Source: Liolophura sinensis
Taxonomy: Eukaryota; Mollusca; Polyplacophora; Chitonida; Chitonidae
Length of the DNA: 64,000 nt
Direction: 5' to 3'
Assembly: GCF_032854445.1 (NCBI RefSeq)
Contig: NC_088301.1
Coordinates: 30,300,402-30,364,401 of the forward strand
Position numbers and translations under genes: made by a program. Positions 1 through 64,000 of this stretch are shown piece by piece; positions within the stretch are counted from its first letter, which is position 1, and the number at the start of each line of letters is the position of its first letter. The notes beneath the pieces are model-generated. The model saw only the letters and a program-made list of their open reading frames with translations, ran no database searches and had not been told where the DNA came from.

Positions 1-905
1 TCCTACATTCTTGGGTTTTCTCCCTATCTGATGTCCTACATTCTTGGGTTTTCTGTATGTCTGATGACCTACAGTGTGGGTTTTCTCTCTGATGTCCTGC
101 AATCTTGGGCTTTCTCTCTGATTGATGTCTTGCGCACTTGGGTTTTCTTTGTCTGATGGCTTACACTGTTGGGTTTTCTCTCTACTCTCCTGCATTATTG
201 GGCTTTCTCTATGCCAGATGACCTACACTGTTGGCTCTTCTCTCTGTCTGATGTCCTATTCTCTTTGGGTTTTCTCTCTCTCTGATGTCCTACATTCTTG
301 TGTTTTCTCATTGTTTGATGTCCTACACACTTGGGTTTTCTCTCAGTCTGATGACCAGTATTCTTGGGTTTTCTCTCAGTCTGATGTCCTGCATTCTTGT
401 GTTTTCTCATTGTTTGATGTCCTGTATTTTTGGGTTTTCTCTCAGTCTGATGTCCTGTATTCTTGGGTTTTCTCTCAGTCTGATGTCCTGTATTCTTGGG
501 TTTTCTCTCTGTCTGATGTCTTGCATTCTTGTGTTTTCTCATTGTTTGATGTCCTGTATTTTTGGGTTTTCTCTCAGTCTGATGTCCTGTATTTTTGGGT
601 TTTCTCTCAGTCTGATGTCCTGTATTCTTGGGTTTTCTCTCAGTCTGATGTCCTGTATTCTTGGGTTTTCTCTCTCTGTGATACCATACACCTTTAGGTT
701 TTCTCTTTGTCTAATGTCCTGGATTCTTGGGTTTCTGTCTTGGGCCCACTGTATGTCTGATGATACACTTTTGGCTTTTTACTCTGTCTGATGTTCTGCA
801 CTTGTGGGGTCCTTCTCTGTCCAATATCCTCCATTCCTGGGTCTTCTGTCTGTTACATGTTCTACATTTTTGTGTCTTCTCTTTGCCTGATATCATGCAT
901 TCTTC
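1..905. repeat. 33-bp minisatellite (runs off the left edge)
   Basis: About 27 diverged units of roughly 33 bp, built around TCTGATGTCCTGTATTCTTG followed by GGTTTTCTCTCAG. Copies are most uniform at 350-680 and decay outward. The period is divisible by three and the unit lacks stops in several frames, so long open frames appear on both strands (for example 122-697 and 195-542). These are not judged to be genes. The array begins at or before base 1, so its full size is unknown. Confidence 0.95.
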
Positions 906-1620
906 AGGTTGTCTGATGTCTTTATTTCCTTTCTATCTGACATCAAAATGTGTAGTGAATCTTTGGCATTTGTTAATGCGAGACAACTTTTCCCTTGCGT
1001 TTATTTACTACGTGATGATGTGTACTTGTCTTGAAGCCATATGGTGTATAGTGAAGTTGATGCTATCAGGGAATTAGGTGTGAAGCTGTTATCTGATACC
1101 ACAGATTGCTCAGCTTTCCACCTGCCACTTTAATGGTTTCTGTCTAAATTTAACGGACAGCTTTACCCAGAGCTTCACTCTCCACACACTCTAGCCATCA
1201 TCTCTGCACTAAAAAAATCTTTTTTCAGGGGTACATGTTGTACAAAGTATTTTAAGGTTAAGAATCCTTTACATGTACATTTCAAGAACTAAACTGTTTG
1301 ACATTTAAACCCGATAATACCACCTTCTTTCTCGAGAATTACCCTTTTCTATCGTGTGTTCAGTCAGAGGACAATGCCTTGTTGATACAAACACATATAT
1401 ATTGCCTCCAAAAGCAGATTTCTATGGTTTTTTAAAGCTTGTATGTGAGTATAAGATGGGCTAATGTCAGTGTGTTATTTAGGCTGCATGTATAGCATGA
1501 GAGTAAGAATGAGGAATCCAACACAAAGATCTAAATTCAACATGCATTGAATATTGTATCCATTTTTGCATGTATGTATTTGTTCTGCAGAAGACGTACA
1601 CCAGTACAGTGAATGTAAAT
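906..1620. other. No gene recognised
   Basis: AT-rich unique-looking sequence between the 33-bp array and a SINE pair. No exon with conserved content, RNA gene or long open frame was seen. Confidence 0.5.
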
Positions 1621-1767
1621 GATTTATTTATTTATTTGATTAACGTTTTATGCTGTACTCAAGAATATTTCACTTATACAATGTCATATGACAGCATTAT
1701 GTTAGAAGGAAACCGGGCAGAGCCCAAGGGAAACCCACGGAGAGGGAGCCAGTATGAGCTGGACTTA
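1621..1767 (-). mobile_element. tRNA-derived SINE, - orientation, partial
   Basis: Starts with the complement of the (AAAT)n tail, then the complement of the 3' body (TACTCAAGAATATTTCACTT, GGAAACCGGGCAGAGCCC), and ends near the complement of the box B region. It has diverged from the full copies at 38215-38479 and 54679-54945. Only about 50 bp separate it from an oppositely oriented copy. Confidence 0.9.
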
Positions 1768-1817
1768 AGGATGTAAATGTGTATATACTGTACAATTATA
1801 TTCATTCCTGATACATA

Positions 1818-1982
1818 CAGCCAAGAGTCCGTATGTGGGAAGGTCTTTCAGCAACCTGCAGATGGTTGTGGGTTTCCCCCGGGCTCTGCCCAGTTTCCTC
1901 CCACCATAATGCTGGCCGCCGTCATATAAGTGAAATATTCTTGAGTATGGCGTAAAACACCAATCAAATAAATAAATAAATA
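1818..1982 (+). mobile_element. tRNA-derived SINE, + orientation, 5'-truncated
   Basis: Carries the family 3' body: GGAAGGTCTTTCAGCAACCT, the CCACCATAATGCTGGCCGCC block, AAGTGAAATATTCTTGAGTA, AAAACACCAATCAAATAAAT, and an AAAT tail. The tRNA-like head is missing. Confidence 0.92.
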
Positions 1983-2349
1983 TATTGTTCGCCTCACTAC
2001 AATTATGGGTTTATACTCGTACATGTATACCCAAATGTACTTACTTCAGAGATACCTGAATAAAAGGAATAAAGTCTATTCTAAATTCAACTGTATACAT
2101 TCATACAGGTTGACTGTATACAGTAGAAGAGAATATCTGTTGGGAGATTTATGGCTTCTTTTATATCTAACATACATAATTCATTAGTCACTATGTGGTG
2201 ACTGGAAGAATTTATAACCCTGTAAACCTGAAGTCCTTAGGGTTAACTGGCGAGTACACAGTTGGAAAACAATGTATGTGCCCTAATGTTACTTTAGATG
2301 ATCTGTACGGGCAAATTATTTATAGCTAGTGTAGAAATTGAAATCACTG

Positions 2350-2870
2350 AGGTCTCCAGTTATTAGTCAACTTGAATAGGACATTATGTGTAGCTGAGGT
2401 CTCCAGTTATTAGTCAACTTGAATAGGACATTATTATGTAGCTGAAGTCTCCAGTTATTAGTCAACTTGAATAGGACATTATTATGTAGCTGAAGTCTCC
2501 AGTTATTAGTCAACTTGAATAGGACATTATTATGTAGCTGAAGTCTCCAGTTATTAGTCAACTTGAATAGGACATTATTATGTAGCTGAAGTCTCCAGTT
2601 ATTAGTCAACTTGAATAGGACATTATGTGTAGCTGAGGTCTCCAGTTATTAGTCAACTTGAATAGGACATTATTATGTAGCTGAAGTCTCCAATTATTAG
2701 TCAACTTGAATAGGACATTATGTGTAGCTGATATCTCCAGTTATTAGTCAACTTGAATAGGACGTGATGTGTAGCTGACGTCTCCGGTTACTAGTCAACT
2801 TGAATAGGACATAATGTGTAGCTAAGGTCTCCAGTTATAAGTGAACTTGAATAGGACATACTGTGTAGCA
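2350..2870. repeat. 47-48-bp minisatellite
   Basis: About eleven units of CTGAAGTCTCCAGTTATTAG plus TCAACTTGAATAGGACATTA plus TTATGTAG. Some units carry TATGTGTAG instead, which makes them 47 bp. The right-hand units (after about 2690) are the most diverged. The open frame on the - strand at 2367-2609 comes from the repeat. Confidence 0.96.
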
Positions 2871-2995
2871 AAACAATATCCATTAATTCTGATAAACATG
2901 TAAGTATAAATATGTTTAAGAATCTTGTTAAAAATGGCAGTGTATAATGGATGTAGATCTGCCCAGTTTCTTCTCTGCGCAAGAAGAATGGGTGT

Positions 2996-3178
2996 TTGGT
3001 TGATTGGTGTTTTACGCTGTACCAAAGAGTATTTCACTTAATAAACGGCAGCCAGCATCATGGTGGGAGGAAACTCACAAGCATCTGTAGGTTGCTGACA
3101 GACCTTCCCACATATGGCTGGACAGGAAGCCAGTATGAGCTGAATTTGAACTCACAGGGACTGCATTGGTGAGAGACT
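2996..3178 (-). mobile_element. tRNA-derived SINE, - orientation
   Basis: Complement of the SINE body from the tail side (TTGATTGGTGTTTTACGCTG) through GGAAGCCAGTATGAGCTG and the box B complement to CATTGGTGAGAGAC. Diverged, so an old copy. Confidence 0.88.
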
Positions 3179-3703
3179 GTGGGTTATTGTGGGTTATTAT
3201 GAAGATATTCTCAAACATTTATTGGCTAGTACATGTACTGAATGGTTGACATACAACCGCAGTCAGAAATTATGCATCCGTTACAGGGTCACATGCAGGC
3301 AATTTTTTATGCCCATAATCGTGCCCAAATTGGAGCCAAAGGCCGAAACAACATTAAGATTAGAGGACTTAAACATTTGGAAAATGGTCCTATTCTGGTT
3401 AATTTGATGTTGATAATGTATGATTTAATATTATTTTTTTATACTCGTGCAATCAGTTTCCTTGTTTTCTGATTGCATACTTAGCCAAATATAGTTCCAC
3501 AATTTCTAAATTTTATCTCAAATTAGGAGACATACTGAAAGGAGCATCCAAATGTAAATATGATTGTTTGTGGCCTTGTATGAAATGTACAAAGACTTGG
3601 CAAGCATTGTAATAATTGAGAACTATCAGTAAAATATTCATAAGTGTGTAATATGAAATCCAGCTCAAAACAAAATAAATGAATAAAAGTGTTTTTCAAA
3701 CAG
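3179..3703. other. Unannotated stretch before the first recognised exon
   Basis: No conserved coding content. It is probably intronic to the gene whose exons begin at 3704, because that exon starts with a splice acceptor rather than a start codon. Confidence 0.4.
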
Positions 3704-3872
3704 TTAAAGACGAAGGAGGAGGGAGATTTCAGTCCGGATATGCTGAACAGTTGCCTGACGATACAGGCCATAGCAGCACGTGCTGAGGGATCCCCCATGG
3801 AGCACAGTGACAGCGGCCTGGGACGCTCCCCCCATGACTCCGTGCCCGGTACCTCCAGTGATATATACCCAG
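3704..3872 (+). CDS. Unidentified gene, exon A
   Basis: The acceptor follows TGTTTTTCAAACAG and the donor is CCCAG|GTGGGT. It reads 56 codons from LKTKEEGDFSPDML to TSSDIYP and leaves one base (phase 1). It contains the DSGLGRS motif and SPHDSVPG. A less likely acceptor is TTTCAG at 3727-3732. Confidence 0.75.
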
Positions 3873-6800
3873 GTGGGTGACACACTTTTGACATCTCCTC
3901 TGCACATTTGCTGACTACAGAAGCCGACGGTCTGTTGTTTAGAACAGCAGCACGACTGTCAAGTCTGATCAGGATTACTCTTTTTGAAGTCGTCCACTAC
4001 ATGTACCTACATGGCTCTCACTTCCTGCCCCAACAGATCAGCTTGTGTCATGAACTCTTTATCAGTTGGCTCACAGACTTAAATCTTGTTTTTGTTGGTT
4101 ATAGGACAAGGCCCTATTTGATAGTTATCAGGTGCACTTGTACTCAGCTACTTGTAGCAGGTTTCCTTCTTACATCAGTCTGACTGATATCATACAGATG
4201 ACGTATTCTTACATCGGTCTGACTGACATCATACAGATGACGTATTCTTACATCAGTCTGACTGACATCGTATGGATGAGGTATTCTGACATCAGTCTGA
4301 CTGACATCATACAGATGACGTATTCTTATATCAGTCTGACTGACATCGTATGGATGACATATTCTTACATCGGTCTGACTGACATCATACAGATGACGTA
4401 TTCTTACATCGGTCTGACTGACATCATACAGATGACGTATTCTTACATCAGTCTGACTGACATCATACAGATGACGTATTCTTACATCAGTCTGACTGAC
4501 ATCGTATGGATGAGGTATTCTGACATCAGTCTGACTGACATCATACAGATGACGTATTCTTATATCAGTCTGACTGACATCGTATGGATGAGGTATTCTT
4601 ACATCGGTCTGACTGATATCAAACAGATGACGTATTCTTATATCAGTCTGACTGACATCGTATGGATGACATATTCTTACATCGGTCTGACTGATATCAT
4701 ACGGATGACGTATTCTTACATCGGTCTGACTGACATCATACAGATGACGTATTCTTACATCGGTCTGACTGACATCATACAGATGACGTATTCTTACATC
4801 AGTCTGACTGACATCGTATGGATGAGGTATTCTTACATCAGTCTGACTGACATCATACGGATGACGTATTCTTACATCGGTCTGACTGACATCATACAGA
4901 TGACGTATTCTTACATCGGTCTGACTGACATCATACAGATGACGTATTCTTACATCAGTCTGACTGACATCATACAGATGACGTATTCTTACATCAGTCT
5001 GACTGACATCGTATGGATGACGTATTCTTACATCGGTCTGACTGACATCATACGGATGACGTATTCTTACATCAGTCTGACTGACATCGTATGGATGAGG
5101 TATTCTGACATCAGTCTGACTGATATCATACGGATGACGTATTCTTACATCAGTCTGACCGACATCATACGGATAAGGTATTCTTTCATCGGTCTGACTG
5201 ACATCATACAGATGACGTATTCTTACATCGGTCTGACTGACATCATACAGATGACGTATTCTTACATCAGTCTGACTGACATCGTATGGCTGAGGTATTC
5301 TTACATCAGTGTGACTGACATCATACGGATGACGTATTCTTACATCGGTCTGACTAACATCATACAGATGACGTATTCTTACATCAGTCTGACTGACATC
5401 ATACAGATGACGTATTCTTACATCAGTCTGACTGACATCATACAGATGACGTATTCTTACATCAGTCTGACTGACATCGTATGGATGAGGTATTCTTACA
5501 TCGGTCTGACTGACATCATACGGATGACGTATTCTTACATCAGTCTGACTGACATCGTATGGATGAGGTATTCTGACATCAGTCTGACTGATATCATACG
5601 GATGACGTATTCTTACATCAGTCTGACCGACATCATACGGATAAGGTATTCTTTCATCGGTCTGACTGACATCATACAGATGACGTATTCTTACATCAGT
5701 CTGACTGACATCGTATGGATGACGTATTCTGACATCAGTCTGACTGACATCATACAGATGACGTATTCTTACATCAGTCTGACTGATATCATACAGATGA
5801 CGTATTCTTACATCGGTCTGACTGATATCATACAGATGACGTATTCTTACATCAGTCTGACTGATATCATACAGATGACGTATTCTTACATCGGTCTGAC
5901 TGACATCGTATGGATGACGTATTCTTACATCGGTCTGACTGACATCATACAGATGACGTATTCTTACATCGGTCTGACTGATATCATACAGATGAGGTAT
6001 TCTTACATCAGTCTGACTGACATCGTATGGATGACGTATTCTTACATCAGTCTGACTGATATCATACAGATGACGTATTCTTACATCAGTCTGACTGATA
6101 TCATACAGATGACGTATTCTTACATCAGTCTGACTGATATCATACAGATGACGTATTCTTACATCGGTCTGACTGACATCGTATGGATGACATATTCTTA
6201 CATCGGTCTGACTGACATCATACAGATGACGTATTCTTACATCGGTCTGACTGATATCATACAGATGACGTATTCTTACATCAGTCTGACTGACATCGTA
6301 TGGATGACGTATTCTTACATCAGTCTGACCGACATCGTATGAATGACGTATTCTTACATCAGTCTGACTGACATCGTATTGATGAGGTATTCTGACATCG
6401 GTCTGACTGACATCGTATGGATGACGTATTCTTACATCGGTCTGACTGACATCGTATGGATGAGGTATTCTTACATCGGCCTGACCGGCATCATATGGAT
6501 GCGGTATTCTTACATCGGTCTGAGTGATAATGCCCTGTGCTTCACCTTAAAGTATGTGATAATGCCCTGTGCTTCACCTTAAAGTATGTGATAATGCCCT
6601 GTGCTTCACCTTAAATCAACTTTCAGAAGCACATAAAGGCCTTAAAATGATACTTTCTATTTCTACACTTAAGCTATTCTGGTAAGAAATTAATCAAACT
6701 TCACAAATAACTTTCAAGAGGCCGTTTAAGGTGTGTGAAATAATCAGGATCACCTGAAAAATGCTAAACCGTAAATGAAATACAGTACTACTTTGCTTTG

Positions 6801-9800
6801 TATGGTTGTTTTAGTTCAGCTGTGAAGAGTAATGTGAGCAAGTTAATGCTCTGATTGGTGGGTCCATGAGTCAAGGTGTGGGTGATTAGTACTGTTTGGA
6901 AATATAGAGGTCGGTCTGAAATGAAAGTAACATTCAAATTTGACGAGGCAGATTTGGTTATGTAGTTGAAAAATTGTAATTTGACAGATGTGAAGGTTGG
7001 ATGCTTAACGGCTTTTTAGTCAGTACCGGTAGATTTCCTACACCCAAGAAACTGTGCAGAGATCAGGAGATGATCCCCAGCTCAATGATAGTAATGATCC
7101 ATGACTTGGCTACATTATCTGGTAATAAAAATGTCAGGTGCAGTTGTATAATGAATGCCCTATTCTGCTCAGAGGAGACATCTTGTAATTAAGGCATCAC
7201 TGAAATATGGCCAAAGTCAACAACGATGAATGTTTTAGTGTTAATGTGACAGACATCTTTGGACAGTGACTAAATGCCAGTTATAAAAAGTCTAATCAAA
7301 TACACAGCTGACAAATCAAGTTGCCATTGGCTGTTCAGAAGGGCTGATGCATGACGACAATGCCAGTCATTACGGTGAACTGGGTTTAGAAACTTGAGCC
7401 AGGTACTGGTTGATGACAGATATACATTTAACAGTGGCATGACAGTTTTATATATAGACGTACCTGTCAACCCATCCGGCACCTGACATCTGCAGCAAGA
7501 TAAAGAACCAATAAATACATCTGACAAAAACGTTTTAGATCAGAAATGCAAACAGTTGACCAGGTTTTGTGTAAAATGGACTTACCCTAGAAATAAAAAC
7601 AAGGTCATTGTATTGCATACATACAATAACAGCATGCAGATACATGTATACACCCCAGGTAACAGCACACCTGAAGTGTTATGATTGCTCTCTCAGCATC
7701 AGAGTACCTGTACCTGTGCAAAAATGTGCGGGTTTAGGATTGTTATTTTTTTAAACAAAAGAAAGAAATCATTTACCCTAACTCCACAACTTTTTACATA
7801 TCAAAGAGCGAATTAGAGTTCAGTTTGTGCTCAGGCATCTTCCATTTGATTTTGATGACAAAAAAACTACATCTTGATTGCGTTGGCCAATTTCGGGGCT
7901 TCGCAAAAAGTATAATTTGTATCAGTCTACACAGAATAATGCCTTCAGAATATACTTATATAAACACCTTGCAAACATGTGAAAAGGTTAAGGAATCACA
8001 GTAATTGACTTAATACAAAACCATTTGATATATCAGTAGACATCGAAGGGTTCAGCAGGGAGTTTTCACGCCTTCCCCCCTATTCTTAACTTCTGTTGTG
8101 TAATGGGAACATTTGAGTTCTGTTTTTGTTTTTTTTAATCACAATCCAGGAAACAAATTTTATGTTTTACCATCTCACCCTGTGTCATATTACAGTAAAT
8201 TACCTAATATTTCACCCAGTAGGGGCATTTAGGCATATAAATGTCATAAAACTTTTGTTCGGGGAGTGCTATTTACATTTTCCAGTAGGATATCATCCTA
8301 CCTTCCAAACAAACCTCAAAACAACTCTCAGCAGCCTAGTCATGGGAAAAAATTTTGGTTATTTACCATATATTGTACTCGAACATTCACAGTCAATGTC
8401 TCTATCAGTATTTGCTTAGTGGTTAGTGTGCTAGCGTAATGTTCCAGGATCATTTCACTGATGCGGTTGCTGTGAGAGGGTCAGCCAACAACCTGTGGAT
8501 GGTCATGGGTTTCCTCCGGACTGTGTCGTGTTTCTTCCCCCCACAGCGCTGGTTGCTGTCGTATAAGTGAAACATTCTTGAGTACGTCGTAAAACACCAC
8601 TGAAATAAGTCTACCTGTATTTATGTGTAACATATCTGTTTGTCATGAACAGGTGTGAATTTCTCCAGTACTCATTCAAGTCGTAGCGGGACAGCGACTG
8701 GTGGCTCCACCAACATCAGCAATCACCAGTCCCCTGTCAGCATGCGTGGAAGTCCCATGAACACCGGTACAACACTTAGCGTCGTTGACGAGGCTAATGA
8801 GAGGTCAGCTAAATATCTTACGCTATTCCAAAAAAATTCGGAGTAGACCAGTTGTGATTATGTCTCTCGGAACTATGACTGTGTACTGGTAATTATTGTG
8901 AGTGAATATTAAGGAAGGAAGTATTCTTGTTCACAATGTGTTGTCAAAAGCATGAAATGACACAATATTGTTCAGCGGCTATACAGGAATCTAGTTGGGA
9001 CACATTTGTAAATTTTCATTTTCTACACATTTAACTTTTACATCATTTGCTTTATCAGATGTTTCAGTGCTATTGGCAAACTGTTAATCTAATTAAAAAC
9101 ATTGAATATTGCTCATTTATGTAGAATATTTCCTCCTTTTTTGAGTACTATACTTCCATGCATATAGTTTCTATTAACTTATATACTGGATGGTTAGTGG
9201 GTTTCCTCCGAGCTCTGATCAAGTTTCTCTCACAATAATACTGGCCCCAAATAAATAAGTGAATTAACCTTAAATCTGGTGTAAAACACGAATGAAATAA
9301 ATAAATCCAATCAAATAAATCCAATCAAATTGTAAAATCTGCTAAGATATAAATCGTCACACACGTACTACATTTGGTGACAATCAACTGGCAAGGGAAC
9401 TTGAATAGTTTCCTAATGACTTGTTCTTTGGTTTGCAGTTGTCAGTATAATGTACATTTTTTCATCTATCTACTATAGTTGTTATCTTAACTGGCAGTTG
9501 CCAAAATGGTCAATTAATTACTTTTTATTCTAATTCAGACTATGGGAATATTATGAATGTTATTAATGTCTGTTAACATAATTTCATTTCATTTTGCACT
9601 GATGATTTTTTTCAGTGGGTTCTCGCCAAACCCTCCTCAAATGTTGACTCCAGGTCGACGCCCAATGCCGAATTCCTTCTATAACAGACTTGGTCATTAT
9701 AACAATGCCAACAACCAGTTGCCTCCCCCTCCTCCGTACAATTACCACCAGGGGACAGCTCCACAGCTCTATTATTCTCAGCAGGGAAATACACAAGGTA

Positions 9801-11542
9801 TAAAAGTTATTGCATGTGTTAAAGAGATCAGATCAATAAATAAAACCAGAGCAAAAGAAATGAATAGCATCCAGATTTGTAAAAAAAAATGGCAAACTGC
9901 AAGAATTAAGGCCAACAAATAAAGTTGCTATGTAATGTATGTTTGTATCTGAATGTAATTTAACTTTACTAAAATGTATCATTTATGCTTTGTACATTTT
10001 CGGAAAGAGACATATAAAAAGTTGCCAGTTCCTTCTCTGCTTTGTAAACAGAGATATACCTCATCCTCAGACTTCACAGACACTATAGTGGGTAAATAAA
10101 CGTTCAGACAACAGTGGTACCATGTCCAAGAGATAACTGTATGCGTTTCAAGATTGAGCCAGGTGGCTAACTTGTCAGCAACACAGAATGTTAATAGTAT
10201 ACCACTTTAGATATTGACAAAATAGAAATGTACACATTTACTTTCAAACTTTTTCAAAATTCTCTGTGTTTGTCAGATATTAGCTCTTCTACACTTTAAG
10301 CATGTACCTATACCTGTTGCGGTATTGGATCTGAGAGATATTTGAAATGTTTGAAGCATGCCTGTTGCCATATCTGCGGCTTACAAGAGCCGTGAAGGCG
10401 AGATGGACCAGCTCATGCCAGAGAGTGATATGAAAATGAAAGCTGGCAATGAATTGTCCTTTCAGTAGTTCAGTGTTCAATATACTATCTATATTATATA
10501 AATATATTTCCTTTCTGTGTGCAAAAAAAAAAAAAGAGATGTATCATCTTTTAAAATTCTGCTTAAAAAAGAAACTCATGAAAATTATTTGTGTTAACCT
10601 ACACAAGGGAGGAAAATTCCGGTTAACAGGTATGTAAATTTTTATCACAATCTTCAGACTGAAATTTATCCATTTTTGTCAAAGTTGTGAAAATTTACGT
10701 GTAGTATGAAGAATATTTCAGACATTTTGGGTGGATTTTCAGCAAAACTGCCTTTCCAAGGGACCTCAATGATTTTTCTTTTTTTTCTTACCAGGTTTCA
10801 GCCAGCAATATTACCAGCAGAGACAAGCCAATTTTCTGAACAACAACAACAGCAGTGGCCACAGATTGCCCAATCTGATTCCAATTCCAACATTTGAGGA
10901 AAATTTAGCGAGTCTACCAAGTGAATTAATGCAGAGAGCTTTATCAAATGGAGCTGGTAAGACGCCTGCAAGAAAAAACACAATTGAAATACTCTTATAT
11001 GTTTAAATGCTCAGTGGAATGATACTCTTAAAGAGCTATACCATTGCCACAACCCCTTTGTCTTAAAAGCTAATCTCTGAGCTAATCTGTATTGATTTAA
11101 TCACTTAATTGTTAAATAATGACTGTATTAAAACTGCAGTTTTGGAAGGTCATATAGAAACAAAGGTTTCCACTTTAATTTGTCTTCCATTTAGGCCTAC
11201 ATAAAAATTATTAGCGAATGCAGTTTCTGGTGCTCATTGATCTGACTGCCATTGTATAAGTGAAGAATTATAGAGTTTGGAGTTAAAATTAAACCAATGA
11301 AATAAATAAATGTAAATATGAGCATAAACACCATAGCTTCAGTGCTTATGCTCATATTTTGATAATCTTGACTTGTAGGCTCTTATGTGGACAATTCACC
11401 GCAGCGAGAATTTGATGCTTTGACAGCCTTTGGACAGCTTCTTCCTGAAGAACAACAACAACAACAACAGTTTCTCCAGCTCAGTGCTATTGACAGATGT
11501 AATAGCCGCTTGTCAGCTGTGTACGCTGAGGGATCTACTTGA
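3704..11542 (+). CDS. Unidentified gene, five C-terminal exons (join 3704-3872, 8653-8803, 9616-9797, 10795-10956, 11379-11542)
   Basis: Five exons join in one frame (828 nt, 275 residues plus stop) with GT/AG introns and matching phases at each junction: 1, 2, 1, 1. I do not recognise the family. The visible protein is mostly disordered and low-complexity. Residues 36-42 read DSGLGRS, resembling a DSG-type phosphodegron. Residues 57-106 are Ser/Thr/Gly-rich. Exon C has a proline run ending in PPPY, a PPxY WW-domain ligand motif, inside an Asn/Tyr/Gln-rich segment. Exon D has the most conserved-looking block, LIPIPTFEENLASLPSELMQ. Exon E has six consecutive Gln before the C-terminus. This composition fits a transcriptional coregulator or signalling adaptor, but that is inference. 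The N-terminal part, which would hold any folded domain, was not found and may lie left of the window. Intron 1 (4.8 kb) holds the 39-bp array. Confidence 0.75.
4170..6520. repeat. 39-bp minisatellite, about 60 units
   Basis: Units of TCTGACTGACATCATACAGA plus TGACGTATTCTTACATCAG. Variant subunits carry CGTATGGATGAGG or CATACGGATGACG in the middle. The period is 13 codons, so one frame stays open for 736 codons (4132-6342) and reads a repeating ISLTDIIQMTYSY. The frame is broken once, by TGA at 6340-6342, and then continues. It lies wholly inside intron 1 of the unidentified gene and has no splice or start context, so I treat it as non-coding. A block of twelve units (468 bp) is itself duplicated. 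Confidence 0.97.
6525..6616. repeat. 32-bp triplicate
   Basis: Three nearly identical tandem copies of GTGATAATGCCCTGTGCTTC plus ACCTTAAAGTAT, abutting the right edge of the 39-bp array. Confidence 0.95.
6617..7769. other. Intron 1 unique sequence
   Basis: Between the tandem arrays and a MITE-like element. Short open frames at 7001-7192 (+) and 7270-7527 (-) show no recognisable content or exon signals. Confidence 0.4.
7770..8005 (+). mobile_element. MITE-like element family A, copy 1
   Basis: One of four related segments in the window (others at 33618-33820, 51383-51599 and 61324-61513). The shared core runs TTGCGTTGGCCAATTTCGGG, GCAAAAAGTATAATTTGTAT, AATAATGCCTTCAGAATATA. The ends are imperfect inverted repeats: the left arm near ACAACTTTTTACATAT matches the complement of the right arm GTGAAAAGGTTAAGGAAT. 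No coding capacity. Confidence 0.75.
8456..8608 (+). mobile_element. tRNA-derived SINE, + orientation, degenerate
   Basis: Retains CAACCTGTGGATGGTCATGG, GTCGTATAAGTGAAACATTC and AAAACACCACTGAAATAAG. It sits about 45 bp upstream of exon B. Confidence 0.85.
8653..8803 (+). CDS. Unidentified gene, exon B
   Basis: The acceptor is CATGAACAG|GTGTGAAT and the donor is GAGAG|GTCAGC. It enters in phase 1 (GT completes a Gly codon) and leaves in phase 2. It encodes a Ser/Thr/Gly/Asn-rich segment (VNFSSTHSSRSGTATGG ... SVVDEANE). The donor is weaker than consensus, but the phase matches exon C exactly. Confidence 0.75.
8804..9615. other. Intron 2 of the unidentified gene
   Basis: AT-rich intron with a degenerate SINE at 9188-9325. 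Nothing else recognised. Confidence 0.6.
9188..9325 (+). mobile_element. tRNA-derived SINE, highly degenerate
   Basis: Recognisable from GGATGGTTAGTGGGTTTCCT, AATAATACTGGCC, GTAAAACACGAATGAAATAA and a short duplicated AATCCAATCAAATAAATCC tail. Confidence 0.7.
9616..9797 (+). CDS. Unidentified gene, exon C
   Basis: The acceptor is TTTTTTTCAG|TGGGTTCTC and the donor is ACACAAG|GTATAA. It enters in phase 2 (AG+T gives Ser) and leaves in phase 1. It encodes GFSPNPPQMLTPGRRPMP, then an Asn/Gln/Tyr-rich stretch with a PPPPPPY run (PPxY-type WW ligand) and QLYYSQQGNTQ. Confidence 0.78.
9798..10794. other. Intron 3 of the unidentified gene
   Basis: AT-rich, ending in a strong pyrimidine tract (TTTTTCTTTTTTTTCTTACCAG). 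The short open frames here look spurious. Confidence 0.6.
10795..10956 (+). CDS. Unidentified gene, exon D
   Basis: The acceptor is TTTCTTACCAG|GTTTCAGCC and the donor is GAGCTG|GTAAGA. Phase 1 in and out. It reads GFSQQYYQQRQANFLNNNN, then LPNLIPIPTFEENLASLPSE and LMQRALSNGA. The second half, with Leu/Glu helix-like character, is the best candidate for a conserved short motif. The overlapping frame at 10706-10897 is a shadow. Confidence 0.8.
10957..11378. other. Intron 4 of the unidentified gene
   Basis: Contains a SINE relic near 11225-11310 (TGCCATTGTATAAGTGAAGA, ACCAATGAAATAAATAAATG). Confidence 0.6.
11379..11542 (+). CDS. Unidentified gene, terminal exon E
   Basis: The acceptor is TTGACTTGTAG|GCTCTTATG. 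It enters in phase 1 and ends at TGA 11540-11542. It encodes SYVDNSPQREFDALTAFGQL, a Glu-Glu plus six-Gln run (CAA/CAG microsatellite), and a C-terminus NSRLSAVYAEGST. A 3' UTR follows, and the minisatellite at 11827 probably lies within or just beyond it. Confidence 0.78.
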
Positions 11543-11826
11543 TAAGGTTTGCTTCTAATGTGGCAGAAGACTTCATATGGTGCTGGAATTACAGTGAGAG
11601 GTGGAACACAGAGGCTTAAGCTTAGTGCACAGTGCCCATTTCTTAATCATGAAGGCTACTGTTGACACACTTGATCAAGGTGCGCTAGCCTGTTGGTAGA
11701 AGAGCAGAGCTCTGGCGAATTAACAAAGGAATTACATGTATGATTAAATGAACCTTTCCTTTCCTGGCAGTACAAATAATCAAATTTATACTGTGATGCA
11801 AGGGCACAAATTTTGATTTAATTAAT

Positions 11827-12385
11827 GTGCTCACCTACATTACAGGCGGAGGACCTACATGTTACAGTCTGGTGTCTATTGGTGCAGATCTTGTTGTCAT
11901 GGTAACAGATACCCAAATGTGGAGGTAATGAACACCTACTATACACCTACATTACAGATGCATATTATCTGTGGTGTCCATTGGTGCAGATCTTGTTGTC
12001 ATGGTAACAGATACCCGAATGTGATAGTAATGAACACCTACATTACAGGGTCATATGGTCTCTGGTGTCCGTTGGTGCAGATCTTGTTGTCATGGTAACA
12101 GATACCTGAATGTGATGGTAATGAATGCCTACATTACAGGGGCATATGGTCAGTGGTGTCCTTTGGTGCAGATCTTGTTGTCATGGTAACAGATACCCAA
12201 ACGTGATGGTAATGAACGCCTGCATTAGGGGCATATGGTCTCTGGTGTACATTGGTGCAAATCTTGTTGTCGTGGTAACAGATACCTGAATGTGAAGGTA
12301 ATGAACACCTACTATACACCTACATTACAGGTGCATATGGTCTCAGGTGTCCATTGGTACAGACCTTATTGTCATGGTAACAGAG
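11827..12385. repeat. About 93-bp tandem repeat, six units
   Basis: Units contain GGTGTCCATTGGTGCAGATC, TTGTTGTCATGGTAACAGAT, ACCCGAATGTGATGGTAATG and AACACCTACATTACAG. Lengths vary between copies. It begins 285 bp after the stop codon of the unidentified gene, so it may be transcribed in its 3' UTR. Confidence 0.93.
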
Positions 12386-13644
12386 GTAGGCCATAAAGAT
12401 GGTGCTTTGTTTTTGGTTGCTTCAGTAGCCGGCAACTATTGATGTTTGACAGTGCTCTTTTTGGATTGGTTTTGAAGGACCTGCTCTTCAATATGTGATA
12501 TGACTTGAAAAGTGAAGATAAAGCTGATGGATCAGATATAGTTTTATTTGAATGTCCTGATTTTTCAAATGAACATCAGTGGATGGTTTTGTGTCACAAG
12601 GACACAGATCAGAGTTAATCTTAAAGTAATTTTACTTTCAATATTAATTTTCCTTTAATATTGTTTCTTGAAATTTAATTGTTTTATAAATTCTTTTATT
12701 CAGGGTTGTATATGTATGTTATTGTTGTTATTTCTGAAATTGATGATCCTGTTGATAGATTGGTGATTCTCAAATGTGCTAATAGGGCGTCCACTTGATT
12801 CTGTTTTTTTGATGTTTTTTTATTCTCAGTAATGTCAGTATTGACATAGACTTCAAATGCCATTTTCCAGGACACATATTTTTCATGGACTGGGAAATGT
12901 ATATTGTAAAAATTAGTTATATATAAGTACTACTAGATTTTGTTTCCAAGTTGAATTACTTTAACTGTACAATCTACACAATTTTCCGTCCAAGAAAAGA
13001 CATCAGCTGTGGTGTTCCAACACAAAGCCATATATCAGATACATTAATGTGTGTCTGTATCTCTAATTAATTTCACTTTTGATATTTCTGTTGTTATTCT
13101 TTTATTCACAAATGTTTTGGATGTTGGTGTAAAGCTGGTCATCAATTTCATCGGAAAATATTACATACTTTTTCACCAGCTTACTTGTCAACCATGCTAT
13201 ATGTGAAACTGTAAAGCCTTGTATGTTGGTATGCTCTGGACAAGAAAGTTTTAGGAGATTTCCAAGAAGCTTGCTACAGAAATTAACCGGTGCTCTTTGT
13301 TCTGAGAAAGTGATTGTGCTTGAAATGTATTTATTTTATGTTGAGATAATTTTGTTGAAAAAATATATTCATTGCTCAAGTGTACTACCGGTATGTGAAA
13401 AATGATTTAAGAAACTTAATTCTGTTTAAACATTAACAGTACAACTGAAATATTTCTCAGGCAGATCCTGGTAAGTGTTCAGGCAGCTTGAACTGTTTGT
13501 CACAGGTAACTGATTGTTTCAAAAAGGTGAAAGATGATAAAACTAAGTGTATTTGTAGGTACAAGAGATCATATATTTTTCAGGCATTAACGTAGAATTC
13601 CGTCCATTGCAGTAACTTGCCAGGTTTTATCTGTAAATCCTAAG
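12386..13644. other. No gene recognised; possible 3' UTR
   Basis: AT-rich sequence downstream of the unidentified gene. No conserved open frame. No dominant poly(A) signal could be assigned. Confidence 0.4.
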
Positions 13645-14085
13645 ACAATGTGGGATGATTACCTGCCACAGATTGGTTAAGACAGTGTGTGATGATTACT
13701 GGCCACAGATTGGTTAAGACAATGTGTGATGATTACCTGCCACAGATTGGTTAAGACAATGTGTGATGATTACTGGCCACAGATTGGTTAAGACAATGTG
13801 TGATGATTACCTGCCACAGATTGGTTAAGACAATGTGTGATCATTACTGGCCACAGATTGGTTAAGACAGTGTGTGATGATTACTGGCCACAGATTGGTT
13901 AAGACAATGTGTGATGATTACCTGCCACAGATTGGTTAAGACAATGTGTGATCATTACTGGCCACAGATTGGTTAAGACAATGTGTGATGATTACTTGCC
14001 ACGGATTGGTTAAGACAATGTGTGATGATTACTTGCCACAGATTGGTTAGACAGTGTGTGATGACTACTTGCCACAGATTGGTTA
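13645..14085. repeat. 37-bp minisatellite, about 12 units
   Basis: Units of GACAATGTGTGATGATTACC plus TGCCACAGATTGGTTAA. They alternate between CCTGCCACAG and CTGGCCACAG subtypes, which gives a partly dimeric (74-bp) higher-order order. Confidence 0.96.
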
Positions 14086-15867
14086 ATATGCAAAGAAATA
14101 AAAGTGAGATACAAAGGGAGAAATATATTTATCAGTAAAGGGACATTTTTATTGCGATTTACCCACACATACATGCAAGCCATGTACTTTGAATGAAAAA
14201 GCACTATAAATGGCGAAATAGATTTTTTTCTGCCAGAGAAGCAAAATAATTAGGCACACTGTAAATTAATATAAAGTATAATTTTGAGTAAAATTAATAT
14301 AATATAAGTTGGAGTTTTAGGTGATTAATGGTGGTCACCTGCCACTGACAGATAGCTTTACTAATGAACATCGTAGTTGCACCACATTTCACAGTACTAT
14401 TCATTGGAGATGACTGCCACAGTAAATTAAGATAAACTGTTACATATTGCCAGATAAGCTGTCCACTCCAAACTTAAGTGCTGCAGGCCTCCTAATGCGT
14501 TTTGCAGTTCAGAAGTGGAGTGTAAAAATCAAAAGAAAGGACAAAAAAACACTAGATCAAACATATGTATGTATTAATAAAGTACCCCACATAACATTTG
14601 AAAAAAATACCTATTTTATTTTTGTGATGTTGCGTAACCGAGACAAGGTTGTTCAAAATAAGCAATCTTACGCAGACTGGGTAAATTAAATGCACCAGCT
14701 TTTTCTATAACCCGAGTGACATGGTGTGTTTTTGGTTGCTCTAACATTGGTGTGTCCCATGGCCTTGTAAGAATTCCAGATTAAAAGCTGATTTTTTGAG
14801 TTACCAAGAAGTTAAACTTCTAACTATGGCCGATCGGGCCTGTTTGTACGACTTTTCCAAACTAACTAAAGTTATATAATTTGTTGTCTTTTCTTTTAAT
14901 GAAAATTGACAGATGTTAAGCTTTATACATGTATAACGTGGAAAAGTCAAAATGTGATACATTTCATATTTTTTAAATTATACAGCATTTTTTATATGCC
15001 CAGGTTGATATGACCTGATTTTAAATTTGATAAAATGGCTGCGTTGATGAAGTGGTATGTCTGTGGGTTTATCAGTTCACTGTGCATCATCAGGAAGCTA
15101 AATTTAACAGCATATCTGTTGTCATAATATCATTTAGGAAGGACAAAGTACTTACAATTGTGGTGGAATTACAATGTATGTTGAACTAAGAGCTGTATTG
15201 AAGTTTGCCAGTGAGTGGCCTTTTGCCTGCCTGTATCTTTATGCAAGAAATATTTGCCTGTGAAAGTGCTAGCGTTCAGTTAAGATGATAGTCCAACTTG
15301 AAAATGAAGTTCACTGTGTGCAATCTGTCTTATTTATTTCTCAGTTCAAAAACCTGCGCAAATTTTGGTGCATTAAAAAAGGTCATTTACTCATTGTAAA
15401 TTTTATCTTAATTTCTTTGCAAATGGTATAAAATATGCTTAGTTAAGCAGTAGTGGTAAGTCTTCTCAAAAAGCTCACACATGCTGGTAAATTAAAGGCA
15501 AAGAAAACACTGAAATGAAGTATAAATCAGATGAAAGACCATCAAACAGTGTCCAGGAAAATAATTATGATTTATTTCTTTGGCATTAAAATTATCAGCT
15601 TCTGTAGTGGTCTGTTGTGACCTAGAGGGTATGAGTGACGTTACATCCATTTTTTTTTTATTATTAAAATAACTTTTCAAAGTCCATTTGGCGAATGCAT
15701 TGGTAGTTCTGTTTTTGAATGATGTAATCTAGCTGTCTGTATGTGTTACCTGGCAAAAACCTGATGTGACGTCGCTGATCCATGTATGGGCTGCAAAGGC
15801 CACCTTAGAACCCAAAGTTTGAAATGCATTTTGCTAGGTTGGAAAAACTTCTTAAAATAAATCATAC
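14086..15867. other. No gene recognised
   Basis: AT-rich intergenic sequence. The short frames at 14447-14689 (+) and 15492-15680 (-) lack recognisable domains or splice context. An AATAAA at 14097-14102 is a possible but unsupported poly(A) signal. Confidence 0.4.
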
Positions 15868-15945
15868 TTTTTTTATTTATTTATTTATTTATTTGATTGG
15901 TGTTTTGCGCCGTACTCAAGAATATTTCACTCATACAACGATGGC
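15868..15945 (-). mobile_element. SINE 3' fragment, - orientation
   Basis: A (TTTA)n run, then GATTGGTGTTTTGCGCCGTA and CTCAAGAATATTTCACTCAT: the complement of the family's last 60 bp and tail. Confidence 0.88.
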
Positions 15946-17497
15946 CACTGACTATTTTTATGGTCAGTGTTTAATGGTCATTCCTCTGAAAGATATGTAT
16001 ACTTTATATTAGTGTTTTCTTTGCCATTCATAATAAGCAAGGTTCAGCTCAGAAAAACACCTAATTACTGTCTTGTCTTCACAAGTTAAGAAGTGATGTC
16101 TCCGTCCATTTCCTATTCAGTATACCTCTAGCAAGTTTTAACCATATAGTTGATGCCACGATTGATTTTTAAATGCTTAATTTTGTTGGTAATTTTTTCC
16201 CGGTATTAAGGAAATAATATTGTAATGGTGTATTGAAATAATAGTATTTAAATTATCCTTAGATCATAGATAAGTTAATATATATAGAATAATAGGTATG
16301 TGGATACTTCAGTTTTACATACAGGTTCATCTTCCTTTTTCCTAAAGTTTAGTAGGGTACATGACTGTCATCTGTGTTTTAGGGAGATATGAATAGTGCC
16401 TTGAAAGCCATTTATACAAGCTCATCATTTGAATTGTCATTTTTTTGGTTGACACTAGAAAAAAAGGCTCAAGGGCTAAGGGTCCAGCCTTGGTCGTATA
16501 CATACAAACGTGAGTTATAAGACATATCCATTCTTTACCAAACAAAGCATGCAAAGTACAAAGTACTACCATAGCTTATGTCATATCCTGAGCGTCGGCG
16601 TTGGTGTCCAGTAACAGGGAAAGCACTGTTGAACAAAATGTTAAGAGTGGTATATTGAAAGCACTGCATTTTTTGAGCTCAATGTTTGTGCATGTGTTCA
16701 ATACAATCACATGAGGGGATGTTCCTCTGTTGATTCGCTGTATGCATATTAAATATGGTAAATTGTAAAATTCACGACTTAGTAAGTGTTAGGGGTAGTA
16801 TCTCAAAAAGTATTACATGCATTGAGCTAAAGTTTTATATGCATTTTCCGTGTTTTTGTAATACATAGATTACTTCCCTTTTTATGGATTATCCCCCCTT
16901 GATGGCAGGTATTAGTTCAACCATCCAATGCTATTAACAACTGGAAGTACTTGGGTGGTGAAATTTAAACAACCGTATTGCTCAACTGTGACTATAAATC
17001 CTCTTGTAAATTTGCTTGTAGGGTTAACTACATTTGAATCATTGCAGTTGGGTTCTTTGCACTGAGAAACTGGCTAAGTAAACAGCAGTATTTTCCATAG
17101 TCCCATATGCTGTTGTACTGGAATAAAAGACACAAACCTATTGCCAAGGGAGGTAAATCCTCGAAAAGCGAAGTAACCTAAAATACGAAATAACAATGCA
17201 CTCTGTGTGCGAGTAAATTAGCTGATTCACGACTTCAGTACCTTATGCATTTATCCTAAGGTTTTGCATTCATGTGTCTTCTAAAAGCGAACTGACATGC
17301 AACCTTCCTAACAAAAATCTAAGTTCATGTCATACTAAATCTTGCTAAGCATAAATACATGTACAGTGTTTTCACAGTCAGAGTAAAATATGTGGAATTC
17401 AAGGCCCAAGGAGGTCTTAAAAAAGATGTTTTGGTACCAGTTTCTGTCCTTTGTACTTTGTACTGTAGCTTTCACAAATCAGTTAATTCCAAAGTTA
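15946..17497. other. No gene recognised
   Basis: AT-rich. The segment around 16790-16875 (TCTCAAAAAGTATTACATGC) resembles 56485-56560, so it is probably a low-copy dispersed repeat. No coding evidence. Confidence 0.4.
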
Positions 17498-17632
17498 CGT
17501 GGGAAGGTCTGTCAGCAACCTGCGGATGGTTGTGGGATTACCCCCGGGCGCTGCCCGGTTTCCACCCACCATAATGCTGGCCGCCGCCACGTAAGTGAAA
17601 TATTTTTGAGTACGGCGTAAAACACCAATCAC
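17498..17632 (+). mobile_element. tRNA-derived SINE, 5'-truncated, + orientation
   Basis: Close to the family sequence from GTGGGAAGGTCTGTCAGCAA to AAAACACCAATCACAG, without a proper AAAT tail. Confidence 0.93.
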
Positions 17633-17687
17633 AGTCACAATTCCAAAGGTATTGTCAAAAACGTCTGACTATGTGAGCCTAAATCTA

Positions 17688-17900
17688 TTCATTTATTTAT
17701 TTATTTATATGACTGGTGTTTTACGCCGTACTAGTTTCCTCTGTCGTATAAGTGGCGGCTGTCGTATAAGTGAAGTATTCTTGACTATGGCGTAAAACAC
17801 CAATCAAATAAATAAATACTGTTTATGTCATACTCAAGAATATTTCCCTTATACAACAGCAGCCAGCATTATGGTGGGAGGAAACCAGGTCTCCATTAAA
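17688..17900. mobile_element. Composite of three SINE fragments in alternating orientation
   Basis: A (-) tail fragment (ATTTATTTATTTATATGACT, GGTGTTTTACGCCGTACT) runs straight into a (+) 3' fragment with a duplicated GTCGTATAAGTG block and an AAAT tail. A further (-) fragment follows (ACTCAAGAATATTTCCCTTA, ATTATGGTGGGAGGAAACC) to about 17890. It suggests insertion of copies into one another, or local rearrangement. Confidence 0.85.
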
Positions 17901-20805
17901 AATATCCCGGCCATTTATATCATGGTGCAATAACGGCACATGCAACCATTCTCCAATTTGCAAACCTGTTGAAATGTTAAGCTGGATTCTTTTTTTTTCT
18001 TTCTTTTTTTGTATGCTCAAATAATTAATTTTAGCCTAGTTAACCAAACATTATATGTATGATAAGAGTTTTCACTCATCCAGCCTGTTGCAGTCTTAGT
18101 CATGAGCTTGGCATGGGAGCTAGGCAGGGACTTGGTAACAAATTAAAAAATACATTTGACTAGCTGGGCTAATCTTAATTTACTTGGGTTTGGGGACAAT
18201 TGTCAGTGAATGCACCGAGCTACACAGTCTCATTAAAACATATTGTTTATATAGCCTTGGTGCCTATTATATTTTTGCTGCACAGTGTATCTTGTATATG
18301 TATAATGAACTTCACCTTGAACTAGACAGATTTACCGTTGAAAGAAACCTTGAATGTAATGTAATAAGACATGTACCTTAAGCATATCTAAGGTATGCAG
18401 TGATTGGCTAATTGTGATTACTTAATTATCAGAGCTGGTGTTTTCCATTGGCTGTCTGTAGGTTGTGCATAAATATAGATTGTACAGACTGAACAACATA
18501 ATAGTTAATCTCTAAGGACTGTTTTTATATAGAGAGAGAAAATACATAAATGGATGTAAAGATTAATACGGGCATCAATTTTGATATGCAGTGTATTAAT
18601 TTAAAATTTGAAAAGTAATTTTGCAATCAATTATTTAAGAGTATCATTTACATGTATGTCATTTTAATAATGTGTCATAATCAACCGTGAATTTTTTTTT
18701 TTTGGAGAAAATGTTTTGGAATCTTAGCTTTATCTACATGTATACCACAGTTATTATGAATTATTTTCTTTCGTGATCACTGTTGTTAATTTGGCCACAT
18801 TGAGTGCTATCAACTGTCCATTGAAGACTATTTCATTGTCATTTTATATTGTTTTTGATGTTTTTTGTTGTTTTTATTAAGATCTTGTTAACGTCTGGCA
18901 CATAGTATAGTGGTTTATATAAATGAAGTACATGTGACACATCATTTGGTTTGCTATCAGACCATTGGACATGCATTCACTAGAGATCAGTGATAAATGG
19001 TAGCGTCTAACTGCCAGTGATTGTCTCACAGATTGTGTAAGTACAACACAGCACTAAGTTCCTGGTGTGCAGCAAAGTTTAGCTATAAATGTGGATGTTT
19101 GATTTTTTGTTGTCTGTGTTGTGTTTTTTCTTTGCAATAGACTAGTGCTTGAATACTTTGCGATGACTTTATTAACTTCATACATGCAGTGTGGAAGTTG
19201 TAAATATTATTGCTTCACACACTTTACTTTATCAAAGAATTTGTCAGAATTATTTATCTATTCAGTAAGAACTGCCAGTTTAAGGGCTTGAAAACAGCTT
19301 TGTTACTATACTTTTGTTTTTGATCAGATTTAATCCACTTTGTCACTCTAGGATTAGATATCTCCAACTGATCCTGTGATCAGGATTTATATTTGTCTGT
19401 GTCTGGTATTACACTGTGATTAGTATAACAAATTACAGTTTGTGTATCTGACTTGCTGTAATCGGCAATTAAAAACCTCTGTTTCAAAAACATGAAGTAT
19501 TGCAGAGTTTGATTTCTCTGTCAAACTGAGATATATCAATATATAGACCCCTCTGGCAGGGAAATCTCAAAAACGAGGGGTTGGAAGCTTTTTGGCTCAT
19601 TTAGTACCAGTCGTTGAAGATAGTTATCAGACGAGATAGTTGTCCTCCAGCCCACTCCATTGAAACAGTTGTGAATCTGGGACCAGTTGTTCAGATGTGT
19701 GTGCACAGCCAGGCTTAATACTTTCTACCAGTGTCATTCTAATGCAAGCCAAACTGACACTTCAGTCTGGATTAAATACCAGGCTTAATACAATCTATAA
19801 CAACGAACCCCTTTTTGAGATAAAAACAATAGGCCTGCACTGAATTACCTCCCTTGTTACGTGATAGCGACTATGATGTAACGTGAGATTAACTTTTGAG
19901 GCATGAAATGGCGAGAAGTGAGACCTCCCCTGTGAAAGCAGGTAGTATGTAGGTTATGTGACAACCTTGGGAACTATTTATTAGGCAACAGAATGGAAAA
20001 ATAAAGACACTTTATCAGCCTTTGAGTCGTAGAAAATGTCGAAAGATCGTAAAAGTAAAGAACATATGTATACAACCTATATCTAAAATAAGAGCTGTAC
20101 AAACTGTGGAATTTTATTTTTTTAGATTTTAAAAAGTTTTTGTGAGGAGAGAAAAGCAGTTTTAAACATTGTCATTTTCTACAAAATCCACCCATACAAG
20201 CCTCACTGAAAGTCCCTCCATGTTTCAGGCTTGTCCAATGAAAAGCCTCTTTTCTTCCTCTTGAATATTCATGATGACGTCACTGTGCTTAAGGTTTTAC
20301 TCCTACAATATTTTTAACATGCATTTCCAGTCTCAGCTAAATGCATACATATATCGTGATAATCGTGGATTTTAAGGTGTGTGAAAGCCAACTCTAAAAT
20401 GGAATAGTTTGGGATGTGCCAGGGGGCATACCAACATGCGTGGCTGTAGGCTGCCAAAATGTGTTTGGAATGTCATGCCCTTAAGAGCTGCTCGGCAGAG
20501 CTGAGCATGATGACGTATGTAATTTGTTAAAATGGCGTCCTAAAGGAGATTCCTAAGTCTTCGGAGTTTAACTGTTAATTACTCAAATAACAAGCACTGC
20601 TGGCAGACAACTGAGATATTTTCTTTAACTTTAGCATTTTAAGGTACTGGTTGTATGAATGTGTTCTTTTCTTTTAAATAAAGTTGATGATTTTTATTTT
20701 AGGTTGAATACACATATTTGATGAAGTTTGCCATATCTGTCTATTATAACTAATAGGCTAAGGGTCTGGATTCCTCAGAAAGGATTTTAAAAATTTAACA
20801 TTTAA
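17901..20805. other. No gene recognised
   Basis: AT-rich intergenic DNA. The frame at 18184-18381 has no recognisable content. A segment at 19838-19858 matches, in inverse orientation, the AAGGGAGGTAATTC element at 21336 and 22975. Confidence 0.4.
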
Positions 20806-21370
20806 CCTGTACTTTCCCAATCAGTTTACATAACTAAAAACTGTCCTAAAGGTAGATCTTCAACTAGCATATTTTCGCTTTCACTTTGAAACTTGCCATT
20901 TTATGAGGTCCCACTTAACCACAGCTTCTGGCTGGTTCCCTCCCTCTGATGTCAGATGGCACTATTCACATCAGATGTAGGTTTCAGGCACAGTAAAAAT
21001 TCACGGCATCTGGAGCGATGCTGGTACGATGTCATTAGGTCATTGTTTCTGACACAGCAGGTTATGTAACTGTTTTTGTTCTATTTGTGCACAGCTTTAT
21101 GACATCACAGGTGTTTTACATTGTGACATCAATTCATAGCGTTCAGACATCACAACAACCCTTTCATACCCATACTTTGTTGATGGACTTCCCTCTCCGG
21201 GAACATATTACTTTATATAACTGACCAATTGTAGGGCACATAGCTTTGTAATGTACCTTATGTCGTTTCAAGGCACTCAGAATGTGTCTGGGAACCAGAC
21301 TAACCACAGCTTCCTCCAAGAAATGCACCTTCAAGGGAGGTAATTCAGTGCGGCCCCATTGATGCAAGAC
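20806..21370. repeat. Dispersed repeat, copy 1
   Basis: The part at 20806-20930 (ACTTTCCCAATCAG ... CATTTTATGAGGTCCCACTT, AACCACAG) and the part at 21290-21370 (ACTAACCACAGCTTCCTCC, CAAGGGAGGTAATTCAGTGC) are both present, fused and in the same order, at 22795-23010. Copy 1 therefore looks like the same element interrupted by about 360 bp. Confidence 0.6.
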
Positions 21371-22007
21371 AAAGCACACACATATCTTCAGATGGTTGCC
21401 ATAACAGTAACACGATGTAGGTTTTTATGCAACTTGTGAACTGCATGCATACATGTATAAGCTGTCAATTTTCAAAGGGCTTGGAATATACTACCCAAAA
21501 TCCACAGACACATCCACATACCATTTATAATGTGGAAAAAAAAAAAAAAAACTTAATACACATACATGTACATTTTCCTCATTGGGGACCATTTTGCTAT
21601 ATACTGATCACAGTTTATGTTCACTTGCATATTTTAGTGTGATGCAAACAAATTTGAAGACTTTATTAATTCTTTAGGTATTAAGCTGCAGATAAACTGC
21701 AGTCCTGTTTAACTTTCAGCTAGAGGTATGGTGCACATCTTGGTGATAACAAGATCTAAAACTTTTGCCCTCTCCCAAGAATCATGAGGCGGAACAGGGC
21801 TTTACATTGTTAAATAATTTCATTTCATAAATGGTGTCTTCATGCTTACCTAATTGTTTTCAAACTGGGGAAATGGTGTGATAACAATGAGGGGACAACT
21901 GGAAATGGTCAAAGTGTTTTTTTTGCTTGGTTGATTTAATGATAAATTTATAGCCAACAGCCAACAAATATGATATCACTGAGTTACAGCTGGGATTGGT
22001 TTTTAGG

Positions 22008-22388
22008 CATCATACTCCTTACAGTGCATATGCCACTCTCTAAGCTCGCTTTACATAACTGCCGCCACTAGACAAGTTTGATTTCTGGAGTCTGTGCAAC
22101 ACACGTAGGCTTGTTTACGCTTAGTCTGAACACCAGTATCTTCGCATGGAACTATTTAATCAGCATTCAGCAATGAAATTCTTTCAGGTGTTGGTTCAAT
22201 AAAGAGAATTCATGAGTATAAAGTTTTATTAGAAAGCAAAGGTTGCAACAGAGACTGTTTTCTGGCATCACTTTCTACCTCACCACTGGGACTTCAATAT
22301 TGTTCAAGATTTCTGTAAAGTTTACTAGTGCTGGCAGTGAGGTAAAGCAAACATAGAGAGCTGTGCATTTGCTGTAAGGAGTATGTTG
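22008..22388. mobile_element. Palindromic MITE-like element family B, copy 1
   Basis: The left arm 22008-22075 (CATACTCCTTACAGTGCATA, TGCCACTCTCTAAGC, ACATAACTGCCGCCACTAG) is the imperfect reverse complement of the right arm 22318-22388 (CTAGTGCTGGCAGTGAGGTA, AACATAGAGAGCTGTGCATT, GCTGTAAGGAGTATG). The spacer of about 240 bp is non-coding. A related element is at 39690-40066. Confidence 0.75.
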
Positions 22389-22794
22389 ACTTATGTGCTT
22401 CAAAAGGTCCAATTCTTGAGTTCACTATTCTAAGATATGTTTCCTCAAAAATGTTGCCCTTATGATATTGCTGTTCCCAGAACAATAACAATTTGATGTC
22501 ATGTGATTCCCTGTAAAGTAGTATGAGCAATATCCTATAACCCATCACCACAGGCATGTAACAACTACGTGTGTGTATATGAACATTACATGTATGAATA
22601 CATCCTGTATGTAACATGACATGATGCTATTCATACAATGGAGGTCTGAAATGTAGAGAGATCTCAAATGAAGTCAACGTTTTTCAGTTTAAAGGTCGAA
22701 TACATAGCTCATGGCAGAGTTCACCAAAGCTGTTTATTGTATTTAATTTGGGTCAGGATTTTTGAATTACTGCCGAATGGATTAAAAAAATGCA

Positions 22795-23010
22795 TAATGT
22801 TTATCCTGGACTTCCAAACTGGTACACAAAATTAAAAGCTGTCTTAAAGCCAGGTCTTCATCAACTCCCTTATGCTCCTTTAACTTTGGTACTTAGCCAT
22901 TAGCCATTTTCTTAGGTCCCACCTAACCACAGTTTACTCCTACAAACACACCTCTTAAATGGGAGAGAGAGCTCAAGGGAGGTAATTCGGTGCTGCCCTA
23001 TTGTAATTCT
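22795..23010. repeat. Dispersed repeat, copy 2
   Basis: Contiguous version of the repeat at 20806-21370, sharing CATTTTCTTAGGTCCCACCT, AACCACAGTTTACTCC and CAAGGGAGGTAATTCGGTGC. The identity is visibly imperfect. Confidence 0.6.
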
Positions 23011-24356
23011 ATACACAAAAATAAGTAAAAAATAAGTTATTATCAATCCTGTACAAGATTTATTACTTACATGGACATTGATGAACTCATCTTTGTAGGC
23101 AGCATTTGTGATATCCAATAGGCTAGTCATTACAGTACAAAACATTTTCACACAAAAAAACCCTTAATGCCTACATGTAGAATAAAGACAATATGTATGT
23201 TTCTATGTTCAGATCAACAAACCAGTGGGCGTATATCTTCCTTGTGTATTGTAAGGAAGTGTTGTCCTTTACAAGTTTCAAAGCTTTACTCAAAAAACTT
23301 GTTGTAAGAGATGACAACCTCTTCAGGAATTAAAAGATTTAAATTTCCAAATTATTATAAATGACTATTATTTAAGCGATTTTTGCAAACTTTACAACTT
23401 CATGTACATATGAATCTGTAATTGATATGTGGAGTTGACAAGTGCAGCACAATCTACCATGTCATATATGTGTAACTGAAACTGAACAAGATCACACTGA
23501 AATGTCCCCACAAAAAATTCCCCGTATAGACATTTGACTCATTATGCATTACCGTACATAAATGAAGAAAATTGAGAAGAAAAAACATGGATAAGGATGT
23601 ATTATTTAGAGATCTAGAGAACACTATCCAATCAATACATACAGTAACATAGACAGCCTATCAAACATACATTTTTGAGACATTTCTTAGAATTTACGTT
23701 TACCTTACACACTAACAGAGAGCTGAAATGCAACAAGTGGAGATATTTATAAATGTACAAAAAATTGAAGACAAAATGCATGATGGAGTGTTTCTCATAG
23801 AAATAGATTGGCAGGCTATTAAACAGTACTGTCACTGGGATAGACCTGTTGTCAACAGTAGGAAAGAAAATCATTTACAATACCAAGTAACCATAAAATT
23901 GCACTTTTTTGACTGAAACTGTTACAAAGTTATGATAATGCTCTTTCTGTTTTGTCCAAATTTATTACCTTTGAGATATATGAAATACAACGATGGAGAC
24001 AGCGCTATTTTGTTGTCAAGAGTACCAGGATGTAGAGTACTAAGAAAGTCAGGGAAACCTGGCAAGAGTTACAATCCAGAAAAATGTATTGACAACACAA
24101 AATGGCGTTCACATCTAATAACTAAAACATGCACCCTGCTTAATCAAAAACACTACAAAACACCACCATGCATAACTGACAAACCCAGCGTGCTTCGTGA
24201 AACCGAACTTTGCCCTGTCAATTAAGCAGGGTGTTTTCTGCATTCTTTCTGTCCCTGTTGAGAGTTCCTACTGTAGCAAATTGCTACACAATGTGACACT
24301 ATGTGCCCTTTGCAAACTTTATTAAAATATTTTTCAAAGTTGAAAAAGGATGAGGT

Positions 24357-24357
<1 letters not shown>
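23011..24357. other. No gene recognised
   Basis: AT-rich. A 13-bp inverted repeat, CACCCTGCTTAAT (from 24132) and ATTAAGCAGGGTG (to about 24234), brackets about 80 bp. The open frame at 23932-24225 overlaps it and is not recognisable. Confidence 0.4.

Positions 24358-24360
<3 letters not shown>

Positions 24361-24408
<48 letters not shown>
24361..24408. repeat. (AT)n microsatellite
   Basis: Perfect run of about 24 AT dinucleotides. Confidence 0.98.
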
Positions 24409-25072
24409 CCATATGTTTAGTGGGTACAAGCATAGGCCTACACACAAATTACAAAAATACTTCAAGACACATTATTGTGATATGTACTTCGCTTCACGAT
24501 AGGTTTTAGACACCATCGATCCGTACAAATTACAAAACTTGACTATTTTCACATGTACTGAGAACGTCCCATATTAAACTAACTCGTTGAATAGTGAGGC
24601 TGTCAAGGCATGAGCTACACCAATCTCAAGAGTTACTTCCCTTGTTACTTATTTTTGTTTTGTTCCGGACAAAATCTAACAAAACTCAGATATTAATCTT
24701 TTGATCTTACTCTACTGCTACCTTCCGAGAAAATCTGGAACAAGTATTACTCACTGCAATTAAATAAAACTTCCTTTCAATCTTGTTCAGAAATATGTTC
24801 AAACAGTTCAGCATTGTTTATGAAATCAAGAGAAAAATCACTTAATTTTTGTATTATATTTGTGCCATAACTGTTTTGTTCAGTTACCAAATTTCTTATC
24901 TATCAGTGAGCAAAAACACCTTTTGACAAGGGATATGTTAATCTTAGCTTTTTAAACCTTTAACATTAAACCTTTACCACCTGTGCATCCTTCTGATGAA
25001 GAAATGAGACACCAACCCTATCAACCTTCTCCCTCTCTTTCATATACCTCGACCCACAAATTCTTCAGCTAT
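24409..25072. other. No gene recognised
   Basis: Intergenic sequence between the AT repeat and the long inverted-repeat element. No open frame of interest. Confidence 0.4.
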
Positions 25073-25757
25073 AAGCATATGAAACAGGATATCTGCCAAA
25101 ACCGTATGCGTGTAACATTGAACGTTGCAAGTTCTACAGTGCTATGTTAAGTCTGCAGCTTCTGCTATGTGTATACTGACATCCGGCTATGTGGCTACCG
25201 AAATGTGGGTAAGGTATGTAATGTGAACATTGTAAATTGTGATGCCGCAGGTTCTGTCTTTCGATGGCATGCATTTGTTTCCACCATTGCAGTTCTGGCT
25301 ATGGATGAGACGCATGTGCCAGTAACACTGTTAGCCACATGCACGCCTTACAACACCGCTTTCATCTGTGGCGATGCGCGATTATGACAACAGGAGGCAC
25401 CGTAATCAACTAGACGAGAAAATAATAATCGCTCCCAATCCTGGAAGTACAGTCCACGTTACGGCAAACTGTTCAGTTGTCGCTGTTGTTGTTGTTAAGA
25501 TAATAAGACGTCAATCATGAATGAGTTATACTACTTACATAAAAAATGACCAAGACTTTTTAGTAGTTTTCCTGATGATTTCATTGCAAGTGTCACAATT
25601 TACAATGTTCAGATTACATACCATACCCACATTTCGGTAGCCACATAGCCGAATGTCGGTAGACACATAGCAGAAGTCACAGACTTAAGTGGCAGTGTAG
25701 AACTTGCAACGTTCAAAAGCTACACGCATACAGTTTTCGCCGATATCCCCTTCCATA
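25073..25757. mobile_element. Element with about 165-bp terminal inverted repeats
   Basis: The left arm 25083-25243 includes TGAACGTTGCAAGTTCTACA, GCTTCTGCTATGTGTATACT and GGCTATGTGGCTACCGAAAT. The right arm 25594-25752 carries its reverse complement: ATTTCGGTAGCCACATAGCC, AGACACATAGCAGAAG and TGTAGAACTTGCAACGTTCA. The arms match at roughly 85% by eye over about 160 bp, around a non-palindromic centre of about 350 bp. The 72-codon frame at 25169-25387 starts inside the left arm and shows no transposase signature. It could be a foldback or MITE-type non-autonomous transposon or an inverted duplication. Confidence 0.85.
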
Positions 25758-27202
25758 TAAGCATGGTGAGAAATCATGAAATCACAACAAGGAAGTTCTC
25801 TCACTGTTTCATCCACATCTACATGAACTCCTTTCAAGGCCACATTTCTGCCATCTAAATATCAGTGATTTCAAAGGTTACCAGAGCTCCAGTACCACAA
25901 ACACACATATTAGTAATAACTGGTAATTAGTAAAACTTGTTTGGTTGAATAGATTCAGTAAGAATGTTTTACATGATTTAGCCTAAAACACATCATGTCG
26001 ATGTCATTCTTTATAGTGTACATTGTAAGCTACCAAATATGTCAATCACATGTTTTGTTTCATCTCTTTTGTAGATATCCTAAAATATTTTACCTCTTGG
26101 CATCTCTTCAATAAAGTGAAAAAAGTATCCAATAACATTTATTCCAGTATATAATAACCTATAACACATTGCTCCATCATTCACCACCAAATACCTTATC
26201 AATTTACCAATGATTTAAAATGTACAATTTCAGGAGAATATTTTAATGCTTTGGCTAGACAGTTTCTCCAAAATTTCAAACTCACTGATATTTTTAAAGA
26301 CAACAATAGAAATAATTACACAGCCAACTTAAGCTAATTAGAATACACATTACATACATAAATTATAACTTTACTGTAACATTTATGCACATAATATGTG
26401 ACTGAAAATATAAAGAAAATTAATGAACATGTGTACAAATTGATGTCAGTCAACAGAGCAGATGTGGAATTATTCATCAGAACATTTCTGCAGCTAAATA
26501 CATTTTCAGTCTTCAACTCACCATAAGCCTATTTCCTCTCTCATGATAAACACTGCCAGTTTGTAGGATTTGACCACTGCAGAAGTCAGTCTTTGTAACT
26601 CTGTGATGTGACTACAGTCCTGTAACATCAACACACCCACTTATCCTTCTAGTTTTCAATTTCTAGACAGGGTCACAAGGAGAGTATACAAATGGTTAAT
26701 GGGTGGATTTTTAATCTAGCAAACCTACAGGCAAAACTACTGAAGAGCAAGTGATCTGATTTTCCTTTTTTCCATTCTTTTGGATGAGTCATCCCACAAA
26801 AAAAAAGATTGTGGCTACTGCATCAGGAAATGACTGAACATGTACCCTCATCTAGCTGATGTCCTGATGATTTCCTCCTACAGACATCAGAACAGACATG
26901 TTTTCATGAGTGACAATCACAAAATTTTGTATGCACCAGTTATCAATTGCCATTTTACTTAAACATATACGTATAAACATACATTTATGACATATAATGA
27001 ACCTTGAGTGAGAATTTTTAAAAGATCTAACAACTCCATACACCCAGTTCCCTCTCCACCATGTCCACAACACAAAATGACTTGCGGTGCCATGGCACTG
27101 CGTCACACCGTAAGGGTTGCACCGTGCACTCCCCCGGCATCACAGGGGTGTAAGACTATGGTCCCTGGGACTGAAAGTCTCGTACTGCTCCTCCACGCCT
27201 AG
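25758..27202. other. 3' flank of TAX1BP3, no other gene recognised
   Basis: AT-rich DNA downstream of the TAX1BP3 stop codon, so partly its 3' UTR. A - strand AATAAA (TTTATT at 26138-26143) is a possible poly(A) signal about 1 kb past the stop. Low confidence. Confidence 0.4.
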
Positions 27203-27388
27203 TCAGTATTGTCTCTGATACTGAGGCTGTGGTGAGTACTGCTGTTCATAAGCCTGAAACTGCGGCTGAGCACCTTTCTGTAGCTGAGGCACCCCGGGAC
27301 GATGCACCAACATATTGAGGACAGGTTTGCGCTGGATGTAATCCACTGCCTTTTTGTGGGTAACAACTGTCATATCATGGCCATTCAC
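27203..27388 (-). CDS. TAX1BP3: TAX1BP3 exon 4 (terminal)
   Basis: On the - strand the acceptor is CCTTAG|GTGAATGGC, and the exon ends at a stop codon at 27203-27205. It encodes the last strand/helix part of the PDZ (VNGHDMTVVTHKKAVDYIQR) and then a tail with nine Gln and four Tyr in its last 22 residues, absent from human TIP-1. Confidence 0.95.
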   Translation of the reverse strand: MNGHDMTVVTHKKAVDYIQRKPVLNMLVHRPGVPQLQKGAQPQFQAYEQQYSPQPQYQRQY

Positions 27389-30300
27389 CTAAGGGAGGAC
27401 AATAAATATGTAAATGTACATGAAGAGACTATGTCAAGCACAGTTACTATGGTGACGTATCTCTTCACTATATGTCACCATGGAAAATATGTCAGGCGCA
27501 ATTTGCGACTGTTTTGTAAAACAGACCCCAAGAAAGAGATATTACAGTGGTGTTGCATTTTATCTGTTCACAGATAAGACTATTTTTTATCTTTCTCAGA
27601 ATGTTTGATTTTATTTTACGACAAACAAAGCATATATGAACTATAGTTGTACAAATCCCTCAACATACATATGCACCTGGTCATGTACTGTATGCATGCT
27701 ATCCTATATTAGAAAACAAAACAAGTCCCTCCACATGAAAAGACAAAGATTCAAAAAAGCTGTTCTATTGTATTCATGTCATCACAACAAGCTGTTCAAA
27801 CCCTTTACTGATGTATTCTTTTATTTACTGACGCCTTACTTCATACTAAAGCATATTTCATTTATACGATGACGACCAGTATAATGGTGGAAGGGAAGCC
27901 TGCAGAACCCAGGAGAAACCCGCGACTAGCCAATGTTTGCTGGCTGACCACCCCACATACAAAAAAACTCCTTTAACAAATTACACCTTAACACACTATT
28001 CTTTCTTTCCTTTCCTTTGAAAACACACAGTAAAACATGATGTTTAAGCATAAATAGCAGGATTACCTGTAAAAGTTTGTCATGGACTTGTAACCCACAC
28101 AAGGCAGCTGGTCCATTTTCATGGATGTATGTCACATATATGCCCTGAAAAATACAACATGTATTGAGTGGGCATAGAAAAAGGCCGTACTTTGATGCTG
28201 CATTGCTCCATTATCCTTTGTCCAAACCCTTTCAAACTTTATACACTCAAATGGCACAATTTTGTTAATATACTAACCAATTTTCATGGTCATAGCTTGA
28301 GTAGTCTGTACACAGGGTTAAAATAAAAACACAGCCTCAAAAACGCACGTTTCGGTGACCCACAATGCATCACCTGTCTGGTGTCATGAGTACAGCACGC
28401 GCTGCACCTGTGTGACACGCGTCAATCAAGTGTCGTCTGGAAAAATTGTCTGGCTCTAGTGCCAGAAAGGCACAAGTTTTGCTGAATCAAGATGGTTTTC
28501 TCTGCAGCGGAGAAGGAATTGATCACCTTTTCAAGTAAAACAAGGTAGAACATCATTTTGAAATGTCCGGAACTGTATGTCATCACATCTGGTCAAATGT
28601 CCGGTCTGTATACTTAGGACATGATGGCTTTTGAGTGTGTAAATTTTTAGAAGCTGACATAGAGGGTGTTGGAGATATTGAGTGTCAAAGTATGGCCCAT
28701 TTTTTTATGCCCACCCGATATATAACAACAACATATAACAACATTAGGATGACAACAAACAATGCTCTTTTCTCTTTCCATCAAGTATGAATGTATATAT
28801 GCTTGAGGTTTAACATCGTAGTTAAAAAATTTTCATTCATATGACGAGGAGGAGTCAATAGATGTGTGAAGATATACTTTTCTTCTTGTGGCAGGGTGAG
28901 TCCATGCAGCTGCCCCTAAAGTATCATACCGAAGACACCAGACATGACACCCCACCCAGTCACACTATACTGACACCTGGGCAACCTGTTCTGTTTTCCT
29001 GCTCCAACCTCTCAGTGCTGAGCACCAAGTGAGGTGCCAATGAGTGCCACATTTAATATATTTGGTATGACGTGACCCGGGTTTGATCCCAGACCTCCCT
29101 ACTTACTCCCTAAGTGGAAGATACAACCCTTAGATCACCAAAGCAGTCCTTATGATCATGAAATCCATAATGTACATGTAAGCTACTACAGTACTACCTT
29201 ATGGCACAAAAATAAATTGTGTTTATTTCCACACCGATATGTATTAACCATCATTTCAGAATGTTGTTACAACTAGTAGAGACTGACATTACTGTCAGTA
29301 ATACATGTACATTTATCACTTTGTCAAACAACAAAAATCTAAACTTCGAAGAAACAATTGGTTTACTCCCCTTCCCTTGCCTGTCCTCACTCTTACCTTG
29401 TCTGGGTAACCCTGGGGACTTTTAGAGTTGTCCTGGTCTATTCCTCCCCCTATCCTAAAGCCACATACACACTTGGGTTTGCCATCAGGCCCCAGGATGG
29501 GCTGTCCCTGCTCATCACGCTGAGGTTCCTTATGTAGTACGATAGGAATCTGAAACATTTAACATTATACATATTTAAGCTTGTTTCTTACAATTATTTG
29601 AAGATTACTGCAGATGGGTGTGGGTTTCCCCTGAGCTCTGCCTGGTTTCCTCCCACTGTAATGCTGGCTGTCGTCATATAAGTGAAATATCCTTGAGTAT
29701 GGCGTAAACACCAATCAAATAAAGAGGACAAGATGATTGTATTTCCATCCCTCGAACATGCAAATTGCCCCATCCCACACAGCAAAACTATAATACTTCC
29801 TTGCCTTCAGGGTTGGAATGGGTTTGGTAGTGATAAGCTGTGGATGGTTCAAGTGGTCTTACATGAAGTTCAATGGCTTTTCTCAGCAGGTGAAAATCTG
29901 TGTCACAAGTCACAGTGTGGCATGATTTGTCAGTTACAAGTGCTTCCAAAAGACACTACGTATGTCATGTTTCACCAATTTCCACGCCCAAGAAAGAGAC
30001 AACAGTACAGCATGGTTTTGTACTTCAGCCTAATAAATAATGTTTTTGTTGTTTTTTTTTTTTCTGATTTATATGTACATAAGCTATAATATCAGCCACA
30101 ACCTCACTGAAATCATTGATAAAACATTGAAAACATTGAAAAATCATCCTGTCCTCATATATACATGTGTGTATACGGTATGTAAAATCTATCCTTCATT
30201 CCTGATACATTGTGTTGCCGAATGCGTTGAAGAATATTATCATTCCAACTACACATAAACATGTATCATCTATATACCCACTACAAACTTTATACTCTTC

Positions 30301-33300
30301 TGCGGGGGTCTGATTCAACATGCAATACATTTACACATCACATTTTGATAATACATGAAAATAAGGTTGCAGTCTTGTTTAAATACCAACAGCCTGAAAA
30401 TAATTTACGGGTTTCAGCAGCTTAATTTTGCAGATGAACATCAGTGGGTGCATTGGCTAACAGAAAGGCTTAAAATATCATTATGATAACTGTGAACAGA
30501 CTACGAACAGGTGCACTGAACCAGTAAAATTAATGACACTGTGCATTTTGGTATGTCTTACAAAAGGTAATTTTTGGCAACAAACATCTGTCCCCCAAAA
30601 TAACCTCCACCAGAGCTAAATCTATTACATTTTAAAGCACACATTGTGTGGGAAAAAACATAAATTACAAACATTTCAGAGATAATGTTATTGTTAAATT
30701 AACTTAAATTACTGCAAGCTTTTCAGGCAACGAGTAACGGCTTCAGTTTAGGGGCTCTCCCTCTGAACAGGCAAAAGCATTTAAGGTGTTGGTCTCAAAG
30801 CCCAAGACAGACGTTGAACAGTGACACCTGCTCTGCTCTTTTCACCAAAGTACACATACATGTAACTGTAGCAGGGATAGGCCTACACAGTTACTTTTTT
30901 CTCACATTGTTAGTTCCCTAATGAACAATAAGCCGACAATACTGTCTTAACTTTTCCAAAAATAAATTGGGAGAGAAATGTAATTTTTATCTTTTAGCAC
31001 CACTAATATCTGTCTTCAAAAATGACAATTACAAAATATAAGTAACTGACAAAGACCAGAAGGCTGGGAACAGGTGATGATTTATACCAGCTACAATTTA
31101 TGTTACACGTCAAGCCTCCTCCAGCCACACGTACACTGGTTGGAAGGAAAGCAAACAAACATAAAGGACGTAAAGTTACTCATCAATACATACATGTACA
31201 AGTCTAATACATGGTTCCTGATACCGGTACTAAATGAAAATGAGACTTAAGCCTTTCAGTGGACTCCAAAAATGTATTGATGTCTTTGACAGTCACTGAT
31301 ACATGGAAGAGATTAGCAGAGCAAAAAGAGAATAGCCTAATCTGCAATGAGATATCTTTGGTCTAGATGAAAGGGCTACTAGTACAGGACTTAAAGGACA
31401 GTCTCGCCGTACATGCACTCTACAAATAACCAGTATTGATGTGCTGGCTTGCCACAGTATGAAGTCTCCTCTAATCATAATTGCATACTCCACAGCCGTG
31501 AATCCAGATCAAAAGAAAAAGCAGGATGGAAATTTTCTGAGGATATGTGACTCAAACGGCATCAAACGATGGTTGTTCTCCCCAATGCACACACAGCTCA
31601 GCACACAGAAGAAAATTCTTGATTAATAATAAGTGAATCACTACTAAATCAAAGTACCTTTCTAGTTCAAAACAGAAGCTTCTCTAGCTTCTGTTACATG
31701 TATATACATGTAGCTACACATATTTACATTTTCTGTTATAAGTGCTGGGACAGCTTGAAAAAGTGGTAAAGATAACAGAATATATAATTCACAACTACAA
31801 GAAAAAAATGTGAAACCACAATAAATTTAATTAGATTTCTTTAAATTAATTCTTCTGAATGAAAACATTGTAGGATCTAGATGTATAACCTATCCTGTCT
31901 ACCGTCCTTGTTTTATAATAATATCAAGTTATGTCCAAAAATGAATTTTTAAGGATGGTCCATTGCTATAAAAATATTTATTTCATTATGTTGTCCACAG
32001 CTAGGCGCCTACACAATGATTCAAAGCACATGACTCAAACACGTCATACATATATTAATTGCAGCTTGCATTCATTTTAGAAACACTAGTAACTGCTTTT
32101 TCACTGCCCCACCCACCTCTACATGTATATCTACTCACAGAAGTACCCTACTTCTTCTAATTTACGGACACCTGCTCTGCTCTTTTTAGCTAATATAGCA
32201 GTAGCTGTAGCAGGAATATTTAGTTTCTTTTTTTCTCACATGGTCAGGCCATCTAATGAATAACATACTCACATCTTTACTTCTAGAGAAAGCTGGGAAA
32301 GACATGTAATATTCTGCTTTCAGCACTACTAATATCTGCCCTAAAAACGTAAAGAATTAGGAAATTCTTGAAATGTAACATTTTTTCTACTCTATGTTAA
32401 GGTTATGCCATGTTCTAATTTGAAAAAAATGAGGTTCTCATTCCTTTCCTTAGCGAGTAAAAATGGCCAGATTCGTAAGGCTTCTTCTACTATGACCTGT
32501 CAGTCAAACAGTCAATGAGCAAGGCTAAGGAACTGTCAGTGGTGTAGATTGTGATTTATGTCACAGCACAGCTATTGATGGGAGAACAGTGGTGGTAGGG
32601 CAAAGTCTGTATTTCCACCTGGCTTTTTGTCATAGTGACCCCAGTTAATACCTCTGCTGATGAGAAAGATATGCTTAAACCAGTATCTAATCACCAGATT
32701 ACAAATGTACCTCGAACAGAGAAATATTGTATCCTTATGTTCCTTTCTGTAGTATTGGCTTAAACACTAAAAATTTACAACCCTTGTTTAAAAGGAAAAC
32801 CTCTCAACCAAATATATATACACAATCAGTGTATGTGTTATTAAAGTATCCCGCATCAAGATTAAATGGTATTCTGATGTAAACCCAGATAATGCAGTTC
32901 AAAGTAAGCAAAATCGCACATGCTGAGAAAATCTAAAGTGCCATCATTTATTTATTTATTTACATGTATTTATTTGATTGGTGTTTTACACTGTACTCAA
33001 GAATGTTTCACTTATACAACGGTGGCCAGCATTATGGTGGGAGGAAAGCCAGAAAAAAAAATTATGGCCCAGAGGAAACCCACGACCATCCGCAGGAAGT
33101 GCCATCATTTAATAACATATTAGATACAGTGCATGTATCAACTTTTTGGATGGGAGCTATTTTTATAAACCGAAAATGCACCCGTTTTCTCTGAAATCAT
33201 ACGAACCCCATTTTGCCTTTTAGCCATGTGAGCGTCAGGTATGAGTGTAGTGACAATGTGTGTCTGGCTGAGTTACAGGAGTCCCAGACAAGTTAATTTA

Positions 33301-34955
33301 TACAATTTACAAGCCTATCAAAACGACATGGCTGTAGTCATTTAGGTCTGTTTCCACTCTCTACTAAAATATATTATTGACTGCCTTTTAACAGCTGTGT
33401 GAGCATTTGTGAGCATGTCCATAGAACATGTTCTGAACAGCTGCTTAACAATCAAAACCTTAAAGAAAACCCGTAAAGAAAATTCTTTATTTCTCTATTG
33501 TTTCTCTGTAAATATTGTCTGGAAATTTGGCTAAATGTAAAATCATATATTAACATGCATACTTGAAAGCCTGTTTTCCAATCCACTTTTAAGTTCAGTA
33601 TTAATCAAATTAACAGCCCTAATTGCTTAACCTTTTCACATATATTAGAGCACAACTTTCAGATTGATTTATGCACCTAGTTTATTTGATTTTGGAGACA
33701 AAACTACTTTATTCGGGTTAGTCAATTTCTGGGCTTCAAAGAAAGTATAGCTTTATCTGTCAACAATGAAATAATGCCCTCAAAATATGCTTGAATAAAC
33801 ATCAATTAAGAATTACAGTATTTATCAGTATAACCAATAGCGCAACCTGCTGCATTTTTCATAGATGTTTTAAGATAAATCTTGTTTTGTTTTAAAAGAA
33901 AGGCTGTTATGAACATAGATCGATGTCAATGAATTCAAATTCTAATAGAACTGCCCGAAGTATTAAAGTTAGTAAATCTTACACAACTACAAACAGATTT
34001 TTTTTCAGAATGTTCTACAAGAAAACACTAAACGTCTTTCCACTAGACAATTCTGTTGCAGTAAAATTAGAGCTAAAGTACTGCGATAAACTGCAGAAGT
34101 GTTATTCATAAAACGTCCAGGACTAAACCATATGGAGCTGGGGGAAAGCAGGTGCAAAATGTTTGTCTTTCAAAGAAAAATTACAACAATTTCTCCATCT
34201 TACTGTTCATGTTCACTTGCTCTATGTCCTTGCCTAAATTTTAAAAAATGAATGCAAATTAGCCAAATAAACACCATGTTCTGGTTGTTATACACCTGCC
34301 TGACCAATACTGTGCACATTGCATGTTCTGGGTCATATGGATAACTGTACTCTAAATGGACTGTGTATTTATCCCCATGGCTAAATTAAGTGTTGGTACC
34401 ATAGCTATGATATAGTGTTTTCATCTACATGATAAATCAAAGTTCAGGAAATAGACTTATTTGTGCTAATTTTGCCCTCTCACATTCTACTTTGTCGCTG
34501 TTAATTATCAGCAGAATTTGAAAAATAAAAGGAGTCGGTCAATCCAGAGTCATTGTAAACATGATATTGAATAACAATTTCATCACCACGTTGATACCTT
34601 AATGGTACATTGTATATCCTTGGTACTGATCTCAGTTCGACCACGCCCATGGTATGTGGGCTTTTATGTTGGGCTATCTATCTTTTATGTATGTCGACTA
34701 GAATGACATTAAGATCACCTGTCAAACTGACACTCTGTCAACCTTTCGCACGGCAAGCCGGTCAACCCTAGCTTCACGCCGACTTGGCTTATAAGCCGAA
34801 CACTTGTTCACCCAGACAATTCATTTGAGCCTAAAAGACCCCGTGGAACCTATGATTCTTTCAGCCAATATCCGCAGAGCGAAGAAAGTCAGATGAAAGC
34901 CAGTAATACTTACGCTGAAGCACTCCAATGGATCTCCCGCTGTATGACCCGCCAT
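27203..34955 (-). CDS. TAX1BP3: TAX1BP3 / TIP-1 PDZ protein, complete (join 34955-34914, 29549-29397, 28144-28067, 27388-27203)
   Basis: Four exons, all joined in phase 0, encode 152 residues. The protein is essentially one class I PDZ domain (about residues 15-121). The carboxylate-binding loop is CGFRIGGGIDQD (residues 43-54). GIYVTYIHENGPAALCGLQV starts at 66, and VNGHDMTVVTH (92-102) supplies the helix-B His102 that selects class I ligands. Known role in mammals: TIP-1 is a single-PDZ protein that binds C-terminal S/T-X-hydrophobic tails (such as beta-catenin and Kir2.3) and, having no other domain, competes with scaffolds. It differs from the 124-residue human protein in a longer insert before the binding loop (EPQRDEQGQPILGPDGKP) and a C-terminal tail rich in Gln and Tyr (131-152). 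Exon 1 has a 4.4-kb...5.4-kb class intron after it. NDC1 lies head to head upstream. Confidence 0.95.
27389..28066. other. TAX1BP3 intron 3
   Basis: 677-bp intron with a degenerate SINE at 27836-27945. Short + strand frames (27636-27872 and others) are not recognised. Confidence 0.8.
27836..27945 (-). mobile_element. Degenerate SINE fragment
   Basis: CATATTTCATTTATACGATG, CCAGTATAATGGTGGAAGGG and CCCAGGAGAAACCCGCGAC match the complement of the SINE body with many changes. Confidence 0.7.
28067..28144 (-). CDS. TAX1BP3: TAX1BP3 exon 3
   Basis: 78 nt between TTTCAG and CAG|GTAATC on the - strand. It encodes GIYVTYIHENGPAALCGLQV HDKLLQ, matching the human segment GIYVTRVSEGGPAEIAGLQI. Confidence 0.96.
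28168..28714. mobile_element. TIR element of about 547 bp in TAX1BP3 intron 2
   Basis: The left end GTGGGCATAGAAAAAGGCC, GTACTTTGATGC (28168-28198) is the near reverse complement of the right end AGTGTCAAAGTATGGCCCAT, TTTTTTATGCCCAC (to 28714). The interior has no long open frame. It starts 24 bp upstream, in transcript terms, of exon 3. It fits a MITE-type non-autonomous DNA transposon. The target-site duplication is unclear. Confidence 0.8.
28715..29396. other. TAX1BP3 intron 2, remainder
   Basis: Unique-looking AT-rich intron between the TIR element and exon 2. Confidence 0.7.
29397..29549 (-). CDS. TAX1BP3: TAX1BP3 exon 2
   Basis: 153 nt between TGTTTCAG and ACAAG|GTAAGA on the - strand, residues 15-65. 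It encodes IPIVLHKEPQRDEQGQPILG through VCGFRIGGGIDQDN, the N-terminal half of the PDZ with its binding loop. Confidence 0.97.
29605..29725 (+). mobile_element. tRNA-derived SINE, 5'-truncated
   Basis: TGTGGGTTTCCCCTGAGCTC, CCCACTGTAATGCTGGCTGT, AAGTGAAATATCCTTGAGTA and CACCAATCAAATAAAG. Antisense to TAX1BP3, inside intron 1. Confidence 0.92.
29726..30824. other. TAX1BP3 intron 1, part 1
   Basis: AT-rich intron. The frame at 29733-30089 (+, 118 codons) is antisense to the gene and has no recognisable domain. Confidence 0.7.
30825..31025. repeat. Duplicated intronic segment, copy 1
   Basis: Shares GACACCTGCTCTGCTCTTTT, CTGTAGCAGG, TTTTTCTCACAT, TAATGAA and CACTAATATCTG in order with 32165-32350, in the same orientation about 1.34 kb away. 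Confidence 0.75.
31026..32164. other. TAX1BP3 intron 1, part 2
   Basis: AT-rich. A short palindrome ACATGTATATACATGT occurs near 31696. No gene seen. Confidence 0.7.
32165..32350. repeat. Duplicated intronic segment, copy 2
   Basis: Second copy of the segment at 30825-31025 (GGACACCTGCTCTGCTCTTT, TTTTTTTCTCACATGGT, CAGCACTACTAATATCTGCC). Confidence 0.75.
32351..32945. other. TAX1BP3 intron 1, part 3
   Basis: AT-rich, nothing recognised. Confidence 0.7.
32946..33105 (-). mobile_element. tRNA-derived SINE, - orientation (sense to TAX1BP3)
   Basis: A TTTA tail complement, then TTGATTGGTGTTTTACACTG, GCATTATGGTGGGAGGAAAG and AAACCCACGACCATCCGCAG. A-rich insertion at about 33050. Confidence 0.92.
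33106..33617. other. TAX1BP3 intron 1, part 4
   Basis: Nothing recognised. Confidence 0.7.
33618..33820 (+). mobile_element. MITE-like element family A, copy 2
   Basis: Left arm CTTAACCTTTTCACATATAT and right arm ATTAAGAATTACAGTA. The core GTCAATTTCTGGGCTTCAAA, GAAAGTATAGCTTTATCTG and AATAATGCCCTCAAAATATG matches copies 1 and 3. Confidence 0.75.
33821..34913. other. TAX1BP3 intron 1, promoter-proximal part
   Basis: Nothing recognised. The - strand donor at its right end is CAGC|GTAAGT. Confidence 0.7.
34914..34955 (-). CDS. TAX1BP3: TAX1BP3 exon 1 (start codon)
   Basis: ATG at 34955-34953 on the - strand reads MAGHTAGDPLECFS, then a perfect GTAAGT donor. The joined product continues FS|IPIVLHKE, in register with exon 2. 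The start was chosen as the first ATG upstream in phase with a consensus donor. Its N-terminus is poorly conserved in the family. Confidence 0.85.
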
Positions 34956-35013
34956 CTTTGATGCCTATAGTCAGTGCCGAATGTTCGACAACATTAGAAA
35001 CGTTGGCTTAAAC

Positions 35014-35068
35014 CACGTGACTTTTCACCTTGTCGATTGGCCAATAAGACATCTTAATCTTTCCCGCC
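35014..35068. promoter_or_regulatory. E-box, CCAAT palindrome and E2F-like site upstream of TAX1BP3
   Basis: CACGTGAC lies at 35014-35021, the palindrome ATTGGCCAAT (an inverted CCAAT pair) at 35036-35045, and TTTCCCGCC at 35060-35068. All are within 60-115 bp of the TAX1BP3 start codon. The motifs are visible; binding is inference. Confidence 0.5.
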
Positions 35069-35575
35069 GTTTTAAGCTGCTGCATTTCTCATGAAGAAAT
35101 CGTTTGGAACCGTTTAGGATATTCTGAATGGCCACAACCGTATACTGTATTCTAAATGGGCGTTAAAACTTGTGCACCGCAATATTCAAGATTCTATTAT
35201 GTCCAAGTTAATTAGAACCATCCGTTCGCAACTTTCAATTATATAGTGTCTCCGTTTACACGTATATCACACGGCAAAGAAAGTTTATTTTTTTCTTGCA
35301 AAGTATAGAATACAATGTTAGTTACGTAACAATGCTGTGCATCAAATTTCATCAACATATATTCCGCACTACGTTCTACCTCCATGTTCTTCGTACTGAC
35401 TGGAATACAATATACGGTACCGAGAATGAGTTTATCGCACGTGGTGTCCTAGTCTTATAAATATATTATTCTGTTTTATAGTTTTGTACCATGTCAGAAA
35501 TCACAACATGGAGGTACATGTATATATATACCTCCATGATCAGTCTTATGTAGTAGGCCTACTAATCGTATCCCT

Positions 35576-35806
35576 GGGGCCTCCGTGGTTCTGTTGGTTA
35601 GCGCACTAACGCAGCATAATGACCCAGGAGCCTCTCACCAATGTGGTCGCTGTGAGCTCAAGTCCAGCTCATGCTGACCTCCTCTCTGGCTGTGGGTTTC
35701 CAGAGGGCTCTGCCCGGTTTCCTCCCACCATAATGCTGGCCGCCGTCGTATAAGTGAAATATTCTTGAGTACGGCGTAAAACACCAATCAAATTAATAAA
35801 TAAATA
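35576..35806 (+). mobile_element. tRNA-derived SINE with head, + orientation
   Basis: Begins GGGGCCTCCGTGGTTCTGTT with box A-like sequence and continues TGAGCTCAAGTCCAGCTC (box B-like). It lacks a stretch around the GTACGTGGGAAGG block, then has a complete 3' body and an AATAAATAAATA tail. Inserted between the two divergent genes. Confidence 0.93.
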
Positions 35807-36076
35807 ATTTTTTATCCCAGGTACTGATTAAATTTAATAATTCAGTAATAATACTTTAATGTTTTAACTGAAGTAGCAGCCAAATGTTTAATCTAATATG
35901 TAGATGTAGTCCGATCTGATTGTTAACAGGAACTTTACGCTAACACTGAGAATTTTGCTTCAGTAAATAACCGCCCTGCGCAGAGTATGGGTGTCATACT
36001 CGCCTCTCCGCGCAGATTCATTTTTACTGATTAAAGCGCAATGTCTCTGAATGCCACTGTTATAGAGATCTACTTC

Positions 36077-36084
36077 GCGGGAAA
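36077..36084. promoter_or_regulatory. E2F-like GCGGGAAA upstream of NDC1
   Basis: GCGGGAAA, the complement of TTTCCCGC, sits about 125 bp before the NDC1 start codon. It mirrors the TTTCCCGCC on the TAX1BP3 side. Confidence 0.45.
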
Positions 36085-36207
36085 CACATGGAACAGATGA
36101 AACTGACACAGCGTTAGTAGAAAGGACTGTTAACTAGGTGTATAGGTTTTATGTAGATGGTTGAATTTGCGTGAAAGGCACACACCAAGCTGTCGAAGCT
36201 TCCAGCA

Positions 36208-36240
36208 ATGGAGAGCCTGGAGACATGGTTTCGGAGAGAG
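36208..36240 (+). CDS. NDC1: NDC1 exon 1 (start codon)
   Basis: ATG GAG AGC... reads MESLETWFRRE, then donor GTACTG. Joined to exon 2 it gives FRREVYHWRIGASVVW, which aligns with the first membrane span of human NDC1. An in-frame ATG with a matching phase supports this start. Confidence 0.85.
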
Positions 36241-39200
36241 GTACTGCAGATAGTTTAATGTGATAACATTTAAACAACAACAACAGTGCCTACACTGAGT
36301 CACTGAACATTATAATGTTACAGGCCACGCCTTTCCTTGTCGTTGCAAACGTATATATCTGATTCTAGTGGCACAGACTTGAGATTTGTAATTTGAAACT
36401 AGTTCGAATGTGTCATAAGAAAAATATTTTTCTCCCAATTTCTTTAAATAAAAGCGACACCCATACAACTGTGTGTCACTGTTATGAGTAGTCCATTTAG
36501 ATGGACTCAAGTTTGCTGTTTTGAAATTCTGACATTCATCGTAACTCTGAGTCCATCAACGCCTCCAAAAAAACATGGCACGAATTTCAAACTCCCATCT
36601 TCTTTGCACTTATGGCAATCTAACTCACCTCCTCTGCTCATTTATATGTAATTTTATGGCAGAATCTCTAATACTGTCCTCTTAATTTGCTATCCTCACC
36701 TATGAAACTAATTAACTCGCTGCATGGTGGTCACTTTGGCTTTATCAGGTGCCTCACTGTTGGCATCCATTTTGAAGTGTCACCTGAGCTACTTCTGGGT
36801 TTGAAATGCAACTGGGTTTTGGTATTGAAATCCTCTAGAAAACTATTATATTTCAATTGCCATCTGCAAGAACAGCTTCAACCTTCTTAATTCAATCCAA
36901 AAAGGCATAAAAAAAAAAAGAACTTTTTTTAGTGCAGGTAAATTTGGGTGCCGTGAGCGTGGACCTCATTGAGATCTGTTCCAGCGAGCTGGAATGTGCG
37001 GTGATTTGTTTGAGAGGAATTGATTGACTCAATGTTAAGATGAATGTCAGAAATTTGAAAAAGTACACTGAGTCCATTTAGATGGACTATGGTATGACTA
37101 GACTGTAGGGGATTTGTTAAACTGAGGTTTTTGTCATGTGGTAGAGTGACACAAGTTCTTTGATATGCTTTTCACTATGAACATTTGAGAAGGGGTGAGT
37201 GACTAACAAAGGCATCAACCCTTGTCCTAGTCACTCTTGATGAACTAGGACAAAGGTTTGATCCAGAGGGCTTCTGTGGCTTATTGGTTAACATGCTAAT
37301 CCAGAACAGTGACCCAAGAGCTTCTCACCAATGGGATGGCTAGGAACTCATGCTGACTTCCTCTATGGTCGTACATGGGAAGATCTACCAGCATTCTAAG
37401 GTTGCGTGTTGCTTTCCCCCTGGCTCTGACAAATTTCCTCTCGCCATAATCCTGGTGGCTGTCATGTAAGTTGAATAAATTATGGCATAAAACACCCGTC
37501 AAATAAATAAAATTTTGACAATCCATCCCTACCTCTTAGCTTAATTGCTGTGCATTGAATTCAGTTGAACTGATCTCAACAATGTCTGCATTTGTGGTAA
37601 CCAAACTTTCCTGCATTATAAATGTTATTCTGTCCTTGAATTATGATAAAGGACAGCAATGAAAATACCGTAGTCCCCAGGCCATGTTTATAATGCCAGA
37701 GCTCAGCTGCATTTCAAAAACCATATGATTTGCATACATAATACATAATAAACACCCGTCACTTCTAAAGCATGAACCAACATGCAACAGCACTGTGGCT
37801 ATTGATAAAGCGAGACTGACTCGTTTCATGACAACAGATCATCCGGGTGTGAAATCTTACATATCGCATATCCTCATGAAATGTATATACTTGACATATA
37901 CTCCGATCAGATGAATCTACGTGGAAATTGTTTTCGTCTAAACCGATGATAGTATACAGAAAAGGAAGGAATCTGGGAGAAATAATCTTCCGAGTTTAGA
38001 TATGATCTCAAAGCACATATACTATTTATTTACTTATTTGATTGGTGTTTCACACCGTAGTAAAGAATATTGCACAAAGCACATATAATATAAACAGTAC
38101 TTTGAAGCGCTGATCATCCAGTTCCATACTCACAGTTATAATGCTATGAATTTACTCTAAATCAAATCAGGTATAAGAATATATACCATGCAGGACTCGG
38201 ATGTTTCAATATATTTATTTATTTATTTGATTGGTGTTTTACGCCGTACTCAAGAATATTTCACTTATACGATGGCGGCCAGCATTATGGTGGGAGGAAA
38301 CAGGGCAGAGCCCGGGGGAAACCCACGACCATCCGCAGGTTGCTGGCAGACCTTCCCACTTACGGCCGGAGAGGAAGCCAGCATGAGCTGGACTTGAACT
38401 CACAGCGACCACATTGGTGAGAGGCTTCTGGGTCATTATGCTGCGCTAGCGCGCTAACCGACTGAGCCACGGAGGCCCCTGTTTCAATATATGAATGGCC
38501 TTGTATTAAAACATACTCATGAGGTAGACCCCTGATTAGAGATAGACCGTGGTTATTTTAATCCTATATACTTCCTAAAACTTATCCAAAACAACTGATC
38601 TGTCAGCAGTCACTGACTTCATTAAACTGATGATCATTTACAGGCAATTGTCAGGTCAAATACGTAATAATCATGAAAGTGGGTATGTATATGGACAATC
38701 ATATTTTATTTGATTCAGCCACCTACGAGTGGCCACTTATGAGTTTGATTAATATTTTATCAGAAAAAATTAAGCATTCACGTAAAAAGTATGATTCTAG
38801 GGCCTTAATGTGCTCCTGAAAGTACATCATATGGAGCTTCAGGTGAAATACAAATAATAAATCATCACATAGATTTAGTGAAGTTCAATTTAAGAACAAT
38901 GTTAAAGTGACATGGTCTCCCAAATATTGGGTATTTTTGCATTATTTCAGAATGACAAAAAGTATCAGGTATTTTTTCTCATGAAGTGAAAGAAGCTTTT
39001 CATTAATCCTACCCCCAGCATTGTACATTAAGTGAATGTTTAAAAATAACGGAAAAACTGAAAATTCTGCCAGAATATGTAAATGAGGCGCTGTCAATTC
39101 AGTGGAAATGGAGCATGCGCACAGCGCTTGGTAGACTTCATATGTAAACATAGCTGATACAAGAAGGACTTACTGCTCGCTCATGACAGGATCAACCAAA

Positions 39201-42200
39201 ACGAGACGTAAAAAAGAGGTTGACAGGCTGAAAATCAAGACTGATTGTTCTAGTTGTAATTGGTGGTCAGTTTGAAGGATGGAGTGCATTGAAGAAAGGA
39301 AAGTTGAAGGAAATCATGATGTTTAACCTTTATGTAAAGAGTAAAAACTTACATTGATCATGTTTGCAGGTATATCACTGGAGGATAGGAGCCAGTGTGG
39401 TGTGGACTGTACTGAGTGTGCCTGCATTTTTTACGGTGTACTTGCTGATGGCCTGTTTTGTACCTCTTCACCCAATCCAGTGGATATCAGGTATTTTTTG
39501 CGAAGACTGCTGTAGGTTTTGATCTTCACTTTATACAATCAACATTATTCTAGCTCAGATTAGGAAAAGGTAATGTCATACAATTAATAAACGATGATGT
39601 GATAGTGTTTGCCTTTCCATCGCTAGAACAGACAAGGTATGGGAGCCTTAAATCTGGCCTTGGACATGGAATTTGTCAATTCCCTCACTTTGTCTATTTG
39701 TGGGATCTTGGTGACATCTCATCTTACATCACTGCCACTAATAGACAAGCTTGGTCTTTGGAGCCTGAGCGACCCGAGCCTTAGCCTCACCACTAATATA
39801 ATGTGAACTATAATCAGCATTTGTCAGGAAAACTTGTTTCAAGTGTTAGAATCATGTACATACTTCAGATAAAGAGGATACATTTGTGTCAAGTATTACC
39901 AGAAATAAAGTTTGAAACAGAGCATTTGTGTTGTCTGACGTCACTTGTTTGCTCATCACTGTGGCCTCGACATTGTTCAAGATTTCTGTACAAAATCTGC
40001 TAGTGGTGGCAGTCATGTAAAGTGAATATAGAGAGTGGCACGTGCACTGTAAGGAGCATGGTTGACAATAAGCAATCAACATTGCTCGTGTCACAGTTTG
40101 AACATGCAAGAGACTGGTGATTGGTGTAGATTTTTTGGTCAATCAGCACTTTGCATTCTGTAGATTCAATCCATTCACATGTTTATTTATTTGGTTCTTT
40201 TTTTACGACGTTCTCAAGAATATTTCTCTCATACGATGGTGGCTAGCACTATGGTGGCAGGAAACTGGGAGTATACACATATTATGATTATCAAAAGCTG
40301 ATGTGGGGGGAGGGGGGGTGATACTAATAATCTTTGATTTGTTGACGTTCTAGATGTAATGTCATGTTTTAATTCAAATTTTCAGACGTCGTTTTTAATT
40401 TGACGAGTTTATCATTCTGGGGTACCATGGTGACTGTGATGATCATTTTAGGGGGTGTGTCTGTGTATAACTCCACCCACTTTACAGGTAGTATCATATT
40501 CCTCAAACTGCATCGAATCTTAAAAATGTGTTTGTTGTGGCCATGAAATGCAGTGAACATTAAATGACTTGTTTTGTCCACTATAAATTTGTATTTTACA
40601 GTATTACATCTGCTTATAAGGTCATCCTAAATAAGTCTTTGTTAAAGGTAACAGAACCCTATCAAGCCAATAGGGAAATTACCTGTTTTATTCTGGCTGA
40701 TCAAAAAGTTATGAATTTTATATTTAAAAAAAAATAACATTGTAGGAAAAAAGAAATTCCATCAAAACCTTCAGAGAAAGGCTCTTTTTTTGGGAAGGTG
40801 GGGGTGAAGGTACTACCAATGGCACATATGTACTGGAACTACCCTGAAGATGAATGTGAATTCCATTTTGTTTCATATTGGACTGACATATATGTAATAT
40901 GCAACTGATTGGAACATGTCAGTCAAGAGCTACATGTATTACGTGCCTTAGGTATGTTGACATGGATGATATTTGTGGCAAATCCTAGTCATCTGCATGG
41001 CACTATCAGAGTAGAGTTAGAATTCCATTATGAGAACAACTGATGTTAAAATTATTTCATTATGTCTTTCTCTCCCCTCACCCAGTGGTTGCAGACGTCC
41101 CCCTGACCCGCCTGGCTGCCCTGGGGAGACTGGTAAAGGTACCAAGCATTCTCCATGGAGCTGTGTTTTCACTGGCCAGTGGCATGATAGCCTGGTCTTG
41201 TACTGGACTTATAGGCGACACCTATGGCAAGCTCTCTGAGAAATGCTCAGAAGAAAGGTAAGTGATCACCAGCAGTGCTGTTCTTCGCCAATAGGGTTGT
41301 GTGCCTACCAATAGGGCTGTGTGCCTACCAATAGGGCTGTGTGCCTAGCTTCTTGCTAGCGTGTCTGCTGCCTGAAGTCTTGAGATCGCTAGACCCTTGG
41401 CCAACTAAGACGCATATTCAACTCCACCTCAGGCTTTCGCTCAGGGAGTGAGGGAGTTTGTCAGATACCTGACGAAATGTCATGAAATAGAAGTTGTGTG
41501 TGTCACGTTTTCAAGGCCACATCTAGATCCATTTTAGTTCCAGAAAACATTAGGACACCCAAACTAATCAAGTTGTATCAAAACTAACAAAAAAAATTCA
41601 ACAAAAATATGATCATCTTCCAATAAAAAATTAAGTTGTCACACAAATTTATTTCATTTACAAACTCGATAGTTTGCATTTTATAAAATTTCTTCCTGCA
41701 CAGTATTGTTCTCACCTTCAAATTTTGTCTAGATATGTCCTTTTTTTTTGGTTAAATTAAACAGTTTTGAATCAACCTAATCATGGGGATCATGGTGAAA
41801 GTACTAGAATTAGTAGTTAGCTCACTTTTGCCCTGTGCTATCCAGGTGCTATCAACACTGTGGCGTAGAGAGCAATTGGTTCAGCAGCAAATTAGAGCTC
41901 TAGAGACCTCAGTGCATTGACCGGGTAACTGATGCTCACCAGTCCTGTCGCTGTGAGTTCAAATCTAGCTCATGCTGGCTTTCTCTCTCGTAGCACATGG
42001 AAACGTCTGCCGTCAATGGTCATGGTTTTCATCCCACTGTAATGTTGGCTGCCTTAATATGAGTGAAATATTCTGTTACTACAGCGCAAAACACCCAAGA
42101 AAATAAATACATGCTTGTTTGAAAACGTACAATTAATCTAGTTGTATATTGACTTTTTTACTGGTTTGTTTTTGTTTTGTTTTTTCTTTCAGCGAGAAGA

Positions 42201-45200
42201 ATTGCTTTAATGAAAAGCATGTCTTTGTGGTTTGTCATGGCCTACTTGTTGGTTTCATGTTTCATCTACTCTTTCGGCTCCAGCAGGAAAACTTCGTACA
42301 GTTCCCATTATTACAGGTTTGAACAATAACTATACCTTTCATGTTGACTAGTCTATTATACTAGTGATGGATGGTTCATCCATTTCATTTTCAGGATGCT
42401 GTGGCTGAGTGGTTTGTGGTGCCCTACTGAGGGGTCTTACATGGCCTTGAAAGATTGGAAATTCCTAGAGATCACCAATGGTCAGTTCATGTCCTGGATT
42501 TTCTGGAAAATGAAAGTCTTCATTGCCTGTGACCTTGAAAATCAGGAGAGCAAATAAAATTTAACGACGATGGTCTGTTATGTGAAATTATTGTGGGTTA
42601 CATGTTCGTTTTGGACTAGGTTAGCTTTTACGACATCTGTCTTCTTTGTGGTAGACGTTTTTACCTTGATTTTAGTGCACGTTTTTACCTTGATTTTAGT
42701 ACCCCGTGCATAGAATGAAAATCACCAGTAAATTCTGGCAAGAGAGATAATATAGTGACAAGGTTGTGCTCTTAGAATGAGGTGGAGAAGTGTCACAATT
42801 TTCGCTTTTGGGCGTTCCCGTAGCAGCCAAACTGAACATTGCATGGCAGAAAGTGGGAAAATCCAAGTTTCAAGACTGATGGCTTTCCAACCCTTTATAT
42901 CGAAAACAGTTACAGAAAGATCCCAAAAACTGTTATGTTGCAAACTGTACAGTTTGTCAGTGAAGTATGGATGTGTGTAATTTGGGAAAAGCGGCAGTTC
43001 GTAGTCACATGGCGGGGCCGCGACATTTAGCAAACATCGCCTTTAGTGATAACTTTTTCAATAGTTCATCTAGATTGACCATTAGTGAACTATTTTAAAA
43101 ATCATCACCGCCTCTGTATCAAATCGTTGCACATCTGCGAACTCCATCTCCATGGGACCAATCTCAATGAACTCTGTACTGATCACACCCAAAGTTACCT
43201 AAACTTATGTCTTTTTGCGTTGAATTGAGAAGGCTGAAGTTCCTCTAGACAGCATAGAATTAAGCCTTAAGTGAGTTAGATTGCCATAAGTGAATAGGAG
43301 TTTGAAATCCACGCCATGCTCCTTGGGCAGTGGCGATGTCAGAATTTTGAAGTCCATGTGGATGGACTACTTTTTCGACAGAAACACCCAAGTTAAGACT
43401 TGTCTCTCGAACTTATAAATATAATGAGAATATTGGATCGCTGAAGTTTGCGTCAAATTATTAAAGCAACATTTAATTTATGCTTCCTTAGTCAATGCCT
43501 AACAAGTTACAGTACATACGCCTGATGCTTGGTCATTAACTACCGCTCTAAAGTCCATGTTTTCTCAGTGAATCGAAATTGTAATGTTAATGCTAAGTGG
43601 TTTAAATGCTGTCTGTTGTCATAATGCTGTGGCTGGGTGGTATTTGGTGTCCTATACTCAGGGATGTGATTTTTTCGCGAATTTACAGAATTCCGCAAAT
43701 TTTAGCCTTGGAGACAAAACAACAAGAAAACCTTTTTTCTCTCTCTATCAATTCGCACCCGCGAAAGTCTGTTTCCGTGTTTTTTGAGATTCCAGATTTT
43801 AGATGATGCCAGCTGAGCAAAATGCCATTGAAACATCGACGCTGATTGGTTGGGGAACGTGATTCAACCAATCAGCATCGTTGTTACGGAGACCTTTCAC
43901 TTTGCGGGCTATTTTCCACCATGTTTCCATCATATAGTGGACAGAATCCTCTCGAGTGAAAGAAATTGACAAAAGCATAAGCAAGTTCAGGTGGGACTAG
44001 TTGGGCCGCTTAACCCCCACTCATTTTCAGATAATTTTGTAACTGGTCAGTCAAATGTCACACGTGTATTAGGATATTGTGGGTGGTTTGTGGTATCCTG
44101 TATTATTATACTGTGACTGAGTGGTTTATGCTGTCCATTGTCAGGATGCTGTGACTAGGTGGTTTATGCTGTCTTGTTGCGGTGCTGTGACTGGGTGGTT
44201 TATGCTGTCTTGTTGCGGTGCTGTGACTGGGTGGTTTATGCTGTCAATTCTTAGGATGCTGTGACTGGGTGGTTTATGCTGTCTTGTTGCGGTGCTGTGA
44301 CTGGGTGGTTTATATTGTCAGTTCTTAGGATGCTGTGACTGGGTGGTTTATGCTGTCTTGTTGCGGTGCTGTGACTGGGTGGTTTATATTGTCAGTTCTT
44401 AGAATGCTGTGACTGGGTGGCTTATACTGTCAATTCTTAGGATGCTGTGACTGGGTGGCTTATGCTGTCTTGTTGCGGTGCTGTGACTGGGTGGTTTATA
44501 CTGTCAGTTCTTAGGATGCTGTGATTAGGTGGTTTATGCTGTCAATTCTTAGGATGCTGAGACTGGGTGGTTTATGCTGTCAGTTAAGCATAAATAAGTG
44601 TGATAAATAAAAGCTTAAGTCTCAAAACCTATTGCTACCTAGACTTTCCTCTCTTTCAAGAACAATAACTCTAGATAACCTCTACTCTATTGTTTCTGGT
44701 CTGATGCCTTCTTAGCAAAGCAAATGCTCATCTGTCAAATGTTTTCTTACTCTTCTCAGCAGGCCAAGTTTTTTCAAGTGAAGAGCAACCTTTGGCCTAT
44801 GATGGAGAAGTCCTTGTTATTCAACCTCAAATTTGTCAACGTGTTGTTTTATTTGCTGTACTTCCTACTGGGTAAGACAAACTCACTGCACCTACAGTGG
44901 AAAACTGAACTATTTTTTACTATTTTAAACGGAATTTTGGGTGTAAAGAATGCAACATACACCTATGTATATGTGATGCTGTTGGCTGTAATTTATTGTC
45001 GTGTTCTTACGTTGAAAACTGCTGCTTATAACATTTTAACAGCCTTATTATTTAAACATGTTGTCACCATGGTGCTAAAACCCGTTAATGATGTTCAATT
45101 CATGTACATGTAGGAGATAGGTACTAGATTTCACATTGGTTAAATAGCATGCCCATAGCAGGCAGTCATTCACATCTATTTTACGAACCAGTTTGGTTCA

Positions 45201-48200
45201 TAAAATTGAATTTAAAGCTTGATTTTTGCACTGAAAACAAAATATTTTCAATGAAAAATTCTGTCACAGAAATAAGGACAGTGGGGACTAAAAACTGAAT
45301 CTCCAAAGAGTATAACACACTGTTTTCTATTTTCACCTGTGAGAAAAAGGGGTCAAAACATAATATTTATTTTAAAATCACAGCAATTACTGTTCATGTT
45401 GAAAATTGTCTTGTGGGTCATTTAACACAGCTTCTCTTTGATCATTTATATTAAATTAATTCATCTATCTATCAGGATATTATCAACAATATTTGTAATA
45501 AGTATTGCTTCATTTTTGAAGCTCTAGTATGATAAAAGTGTCAGGTAGTTTTGTCTGGTGTACATGTCACTTATTGTTAGCTCACCTGTATGAAGTAATT
45601 GATTTAATTTCAAGATCTGAGCATCATTTAATTGGAGAATAATATCTGTGTATGACAGTGTCAATCATTCTACTTTATTTTGGTTGACTTGAACATTATG
45701 CTGTTTTACAAACTGCTCAATCAGGTGAGCTACCGGTGTTCTCTGACTGCCTTGTTCTGGTTATTTCACTCTGACCATGCTGTGAAAAAACGGCATCATC
45801 TTTAGGTAAAGCAGACACAAAAAAAATTCTCTAGTGCATTTGAGCAACTCAAATGGTAAAAGAAAGTTCATGTAACTTGATTTACCATCTCAAGAAAGCT
45901 CTGAATTTTTGTTTGTGAAATTTGGATGTATGAATCCATGGATAAACAGCACCATTATTTTGTACAACCCAAAGCCCTTGTACTTAGAAGAGTACCCCTT
46001 GAGATTTATATTAACTTTCAACAACCATGACCATTTTTTCAAGGTCATTTGGGTCATAAAGCAGTAGAGGTAAACAGTATGAAAACATTGTGCAGAGCTT
46101 ATCTCTCAGCAGATAACAAAGCTACCAAGGTCATGACGACATCATAGTAAGAAATCTTTTCCGCAAATTTGATCCCTGTGAATGAATGAATGATTGTGGC
46201 TTCAGCCATATCGTGGCAAAACTGTGATTCAGATCTGATATATGTACATATATATACATTACATCTATATTGTGTACACCTATACTGTGCACATCTATAT
46301 TGTGCATAATCCTTACAGGGTATTTTGCTGATTAAATGGACTTGGCTTGGAATGAGATTCTAAGTAATATGACAGTACAGGTTTGCTGTGAATATTTCTT
46401 CCTAGTGTGATACTCCCCTTATAGCTGTCTCCCTTAATACAGCATCACATTTCCTCTCCGGCCGTACGTGGGATGGTCTGCAGCAACCTGCGGATGGTCG
46501 TGGGTTTCCCCCGGGCTCTGCCCGATTTCCTCCCACCATAATGCTGGCTGCCGTCGTATAAGTGAAATATTCTTGAGTACAGCGTAAAACACCAATCAAA
46601 TAAATAAATACAGCACTACATTGATACTGTAAGTCACAGATTTCCACGTCTTTAAAAACCTGTATTGACACAAAGAAAACTTGTCCTAAGATAATGATGT
46701 TCGTTCTTATGATAGTTTTGAATTTTTAAATAAATAAATGATTGTTCTGCTTCCTTTATTTGCAGGCCATATTCCAAGACACTGGTTTTTAAGAAATCTG
46801 TATTTGGAGGCAAGGTATATTGCATATCAGATATATCCAGTTGATGATTTATTTATTTATTTATTTGATCGGTGTTTTACGCCGTACTCAAGAATATTTC
46901 ACTTATATGGCACTGTCCTGCACTATGGTAAGAGGAAACTGGGCGGAGCCAATTCTTTATATGTAAATGTGGGCAGCCAGATCTGTCAACAGTGAAATGA
47001 CCTTCAGCAGGGATCATTTCTCAACTGGAATCAAATTCCCAAAATATTCGTACAAACAGTGTTTGCCAGTTTTTCATAACGCTACTTTGAATGGGAACTT
47101 GACTGAAGTTCATGGATTCAGCGTGACAAATTACAAATTAAGCTCTAGATTCAGGCTTTTCTCTTTACTTTTTTAGTCCTGACAGCTCCTACCCGATTAA
47201 AGACATTTATACTTCCAGAATGGTTGTGTACGTGTGCTTAATTGTATTTAAACTGAGAATTTCTGCTTGAATTAAAAAAAGATTACATTTCACAAGCATC
47301 AGTTGAAGTAGCATGATTTGTCTGTTGTAGACCGGAGCCCGCCCTCAACACCATATTTGGTATGATGGACTTGGGGTTGTTATGGCAGGTGACATTGAGT
47401 GGCACATTGGTCCATGCCCTCTTATCCTATGCCACCTTCCTATTCAAAGTCTACAATACTGAGGTAAGGTACACTAGAACCAGGTACATGTTTTTTGTGG
47501 GGGGGGGGGTTTTGTTTTTGTTTTTTTTTTACTGGAAGAGGTACGTGAGTCTTCTGGGCCCAGATTTATCAAACATCTTTAGACTTAAGTAAACAATTCA
47601 AACACAGTTGCAATTAAGATATTGTGCTCTAGAAAGTTTAAACTTTATACACTGATTCTTTGCTACAAAGTACTGTCTGCTATTTGAGTTCATTGCTGTT
47701 CTGAGTGGCTTTTTAAGCAGTTGCATTTTTTGACTAAGACCTTAAGTTGCTTGATAAATGCTAGCCCTGGGCATAGATGTAATTAAGCCAGAGTTTAAAT
47801 GTCTGGTGTCTGTAGTTATGTATATTTTGAAAAACCATTCAGATCCAGGAACATTCACTTAAACATTTTTGATATGAGTTATTTATTTATTTATTTGATT
47901 GGTGTTTTATGCCGTACTCAAGAATGTTTCACTTATAAACATTCGGCAGCCAGCATTATGGTGGGAGGAAACTGGGCAGAGCCCGGGAGAAACCCATGAC
48001 CATCTGCAGGTTGCTGCAGACCTTCCCGCATATTTGATTTGAAGAAAAGAGGAAGGCTAGCTGTATTTGTGCTGTAATGACATCACCAAGGCTGTGGCTG
48101 TATTTACATAGGTATCCAAATGATGTACAGTTGTATTGAGATTCCTCTCCTTTTTTGTATACTTACAAGAAACAATTTTCTATGATCAAATTGTTCAAAT

Positions 48201-51200
48201 TTAGCTATATATTTATCTAGATTGTACTCAGTTTGATAGACATGCATTTTACACTTTTATTTCCAGCCATTTGTATTTCCAGTAGAGACTATGTATGAAG
48301 AGTACAAGAACAAATGTCTGCACAATGCCTTGGGGTGTTCCCAGTTTCCACTAGTAAAGGTATGCAAAACACATGGCCAAGACTGTCAGCATTGCTCATG
48401 ATGATATCATTCAGTTTCTTGTCTGGTATGACATGTCTTGTAGGATCTTTTACTCTTTCATGACCATTCTGTGTCAGTATACTGTAATTCTTCATTCTTG
48501 ACAAGGGGGCCTCCGTGGCTCAGGTGGTTAGCGCGCTAGCGAAGCGTAATGATCCAGGAGTCTCTCACCAATGTGGTCGCTGTGAGTTCAAGTCCAGCTC
48601 ATGCTGGCTTCCTCTCCGGCCGTACGTGAGAAGGTCTTCCAGCAACCTGCGGATGGTCATGGGTTTCCCCCGGGCTCTGCCGCCCTTTCCTCCCACCATA
48701 ACGTTGGCTGCCGTCGTATAAGGGAAATATTCTTGAGTACAGCATAAAAACACCAATCAAATAAATAAAATAAATAAATCAACCTTGACCATGTACAGCA
48801 TCTTTGTGAAACTGGGCCTTGTTGCTGGTAAAATGTGAAAGAAATCTAACTTGTGCATCACTTTTCAGAGCATATACAGTGAGATGTTTTCATATGCCAT
48901 GCAGTACTCACATTCCAGTGAAAGTATGTGTTTAGTATTCATTCTATACCAGTTGGTATTTATTCTTTATTAACAGTATTTAGGATTTCTGGATTTACAT
49001 CTGCTGACAAAGCACACCCCCAACAGGAGGAGACAACTCTTTACTCTAAGCCAGCCAGGTTTGTATGACGTTCTTTATATAGCTACATGTACTTCAGTGT
49101 CAAGACCTGAATGTCTGAGAAGCAGGGTAAATGATAAACATTAAGAATTGCTTTCCTAAATTGCCTTAAATTGTATTAAAACTGCTGTTACTTTCAGAGG
49201 ATAATACAGACTCACCTGTTTTCTGTCATTTCCAATTTTGCCTGGTGTGACATAAGGCAAGAGCACTTGATGTCACCCATGGCTAACGTATAGCCTCTAA
49301 TGCCGACCTACTTTAAATGTGTATGACATTCCAGTATAACTACCTTACTTGATGTCACATCTACCTGATGCATCATCACACATAGAATGTTATCAGATCA
49401 TAGCAGGAAAATTTTACGGAAACTGCCGAGGATTTTGTTTCTGAGGAATCTTCATATGTAAGAGTTAAAAAAATGTTCTTAATCGTAAATCTTTTTGGAC
49501 CTTGGTATTAGCTATGTTCAGTAGATAATCCTTCACATCAAGATAATATTTCTGCCTGGTTTCTCTTGGGACTAAGTAGCAGTCCTTTAAGGCTTTATTT
49601 AGTGCAGCGCGTATGCGATCTGTACATGGGAAGGTCTGACAGCAACCTGCGGATGATCGTGGGTTTCCCCCAGGCCTTGCCCTGTTTCTTCCACCATAAT
49701 GCTGGCCGTTGGCGTATAAGTGAAATATTTTTGAGTATGGCCAATCCACACCAATCAAATGAGTAAATCATTTTAGACAACCAACTAACTGAACTGACTG
49801 AAAAAAGTTTTTTTTTGTCTGTCAAAAGAAAGTACAACAAATAATATAATGTGAGTTATTCAGGAAAAGGGTTGAAAACAGACCCTAAATGGTCAGACAT
49901 TTTTTTTTTTTTTCTGACATGCTTGGTAACTCAACTCCACTTAGCTTCTGAAAGGAATATTGTTATGAGGCGGCCGAAAACACTGTCGCATCATTTGTAC
50001 CCCATGCAAGTATGGTTAAAAGGCAAAACAGGGTTCGGGTGACGTAAGCGGAAACAAATGCATCCTTGGGTTATTGCAATATCTCGTGCCTGATGAATAA
50101 AACGGATATCATAGTGTCACGCACGATAGTCTCAGTGTGCGGGATTTGTGTGACTGTGATGTCTTGGCTGTGCAAAATCGCAAAAATAAATAATTATGAT
50201 TTTTACACAACTTGTGTGGGATAACAAACCATTGCACAGCTCTGCTATAGGAGCAAATACTTCTAGCTCTGATTCATACTTCAGTGTTAATAAGTGTAGT
50301 GAGGTTTGAACTGTCAGTGAGTTAGTGATTGAAGACGTGTGTTGATTTCTTCACCAGGGGGTCACCCTCACAACTGGAACAGTGTGTACCGAGCCTGTAT
50401 CCTAGAGATTGACAGCCTCACCAAAAGCCTGGAGGAAAATAACTGGAAGGCCTTTGCTGCTCCTCCTCTGAACAACTCAAGTGGAGATAACTCTTCCAAG
50501 GGTATATTAGACATACTAACAACTTATGGCCCAAGGCCCAGTAGTTGTAAACTGTTTTAATGTTTAATACATGATTAAACTTAAGGCCAAGTCTTCAGTT
50601 TCTACTCATCCCAAAAGTGACCATCTATTTAATATGAACCAAATCTGCAGCTTTTACATACTTTGACTTCGGATAAATGCATTGATAGATAAGTTTGGCT
50701 AAATTTTAAATATAAAATTTAACTTAATACATATACTAGGTAAAACACTTTTGAACAACTGGGCTATGATCATAAAATTTATTATCACCCTCATGAAAAG
50801 TATTTGTGCTGTGTGATTGGTCAGTTATCCTCCAAATCAGGATGTAAAGAATTACCTTCATGTCAGATGTCCTACCCACCCAGTCTTGTCAGTCTTGTCT
50901 AATATCTCTGTGTGTCTCTTGTTTCAGGAGCTCTTGGGGTCAGCAGTCTAACCTTTAGAGGATCTGGGCCCTCTGTCACAGGTCAGAGTTTGGAGTATGG
51001 TTAATGACCTTAAGTTTCGCCCATAAACTTGGAAAGTGTATCCCATGATTCATTGCATTGATCTTGGCTCTTACTGACTGGGCCCCGCGGGAGTGCATGA
51101 GCAGTGGTCAGGGAATTATATGGACAGTTCAGGCATGAAATAAACAGTTCAGGCATGAAATAAACCAGCTCACGCTTCACTGAACAGTCAGTCTATGCTC

Positions 51201-54200
51201 CTTCCACCGGCAGTTTTTGTTTTCTTCAGTTTTCATCATAAAGAATTTAGTGCATAAAGGTTTACTTCTTAAGAGGCGCACCTTGGTTGTTTTATGATCG
51301 TCATTTTATGATGAATGGGAATTCGAGGAGAAAACTCCTTGGAGATTGAGCATGACCACCCAGTACTGGTAATCATAAAACATGCAATTTACCTTTTCGC
51401 AAAAGAGTGAGCAACTTTCAGTGCAATTTATGCACATTTTTAATTTGATATTGGATAGAAAATGACATTGATTGGATTGGTCAGTTTCAGGGCTTGCAAA
51501 AAGTATAATTTTATCAGTTTAAACACAGTAATGCCTTCAGAATATGCTTTGTTAAACACCTTGCAAATATGCTGAAGGTTGAAGAATTACAGTAAATACT
51601 GAAAAATGAAAGTTTCTCACGATACTGAAAGATTCAACGGCATTTGAATAATTGTAATAATGTGTTGTTTATTACAGCATTATGAACATTTAAAAGCAGA
51701 ATTTGGATGATGTCATGGACGTCATGTATGCCAGCATTAATGAAATTAATAAGCACAAAGCAGAATTGGCATTTCAGGAGTCTTGCCCGTTCACACAGAT
51801 TTAGGCAACCGGTAACATGCGGTTCTTGCAAAATGATGTGGCTAAAAGATGGCAGTTGGTAATGGGACCGTTGAACCAAGATATCGGACTATGCAAGATG
51901 TACAGTACAGCCAGATTCTAATCTATCCAACGCCCATTGTGGCTGAAAGATCCATGTATCATACGCCCCCTTTAAGCCGACCCTGGTCAGACATGCCGTC
52001 ACCCTCTGCCCACCATAGGCATAGGATTGGCCCACGGTCTGCTAACAGTCCATCCATAGTGGCACTGTGATCAGCGTGTCAGTTTGCGACATTCTTTTTT
52101 TTTTTTCTGGAGTTTGATGTATCGACAAAAATCTTCAGTTTTGATTTTCACTTTCTGGTGTATTTCTTGGTGTATTTTCATAATTTATACCTGGATAGCT
52201 AGGGGAATATTCTCAAAATATGTAATGCATTTTATAGCTTGATTTTATTCAAAATTTAGGATGTATGTATATATATACATATATATATATATATATAGGA
52301 CTGGGGTCTACATCCCGTGTCTTCAGGTGTATAATAAGGCTACACATGATTGCGCTTGTCTTACAATAAACACGTTTTTGTGCTTATAAAAATTAATAAA
52401 CGATAGGATGGATAATTGTGAAATTGGGGATATACTTAGCGACTCGAGAGTAAAGGGGAAAATATTAACATGTTTACCTTTATCCGTGTCGGCGGTTCGA
52501 ATTTTGTAAATTGTAGCCCTTGTGTGATATACTGATATGATTCATTACATCTTGGTTTTCAGTAGAGGTGTTGTAAGTGTATATAAGCACACAGGCTGAC
52601 ACACAATAAAGTCAAGTATTCCTGACAAACATGTCAGCATATCCTCCGGCCACAGTGGACGTAGGATTGATGGTTAGGATCTGGCTGCACTGTATATTCA
52701 ATATAGCGAATTTGCTAAAATCGCACCCTTAAACCGCAATGGTTTGTCAGAGCCTCATCTTGTCTCGGGTAACCTGTGTGATCTTGTGAGACTTGTGAAA
52801 TTCCAATTCGTCATATTAAATAAAATTTGTATTCCTAAGTGATCTGTTTTGTTTCAGATACTTCTTCCATTAAACAGCAACAGAATCCCCCCCAAGAAGA
52901 TCCGCTGAAAAAGGTAAGTATGCCTGAAAACACTGAATCGTGCTGACTTTAAGAATGTGAAAGCTTTTTAATGCAAGGCTTGCTAAATTTTCGACATCAA
53001 AGTTATTTTTTGCGCTTACAATAAAACTGACAAAAGCCATATTGGTTGTATTTCACGTATTATAGTTTGTCACTCCATTTCAATATACGGATTTCTGTTT
53101 CTAGATTTGTGAGTAGATTTGTTTTCCTACACTGATAAATAGATTCCAGCAAAAATACAGAATCAAGTGAAACTCGAACACACGACCACCACTCTGGCAA
53201 CTTAATAATCTAGGCAGAAGGGCTATACACCCTGAGCCGTGAGTTGGCTATACGCCCTGAGCCGTGAGTTGGCTATATACACCCTAAGCCGTGAGTTGGC
53301 TATATACACCCTAAGCCGTGAGTTGGCTATATACACCCTAAGCCGTGAGTTGGCTATATACACCCTAAGCCGTGAGTTGGCCATACACCCTAAGCCGTGA
53401 GTTGGCTATATACACCCTAAGCCGTGAGTTGGCTATACACTCTAAGCCGTGAGTTGGCTATATACACCCTAAGCCGTGAGTTGAATATACACCCTAAGCC
53501 GTGAGTTGGCTATATACACCCTAAGCCGTGAGTTGAATATACACCCTAAGCCGTGAGTTGGCTATACACCCTAAGCCTTGAGTTTGAGTTTCACTTGAGC
53601 CAGTATTTTCACTCATCTCAGGAGATCAAACTGTAGATCAGTAGTTTTCCCTGACAATGATTGCAATCAGATCCTTTGCATACTCAAGAAAGATTCGTGA
53701 ATATTAAGCATGCAAAAGGGCAATTGGGTGGGAATAGACCTCCAGCTTCTGTTAATGCCATACACGTGGCTTTACCAGCGTCACTGTCTGTCGCTCAAGT
53801 TTTCATTACATTAATAATACCAAAATGTCGCTGCTGTCACATTTGATTAAGGCAACATGAATTTGTGTTATTTTAGCTATGGATAAGCAACTCTGTAATC
53901 TGTCATTCAAATTTTTGAAGTGCTATTTTTCAGCATGGGCATCCTGTGGATGGACCTGTGGATGGTCATGGGTTTCCCCCAGGTTCTTCCCAGTTTTCTC
54001 CAGCCATTATGCTGTCTGTCATCGTATAAGTGGCCATTCACGTCACCTAATTGTCATAGTCCTTAAGAGGTGGCAGATGAAAGTTTTGACAAAGAAAAGT
54101 TTTCAATTGATGGATGTGAAGTTTCAGGTTTACACCATCTTCTGATGGCTTGTCATCATTTGCTCTGTATGAATATATCATGTATGCTAAAATGACGTAA

Positions 54201-57200
54201 AATTTCGCCCATGACTTTTACTTTTTTGGGCAAAAATTTAGATGGCTGACTATAGTCTTTAACTTGGCTTGGTATATTTCAGTTGTTTGATACTCTTAAA
54301 AAGAAGCCAGTGTTGAAGTACATGTTAGGTGATTTGCCCGAGGCTTCTGCACACAGGCTCTTCTCCACAGCTCAAACCCAGATCTGGGCCATACAGGGTA
54401 AGTACTACAACAACCTACCAGTTTACTGCATTGTTTCACTGGTTACATAAAAGCACATGCAAGACCCTGAAAATAGCCAACCTCATATTTCACACACAGC
54501 TGTTTGATTTATGCCAGAGTTTCTGGCTTCAGCGATATGCTTGTAAGATGATGCTTGAGGCTTTTTCCCAGTTCAGTAGCTTTATAGGGTGAAGCTTGTT
54601 TTGTGTTTCTGATAATGTGATACTACTGTAAGAGAGCATTATAAATAAGATAACACTGGGATTGTTCTACCAGAAAAGGGGGCCTCCGTGGCTCAGTCGG
54701 TTAAAGCGCTAGCGCAGCGTAATGACCCAGGAGTCTCTCACCAATGCGGTCGATGTGAGTTCAAGTCCAGCTCATGCTGGCTTCCTCTTTGGCCGTACGT
54801 GAGAAGGTCTGCCAGCAACCTGCGGATGGTCGTGGGTTTTCCCCCGGGCTCTGCCCGGTTTCCACCCACCATAATGCTGGCCGCCGTCGTATAAGTGAAA
54901 TATTCTTGAGTACGGCGTAAAACACCAATCAAAAAAATAAAAAAATCTACCAGAAAAGATGTTGGGCGTGACATAAACACGGAGAATCAGTCTTGATAGT
55001 TTTGCTGTAAGTGGAGTTACTCGTGGCAACCTCCACATTCTTGACAGTATAACATGTCATTCATGGTTATCACGTCAGATCCTGCTCATTTCGGATTGGT
55101 GAGCGTTTTACAGCAAAGAGGTGCTGCTCACATAGGATTGGCTAGTGTTTTATAGAAAGAAGGTCCTGCTCACATCAGATTGGCTAGCGTTTTACAGCAA
55201 AGAGGTGCTGCTCACATCGGATTGGCTAGTGTTTTATAGCAAGAAGGTCCTGCTCACATCAGATTGGCTAGTGTTTTATAGCAAGAAGGTCCTGCTCACA
55301 TCAGATTGGCAGTTTTTCATGTCTCAGCTGAGGCATGATTGTTTCCTATGTCTGGTTTCATCATCCCAAGTCCAAGTTTAGTCTTATCAGGGAAACCTTA
55401 CAAACTACGTGTATAATACTACAAACAAGTGTTTTATCCTGTGTTTAGCACTGGCAGCTATTGTAGCCAATTCGTACTCAGAAGATTTGTATGGTGTCGT
55501 CCAGAAGTCCCTTCCAGACATTCTTCGCTCTCTGCTCAACTTACAAGAGGTAAGAATTGTCCACTCTCTGCTCAACTTACAAGAAGTAAGAATAGTTCAC
55601 TCTGTGCTCAACTTACAAGAAGTAAGAATAGTTCACTCTGTGCTCAACTTACAAGAAGTAAGAATAGTTCACTCTCTGCTGAACATACAAGAAGTATGAA
55701 TAGTCCACTCTCTGCTTAACTTACAAGAAGTAAGAATAGTCCACTCTCTGCTCAACTTACAAGAAGTAAGAATAGTCCACTCTCTGCTCAACTTACAAGG
55801 TATGAATAGTCCACTCTCTGCTCAACTTACAAGAAGTATGAATAGTCCACTCTCTGCTCAACTTACAAGAAGTAAGAATAGTCCACTCTCTGCTCAACTT
55901 ACAAGAAGTATGAATAGTCCACTCTCTGCTTAACTTACAAGAAGTAAGAATAGTCCACTCTCTGCTCAACTTACAAGAAGTATGAATAGTCCACTCTCTG
56001 CTTAACTTACAAGAAGTAAGAATAGTTCTCTCTCTGCTTAACTTACAAGAAGTAAGAATAGTTCACTCCCTGCTCAACTTACAAGGTATGAATAGTCCAC
56101 TCTCTGCTCAACTTACAAGGTATGAATAGTCCACTCTCTGCTTAACTTACAAGAAGTAAGAATAGTCCACTCTCTGCTCAACTTACAAGGTATGAATAGT
56201 CCACTCTCTGCTCAACTTACAAGAAGTAAGAATAGTCCACTCTCTGCTCAACTTACAAGAAGTATGAATAGTCCACTCTCTGCTTAACTTACAAGAAGTA
56301 AGAATAGTTCTCTCTCTGCTTAACTTACAAGAAGTAAGAATAGTCCACTCTCTTAACAGTGAAAAGTTTAGATAAATATCAGGAGAGGTATCTTGAATAT
56401 GCCCTACAGGCATATTAAGTACTGTAAATTACAAAATTTATGACAGCCTGTTGTGTTATGGAATCAGTGTTAAGGTACATATTAGGGTGGTTTTTCAAAA
56501 AGTACTGCATGTATAGAGCTGGGGTCTTGTACACATGTAAAGCAGAATAATACCTGTGAAACCACGTAAAAAGAGAAGGATGTTTCATTCTTGGGACACA
56601 CAGGGTACATGTAAATTAATGTAAAGCACAAACTTCATGGCTTAATTTCTTGTGTATTAGAATGCATTAAGGTAGGTAAATATCTTGATCACATTTTTCT
56701 GTCTGAAAAAGTTTTACTTCATTGGCTACTTTTCCAAGGTAGCCTTTTACTCAGATAGGTAATGAAGGCCCTGTATATATCATGTTAAACTTCAACATTA
56801 CTTTGCGAGCCTCTCACCAATGCTTCCTGTCAGGCCATACATGGGAAGTCTGTCAGCAACCTGCGGATCGTCGTGGGTTTCCACCCACCATAATGTTGGC
56901 TGTCGTCGTATAAGTGAAATATTCTTGAGTACAGCGTAAAACACCAATCAATTAAATAAATAAATAAATCAACATTACTTTTCTAAAAATTTCAAATATT
57001 CATTTCAAGACATGCTGAGAGTATGTGTTACGGTTTGTCAGATACCTATAAAGGTACATGGACTGGTATTTCATCCTAAAAATTAAGTTAAGTTCGCATG
57101 AAAGAGTGCAAAAAGTTTGTTGCAAATAAGGTCTTTGATATTTTTGTCCATTTTCTTTGAAAGAGAAAAAGAAAGTTGAAAATTATTTTGTATGGAGGGT

Positions 57201-59343
57201 ATTTGGGACCACCTATTGGTATGTATTGTTTTTGCATAATAATGTTATAAATGAGGATGTAACACATGTTTAATAAGTATATTTGTGCTAGAATTTGGTA
57301 TTTTCAGCTAGCTTGTATGTTCAAACTGGATTTTGATCATGTTTATATTTTTAATATATTGATAAATATTATCATAATTCATATTAGATGCATGTGTTCA
57401 GATATAAACAACAAATTTACTTTCAAATAAATTTATTAGACATGCAGCATATCTTTATTTAGAATATCATTATGCAGAGATGATATATACCAAGAGGTTG
57501 TCCCAAATTCACGGCATACCATATACTCAAATTCTCTTTTCTCCTGAAAGAAAAGTCAGTAAAAAATATTAAGGATCATAAGTTGTTAGACTCTAGCGTC
57601 TGATTTGGGAATCACTTTCATGTTTTCTTTCCCTTTAAGACAAACCAAAATTCTTTCGTGTACAGAATTGTAATGTATTAGAGTGGAAAGCTACTTCAGA
57701 TTTAATCTTTCAATACAGATCACTGCACCTTTGATGACACTATACATGTCTGTAACCTTCAGGAAGCTTACTAACTAATAACTCTAACTTTTCTCAATAG
57801 AATGTAGAAAAGCACTTTAAGCTGGCGCCTGTGGTTGGAAGACGTGCGCAGAACTCGTGTGCGCCCAGTGACATTGGACTGAGGCACTCCCTGAGGACAT
57901 CCCTCAAGATGAGCTTATATAGAATTATCAACACTTTTGGAAGTCATTTAAGGTAATATTCTGAGAGATAAGTATGCCAGTCTGTTGTTAAAATAGGTCT
58001 GTATTTGATGTCTTGGTTCTTAGGGAGGATTTATCGTAATGACATGGGAGCGGTGTATAATGAACTATGATTGCAAAACAGACCCAAAAGGTATCACTGC
58101 CCAGACTGTGTAAATTGTAAATGGTAAGATCAAAAGTTCTGGATGGGCAGATAACTCTGCAGTTACATGGTTATATATGTACTTGACTAGCATTTACCTG
58201 TCACCTGTGTGGACAAATGTTTGCAGCTGTTGTGATGATGGCTTTTGAAAAGATTAGGATAAGATAAGATAAGATTATTAGTGAAACTACAGTGTGCACC
58301 AGTAGATTGTGTATACCATTAAAGGGAAGTCAATCTTGTAACTTGTAAAACAGTTGTGCCCTCCACCTACTGGAATTATAGTGCCGCCTATGATGATATG
58401 TGACCTAATATGTTATTGTTATGTTATACTATTGAAATCACTGGTATTGTTATTCATATAGGTTGAAGGCACTGCTGTTTTAGGACTTGCAGGATTTGCA
58501 TACCCATACACATGCCTAGCAAACAAACACACATGCGTGAAAAACTTACTTCTTTTCTCCTTTACTACTAATTTAGAAGTTTCGTGGGGCAGTGCATCCA
58601 GCATTTCGATGATGAATTCAGCCCTGCTAGCTGCTCATAGACGTATAAGTTTGGAACATTATGCATTAACCACAAAATCAATGGGAAGAAGACATTTTTT
58701 TTAAAAAAACAGATCCATGTACTGTTTAATGAACCCTGATGCAGTCACAAATACCACTCTGTGGCTGATTATTTCCCCTTACTACAGCATAAAGTATGCA
58801 TGCAGAATATTGTCTATGCCATTTATTCAGGCACACAAAAGTTATGTACAAAAGATGCATTTGGCCATTATGTATACTAAAATACAAATGCTAATCTAGA
58901 TGTGAAGTTTGGTCAAAATTTGTTTAAAACTACAAGATTAGCTCTCCATACATTAGAAATCCACCCAAACAAAATGCCAAGGGCCATAACTCTGGAAGTA
59001 ATTGCTGTATCCCAACGCAAATTTTACATGTCGCTCAACTTGTAGCCACACAAACATCTGTGAAGATTAAAACCAATGCGTTGAGAAATATAGGAGGAGA
59101 TTAGTGCTTAAAATGATCACTGATAAAAAGATACGGACAAGCTAATCGCTATACATCATTATATTTTTAGGTTTCTTGATTCAACCTCAACATTATATTG
59201 CAGAACTGGTGTTAAGCCATAATCATTCATTCATTCTTGGTTTAATAGGTATAATGATAGTAGACTTTTACGTTTACAGTGAAATAAAGCTGGCACCAGA
59301 GCATGGCAAGAGACTCAAGTTTTTCATGGATTACAAAGAGTAA
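36208..59343 (+). CDS. NDC1: NDC1 / TMEM48 transmembrane nucleoporin, complete, 17 exons
   Basis: Join 36208-36240, 39370-39490, 40386-40487, 41086-41257, 42193-42316, 44760-44871, 46766-46814, 47331-47463, 48267-48359, 48977-49058, 50358-50501, 50928-50981, 52858-52913, 54283-54397, 55449-55549, 57801-57952, 59280-59343: 1,707 nt, 568 residues. Every junction is GT/AG with matching phase. NDC1 is an integral membrane protein of the pore membrane that anchors the nuclear pore complex; its partners in vertebrates include Aladin (AAAS) and NUP35/NUP53. Hydrophobic segments in exons 2, 3, 4, 5, 6 and 8 fit the six N-terminal membrane spans. HPIQW (45-49) and GGHPHNW (341-347) match human NDC1, as do LYGVVQKSLPDILRSLLNLQ in the cytosolic C-terminal domain and a C-terminus HGKRLKFFMDYKE. 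The human protein is 674 residues; the shortfall is mostly in the low-complexity linker (exons 11-13). Introns hold many SINEs and minisatellites. Confidence 0.96.
36488..37091. mobile_element. TIR element family D, copy 1 (NDC1 intron 1)
   Basis: Both ends carry the near-palindrome AGTCCATTTAGATGGACT (36490-36507 and about 37071-37088), and the DNA between (about 600 bp) has no long frame. The interior GGCACGAATTTCAAACTCCC, TTATGGCAATCTAACTCACC and GTGGACCTCATTGAGATC recurs inverted at 43050-43375. Confidence 0.75.
37267..37512 (+). mobile_element. tRNA-derived SINE with head, old copy
   Basis: Diverged full-length copy: GGCTTCTGTGGCTTATTGGT (box A region), CACCAATGGGATGGCTAG, CGTACATGGGAAGATCTACC, CATAATCCTGGTGGCTGTCA and AAACACCCGTCAAATAAATA. 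Confidence 0.88.
37513..38022. other. NDC1 intron 1, unique part
   Basis: Nothing recognised. Confidence 0.7.
38023..38075 (-). mobile_element. SINE 3'-tail fragment
   Basis: TATTTATTTACTTATTTGAT, TGGTGTTTCACACCGTAG and AAAGAATATTGCAC. Confidence 0.8.
38215..38479 (-). mobile_element. Full-length tRNA-derived SINE, - orientation, with TSD
   Basis: Complete copy on the - strand from the tRNA-like head (complement of GGGGCCTCCGTGGCTCAGTC at the right end) to the AAAT tail. It includes box A TGGCTCAGTCGG and box B-like GTGAGTTCAAGTCCAG on the - strand. It is flanked by the 13-bp direct repeat TGTTTCAATATAT at 38202-38214 and 38480-38492, which marks retrotransposition. Confidence 0.97.
38493..39369. 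other. NDC1 intron 1, 3' part
   Basis: Nothing recognised apart from the acceptor CATGTTTGCAG at the end. Confidence 0.7.
39370..39490 (+). CDS. NDC1: NDC1 exon 2
   Basis: Acceptor GTTTGCAG, donor TATCAG|GTATTT, phase 0 in and 1 out. Residues 12-51: VYHWRIGASVVWTVLSVPAF ... LHPIQWIS, first membrane span plus the HPIQW motif. Confidence 0.97.
39690..40066. mobile_element. Palindromic MITE-like element family B, copy 2
   Basis: Right arm GCTAGTGGTGGCAGTCATGT, ATAGAGAGTGGCACGTGCAC, TGTAAGGAGCATG; left arm around CTTACATCACTGCCACTAAT. Its right half aligns in the same orientation with 22300-22388. It lies in NDC1 intron 2. Confidence 0.7.
40180..40275 (-). mobile_element. SINE fragment, - orientation
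   Basis: TTTATTTATTTGGTTC, CTCAAGAATATTTCTCTCAT and ACTATGGTGGCAGGAAACTG. Diverged. Confidence 0.82.
40386..40487 (+). CDS. NDC1: NDC1 exon 3
   Basis: Acceptor AATTTTCAG, donor TTTACAG|GTAGTA, phase 1 in and out. Residues 52-85 include the second membrane span (WGTMVTVMIILGGVSVY). Confidence 0.95.
40488..41085. other. NDC1 intron 3
   Basis: AT-rich, ending in a strong TCTTTCTCTCCCCTCACCCAG tract. Nothing else recognised. Confidence 0.8.
41086..41257 (+). CDS. NDC1: NDC1 exon 4
   Basis: Acceptor CACCCAG, donor GAAAG|GTAAGT, phase 1 in, 2 out. Residues 86-142 (VVADVPLTRLAALGRLVKVP and onward) with the third membrane span around HGAVFSLASGMIAWSCTGL. Confidence 0.97.
41289..41348. repeat. 20-bp triplicate
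   Basis: Three tandem copies of CCAATAGGGCTGTGTGCCTA just inside NDC1 intron 4. Confidence 0.95.
41349..42192. other. NDC1 intron 4
   Basis: Holds a degenerate SINE at 41925-42112. Otherwise unique AT-rich sequence. Confidence 0.8.
41925..42112 (+). mobile_element. tRNA-derived SINE, degenerate
   Basis: GTCGCTGTGAGTTCAAATCT (box B region), AGCTCATGCTGGCTTTCTCT, CACTGTAATGTTGGCTGCC and an AAAATAAATAC tail. Confidence 0.85.
42193..42316 (+). CDS. NDC1: NDC1 exon 5
   Basis: Acceptor TTTCTTTCAG, donor TTACAG|GTTTGA, phase 2 in, 0 out. Residues 143-184 with the fourth membrane span (HVFVVCHGLLVGFMFHLLF) and FVQFPLLQ. Confidence 0.95.
43050..43375 (-). mobile_element. TIR element family D, copy 2 (inverted, degenerate)
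   Basis: On the - strand it reads AGTCCATCCACATGGACTTC, GGCGTGGATTTCAAACTCCT, CTTATGGCAATCTAACTCAC and TTCATTGAGATTGGTCCC, matching the element at 36488-37091 in the same order. Confidence 0.7.
43837..43880. repeat. Short near-perfect inverted repeat
   Basis: CGACGCTGATTGGTTG and CAACCAATCAGCATCG are complementary over 16 bp with one mismatch, with a 12-bp loop. Each arm carries a CCAAT core. Confidence 0.9.
44080..44590. repeat. 36-38-bp minisatellite, about 13 units
   Basis: Two subunit types alternate: GATGCTGTGACTGGGTGGTT plus TATGCTGTCAATTCTTAG (38 bp), and GTGCTGTGACTGGGTGGTTT plus ATGCTGTCTTGTTGCG (36 bp). It ends 170 bp before exon 6. Confidence 0.95.
44760..44871 (+). CDS. NDC1: NDC1 exon 6
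   Basis: Acceptor CTTCTCAG|CAG, donor CTACTGG|GTAAGA, phase 0 in and 1 out. Residues 185-221 (QAKFFQVKSNLWPMMEKSLL, then FVNVLFYLLYFLLG), fifth membrane span. The acceptor is a NAGNAG tandem (CAGCAG), so the first Gln may be optional. Confidence 0.95.
44872..46454. other. NDC1 intron 6
   Basis: Unique AT-rich sequence, then a SINE. The frame reading on from exon 6 to 45113 is intron read-through. Confidence 0.8.
46455..46613 (+). mobile_element. tRNA-derived SINE, 5'-truncated, upstream of exon 7
   Basis: Well preserved from CTCCGGCCGTACGTGGGATG to CACCAATCAAATAAATAAAT. It ends 152 bp before exon 7. Confidence 0.95.
46766..46814 (+). CDS. NDC1: NDC1 exon 7 (49 nt)
   Basis: Acceptor TATTTGCAG, donor GCAAG|GTATAT, phase 1 in, 2 out. 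Encodes GHIPRHWFLRNLYLEA, matching human GYIPKAWI. The length is not divisible by three, so skipping would shift the frame. Confidence 0.94.
46846..46950 (-). mobile_element. SINE 3' fragment, - orientation, downstream of exon 7
   Basis: A (TTTA)n run, TTGATCGGTGTTTTACGCCG, TACTCAAGAATATTTCACTT and GAGGAAACTGGGCGGAGCC. Only 31 bp after exon 7 and inverted relative to the copy upstream. Confidence 0.93.
46951..47330. other. NDC1 intron 7, 3' part
   Basis: Unique sequence ending in the acceptor TGTCTGTTGTAG. Confidence 0.8.
47331..47463 (+). CDS. NDC1: NDC1 exon 8
   Basis: Acceptor GTTGTAG, donor ACTGAG|GTAAGG, phase 2 in, 0 out. Residues 238-282 (PEPALNTIFGMMDLGLLWQV and onward), sixth membrane span around SGTLVHALLSYATFLFKVY. 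Confidence 0.96.
47464..48266. other. NDC1 intron 8
   Basis: Contains a poly(G)/poly(T) tract near 47500-47530 and a SINE at 47878-48035. Confidence 0.8.
47878..48035 (-). mobile_element. tRNA-derived SINE, - orientation
   Basis: TATTTATTTATTTATTTGAT, GTTTTATGCCGTACTCAAGA, GCATTATGGTGGGAGGAAAC and CATCTGCAGGTTGCTGCAG. Confidence 0.94.
48267..48359 (+). CDS. NDC1: NDC1 exon 9
   Basis: Acceptor TTATTTCCAG, donor GTAAAG|GTATGC, phase 0 both sides. Residues 283-313, PFVFPVETMYEEYKNKCLHN and onward, matching the human HVFPVQPPFAEG region. Confidence 0.94.
48505..48780 (+). mobile_element. Full-length tRNA-derived SINE, + orientation
   Basis: Starts GGGGGCCTCCGTGGCTCAGG. Box A is TGGCTCAGGTGG and the box B-like sequence is GTGAGTTCAAGTCCAG. 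The complete body ends in AATAAATAAAATAAATAAAT. NDC1 intron 9, sense. Confidence 0.97.
48977..49058 (+). CDS. NDC1: NDC1 exon 10
   Basis: Acceptor ATTAACAG, donor CAGCCAG|GTTTGT, phase 0 in, 1 out. Residues 314-340, YLGFLDLHLLTKHTPNRRRQ LFTLSQP, closely matching human [20 protein letters not shown]. Confidence 0.97.
49059..50357. other. NDC1 intron 10
   Basis: Contains the SINE at 49605-49770. The - strand frames 49465-49758 and 49595-49840 arise from SINE sequence. Confidence 0.8.
49605..49770 (+). mobile_element. tRNA-derived SINE, 5'-truncated
   Basis: GTACATGGGAAGGTCTGACA, AACCTGCGGATGATCGTGGG, CATAATGCTGGCCGTTGGCG and CACCAATCAAATGAGTAAAT. Confidence 0.93.
50358..50501 (+). CDS. NDC1: NDC1 exon 11
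   Basis: Acceptor TTCACCAG, donor TCCAAGG|GTATAT, phase 1 both sides. Starts GGHPHNWNSVYRACILEIDS (human GGHPHNWTAISRECL), then a Ser/Asn-rich linker. Confidence 0.97.
50928..50981 (+). CDS. NDC1: NDC1 exon 12
   Basis: 54 nt, acceptor TTGTTTCAG, donor GTCACAG|GTCAGA, phase 1 both sides. Encodes GALGVSSLTFRGSGPSVT in the poorly conserved linker, so supported mainly by phase and splice signals. It could be skipped without a frameshift. Confidence 0.8.
51383..51599 (+). mobile_element. MITE-like element family A, copy 3
   Basis: Left arm ATTTACCTTTTCGCAAAAGA and right arm TGAAGGTTGAAGAATTACAG. The core GTCAGTTTCAGGGCTTGCAA, AAAGTATAATTTTATCAG and GTAATGCCTTCAGAATATGC is close to copy 1. Confidence 0.78.
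52267..52297. repeat. (TA)n microsatellite
   Basis: Imperfect TA run. Confidence 0.9.
52858..52913 (+). CDS. NDC1: NDC1 exon 13
   Basis: Acceptor TTTGTTTCAG, donor AAAAAG|GTAAGT, phase 1 in, 0 out. Encodes DTSSIKQQQNPPQEDPLKK in the linker. Confidence 0.85.
53222..53585. repeat. 25-27-bp minisatellite, about 14 units
   Basis: Units of CTAAGCCGTGAGTTGGCTAT plus ATACACC. Shorter 25-bp forms read GGCTATACACC or GAATATACACC. Confidence 0.96.
53935..54045 (+). mobile_element. SINE relic
   Basis: CTGTGGATGGTCATGGGTTT, CCCCAGGTTCTTCCCAGTTT, CATTATGCTGTCTGTCATCG and TATAAGTGG, followed by non-SINE sequence. Confidence 0.8.
54283..54397 (+). CDS. NDC1: NDC1 exon 14
   Basis: Acceptor GTATATTTCAG, donor ATACAGG|GTAAGT, phase 0 in, 1 out. 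Residues 426-463 (LFDTLKKKPVLKYMLGDLPE, then AQTQIWAIQ), the start of the conserved C-terminal domain. Confidence 0.96.
54679..54945 (+). mobile_element. Full-length tRNA-derived SINE with 13-bp TSD
   Basis: Complete copy: GGGGCCTCCGTGGCTCAGTC head, box A TGGCTCAGTCGG, box B-like GTGAGTTCAAGTCCAG, full body and A-rich tail. The direct repeat TCTACCAGAAAAG flanks it at 54666-54678 and 54946-54958. Little diverged, so among the youngest copies here. Confidence 0.98.
55076..55312. repeat. 42-bp minisatellite, about 5.5 units
   Basis: Units of AAGGTCCTGCTCACATCAGA plus TTGGCTAGTGTTTTATAGCA plus AG. NDC1 intron 14. Confidence 0.95.
55449..55549 (+). CDS. NDC1: NDC1 exon 15
   Basis: Acceptor CTGTGTTTAG, donor CAAGAG|GTAAGA, phase 1 in, 0 out. 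Residues 464-497, ALAAIVANSYSEDLYGVVQK, then SLPDILRSLLNLQE, close to the human segment ending LLTLQE. Its last 21 nt and the donor are the founder of the array that follows. Confidence 0.95.
55529..56355 (+). repeat. 36-bp array amplifying the NDC1 exon 15 splice donor
   Basis: About 23 units of CTCTGCTCAACTTACAAGAA plus GTAAGAATAGTCCA. The first unit is the genuine end of exon 15 plus its donor. About 13 further units keep an exact GTAAGA; others have GTATGA, four of them in a form shortened by about 3 nt that reads CAAGGTATGA. Because 36 is divisible by three, exon 15's frame stays open through three further GTAAGA units, to TGA at 55697-55699. Confidence 0.97.
56356..57800. other. NDC1 intron 15, remainder
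   Basis: Contains a segment at 56470-56560 resembling 16790-16870, and a SINE at 56805-56968. Otherwise AT-rich unique sequence. Confidence 0.8.
56805..56968 (+). mobile_element. tRNA-derived SINE, internally deleted
   Basis: CGAGCCTCTCACCAATGC joins directly to CTTCCTGTCAGGCCATACAT, so the box B region is lost. GTCGTGGGTTTCCACCCACC lacks the CGGGCTCTGCC block. Then a complete 3' end and tail. Confidence 0.93.
57801..57952 (+). CDS. NDC1: NDC1 exon 16
   Basis: Acceptor TTCTCAATAG, donor TTTAAG|GTAATA, phase 0 in, 2 out. Residues 498-547: NVEKHFKLAPVVGRR, then LRHSLRTSLKMSLYRIINTF, matching human RASLKTAIYRITTTFGEHL. Confidence 0.97.
57953..59279. other. NDC1 intron 16
   Basis: AT-rich. Short frames at 58419-58604 (-) and 58717-58899 (+) are not recognised. 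Confidence 0.8.
59280..59343 (+). CDS. NDC1: NDC1 exon 17 (terminal)
   Basis: Acceptor CGTTTACAG, phase 2 in, stop TAA at 59341-59343. Encodes SEIKLAPEHGKRLKFFMDYK E, matching the human C-terminus (EHQKRLQQFLEFKE). Confidence 0.95.
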
Positions 59344-60690
59344 ACGGTGCAGTGGCATGACAGAATTTCAGCTACCCTGGACGTGTGATTCAGCCTGACA
59401 TAATCAGTCTGTCTGGACACTGGTATCCACCATGGATGTGCGACTGCTACATTCTGCCTTATGATTTTGGCTAAAGACATAATTCATTGTTGATATCCAA
59501 AACTGTGTTGTTACAAACATCTGGACTTTAATGGGGATGCCAGGCAGTAGGATCTTGACGCCATTGTATTGACGTCAAACGTTTGTTTCCTAGCACATTA
59601 TTATGGTGTCAGAATGAAGATAGAATGACCTTACAATAGAAACCACATTGTAACATTGTGGACGCTGTGCTAAAATCCTGTTTTGATGTAACAATTGCTC
59701 CAGGTCCTGCTTCAAACTAGCGCCACCTCACAGGATTAAACAACATGCTGCCTCGCCATTACTGGTGATTGATTGATTTACGTAAACCCAGGTGGTAATA
59801 CAGGTACAGAAGATGGGAGATCATCGGCTTTGTTTTGGTTAGTAAGATAAGGCATAGCAGGTTGAGCACAGAATTCGACACACCTATGTATAAACTCCTG
59901 CAATGGTTTTAGGTAGGGTGAATGATGTTAGGTTTCTCTACAAAGTGTGACGATAGAGCAAAGCAGGTGGGGATTATGTAGACCGTTAACAAAACCATCT
60001 CCTGCCACTCTGTCCAGACCTCCACTACATTCTTTTTAAGTATTACAGTATATTACAAAAATATTAGTGTTGGTCTTGCATTTTGTGGTTTCTCCTCATG
60101 AAACCTCATGCATTCCAAGTATTAGACTTGGACTAAAAACAACCTGTTTGTTTATATTTCAAAGTATCTGAAACCTTTATAGTGAGTCTCGGTCTCAAAC
60201 CATGTAATGTGTGTATTAAACACTTCTACAAGTAGGCGGTTTTAGGTTCCTCTCTGAGTGTAATGACCGGCTCTGGTCTGGGCAAGCTTGGGTTTGGCAA
60301 CTGTGATGCCATGTCTGATGTGTGCTGCTTAATAAAAAATGAAGGTGCAATGCGCATGATTTAATACTGTGCCTTCTGCAGTATTTGCATTATGGTGCTA
60401 TTTAAGGTGTAAAAATTTACACATGTGAAAATACCACGTAGTGGTTCTGTTTTTATAGCATTGCAAAACAGAACGAAAACAGTGCCACATAAATGAATTA
60501 AATTATTTACATAGACTGTACAAAAAAAGAAAAAAAAAGTCAAGCTTCATCTTGTTGACTTGTCATGGAGGCAGTTACAAAATTCTCTTTGTGCTGCATC
60601 ACATAATCACTGATCAAGAACTGAACCCTTCACTTCACAACCTATTTTTATGGTGTTTCTCAAAATAAACTCAGTTTAACAATCTTTCTG
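59344..60690 (+). other. NDC1: Probable NDC1 3' UTR
   Basis: Non-coding after the stop codon. Possible poly(A) signals AATAAA at 60331-60336 and 60664-60669. No other gene seen. Confidence 0.5.
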
Positions 60691-61323
60691 TGTTTCCTGA
60701 TTATGTATACTTGTAGTAAGTATTAACGACATACCCAATCAGGAGCCTCATCTTTCAAAGCTACAACGCTGTAGGCCAAGCGCATGTAGCATAGTAATGT
60801 ATCTATTGTATGGTGCAACCATGCTTGCAAGATGAGGAATAGCAGAACAAACTAGCCAAGTCGTTTATAGGCGCAGTATAGATACGCCCGTCCTGCGTAG
60901 AGCTAGCATCGGCCCCTGCAACTCGATCAAGCTGGAGACGAGAGTAATGCCAGATATTAAGGAGCTAGTCATGTGTCCTTGTCCAGACAAGGATATCCCA
61001 AAAAGTAGCCGGAAATTTATTACTTTTGATAATAACTTATTTATTATCGTCCTGCCGTTACGAAAATACCGATTCACGTATGGTTATAAAATTTGATGAA
61101 TTTCACCGTCTTCAGTCCACATGACACCTAATGAAAATGAACATGTGGACAAATTTGGTTCCTTATAGATCTTGTGAACACAACTTCTCCAAGACTGTTA
61201 CGTATGAAGTTTGCGTTGTTAAATGAAAGGTGGTCGGTCTTATCAGTGTGTGTGAAGAGGAAGAGGACGTTGCACTTTAATTCATCGTGTCACATTTTTG
61301 GGAGATCTACAAGTATTTCACTA
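60691..61323. other. No gene recognised
   Basis: Intergenic. The - strand frame 60865-61077 is not recognised. Confidence 0.4.
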
Positions 61324-61513
61324 CGGTAATTCTTCAACCTTTTCGCATGTTTGCAAGGTTTAATACAAGCATGTTTTGAAAGAGTTTTTCTGTGCAGACT
61401 GATAAAATGACACTTTTGTCCTCAAATTGGAAAATCCCAAAAATCTAATTAAAATGTTCATAAATGGCACTGAAAGGTGCTCTTTCCTATACGAAAAGGT
61501 TGAGGAATTATGT
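61324..61513 (-). mobile_element. MITE-like element family A, copy 4 (inverted)
   Basis: Left end GGTAATTCTTCAACCTTTTC GCATG and right end TATACGAAAAGGTTGAGGAA form clear terminal inverted repeats. The interior TTGCAAGG and CTGTGCAGACTGATAAAATG is the complement of the core in copies 1-3. Confidence 0.75.
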
Positions 61514-61794
61514 GTGCAGGATATATGTGGATGGATGTAAATATTTCATAACCGACCTTAATTAAAATTTTAATGCACCACTTAGCTAAAAAAGAAACAA
61601 ATAAAAAGAACTAGCATAACATGCGTGAATAGAATTTGAAAATTGTATTTCAGTATGCCACTTTGTAAGTGATGGAAAAAGATTACGCCTATATGCATGG
61701 TATTTTACACCGTCCGTGAGAGAAACGGATTTTATCTTGACAATAATTCCAGACTGAATCGATGTTAAAATACAGATGTCTACAGTTTTACTGC

Positions 61795-61862
61795 CAATGC
61801 TGGCAGCCGTCGAATAAGTGAAATATTCTTGAGTACGGCATAAAACACCAATTAAATAAAAA
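61795..61862 (+). mobile_element. SINE 3' fragment
   Basis: CCAATGCTGGCAGCCGTCGA, ATAAGTGAAATATTCTTGAG and AAACACCAATTAAATAAAA. Confidence 0.9.
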
Positions 61863-61954
61863 TAGTCTCGCCCCACCCCACCCTCTCCAAAATACCTCCA
61901 CCTTCACCCTCAGTCGCCAAGTTTGATATAAATCAACTGTATTTTTGACTGGCT

Positions 61955-62132
61955 TCCTCTCCGTCGTATATGTCGGATGATGTGCAATAGCAAGCTACGG
62001 ATGGTCGTGGAGTTTCCCGCAGGTTCTGCCCGGTTTCCCCCAACCATTATGATGGACCTTGTTGTGTAAATGAAATATTCTGAGTACCGGAATGCCGTAA
62101 AACACCAATCAAATAAATAAATATTTGTTATT
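61955..62132 (+). mobile_element. tRNA-derived SINE, 5'-truncated, diverged
   Basis: CTGGCTTCCTCTCCGTCGTA, TACGGATGGTCGTGGAGTTT, GGTTCTGCCCGGTTTCCCCC and ACACCAATCAAATAAATAAA. Confidence 0.9.
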
Positions 62133-64000
62133 AGATATCGTGTTTAATTCCGTTAACTGATTATATTTTGTACAGGGAAAACATATCCATGGAACGTATA
62201 TATTCATGTAGTTTTTGAAAATATGTATACATATAGATAAACAGTAGACAAACAAGAAGTGGACTCCAGGTGCATGCAGTGCATGGGTACACATTTGTGC
62301 ATTGTACAATGTTTACTGTTCAAAAAAGGCAGAATTTGTGAACTACACGCACACAAAACGATACAGACCGGCCTACATGTATATCACACACTAAGCCCGG
62401 CATAATTCAGTGGTATGCGAGCATAAGGGTAAGGCACTGATATGAAGATATAAATGATTAATAAGACCACATGAATCCGCTTTTGTGTGGGACAGACGAA
62501 TATCCGCGTGCGGAACTCAATGAACAAACTTATTGCACTTTTACTGGACGAAATTTTCAGTGCGTAGCAACGCCTGTCAAAAAGTCAACGCCGTTGCTTG
62601 GAAATGGTTGGGGTATCCATGGCTACAAATGCGTCGGCAAACAGAGCTCATTCAGATGGGCCACGTTTGCCCGAGTGGGTTACTCGATTAAGTAGCATAG
62701 TTGAGCATGGGCGATAGACACAATGGCGATGGCAAGGGTGTTAGGACTCGGGTTTTCCATACACATTGGAGAATACGAGGGCCTATATTTGACACCAAAA
62801 AAAAAAATAATATTTGATATAAAAATAATATTTTTTTTTAAACACACACACCCACACACACGGGCGCGCGCACACATTAAGGAATGTCGTTAAGGTGTAA
62901 AAACTAAAGTGTTTAATTGATTTTAGGTCTGGTGTTTAAAACACTATTAGTGCGTATAAGGGCACGCACTAATGAATAATATGAGGGTATTGGTCTGAAT
63001 GCATGGGGTGTATATTGACGCACATATATATAGAGAGTGGGGGGGGGGTAAAGATATTTAACATAAATTCGACGGCGGTCACTTCTATGGACGAAGGAAA
63101 CTCCTTGCGTGGAATAACAAACACATCATTTGGCAACACAAGAGGGTGACGAACAAGTGATGCACGTGAGAAAGTTCGTCAATAACTGGCCAGATGTGAG
63201 AGCACGTTCACCTCGAACACTCAGGGCCTTTACCGCCCATGCATAAATCTGTCCTGCATCGTACAAAAATGACAAAGTCTTCCTTTTAGTAGACTTTTGC
63301 CTTTAAAGCTCTGGAATGTTTTCTGACCATAAAACAACGAAAACGTTTTCATAAAAAGGCTTAATTGAGAACAAAAAGAGTCTGAACGGCGTAGTGAAAG
63401 CAGTGTTATCTTTGTCAACTTCGTCCATTTTAATCTGATTGAAAGAAAAATTAAAGGATACTAAATGAAGCGTTTGATTGTCATTATTTAATATGCAATT
63501 TAGGATGTGTCCTAATATCTTAAAGTGCAAAAGAGCTTCTCATCTCTCCCCCAGAAATTTTATAAGTAAAACAGTTTTACAGCGAAGATTCTGCAAGATA
63601 AACAGAGTTTCGTTTAGGCTCCTTCAGAAGCTAATATTATATAGCGATGGGCACAGTAAGTATGAACGGCCAATTTGAAGATGATGCGATCGCGAAGACA
63701 TGTGATTCGTCTTAGAGATGGGATGATAGCATTACTAATAGCGAAATTGACACAGTTTTTGCAGTCCACAGAAGCTATAGTGCCTTACCAGTTCGTGTGC
63801 GAGTGATACCTACTCTGACACAAAGGACCAGTCTGTCTGCGAGTTCCTGGGGCAAGGGAAGTCCATTACTCAAATCGGTGAAACTTGCCATCGAGTTATT
63901 GTTTTGTGTTACAAAAAAAAAAAAAAAAAAAAAAAACAACTAAAGCTTGAATTGAATTGAAACACCGATCTCTATAGAAAAGAAAACTAGATCATAAATC
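62133..64000. other. Right flank, no gene recognised
   Basis: Includes a (CA)/(CG) tract at 62842-62876, a poly(G) run near 63040 and a poly(A) run at 63912-63936. The frame at 62471-62695 (74 codons, Cys-containing) is less AT-rich than its surroundings but has no family I recognise and no supporting context. Confidence 0.4.
63912..63936 (+). repeat. Poly(A) run
   Basis: About 25 consecutive A. Could be a microsatellite or the tail of an unrecognised retroposed sequence. No source gene or target-site duplication seen. Confidence 0.9.

Follow-up and report, generated by a model that had tools for sequence, protein, structure and literature searches.

When a 5' splice site recurs many times in the intron behind its own exon, where did the copies come from, and which of the donors does the gene use? 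We addressed this question in a 64,000-nt stretch of Liolophura sinensis DNA (GCF_032854445.1, NC_088301.1:30,300,402-30,364,401, forward strand), hereafter the window; unless a contig is named, coordinates are window positions, with position 1 being its first letter, and slashes mark splice junctions. The human gene IFI6 (6-16, G1P3) has a splice-donor minisatellite with a unit of 12 bp, compared with 36 bp in the array considered here, and this minisatellite was reportedly described by Turri, Cuin and Porter in 1995 (Nucleic Acids Res 23:1854). We consider it probable that the L. sinensis array, which lies in the gene NDC1, is a junction minisatellite born by duplication and one instance of a genome-wide process, with splicing kept at the original donor (55550) and the copies serving mainly as intron sequence.

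Host gene and genuine donor

By sequence, the host is NDC1, a nuclear-pore gene; the identification covers the C-terminal exons, which matched both the Ndc1 family and NDC1 proteins of solved structure. The exon that precedes the array (55449-55549, plus strand, 101 nt; labeled exon 15 in the initial annotation) was placed from its sequence and its colinearity with solved NDC1, starts behind the acceptor TTTAG/CACTGG, and ends in phase 0 with SLLNLQE. A profile search placed Pfam PF09531 (Ndc1_Nup) at 55442-55564 with 31.2 bits (cut-off 29.8), and the exon matched PDB chains named Nucleoporin NDC1 with an E value of 7.2e-14. The next exon (57801-57952, plus strand, donor AAG/GTAATA) is preceded by CAATAG, and its first codon, AAT at 57801, encodes the N of NVEKHFKL. 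When the two exons were joined, the best E value improved to 1.5e-26, with two Nucleoporin NDC1 chains matched, both presumably of vertebrate proteins. In both chains, LQE passes directly into AVEKHFKL or AVDKYFKL without a gap at the exon boundary, and the donor at 55550, together with the phase-0 intron 55550-57800 (plus strand, 2251 nt), is therefore well supported by the colinearity of the predicted protein with solved NDC1 sequences. The placement of the genuine donor just before NVEKHFKL, as originally annotated, thus agrees with a junction to 57801 that involves no insertion.

The array and its origin

Tandem Repeats Finder reported a minisatellite at 55528-56353 (plus strand) with 23.2 copies of 36 bp and 93% matches, that is, head-to-tail copies with a unit in the 10-100 bp range of minisatellites. 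It contains 23 GTA[AT]GA sites, from 55550 to 56334. The exonic part of the first unit (unit 0; 55529-55549, plus strand) consists of the last 21 nt of the exon, of which 20 of the 21 letters equal the array consensus, the sole mismatch being the G at -1; over the entire unit, 2 of 36 letters differ. The array and the unit table agree that the 36-bp unit is the exon end (SLLNLQE) with its 5' splice site, as in an IFI6-type array, so that the initial description of an exon-intron junction turned into a minisatellite holds. Since the exonic copy encodes residues common to solved NDC1, we take the exon as the source and the array as the product. When the first 172 bases of the array were searched against the 609 Mb genome with a tool that skips simple repeats and very common words, all six matches fell inside the NDC1 array itself.

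The 23 units comprise 11 distinct types in the order ABCCDEFGHFHEHIJKGEGFHIE, in which short blocks recur, for example H-I and G-E/G-F. These recurring blocks point to repeated local duplication and suggest that growth of the array included block repeats. Tandem arrays are known to cause errors in assemblies (PMC6868369), and the array or its length might on that account be an artefact. We find this scarcely credible: the units are of 11 types in irregular order and include 34-bp variants, the window contains no N, and similar arrays occur at other loci on other contigs.

Splice-site creation by tandem duplication is a route of intron gain, for which PMC4974935 gives multiple 24-bp duplicates in fission yeast and the potato RdRp. 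The NDC1 array resembles that process in the multiplication of splice signals, but its copies lie inside an existing intron and do not suggest that an intron or exon was gained. Tandem AGGT duplication as a mode of intron gain, in which both the GT and the AG of the new intron come from a duplicated exonic segment, was considered and rejected, as one intron (55550-57800) joins NDC1-colinear exons and holds all the copies. A second minisatellite, with 5.7 copies of 42 bp (55080-55317), stops some 130 bp upstream of the NDC1 exon 55449-55549 and has one 10-mer, AGTGTTTTAT, in common with the acceptor region of that exon. It was set aside as a candidate amplified acceptor: the single shared 10-mer has a score that was reached by 11 of 500 mononucleotide shuffles.

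Reading frame of the copies

All of the donor motifs reported initially are present, namely GTAAGA at 55550, 55586, 55622, and 55658 and GTATGA at 55694. Read in the frame of the exon, SLLNLQE is followed by VRIVHSLLNLQE, the 12 residues that use of the first copy donor (GAA/GTAAGA, 55586-55591) would add in frame. The second (GAA/GTAAGA, 55622-55627), third (GAA/GTAAGA, 55658-55663), and fourth (GAA/GTATGA, 55694-55699) would add 24, 36, and 48 residues, respectively; all of these lie on the plus strand. An extension of 12 residues per unit without frameshift, as initially described, therefore holds for these first units (donors 55586-55694). The first in-frame stop, TGA at 55697-55699, lies inside the fourth copy donor and is carried by all longer forms. 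The unit at 55694 had been correctly named as the origin of the stop; however, the stop-free in-frame exons come from five donors (the genuine 55550 and 55586, 55622, 55658, and 55694) and not from four, as the TGA lies just beyond donor 55694. The first copies of the array are in frame and stop-free from 55586 to 55694, as in an IFI6-type array.

The earlier count of about 23 units is consistent with the 23.2 copies found, but their being in frame is true only of units 0-6 (donors 55550-55766) and 16-17. The frame is broken by the first 34-bp unit, which has lost two letters and whose donor is AAG/GTATGA (55800-55805, plus strand); with those at 56086, 56120, and 56190, there are four such frame-shifting 34-bp units in all.

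U1 pairing and choice of donor

Pairing energies were computed with the U1 5' end found in the U1 genes of this genome. The genuine donor (GAG/GTAAGA, 55550-55555, plus strand) is predicted to pair with U1 at -9.6 kcal/mol. The 22 copies comprise 13 GAA/GTAAGA (-4.5 kcal/mol), five GAA/GTATGA (-0.7 kcal/mol), and four AAG/GTATGA (-5.7 kcal/mol; the 34-bp units), and hence the first three copy donors pair at -4.5, the fourth at -0.7, and that of the first 34-bp unit at -5.7. An A occupies -1 in 18 of the 22 copies, and a G is found there only in the genuine site and in the four units with T at +4. In the same register, every one of the 22 copies is at least 3.9 kcal/mol weaker than the genuine site. 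The array would thus differ from an IFI6-type one whose copies are similar in strength to the authentic donor (-9.6 vs. -5.7 to -0.7). As a separate observation, 32 U1 snRNA matches lie in a row at G000:C10:30033968-30099180, mostly about 2 kb apart, and four more are on the small contig C627.

G occupies -1 in all six donors assigned to NDC1, among them the genuine site, although the exons with donors 41258, 42317, and 47464 were recognized by eye alone. Because a change from GAG to GAA is synonymous, the G kept at -1 of the genuine donor fits selection on splicing; a single founder mutation in the array accounts for it just as well.

Other predictions bear on the preference for 55550 differently. 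In local folding, the genuine donor was 0.12 unpaired, whereas five of the six copies examined were at 0.31-0.38 and one was at 0.20. This lower predicted accessibility of the genuine donor counts against that preference. Outside the array, a GT at 56672 (AAGGTAGGTAA) is the strongest U1 match in the intron and, at -11.9 kcal/mol, pairs better than the genuine donor; U1 energy by itself is thus not a sufficient predictor of use. An imperfect inverted repeat at 55520-55557 (12-nt arms, 83% complementary) would fold the genuine donor onto the exon end.

In human IFI6, two downstream repeat units serve as donors, according to the available text of PMC4526556, and the NDC1 array is like that system in having minisatellite units that provide splice donor sites. 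By analogy, the first NDC1 copies could be working alternative donors that yield isoforms longer by 12, 24, 36, or 48 residues. The four extensions are in frame and stop-free, and the folding predictions give the copies somewhat better accessibility than the genuine donor. We nevertheless regard this as improbable. As far as that source goes, downstream units are reported as used in IFI6, whereas the NDC1 copies are only predicted donors and weaker than the original: copies 1-3, without G at -1, lose 5.1 kcal/mol of U1 pairing, and copy 4 loses 8.9 kcal/mol. Moreover, the insertion would fall at a point that is ungapped in two NDC1 sequences, and with one unit (12 residues) inserted, the best match to solved NDC1 drops from 96.1 to 80.5 bits, a cost of 15.6 bits against the better of the two. 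The proposal in the initial annotation that a later donor is chosen is weakened by these pairing and match losses, and this mechanism, though possible, is probably minor. Leaky use of 55586-55694 (12 to 48 additional residues) is possible; dominant use of these donors is unlikely.

It had also been proposed that further units could act as decoy donors for U1. Taken further, selection might maintain the array as a decoy or platform that binds U1 and thereby controls how the intron is spliced or prematurely polyadenylated; the presence of 23 donor-like sites in one intron could speak for this. We judge this very unlikely, as 22 of the 23 sites are weaker U1 matches, each below the genuine site by the margin given above, and arrays are common in the introns of this genome. 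The RNA also gives no sign of a structured element: the transcript of exon plus array is less stable than its shuffles (z +1.33 and +6.49), with 186 of 200 and 20 of 20 shuffles folding at least as well, and a structured RNA element was rejected on these values. Folding of the DNA strand gave z -0.61 against shuffles.

The reading that we prefer, duplication of the junction with splicing kept at 55550, may be put as follows. A 36-bp stretch made up of the NDC1 exon end and its 5' splice site would have been duplicated in tandem into the intron, and later rounds of local duplication, some of them probably of whole blocks of units, would have enlarged the array. A minisatellite process that is widespread in the genome may in this way occasionally capture an exon edge. 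Splicing would most likely stay at 55550, because the original donor is upstream, adjoins the exon, and is predicted to pair with U1 better than any copy. The copies, having presumably lost the G at -1 or the A at +4, would for the most part be plain intron; an occasional slip to one of the donors at 55586-55694 would lengthen the protein by 12-48 residues, and use of a donor farther on would bring a premature stop. In Caenorhabditis elegans unc-73(az100), in which a donor region competes with a downstream copy as it would here, upstream sites were used more (available part of PMC8865678); that duplication differs from the NDC1 array in being engineered, with two copies 18 nt apart.

Minisatellites and other exon ends in the genome

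Eight hits of PF14830, a molluscan haemocyanin domain, lie on one contig of this genome, and the best of them matches PDB hemocyanins such as KLH1, as expected of a mollusc. Nine sampled 10-kb stretches (90 kb) contained 12 arrays, defined by a period of 10 or more and four or more copies, which occupied 17.9% of bases; the window contains 9 arrays on 10% of its bases. In unit length and copy number, the NDC1 array falls within the range of the ordinary intronic minisatellites in the window and the samples, but the NDC1 unit, unlike theirs, includes coding sequence and a splice site. Intronic minisatellites are also reported from earthworm metallothionein, and the available part of that paper (PMC12783039) describes no amplified splice sites.

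Exon ends elsewhere were sampled from the first 30 of 81 myosin matches, six of these 30 having an internal stop, and from 60 of 132 kinesin matches, namely the first 60 that had no internal stop. Later stop-free matches supplied 40 additional donor-side pieces (20 kinesin, 20 myosin); two stop-free kinesin matches were omitted inadvertently, and one myosin match was omitted for its long open frame. The sample covers two gene families; some pieces stem from one and the same gene and several overlap, which limits their independence. A score rather than annotation served to place the donors, and some were missed. A strand check found L033 contrary to its listed strand and left L024, L030, L040, L043, and L047 undecided; all were kept.

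Donor-spanning 20-mers had two or more extra copies in 3 of 90 exons, compared with 8 of 90 for intronic control GT sites, chosen at random 120-300 nt downstream of the donor, and 0 of 85 for exon-interior GT sites. By offset, repeated 20-mers rose from 3/90 at the donor to 10-11/90 at +200 to +230. This rise with intron depth indicates that arrays, frequent in introns, become sparser near exons, and these counts do not support donors as hot spots of array birth. The NDC1 array fits the edge of the intronic array distribution, and a donor-specific process is without support; a common local duplication process would have captured an exon-intron junction.

An exon end with its donor was repeated in an array at 4 of the 130 sampled myosin and kinesin donors (95% interval 0.8-7.7%), so that the initial view of this design as unusual fails within this genome. 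All four are on minus strands. At L037 (G000:C12:686729-686914), a myosin exon ending QCVII is followed by a 66-bp array with the original CAG/GTATGTG and seven copies, which pair with U1 at -9.4 or -9.1 kcal/mol (original, -9.1). At L045 (G000:C11:2675303-2675428), the end of a myosin exon and its donor CAT/GTGAGTAT recur in a 32-bp array of 7.5 copies; six copies are at -7.5 kcal/mol, like the original, one is at -7.4, and one lacks the GT. Between the genuine donor and the reported start of the L045 array lie about 60 nt with a diverged copy; the array was counted because its units repeat the exon end and donor. At L092 (G000:C1:4570948-4571115), the last 38 or so nt of a kinesin exon and its donor form a 63-bp array, in which GAG/GTAAGA is followed by five GAG/GTAATG copies (-6.7 vs. 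-9.6 kcal/mol); at this locus the score had settled on a GT within the array, and the true donor was identified by inspection. At L090 (G000:C9:5672128-5672319), a kinesin exon has three donors 30 bp apart and an extension that is open in frame. The original pairs at -8.3 kcal/mol, the second donor more strongly at -11.1, and the other copy more weakly at -7.2. This locus, possibly a nascent array, was found with Tandem Repeats Finder and by eye; it scored 0 in the 20-mer test.

The idea that such arrays generally have weak copies was rejected, since most copies at L037 and L045 equal the original and L090 has a stronger one. Selection for unit lengths that are multiples of 3 was considered and set aside, the first spacing at L092 being 68 and the unit at L045 being 32.

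This wider pattern of junction arrays is a more interesting result than the choice of donor in NDC1. Tentatively, minisatellites may repeatedly capture junctions in this mollusc lineage (NDC1, myosins, and kinesins; a few percent of exon ends), and the arrays may fuel genome-wide variation in exon length, although we hold this to be somewhat doubtful. If it were true, hundreds to thousands of genes would be seeded with arrays of donor copies, some equal to or stronger than the original, and exon lengths would vary throughout the genome through rapid mutation of array length. The published splice-donor minisatellite that we found, that of IFI6, concerns a single gene, and none of the titles listed in searches of open-licence papers points to a genome-wide study of junction minisatellites. 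A genome with about 3% of sampled exon ends so arrayed would let one follow, as a natural experiment, how the spliceosome selects among many near-identical donors. Given RNA data for the species, L037, L045, L090, and L092 would test the choice between tandem donors better than NDC1; at L037 and L045, where the U1 pairing of most copies matches that of the original, position and strength could be separated with RNA reads.

On the acceptor side, an array was counted at 1 of 90 sites, 2 of 90 having been flagged automatically. This is L054 (G000:C8:682171-682380, plus strand), in which 5.9 copies of a 64-bp unit, consisting of the acceptor and the first 30 or so coding nt, lie upstream of a kinesin exon, that is, an amplified 3' splice site. 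A bias between donors and acceptors was not detected in these samples (4/130 vs. 1/90, Fisher p 0.65; 3/90 vs. 2/90 by the 20-mer test alone). L088, which was flagged on the acceptor side, was not counted, as some 25 nt separate the end of its array from the acceptor. An array lay within 50 bp of the myosin exon match at 3 of 30 loci (L029, L037, and L043), and no donor copies were seen in the arrays of L029 and L043. L132 and L134 were flagged and not counted, their repeated 20-mers being almost wholly on the intron side. At L134 (G000:C10:719630-720029), a myosin exon is immediately followed by an array with a unit of about 17 bp that resembles the intron side of the donor (GTGAGAGCTGATTGG).
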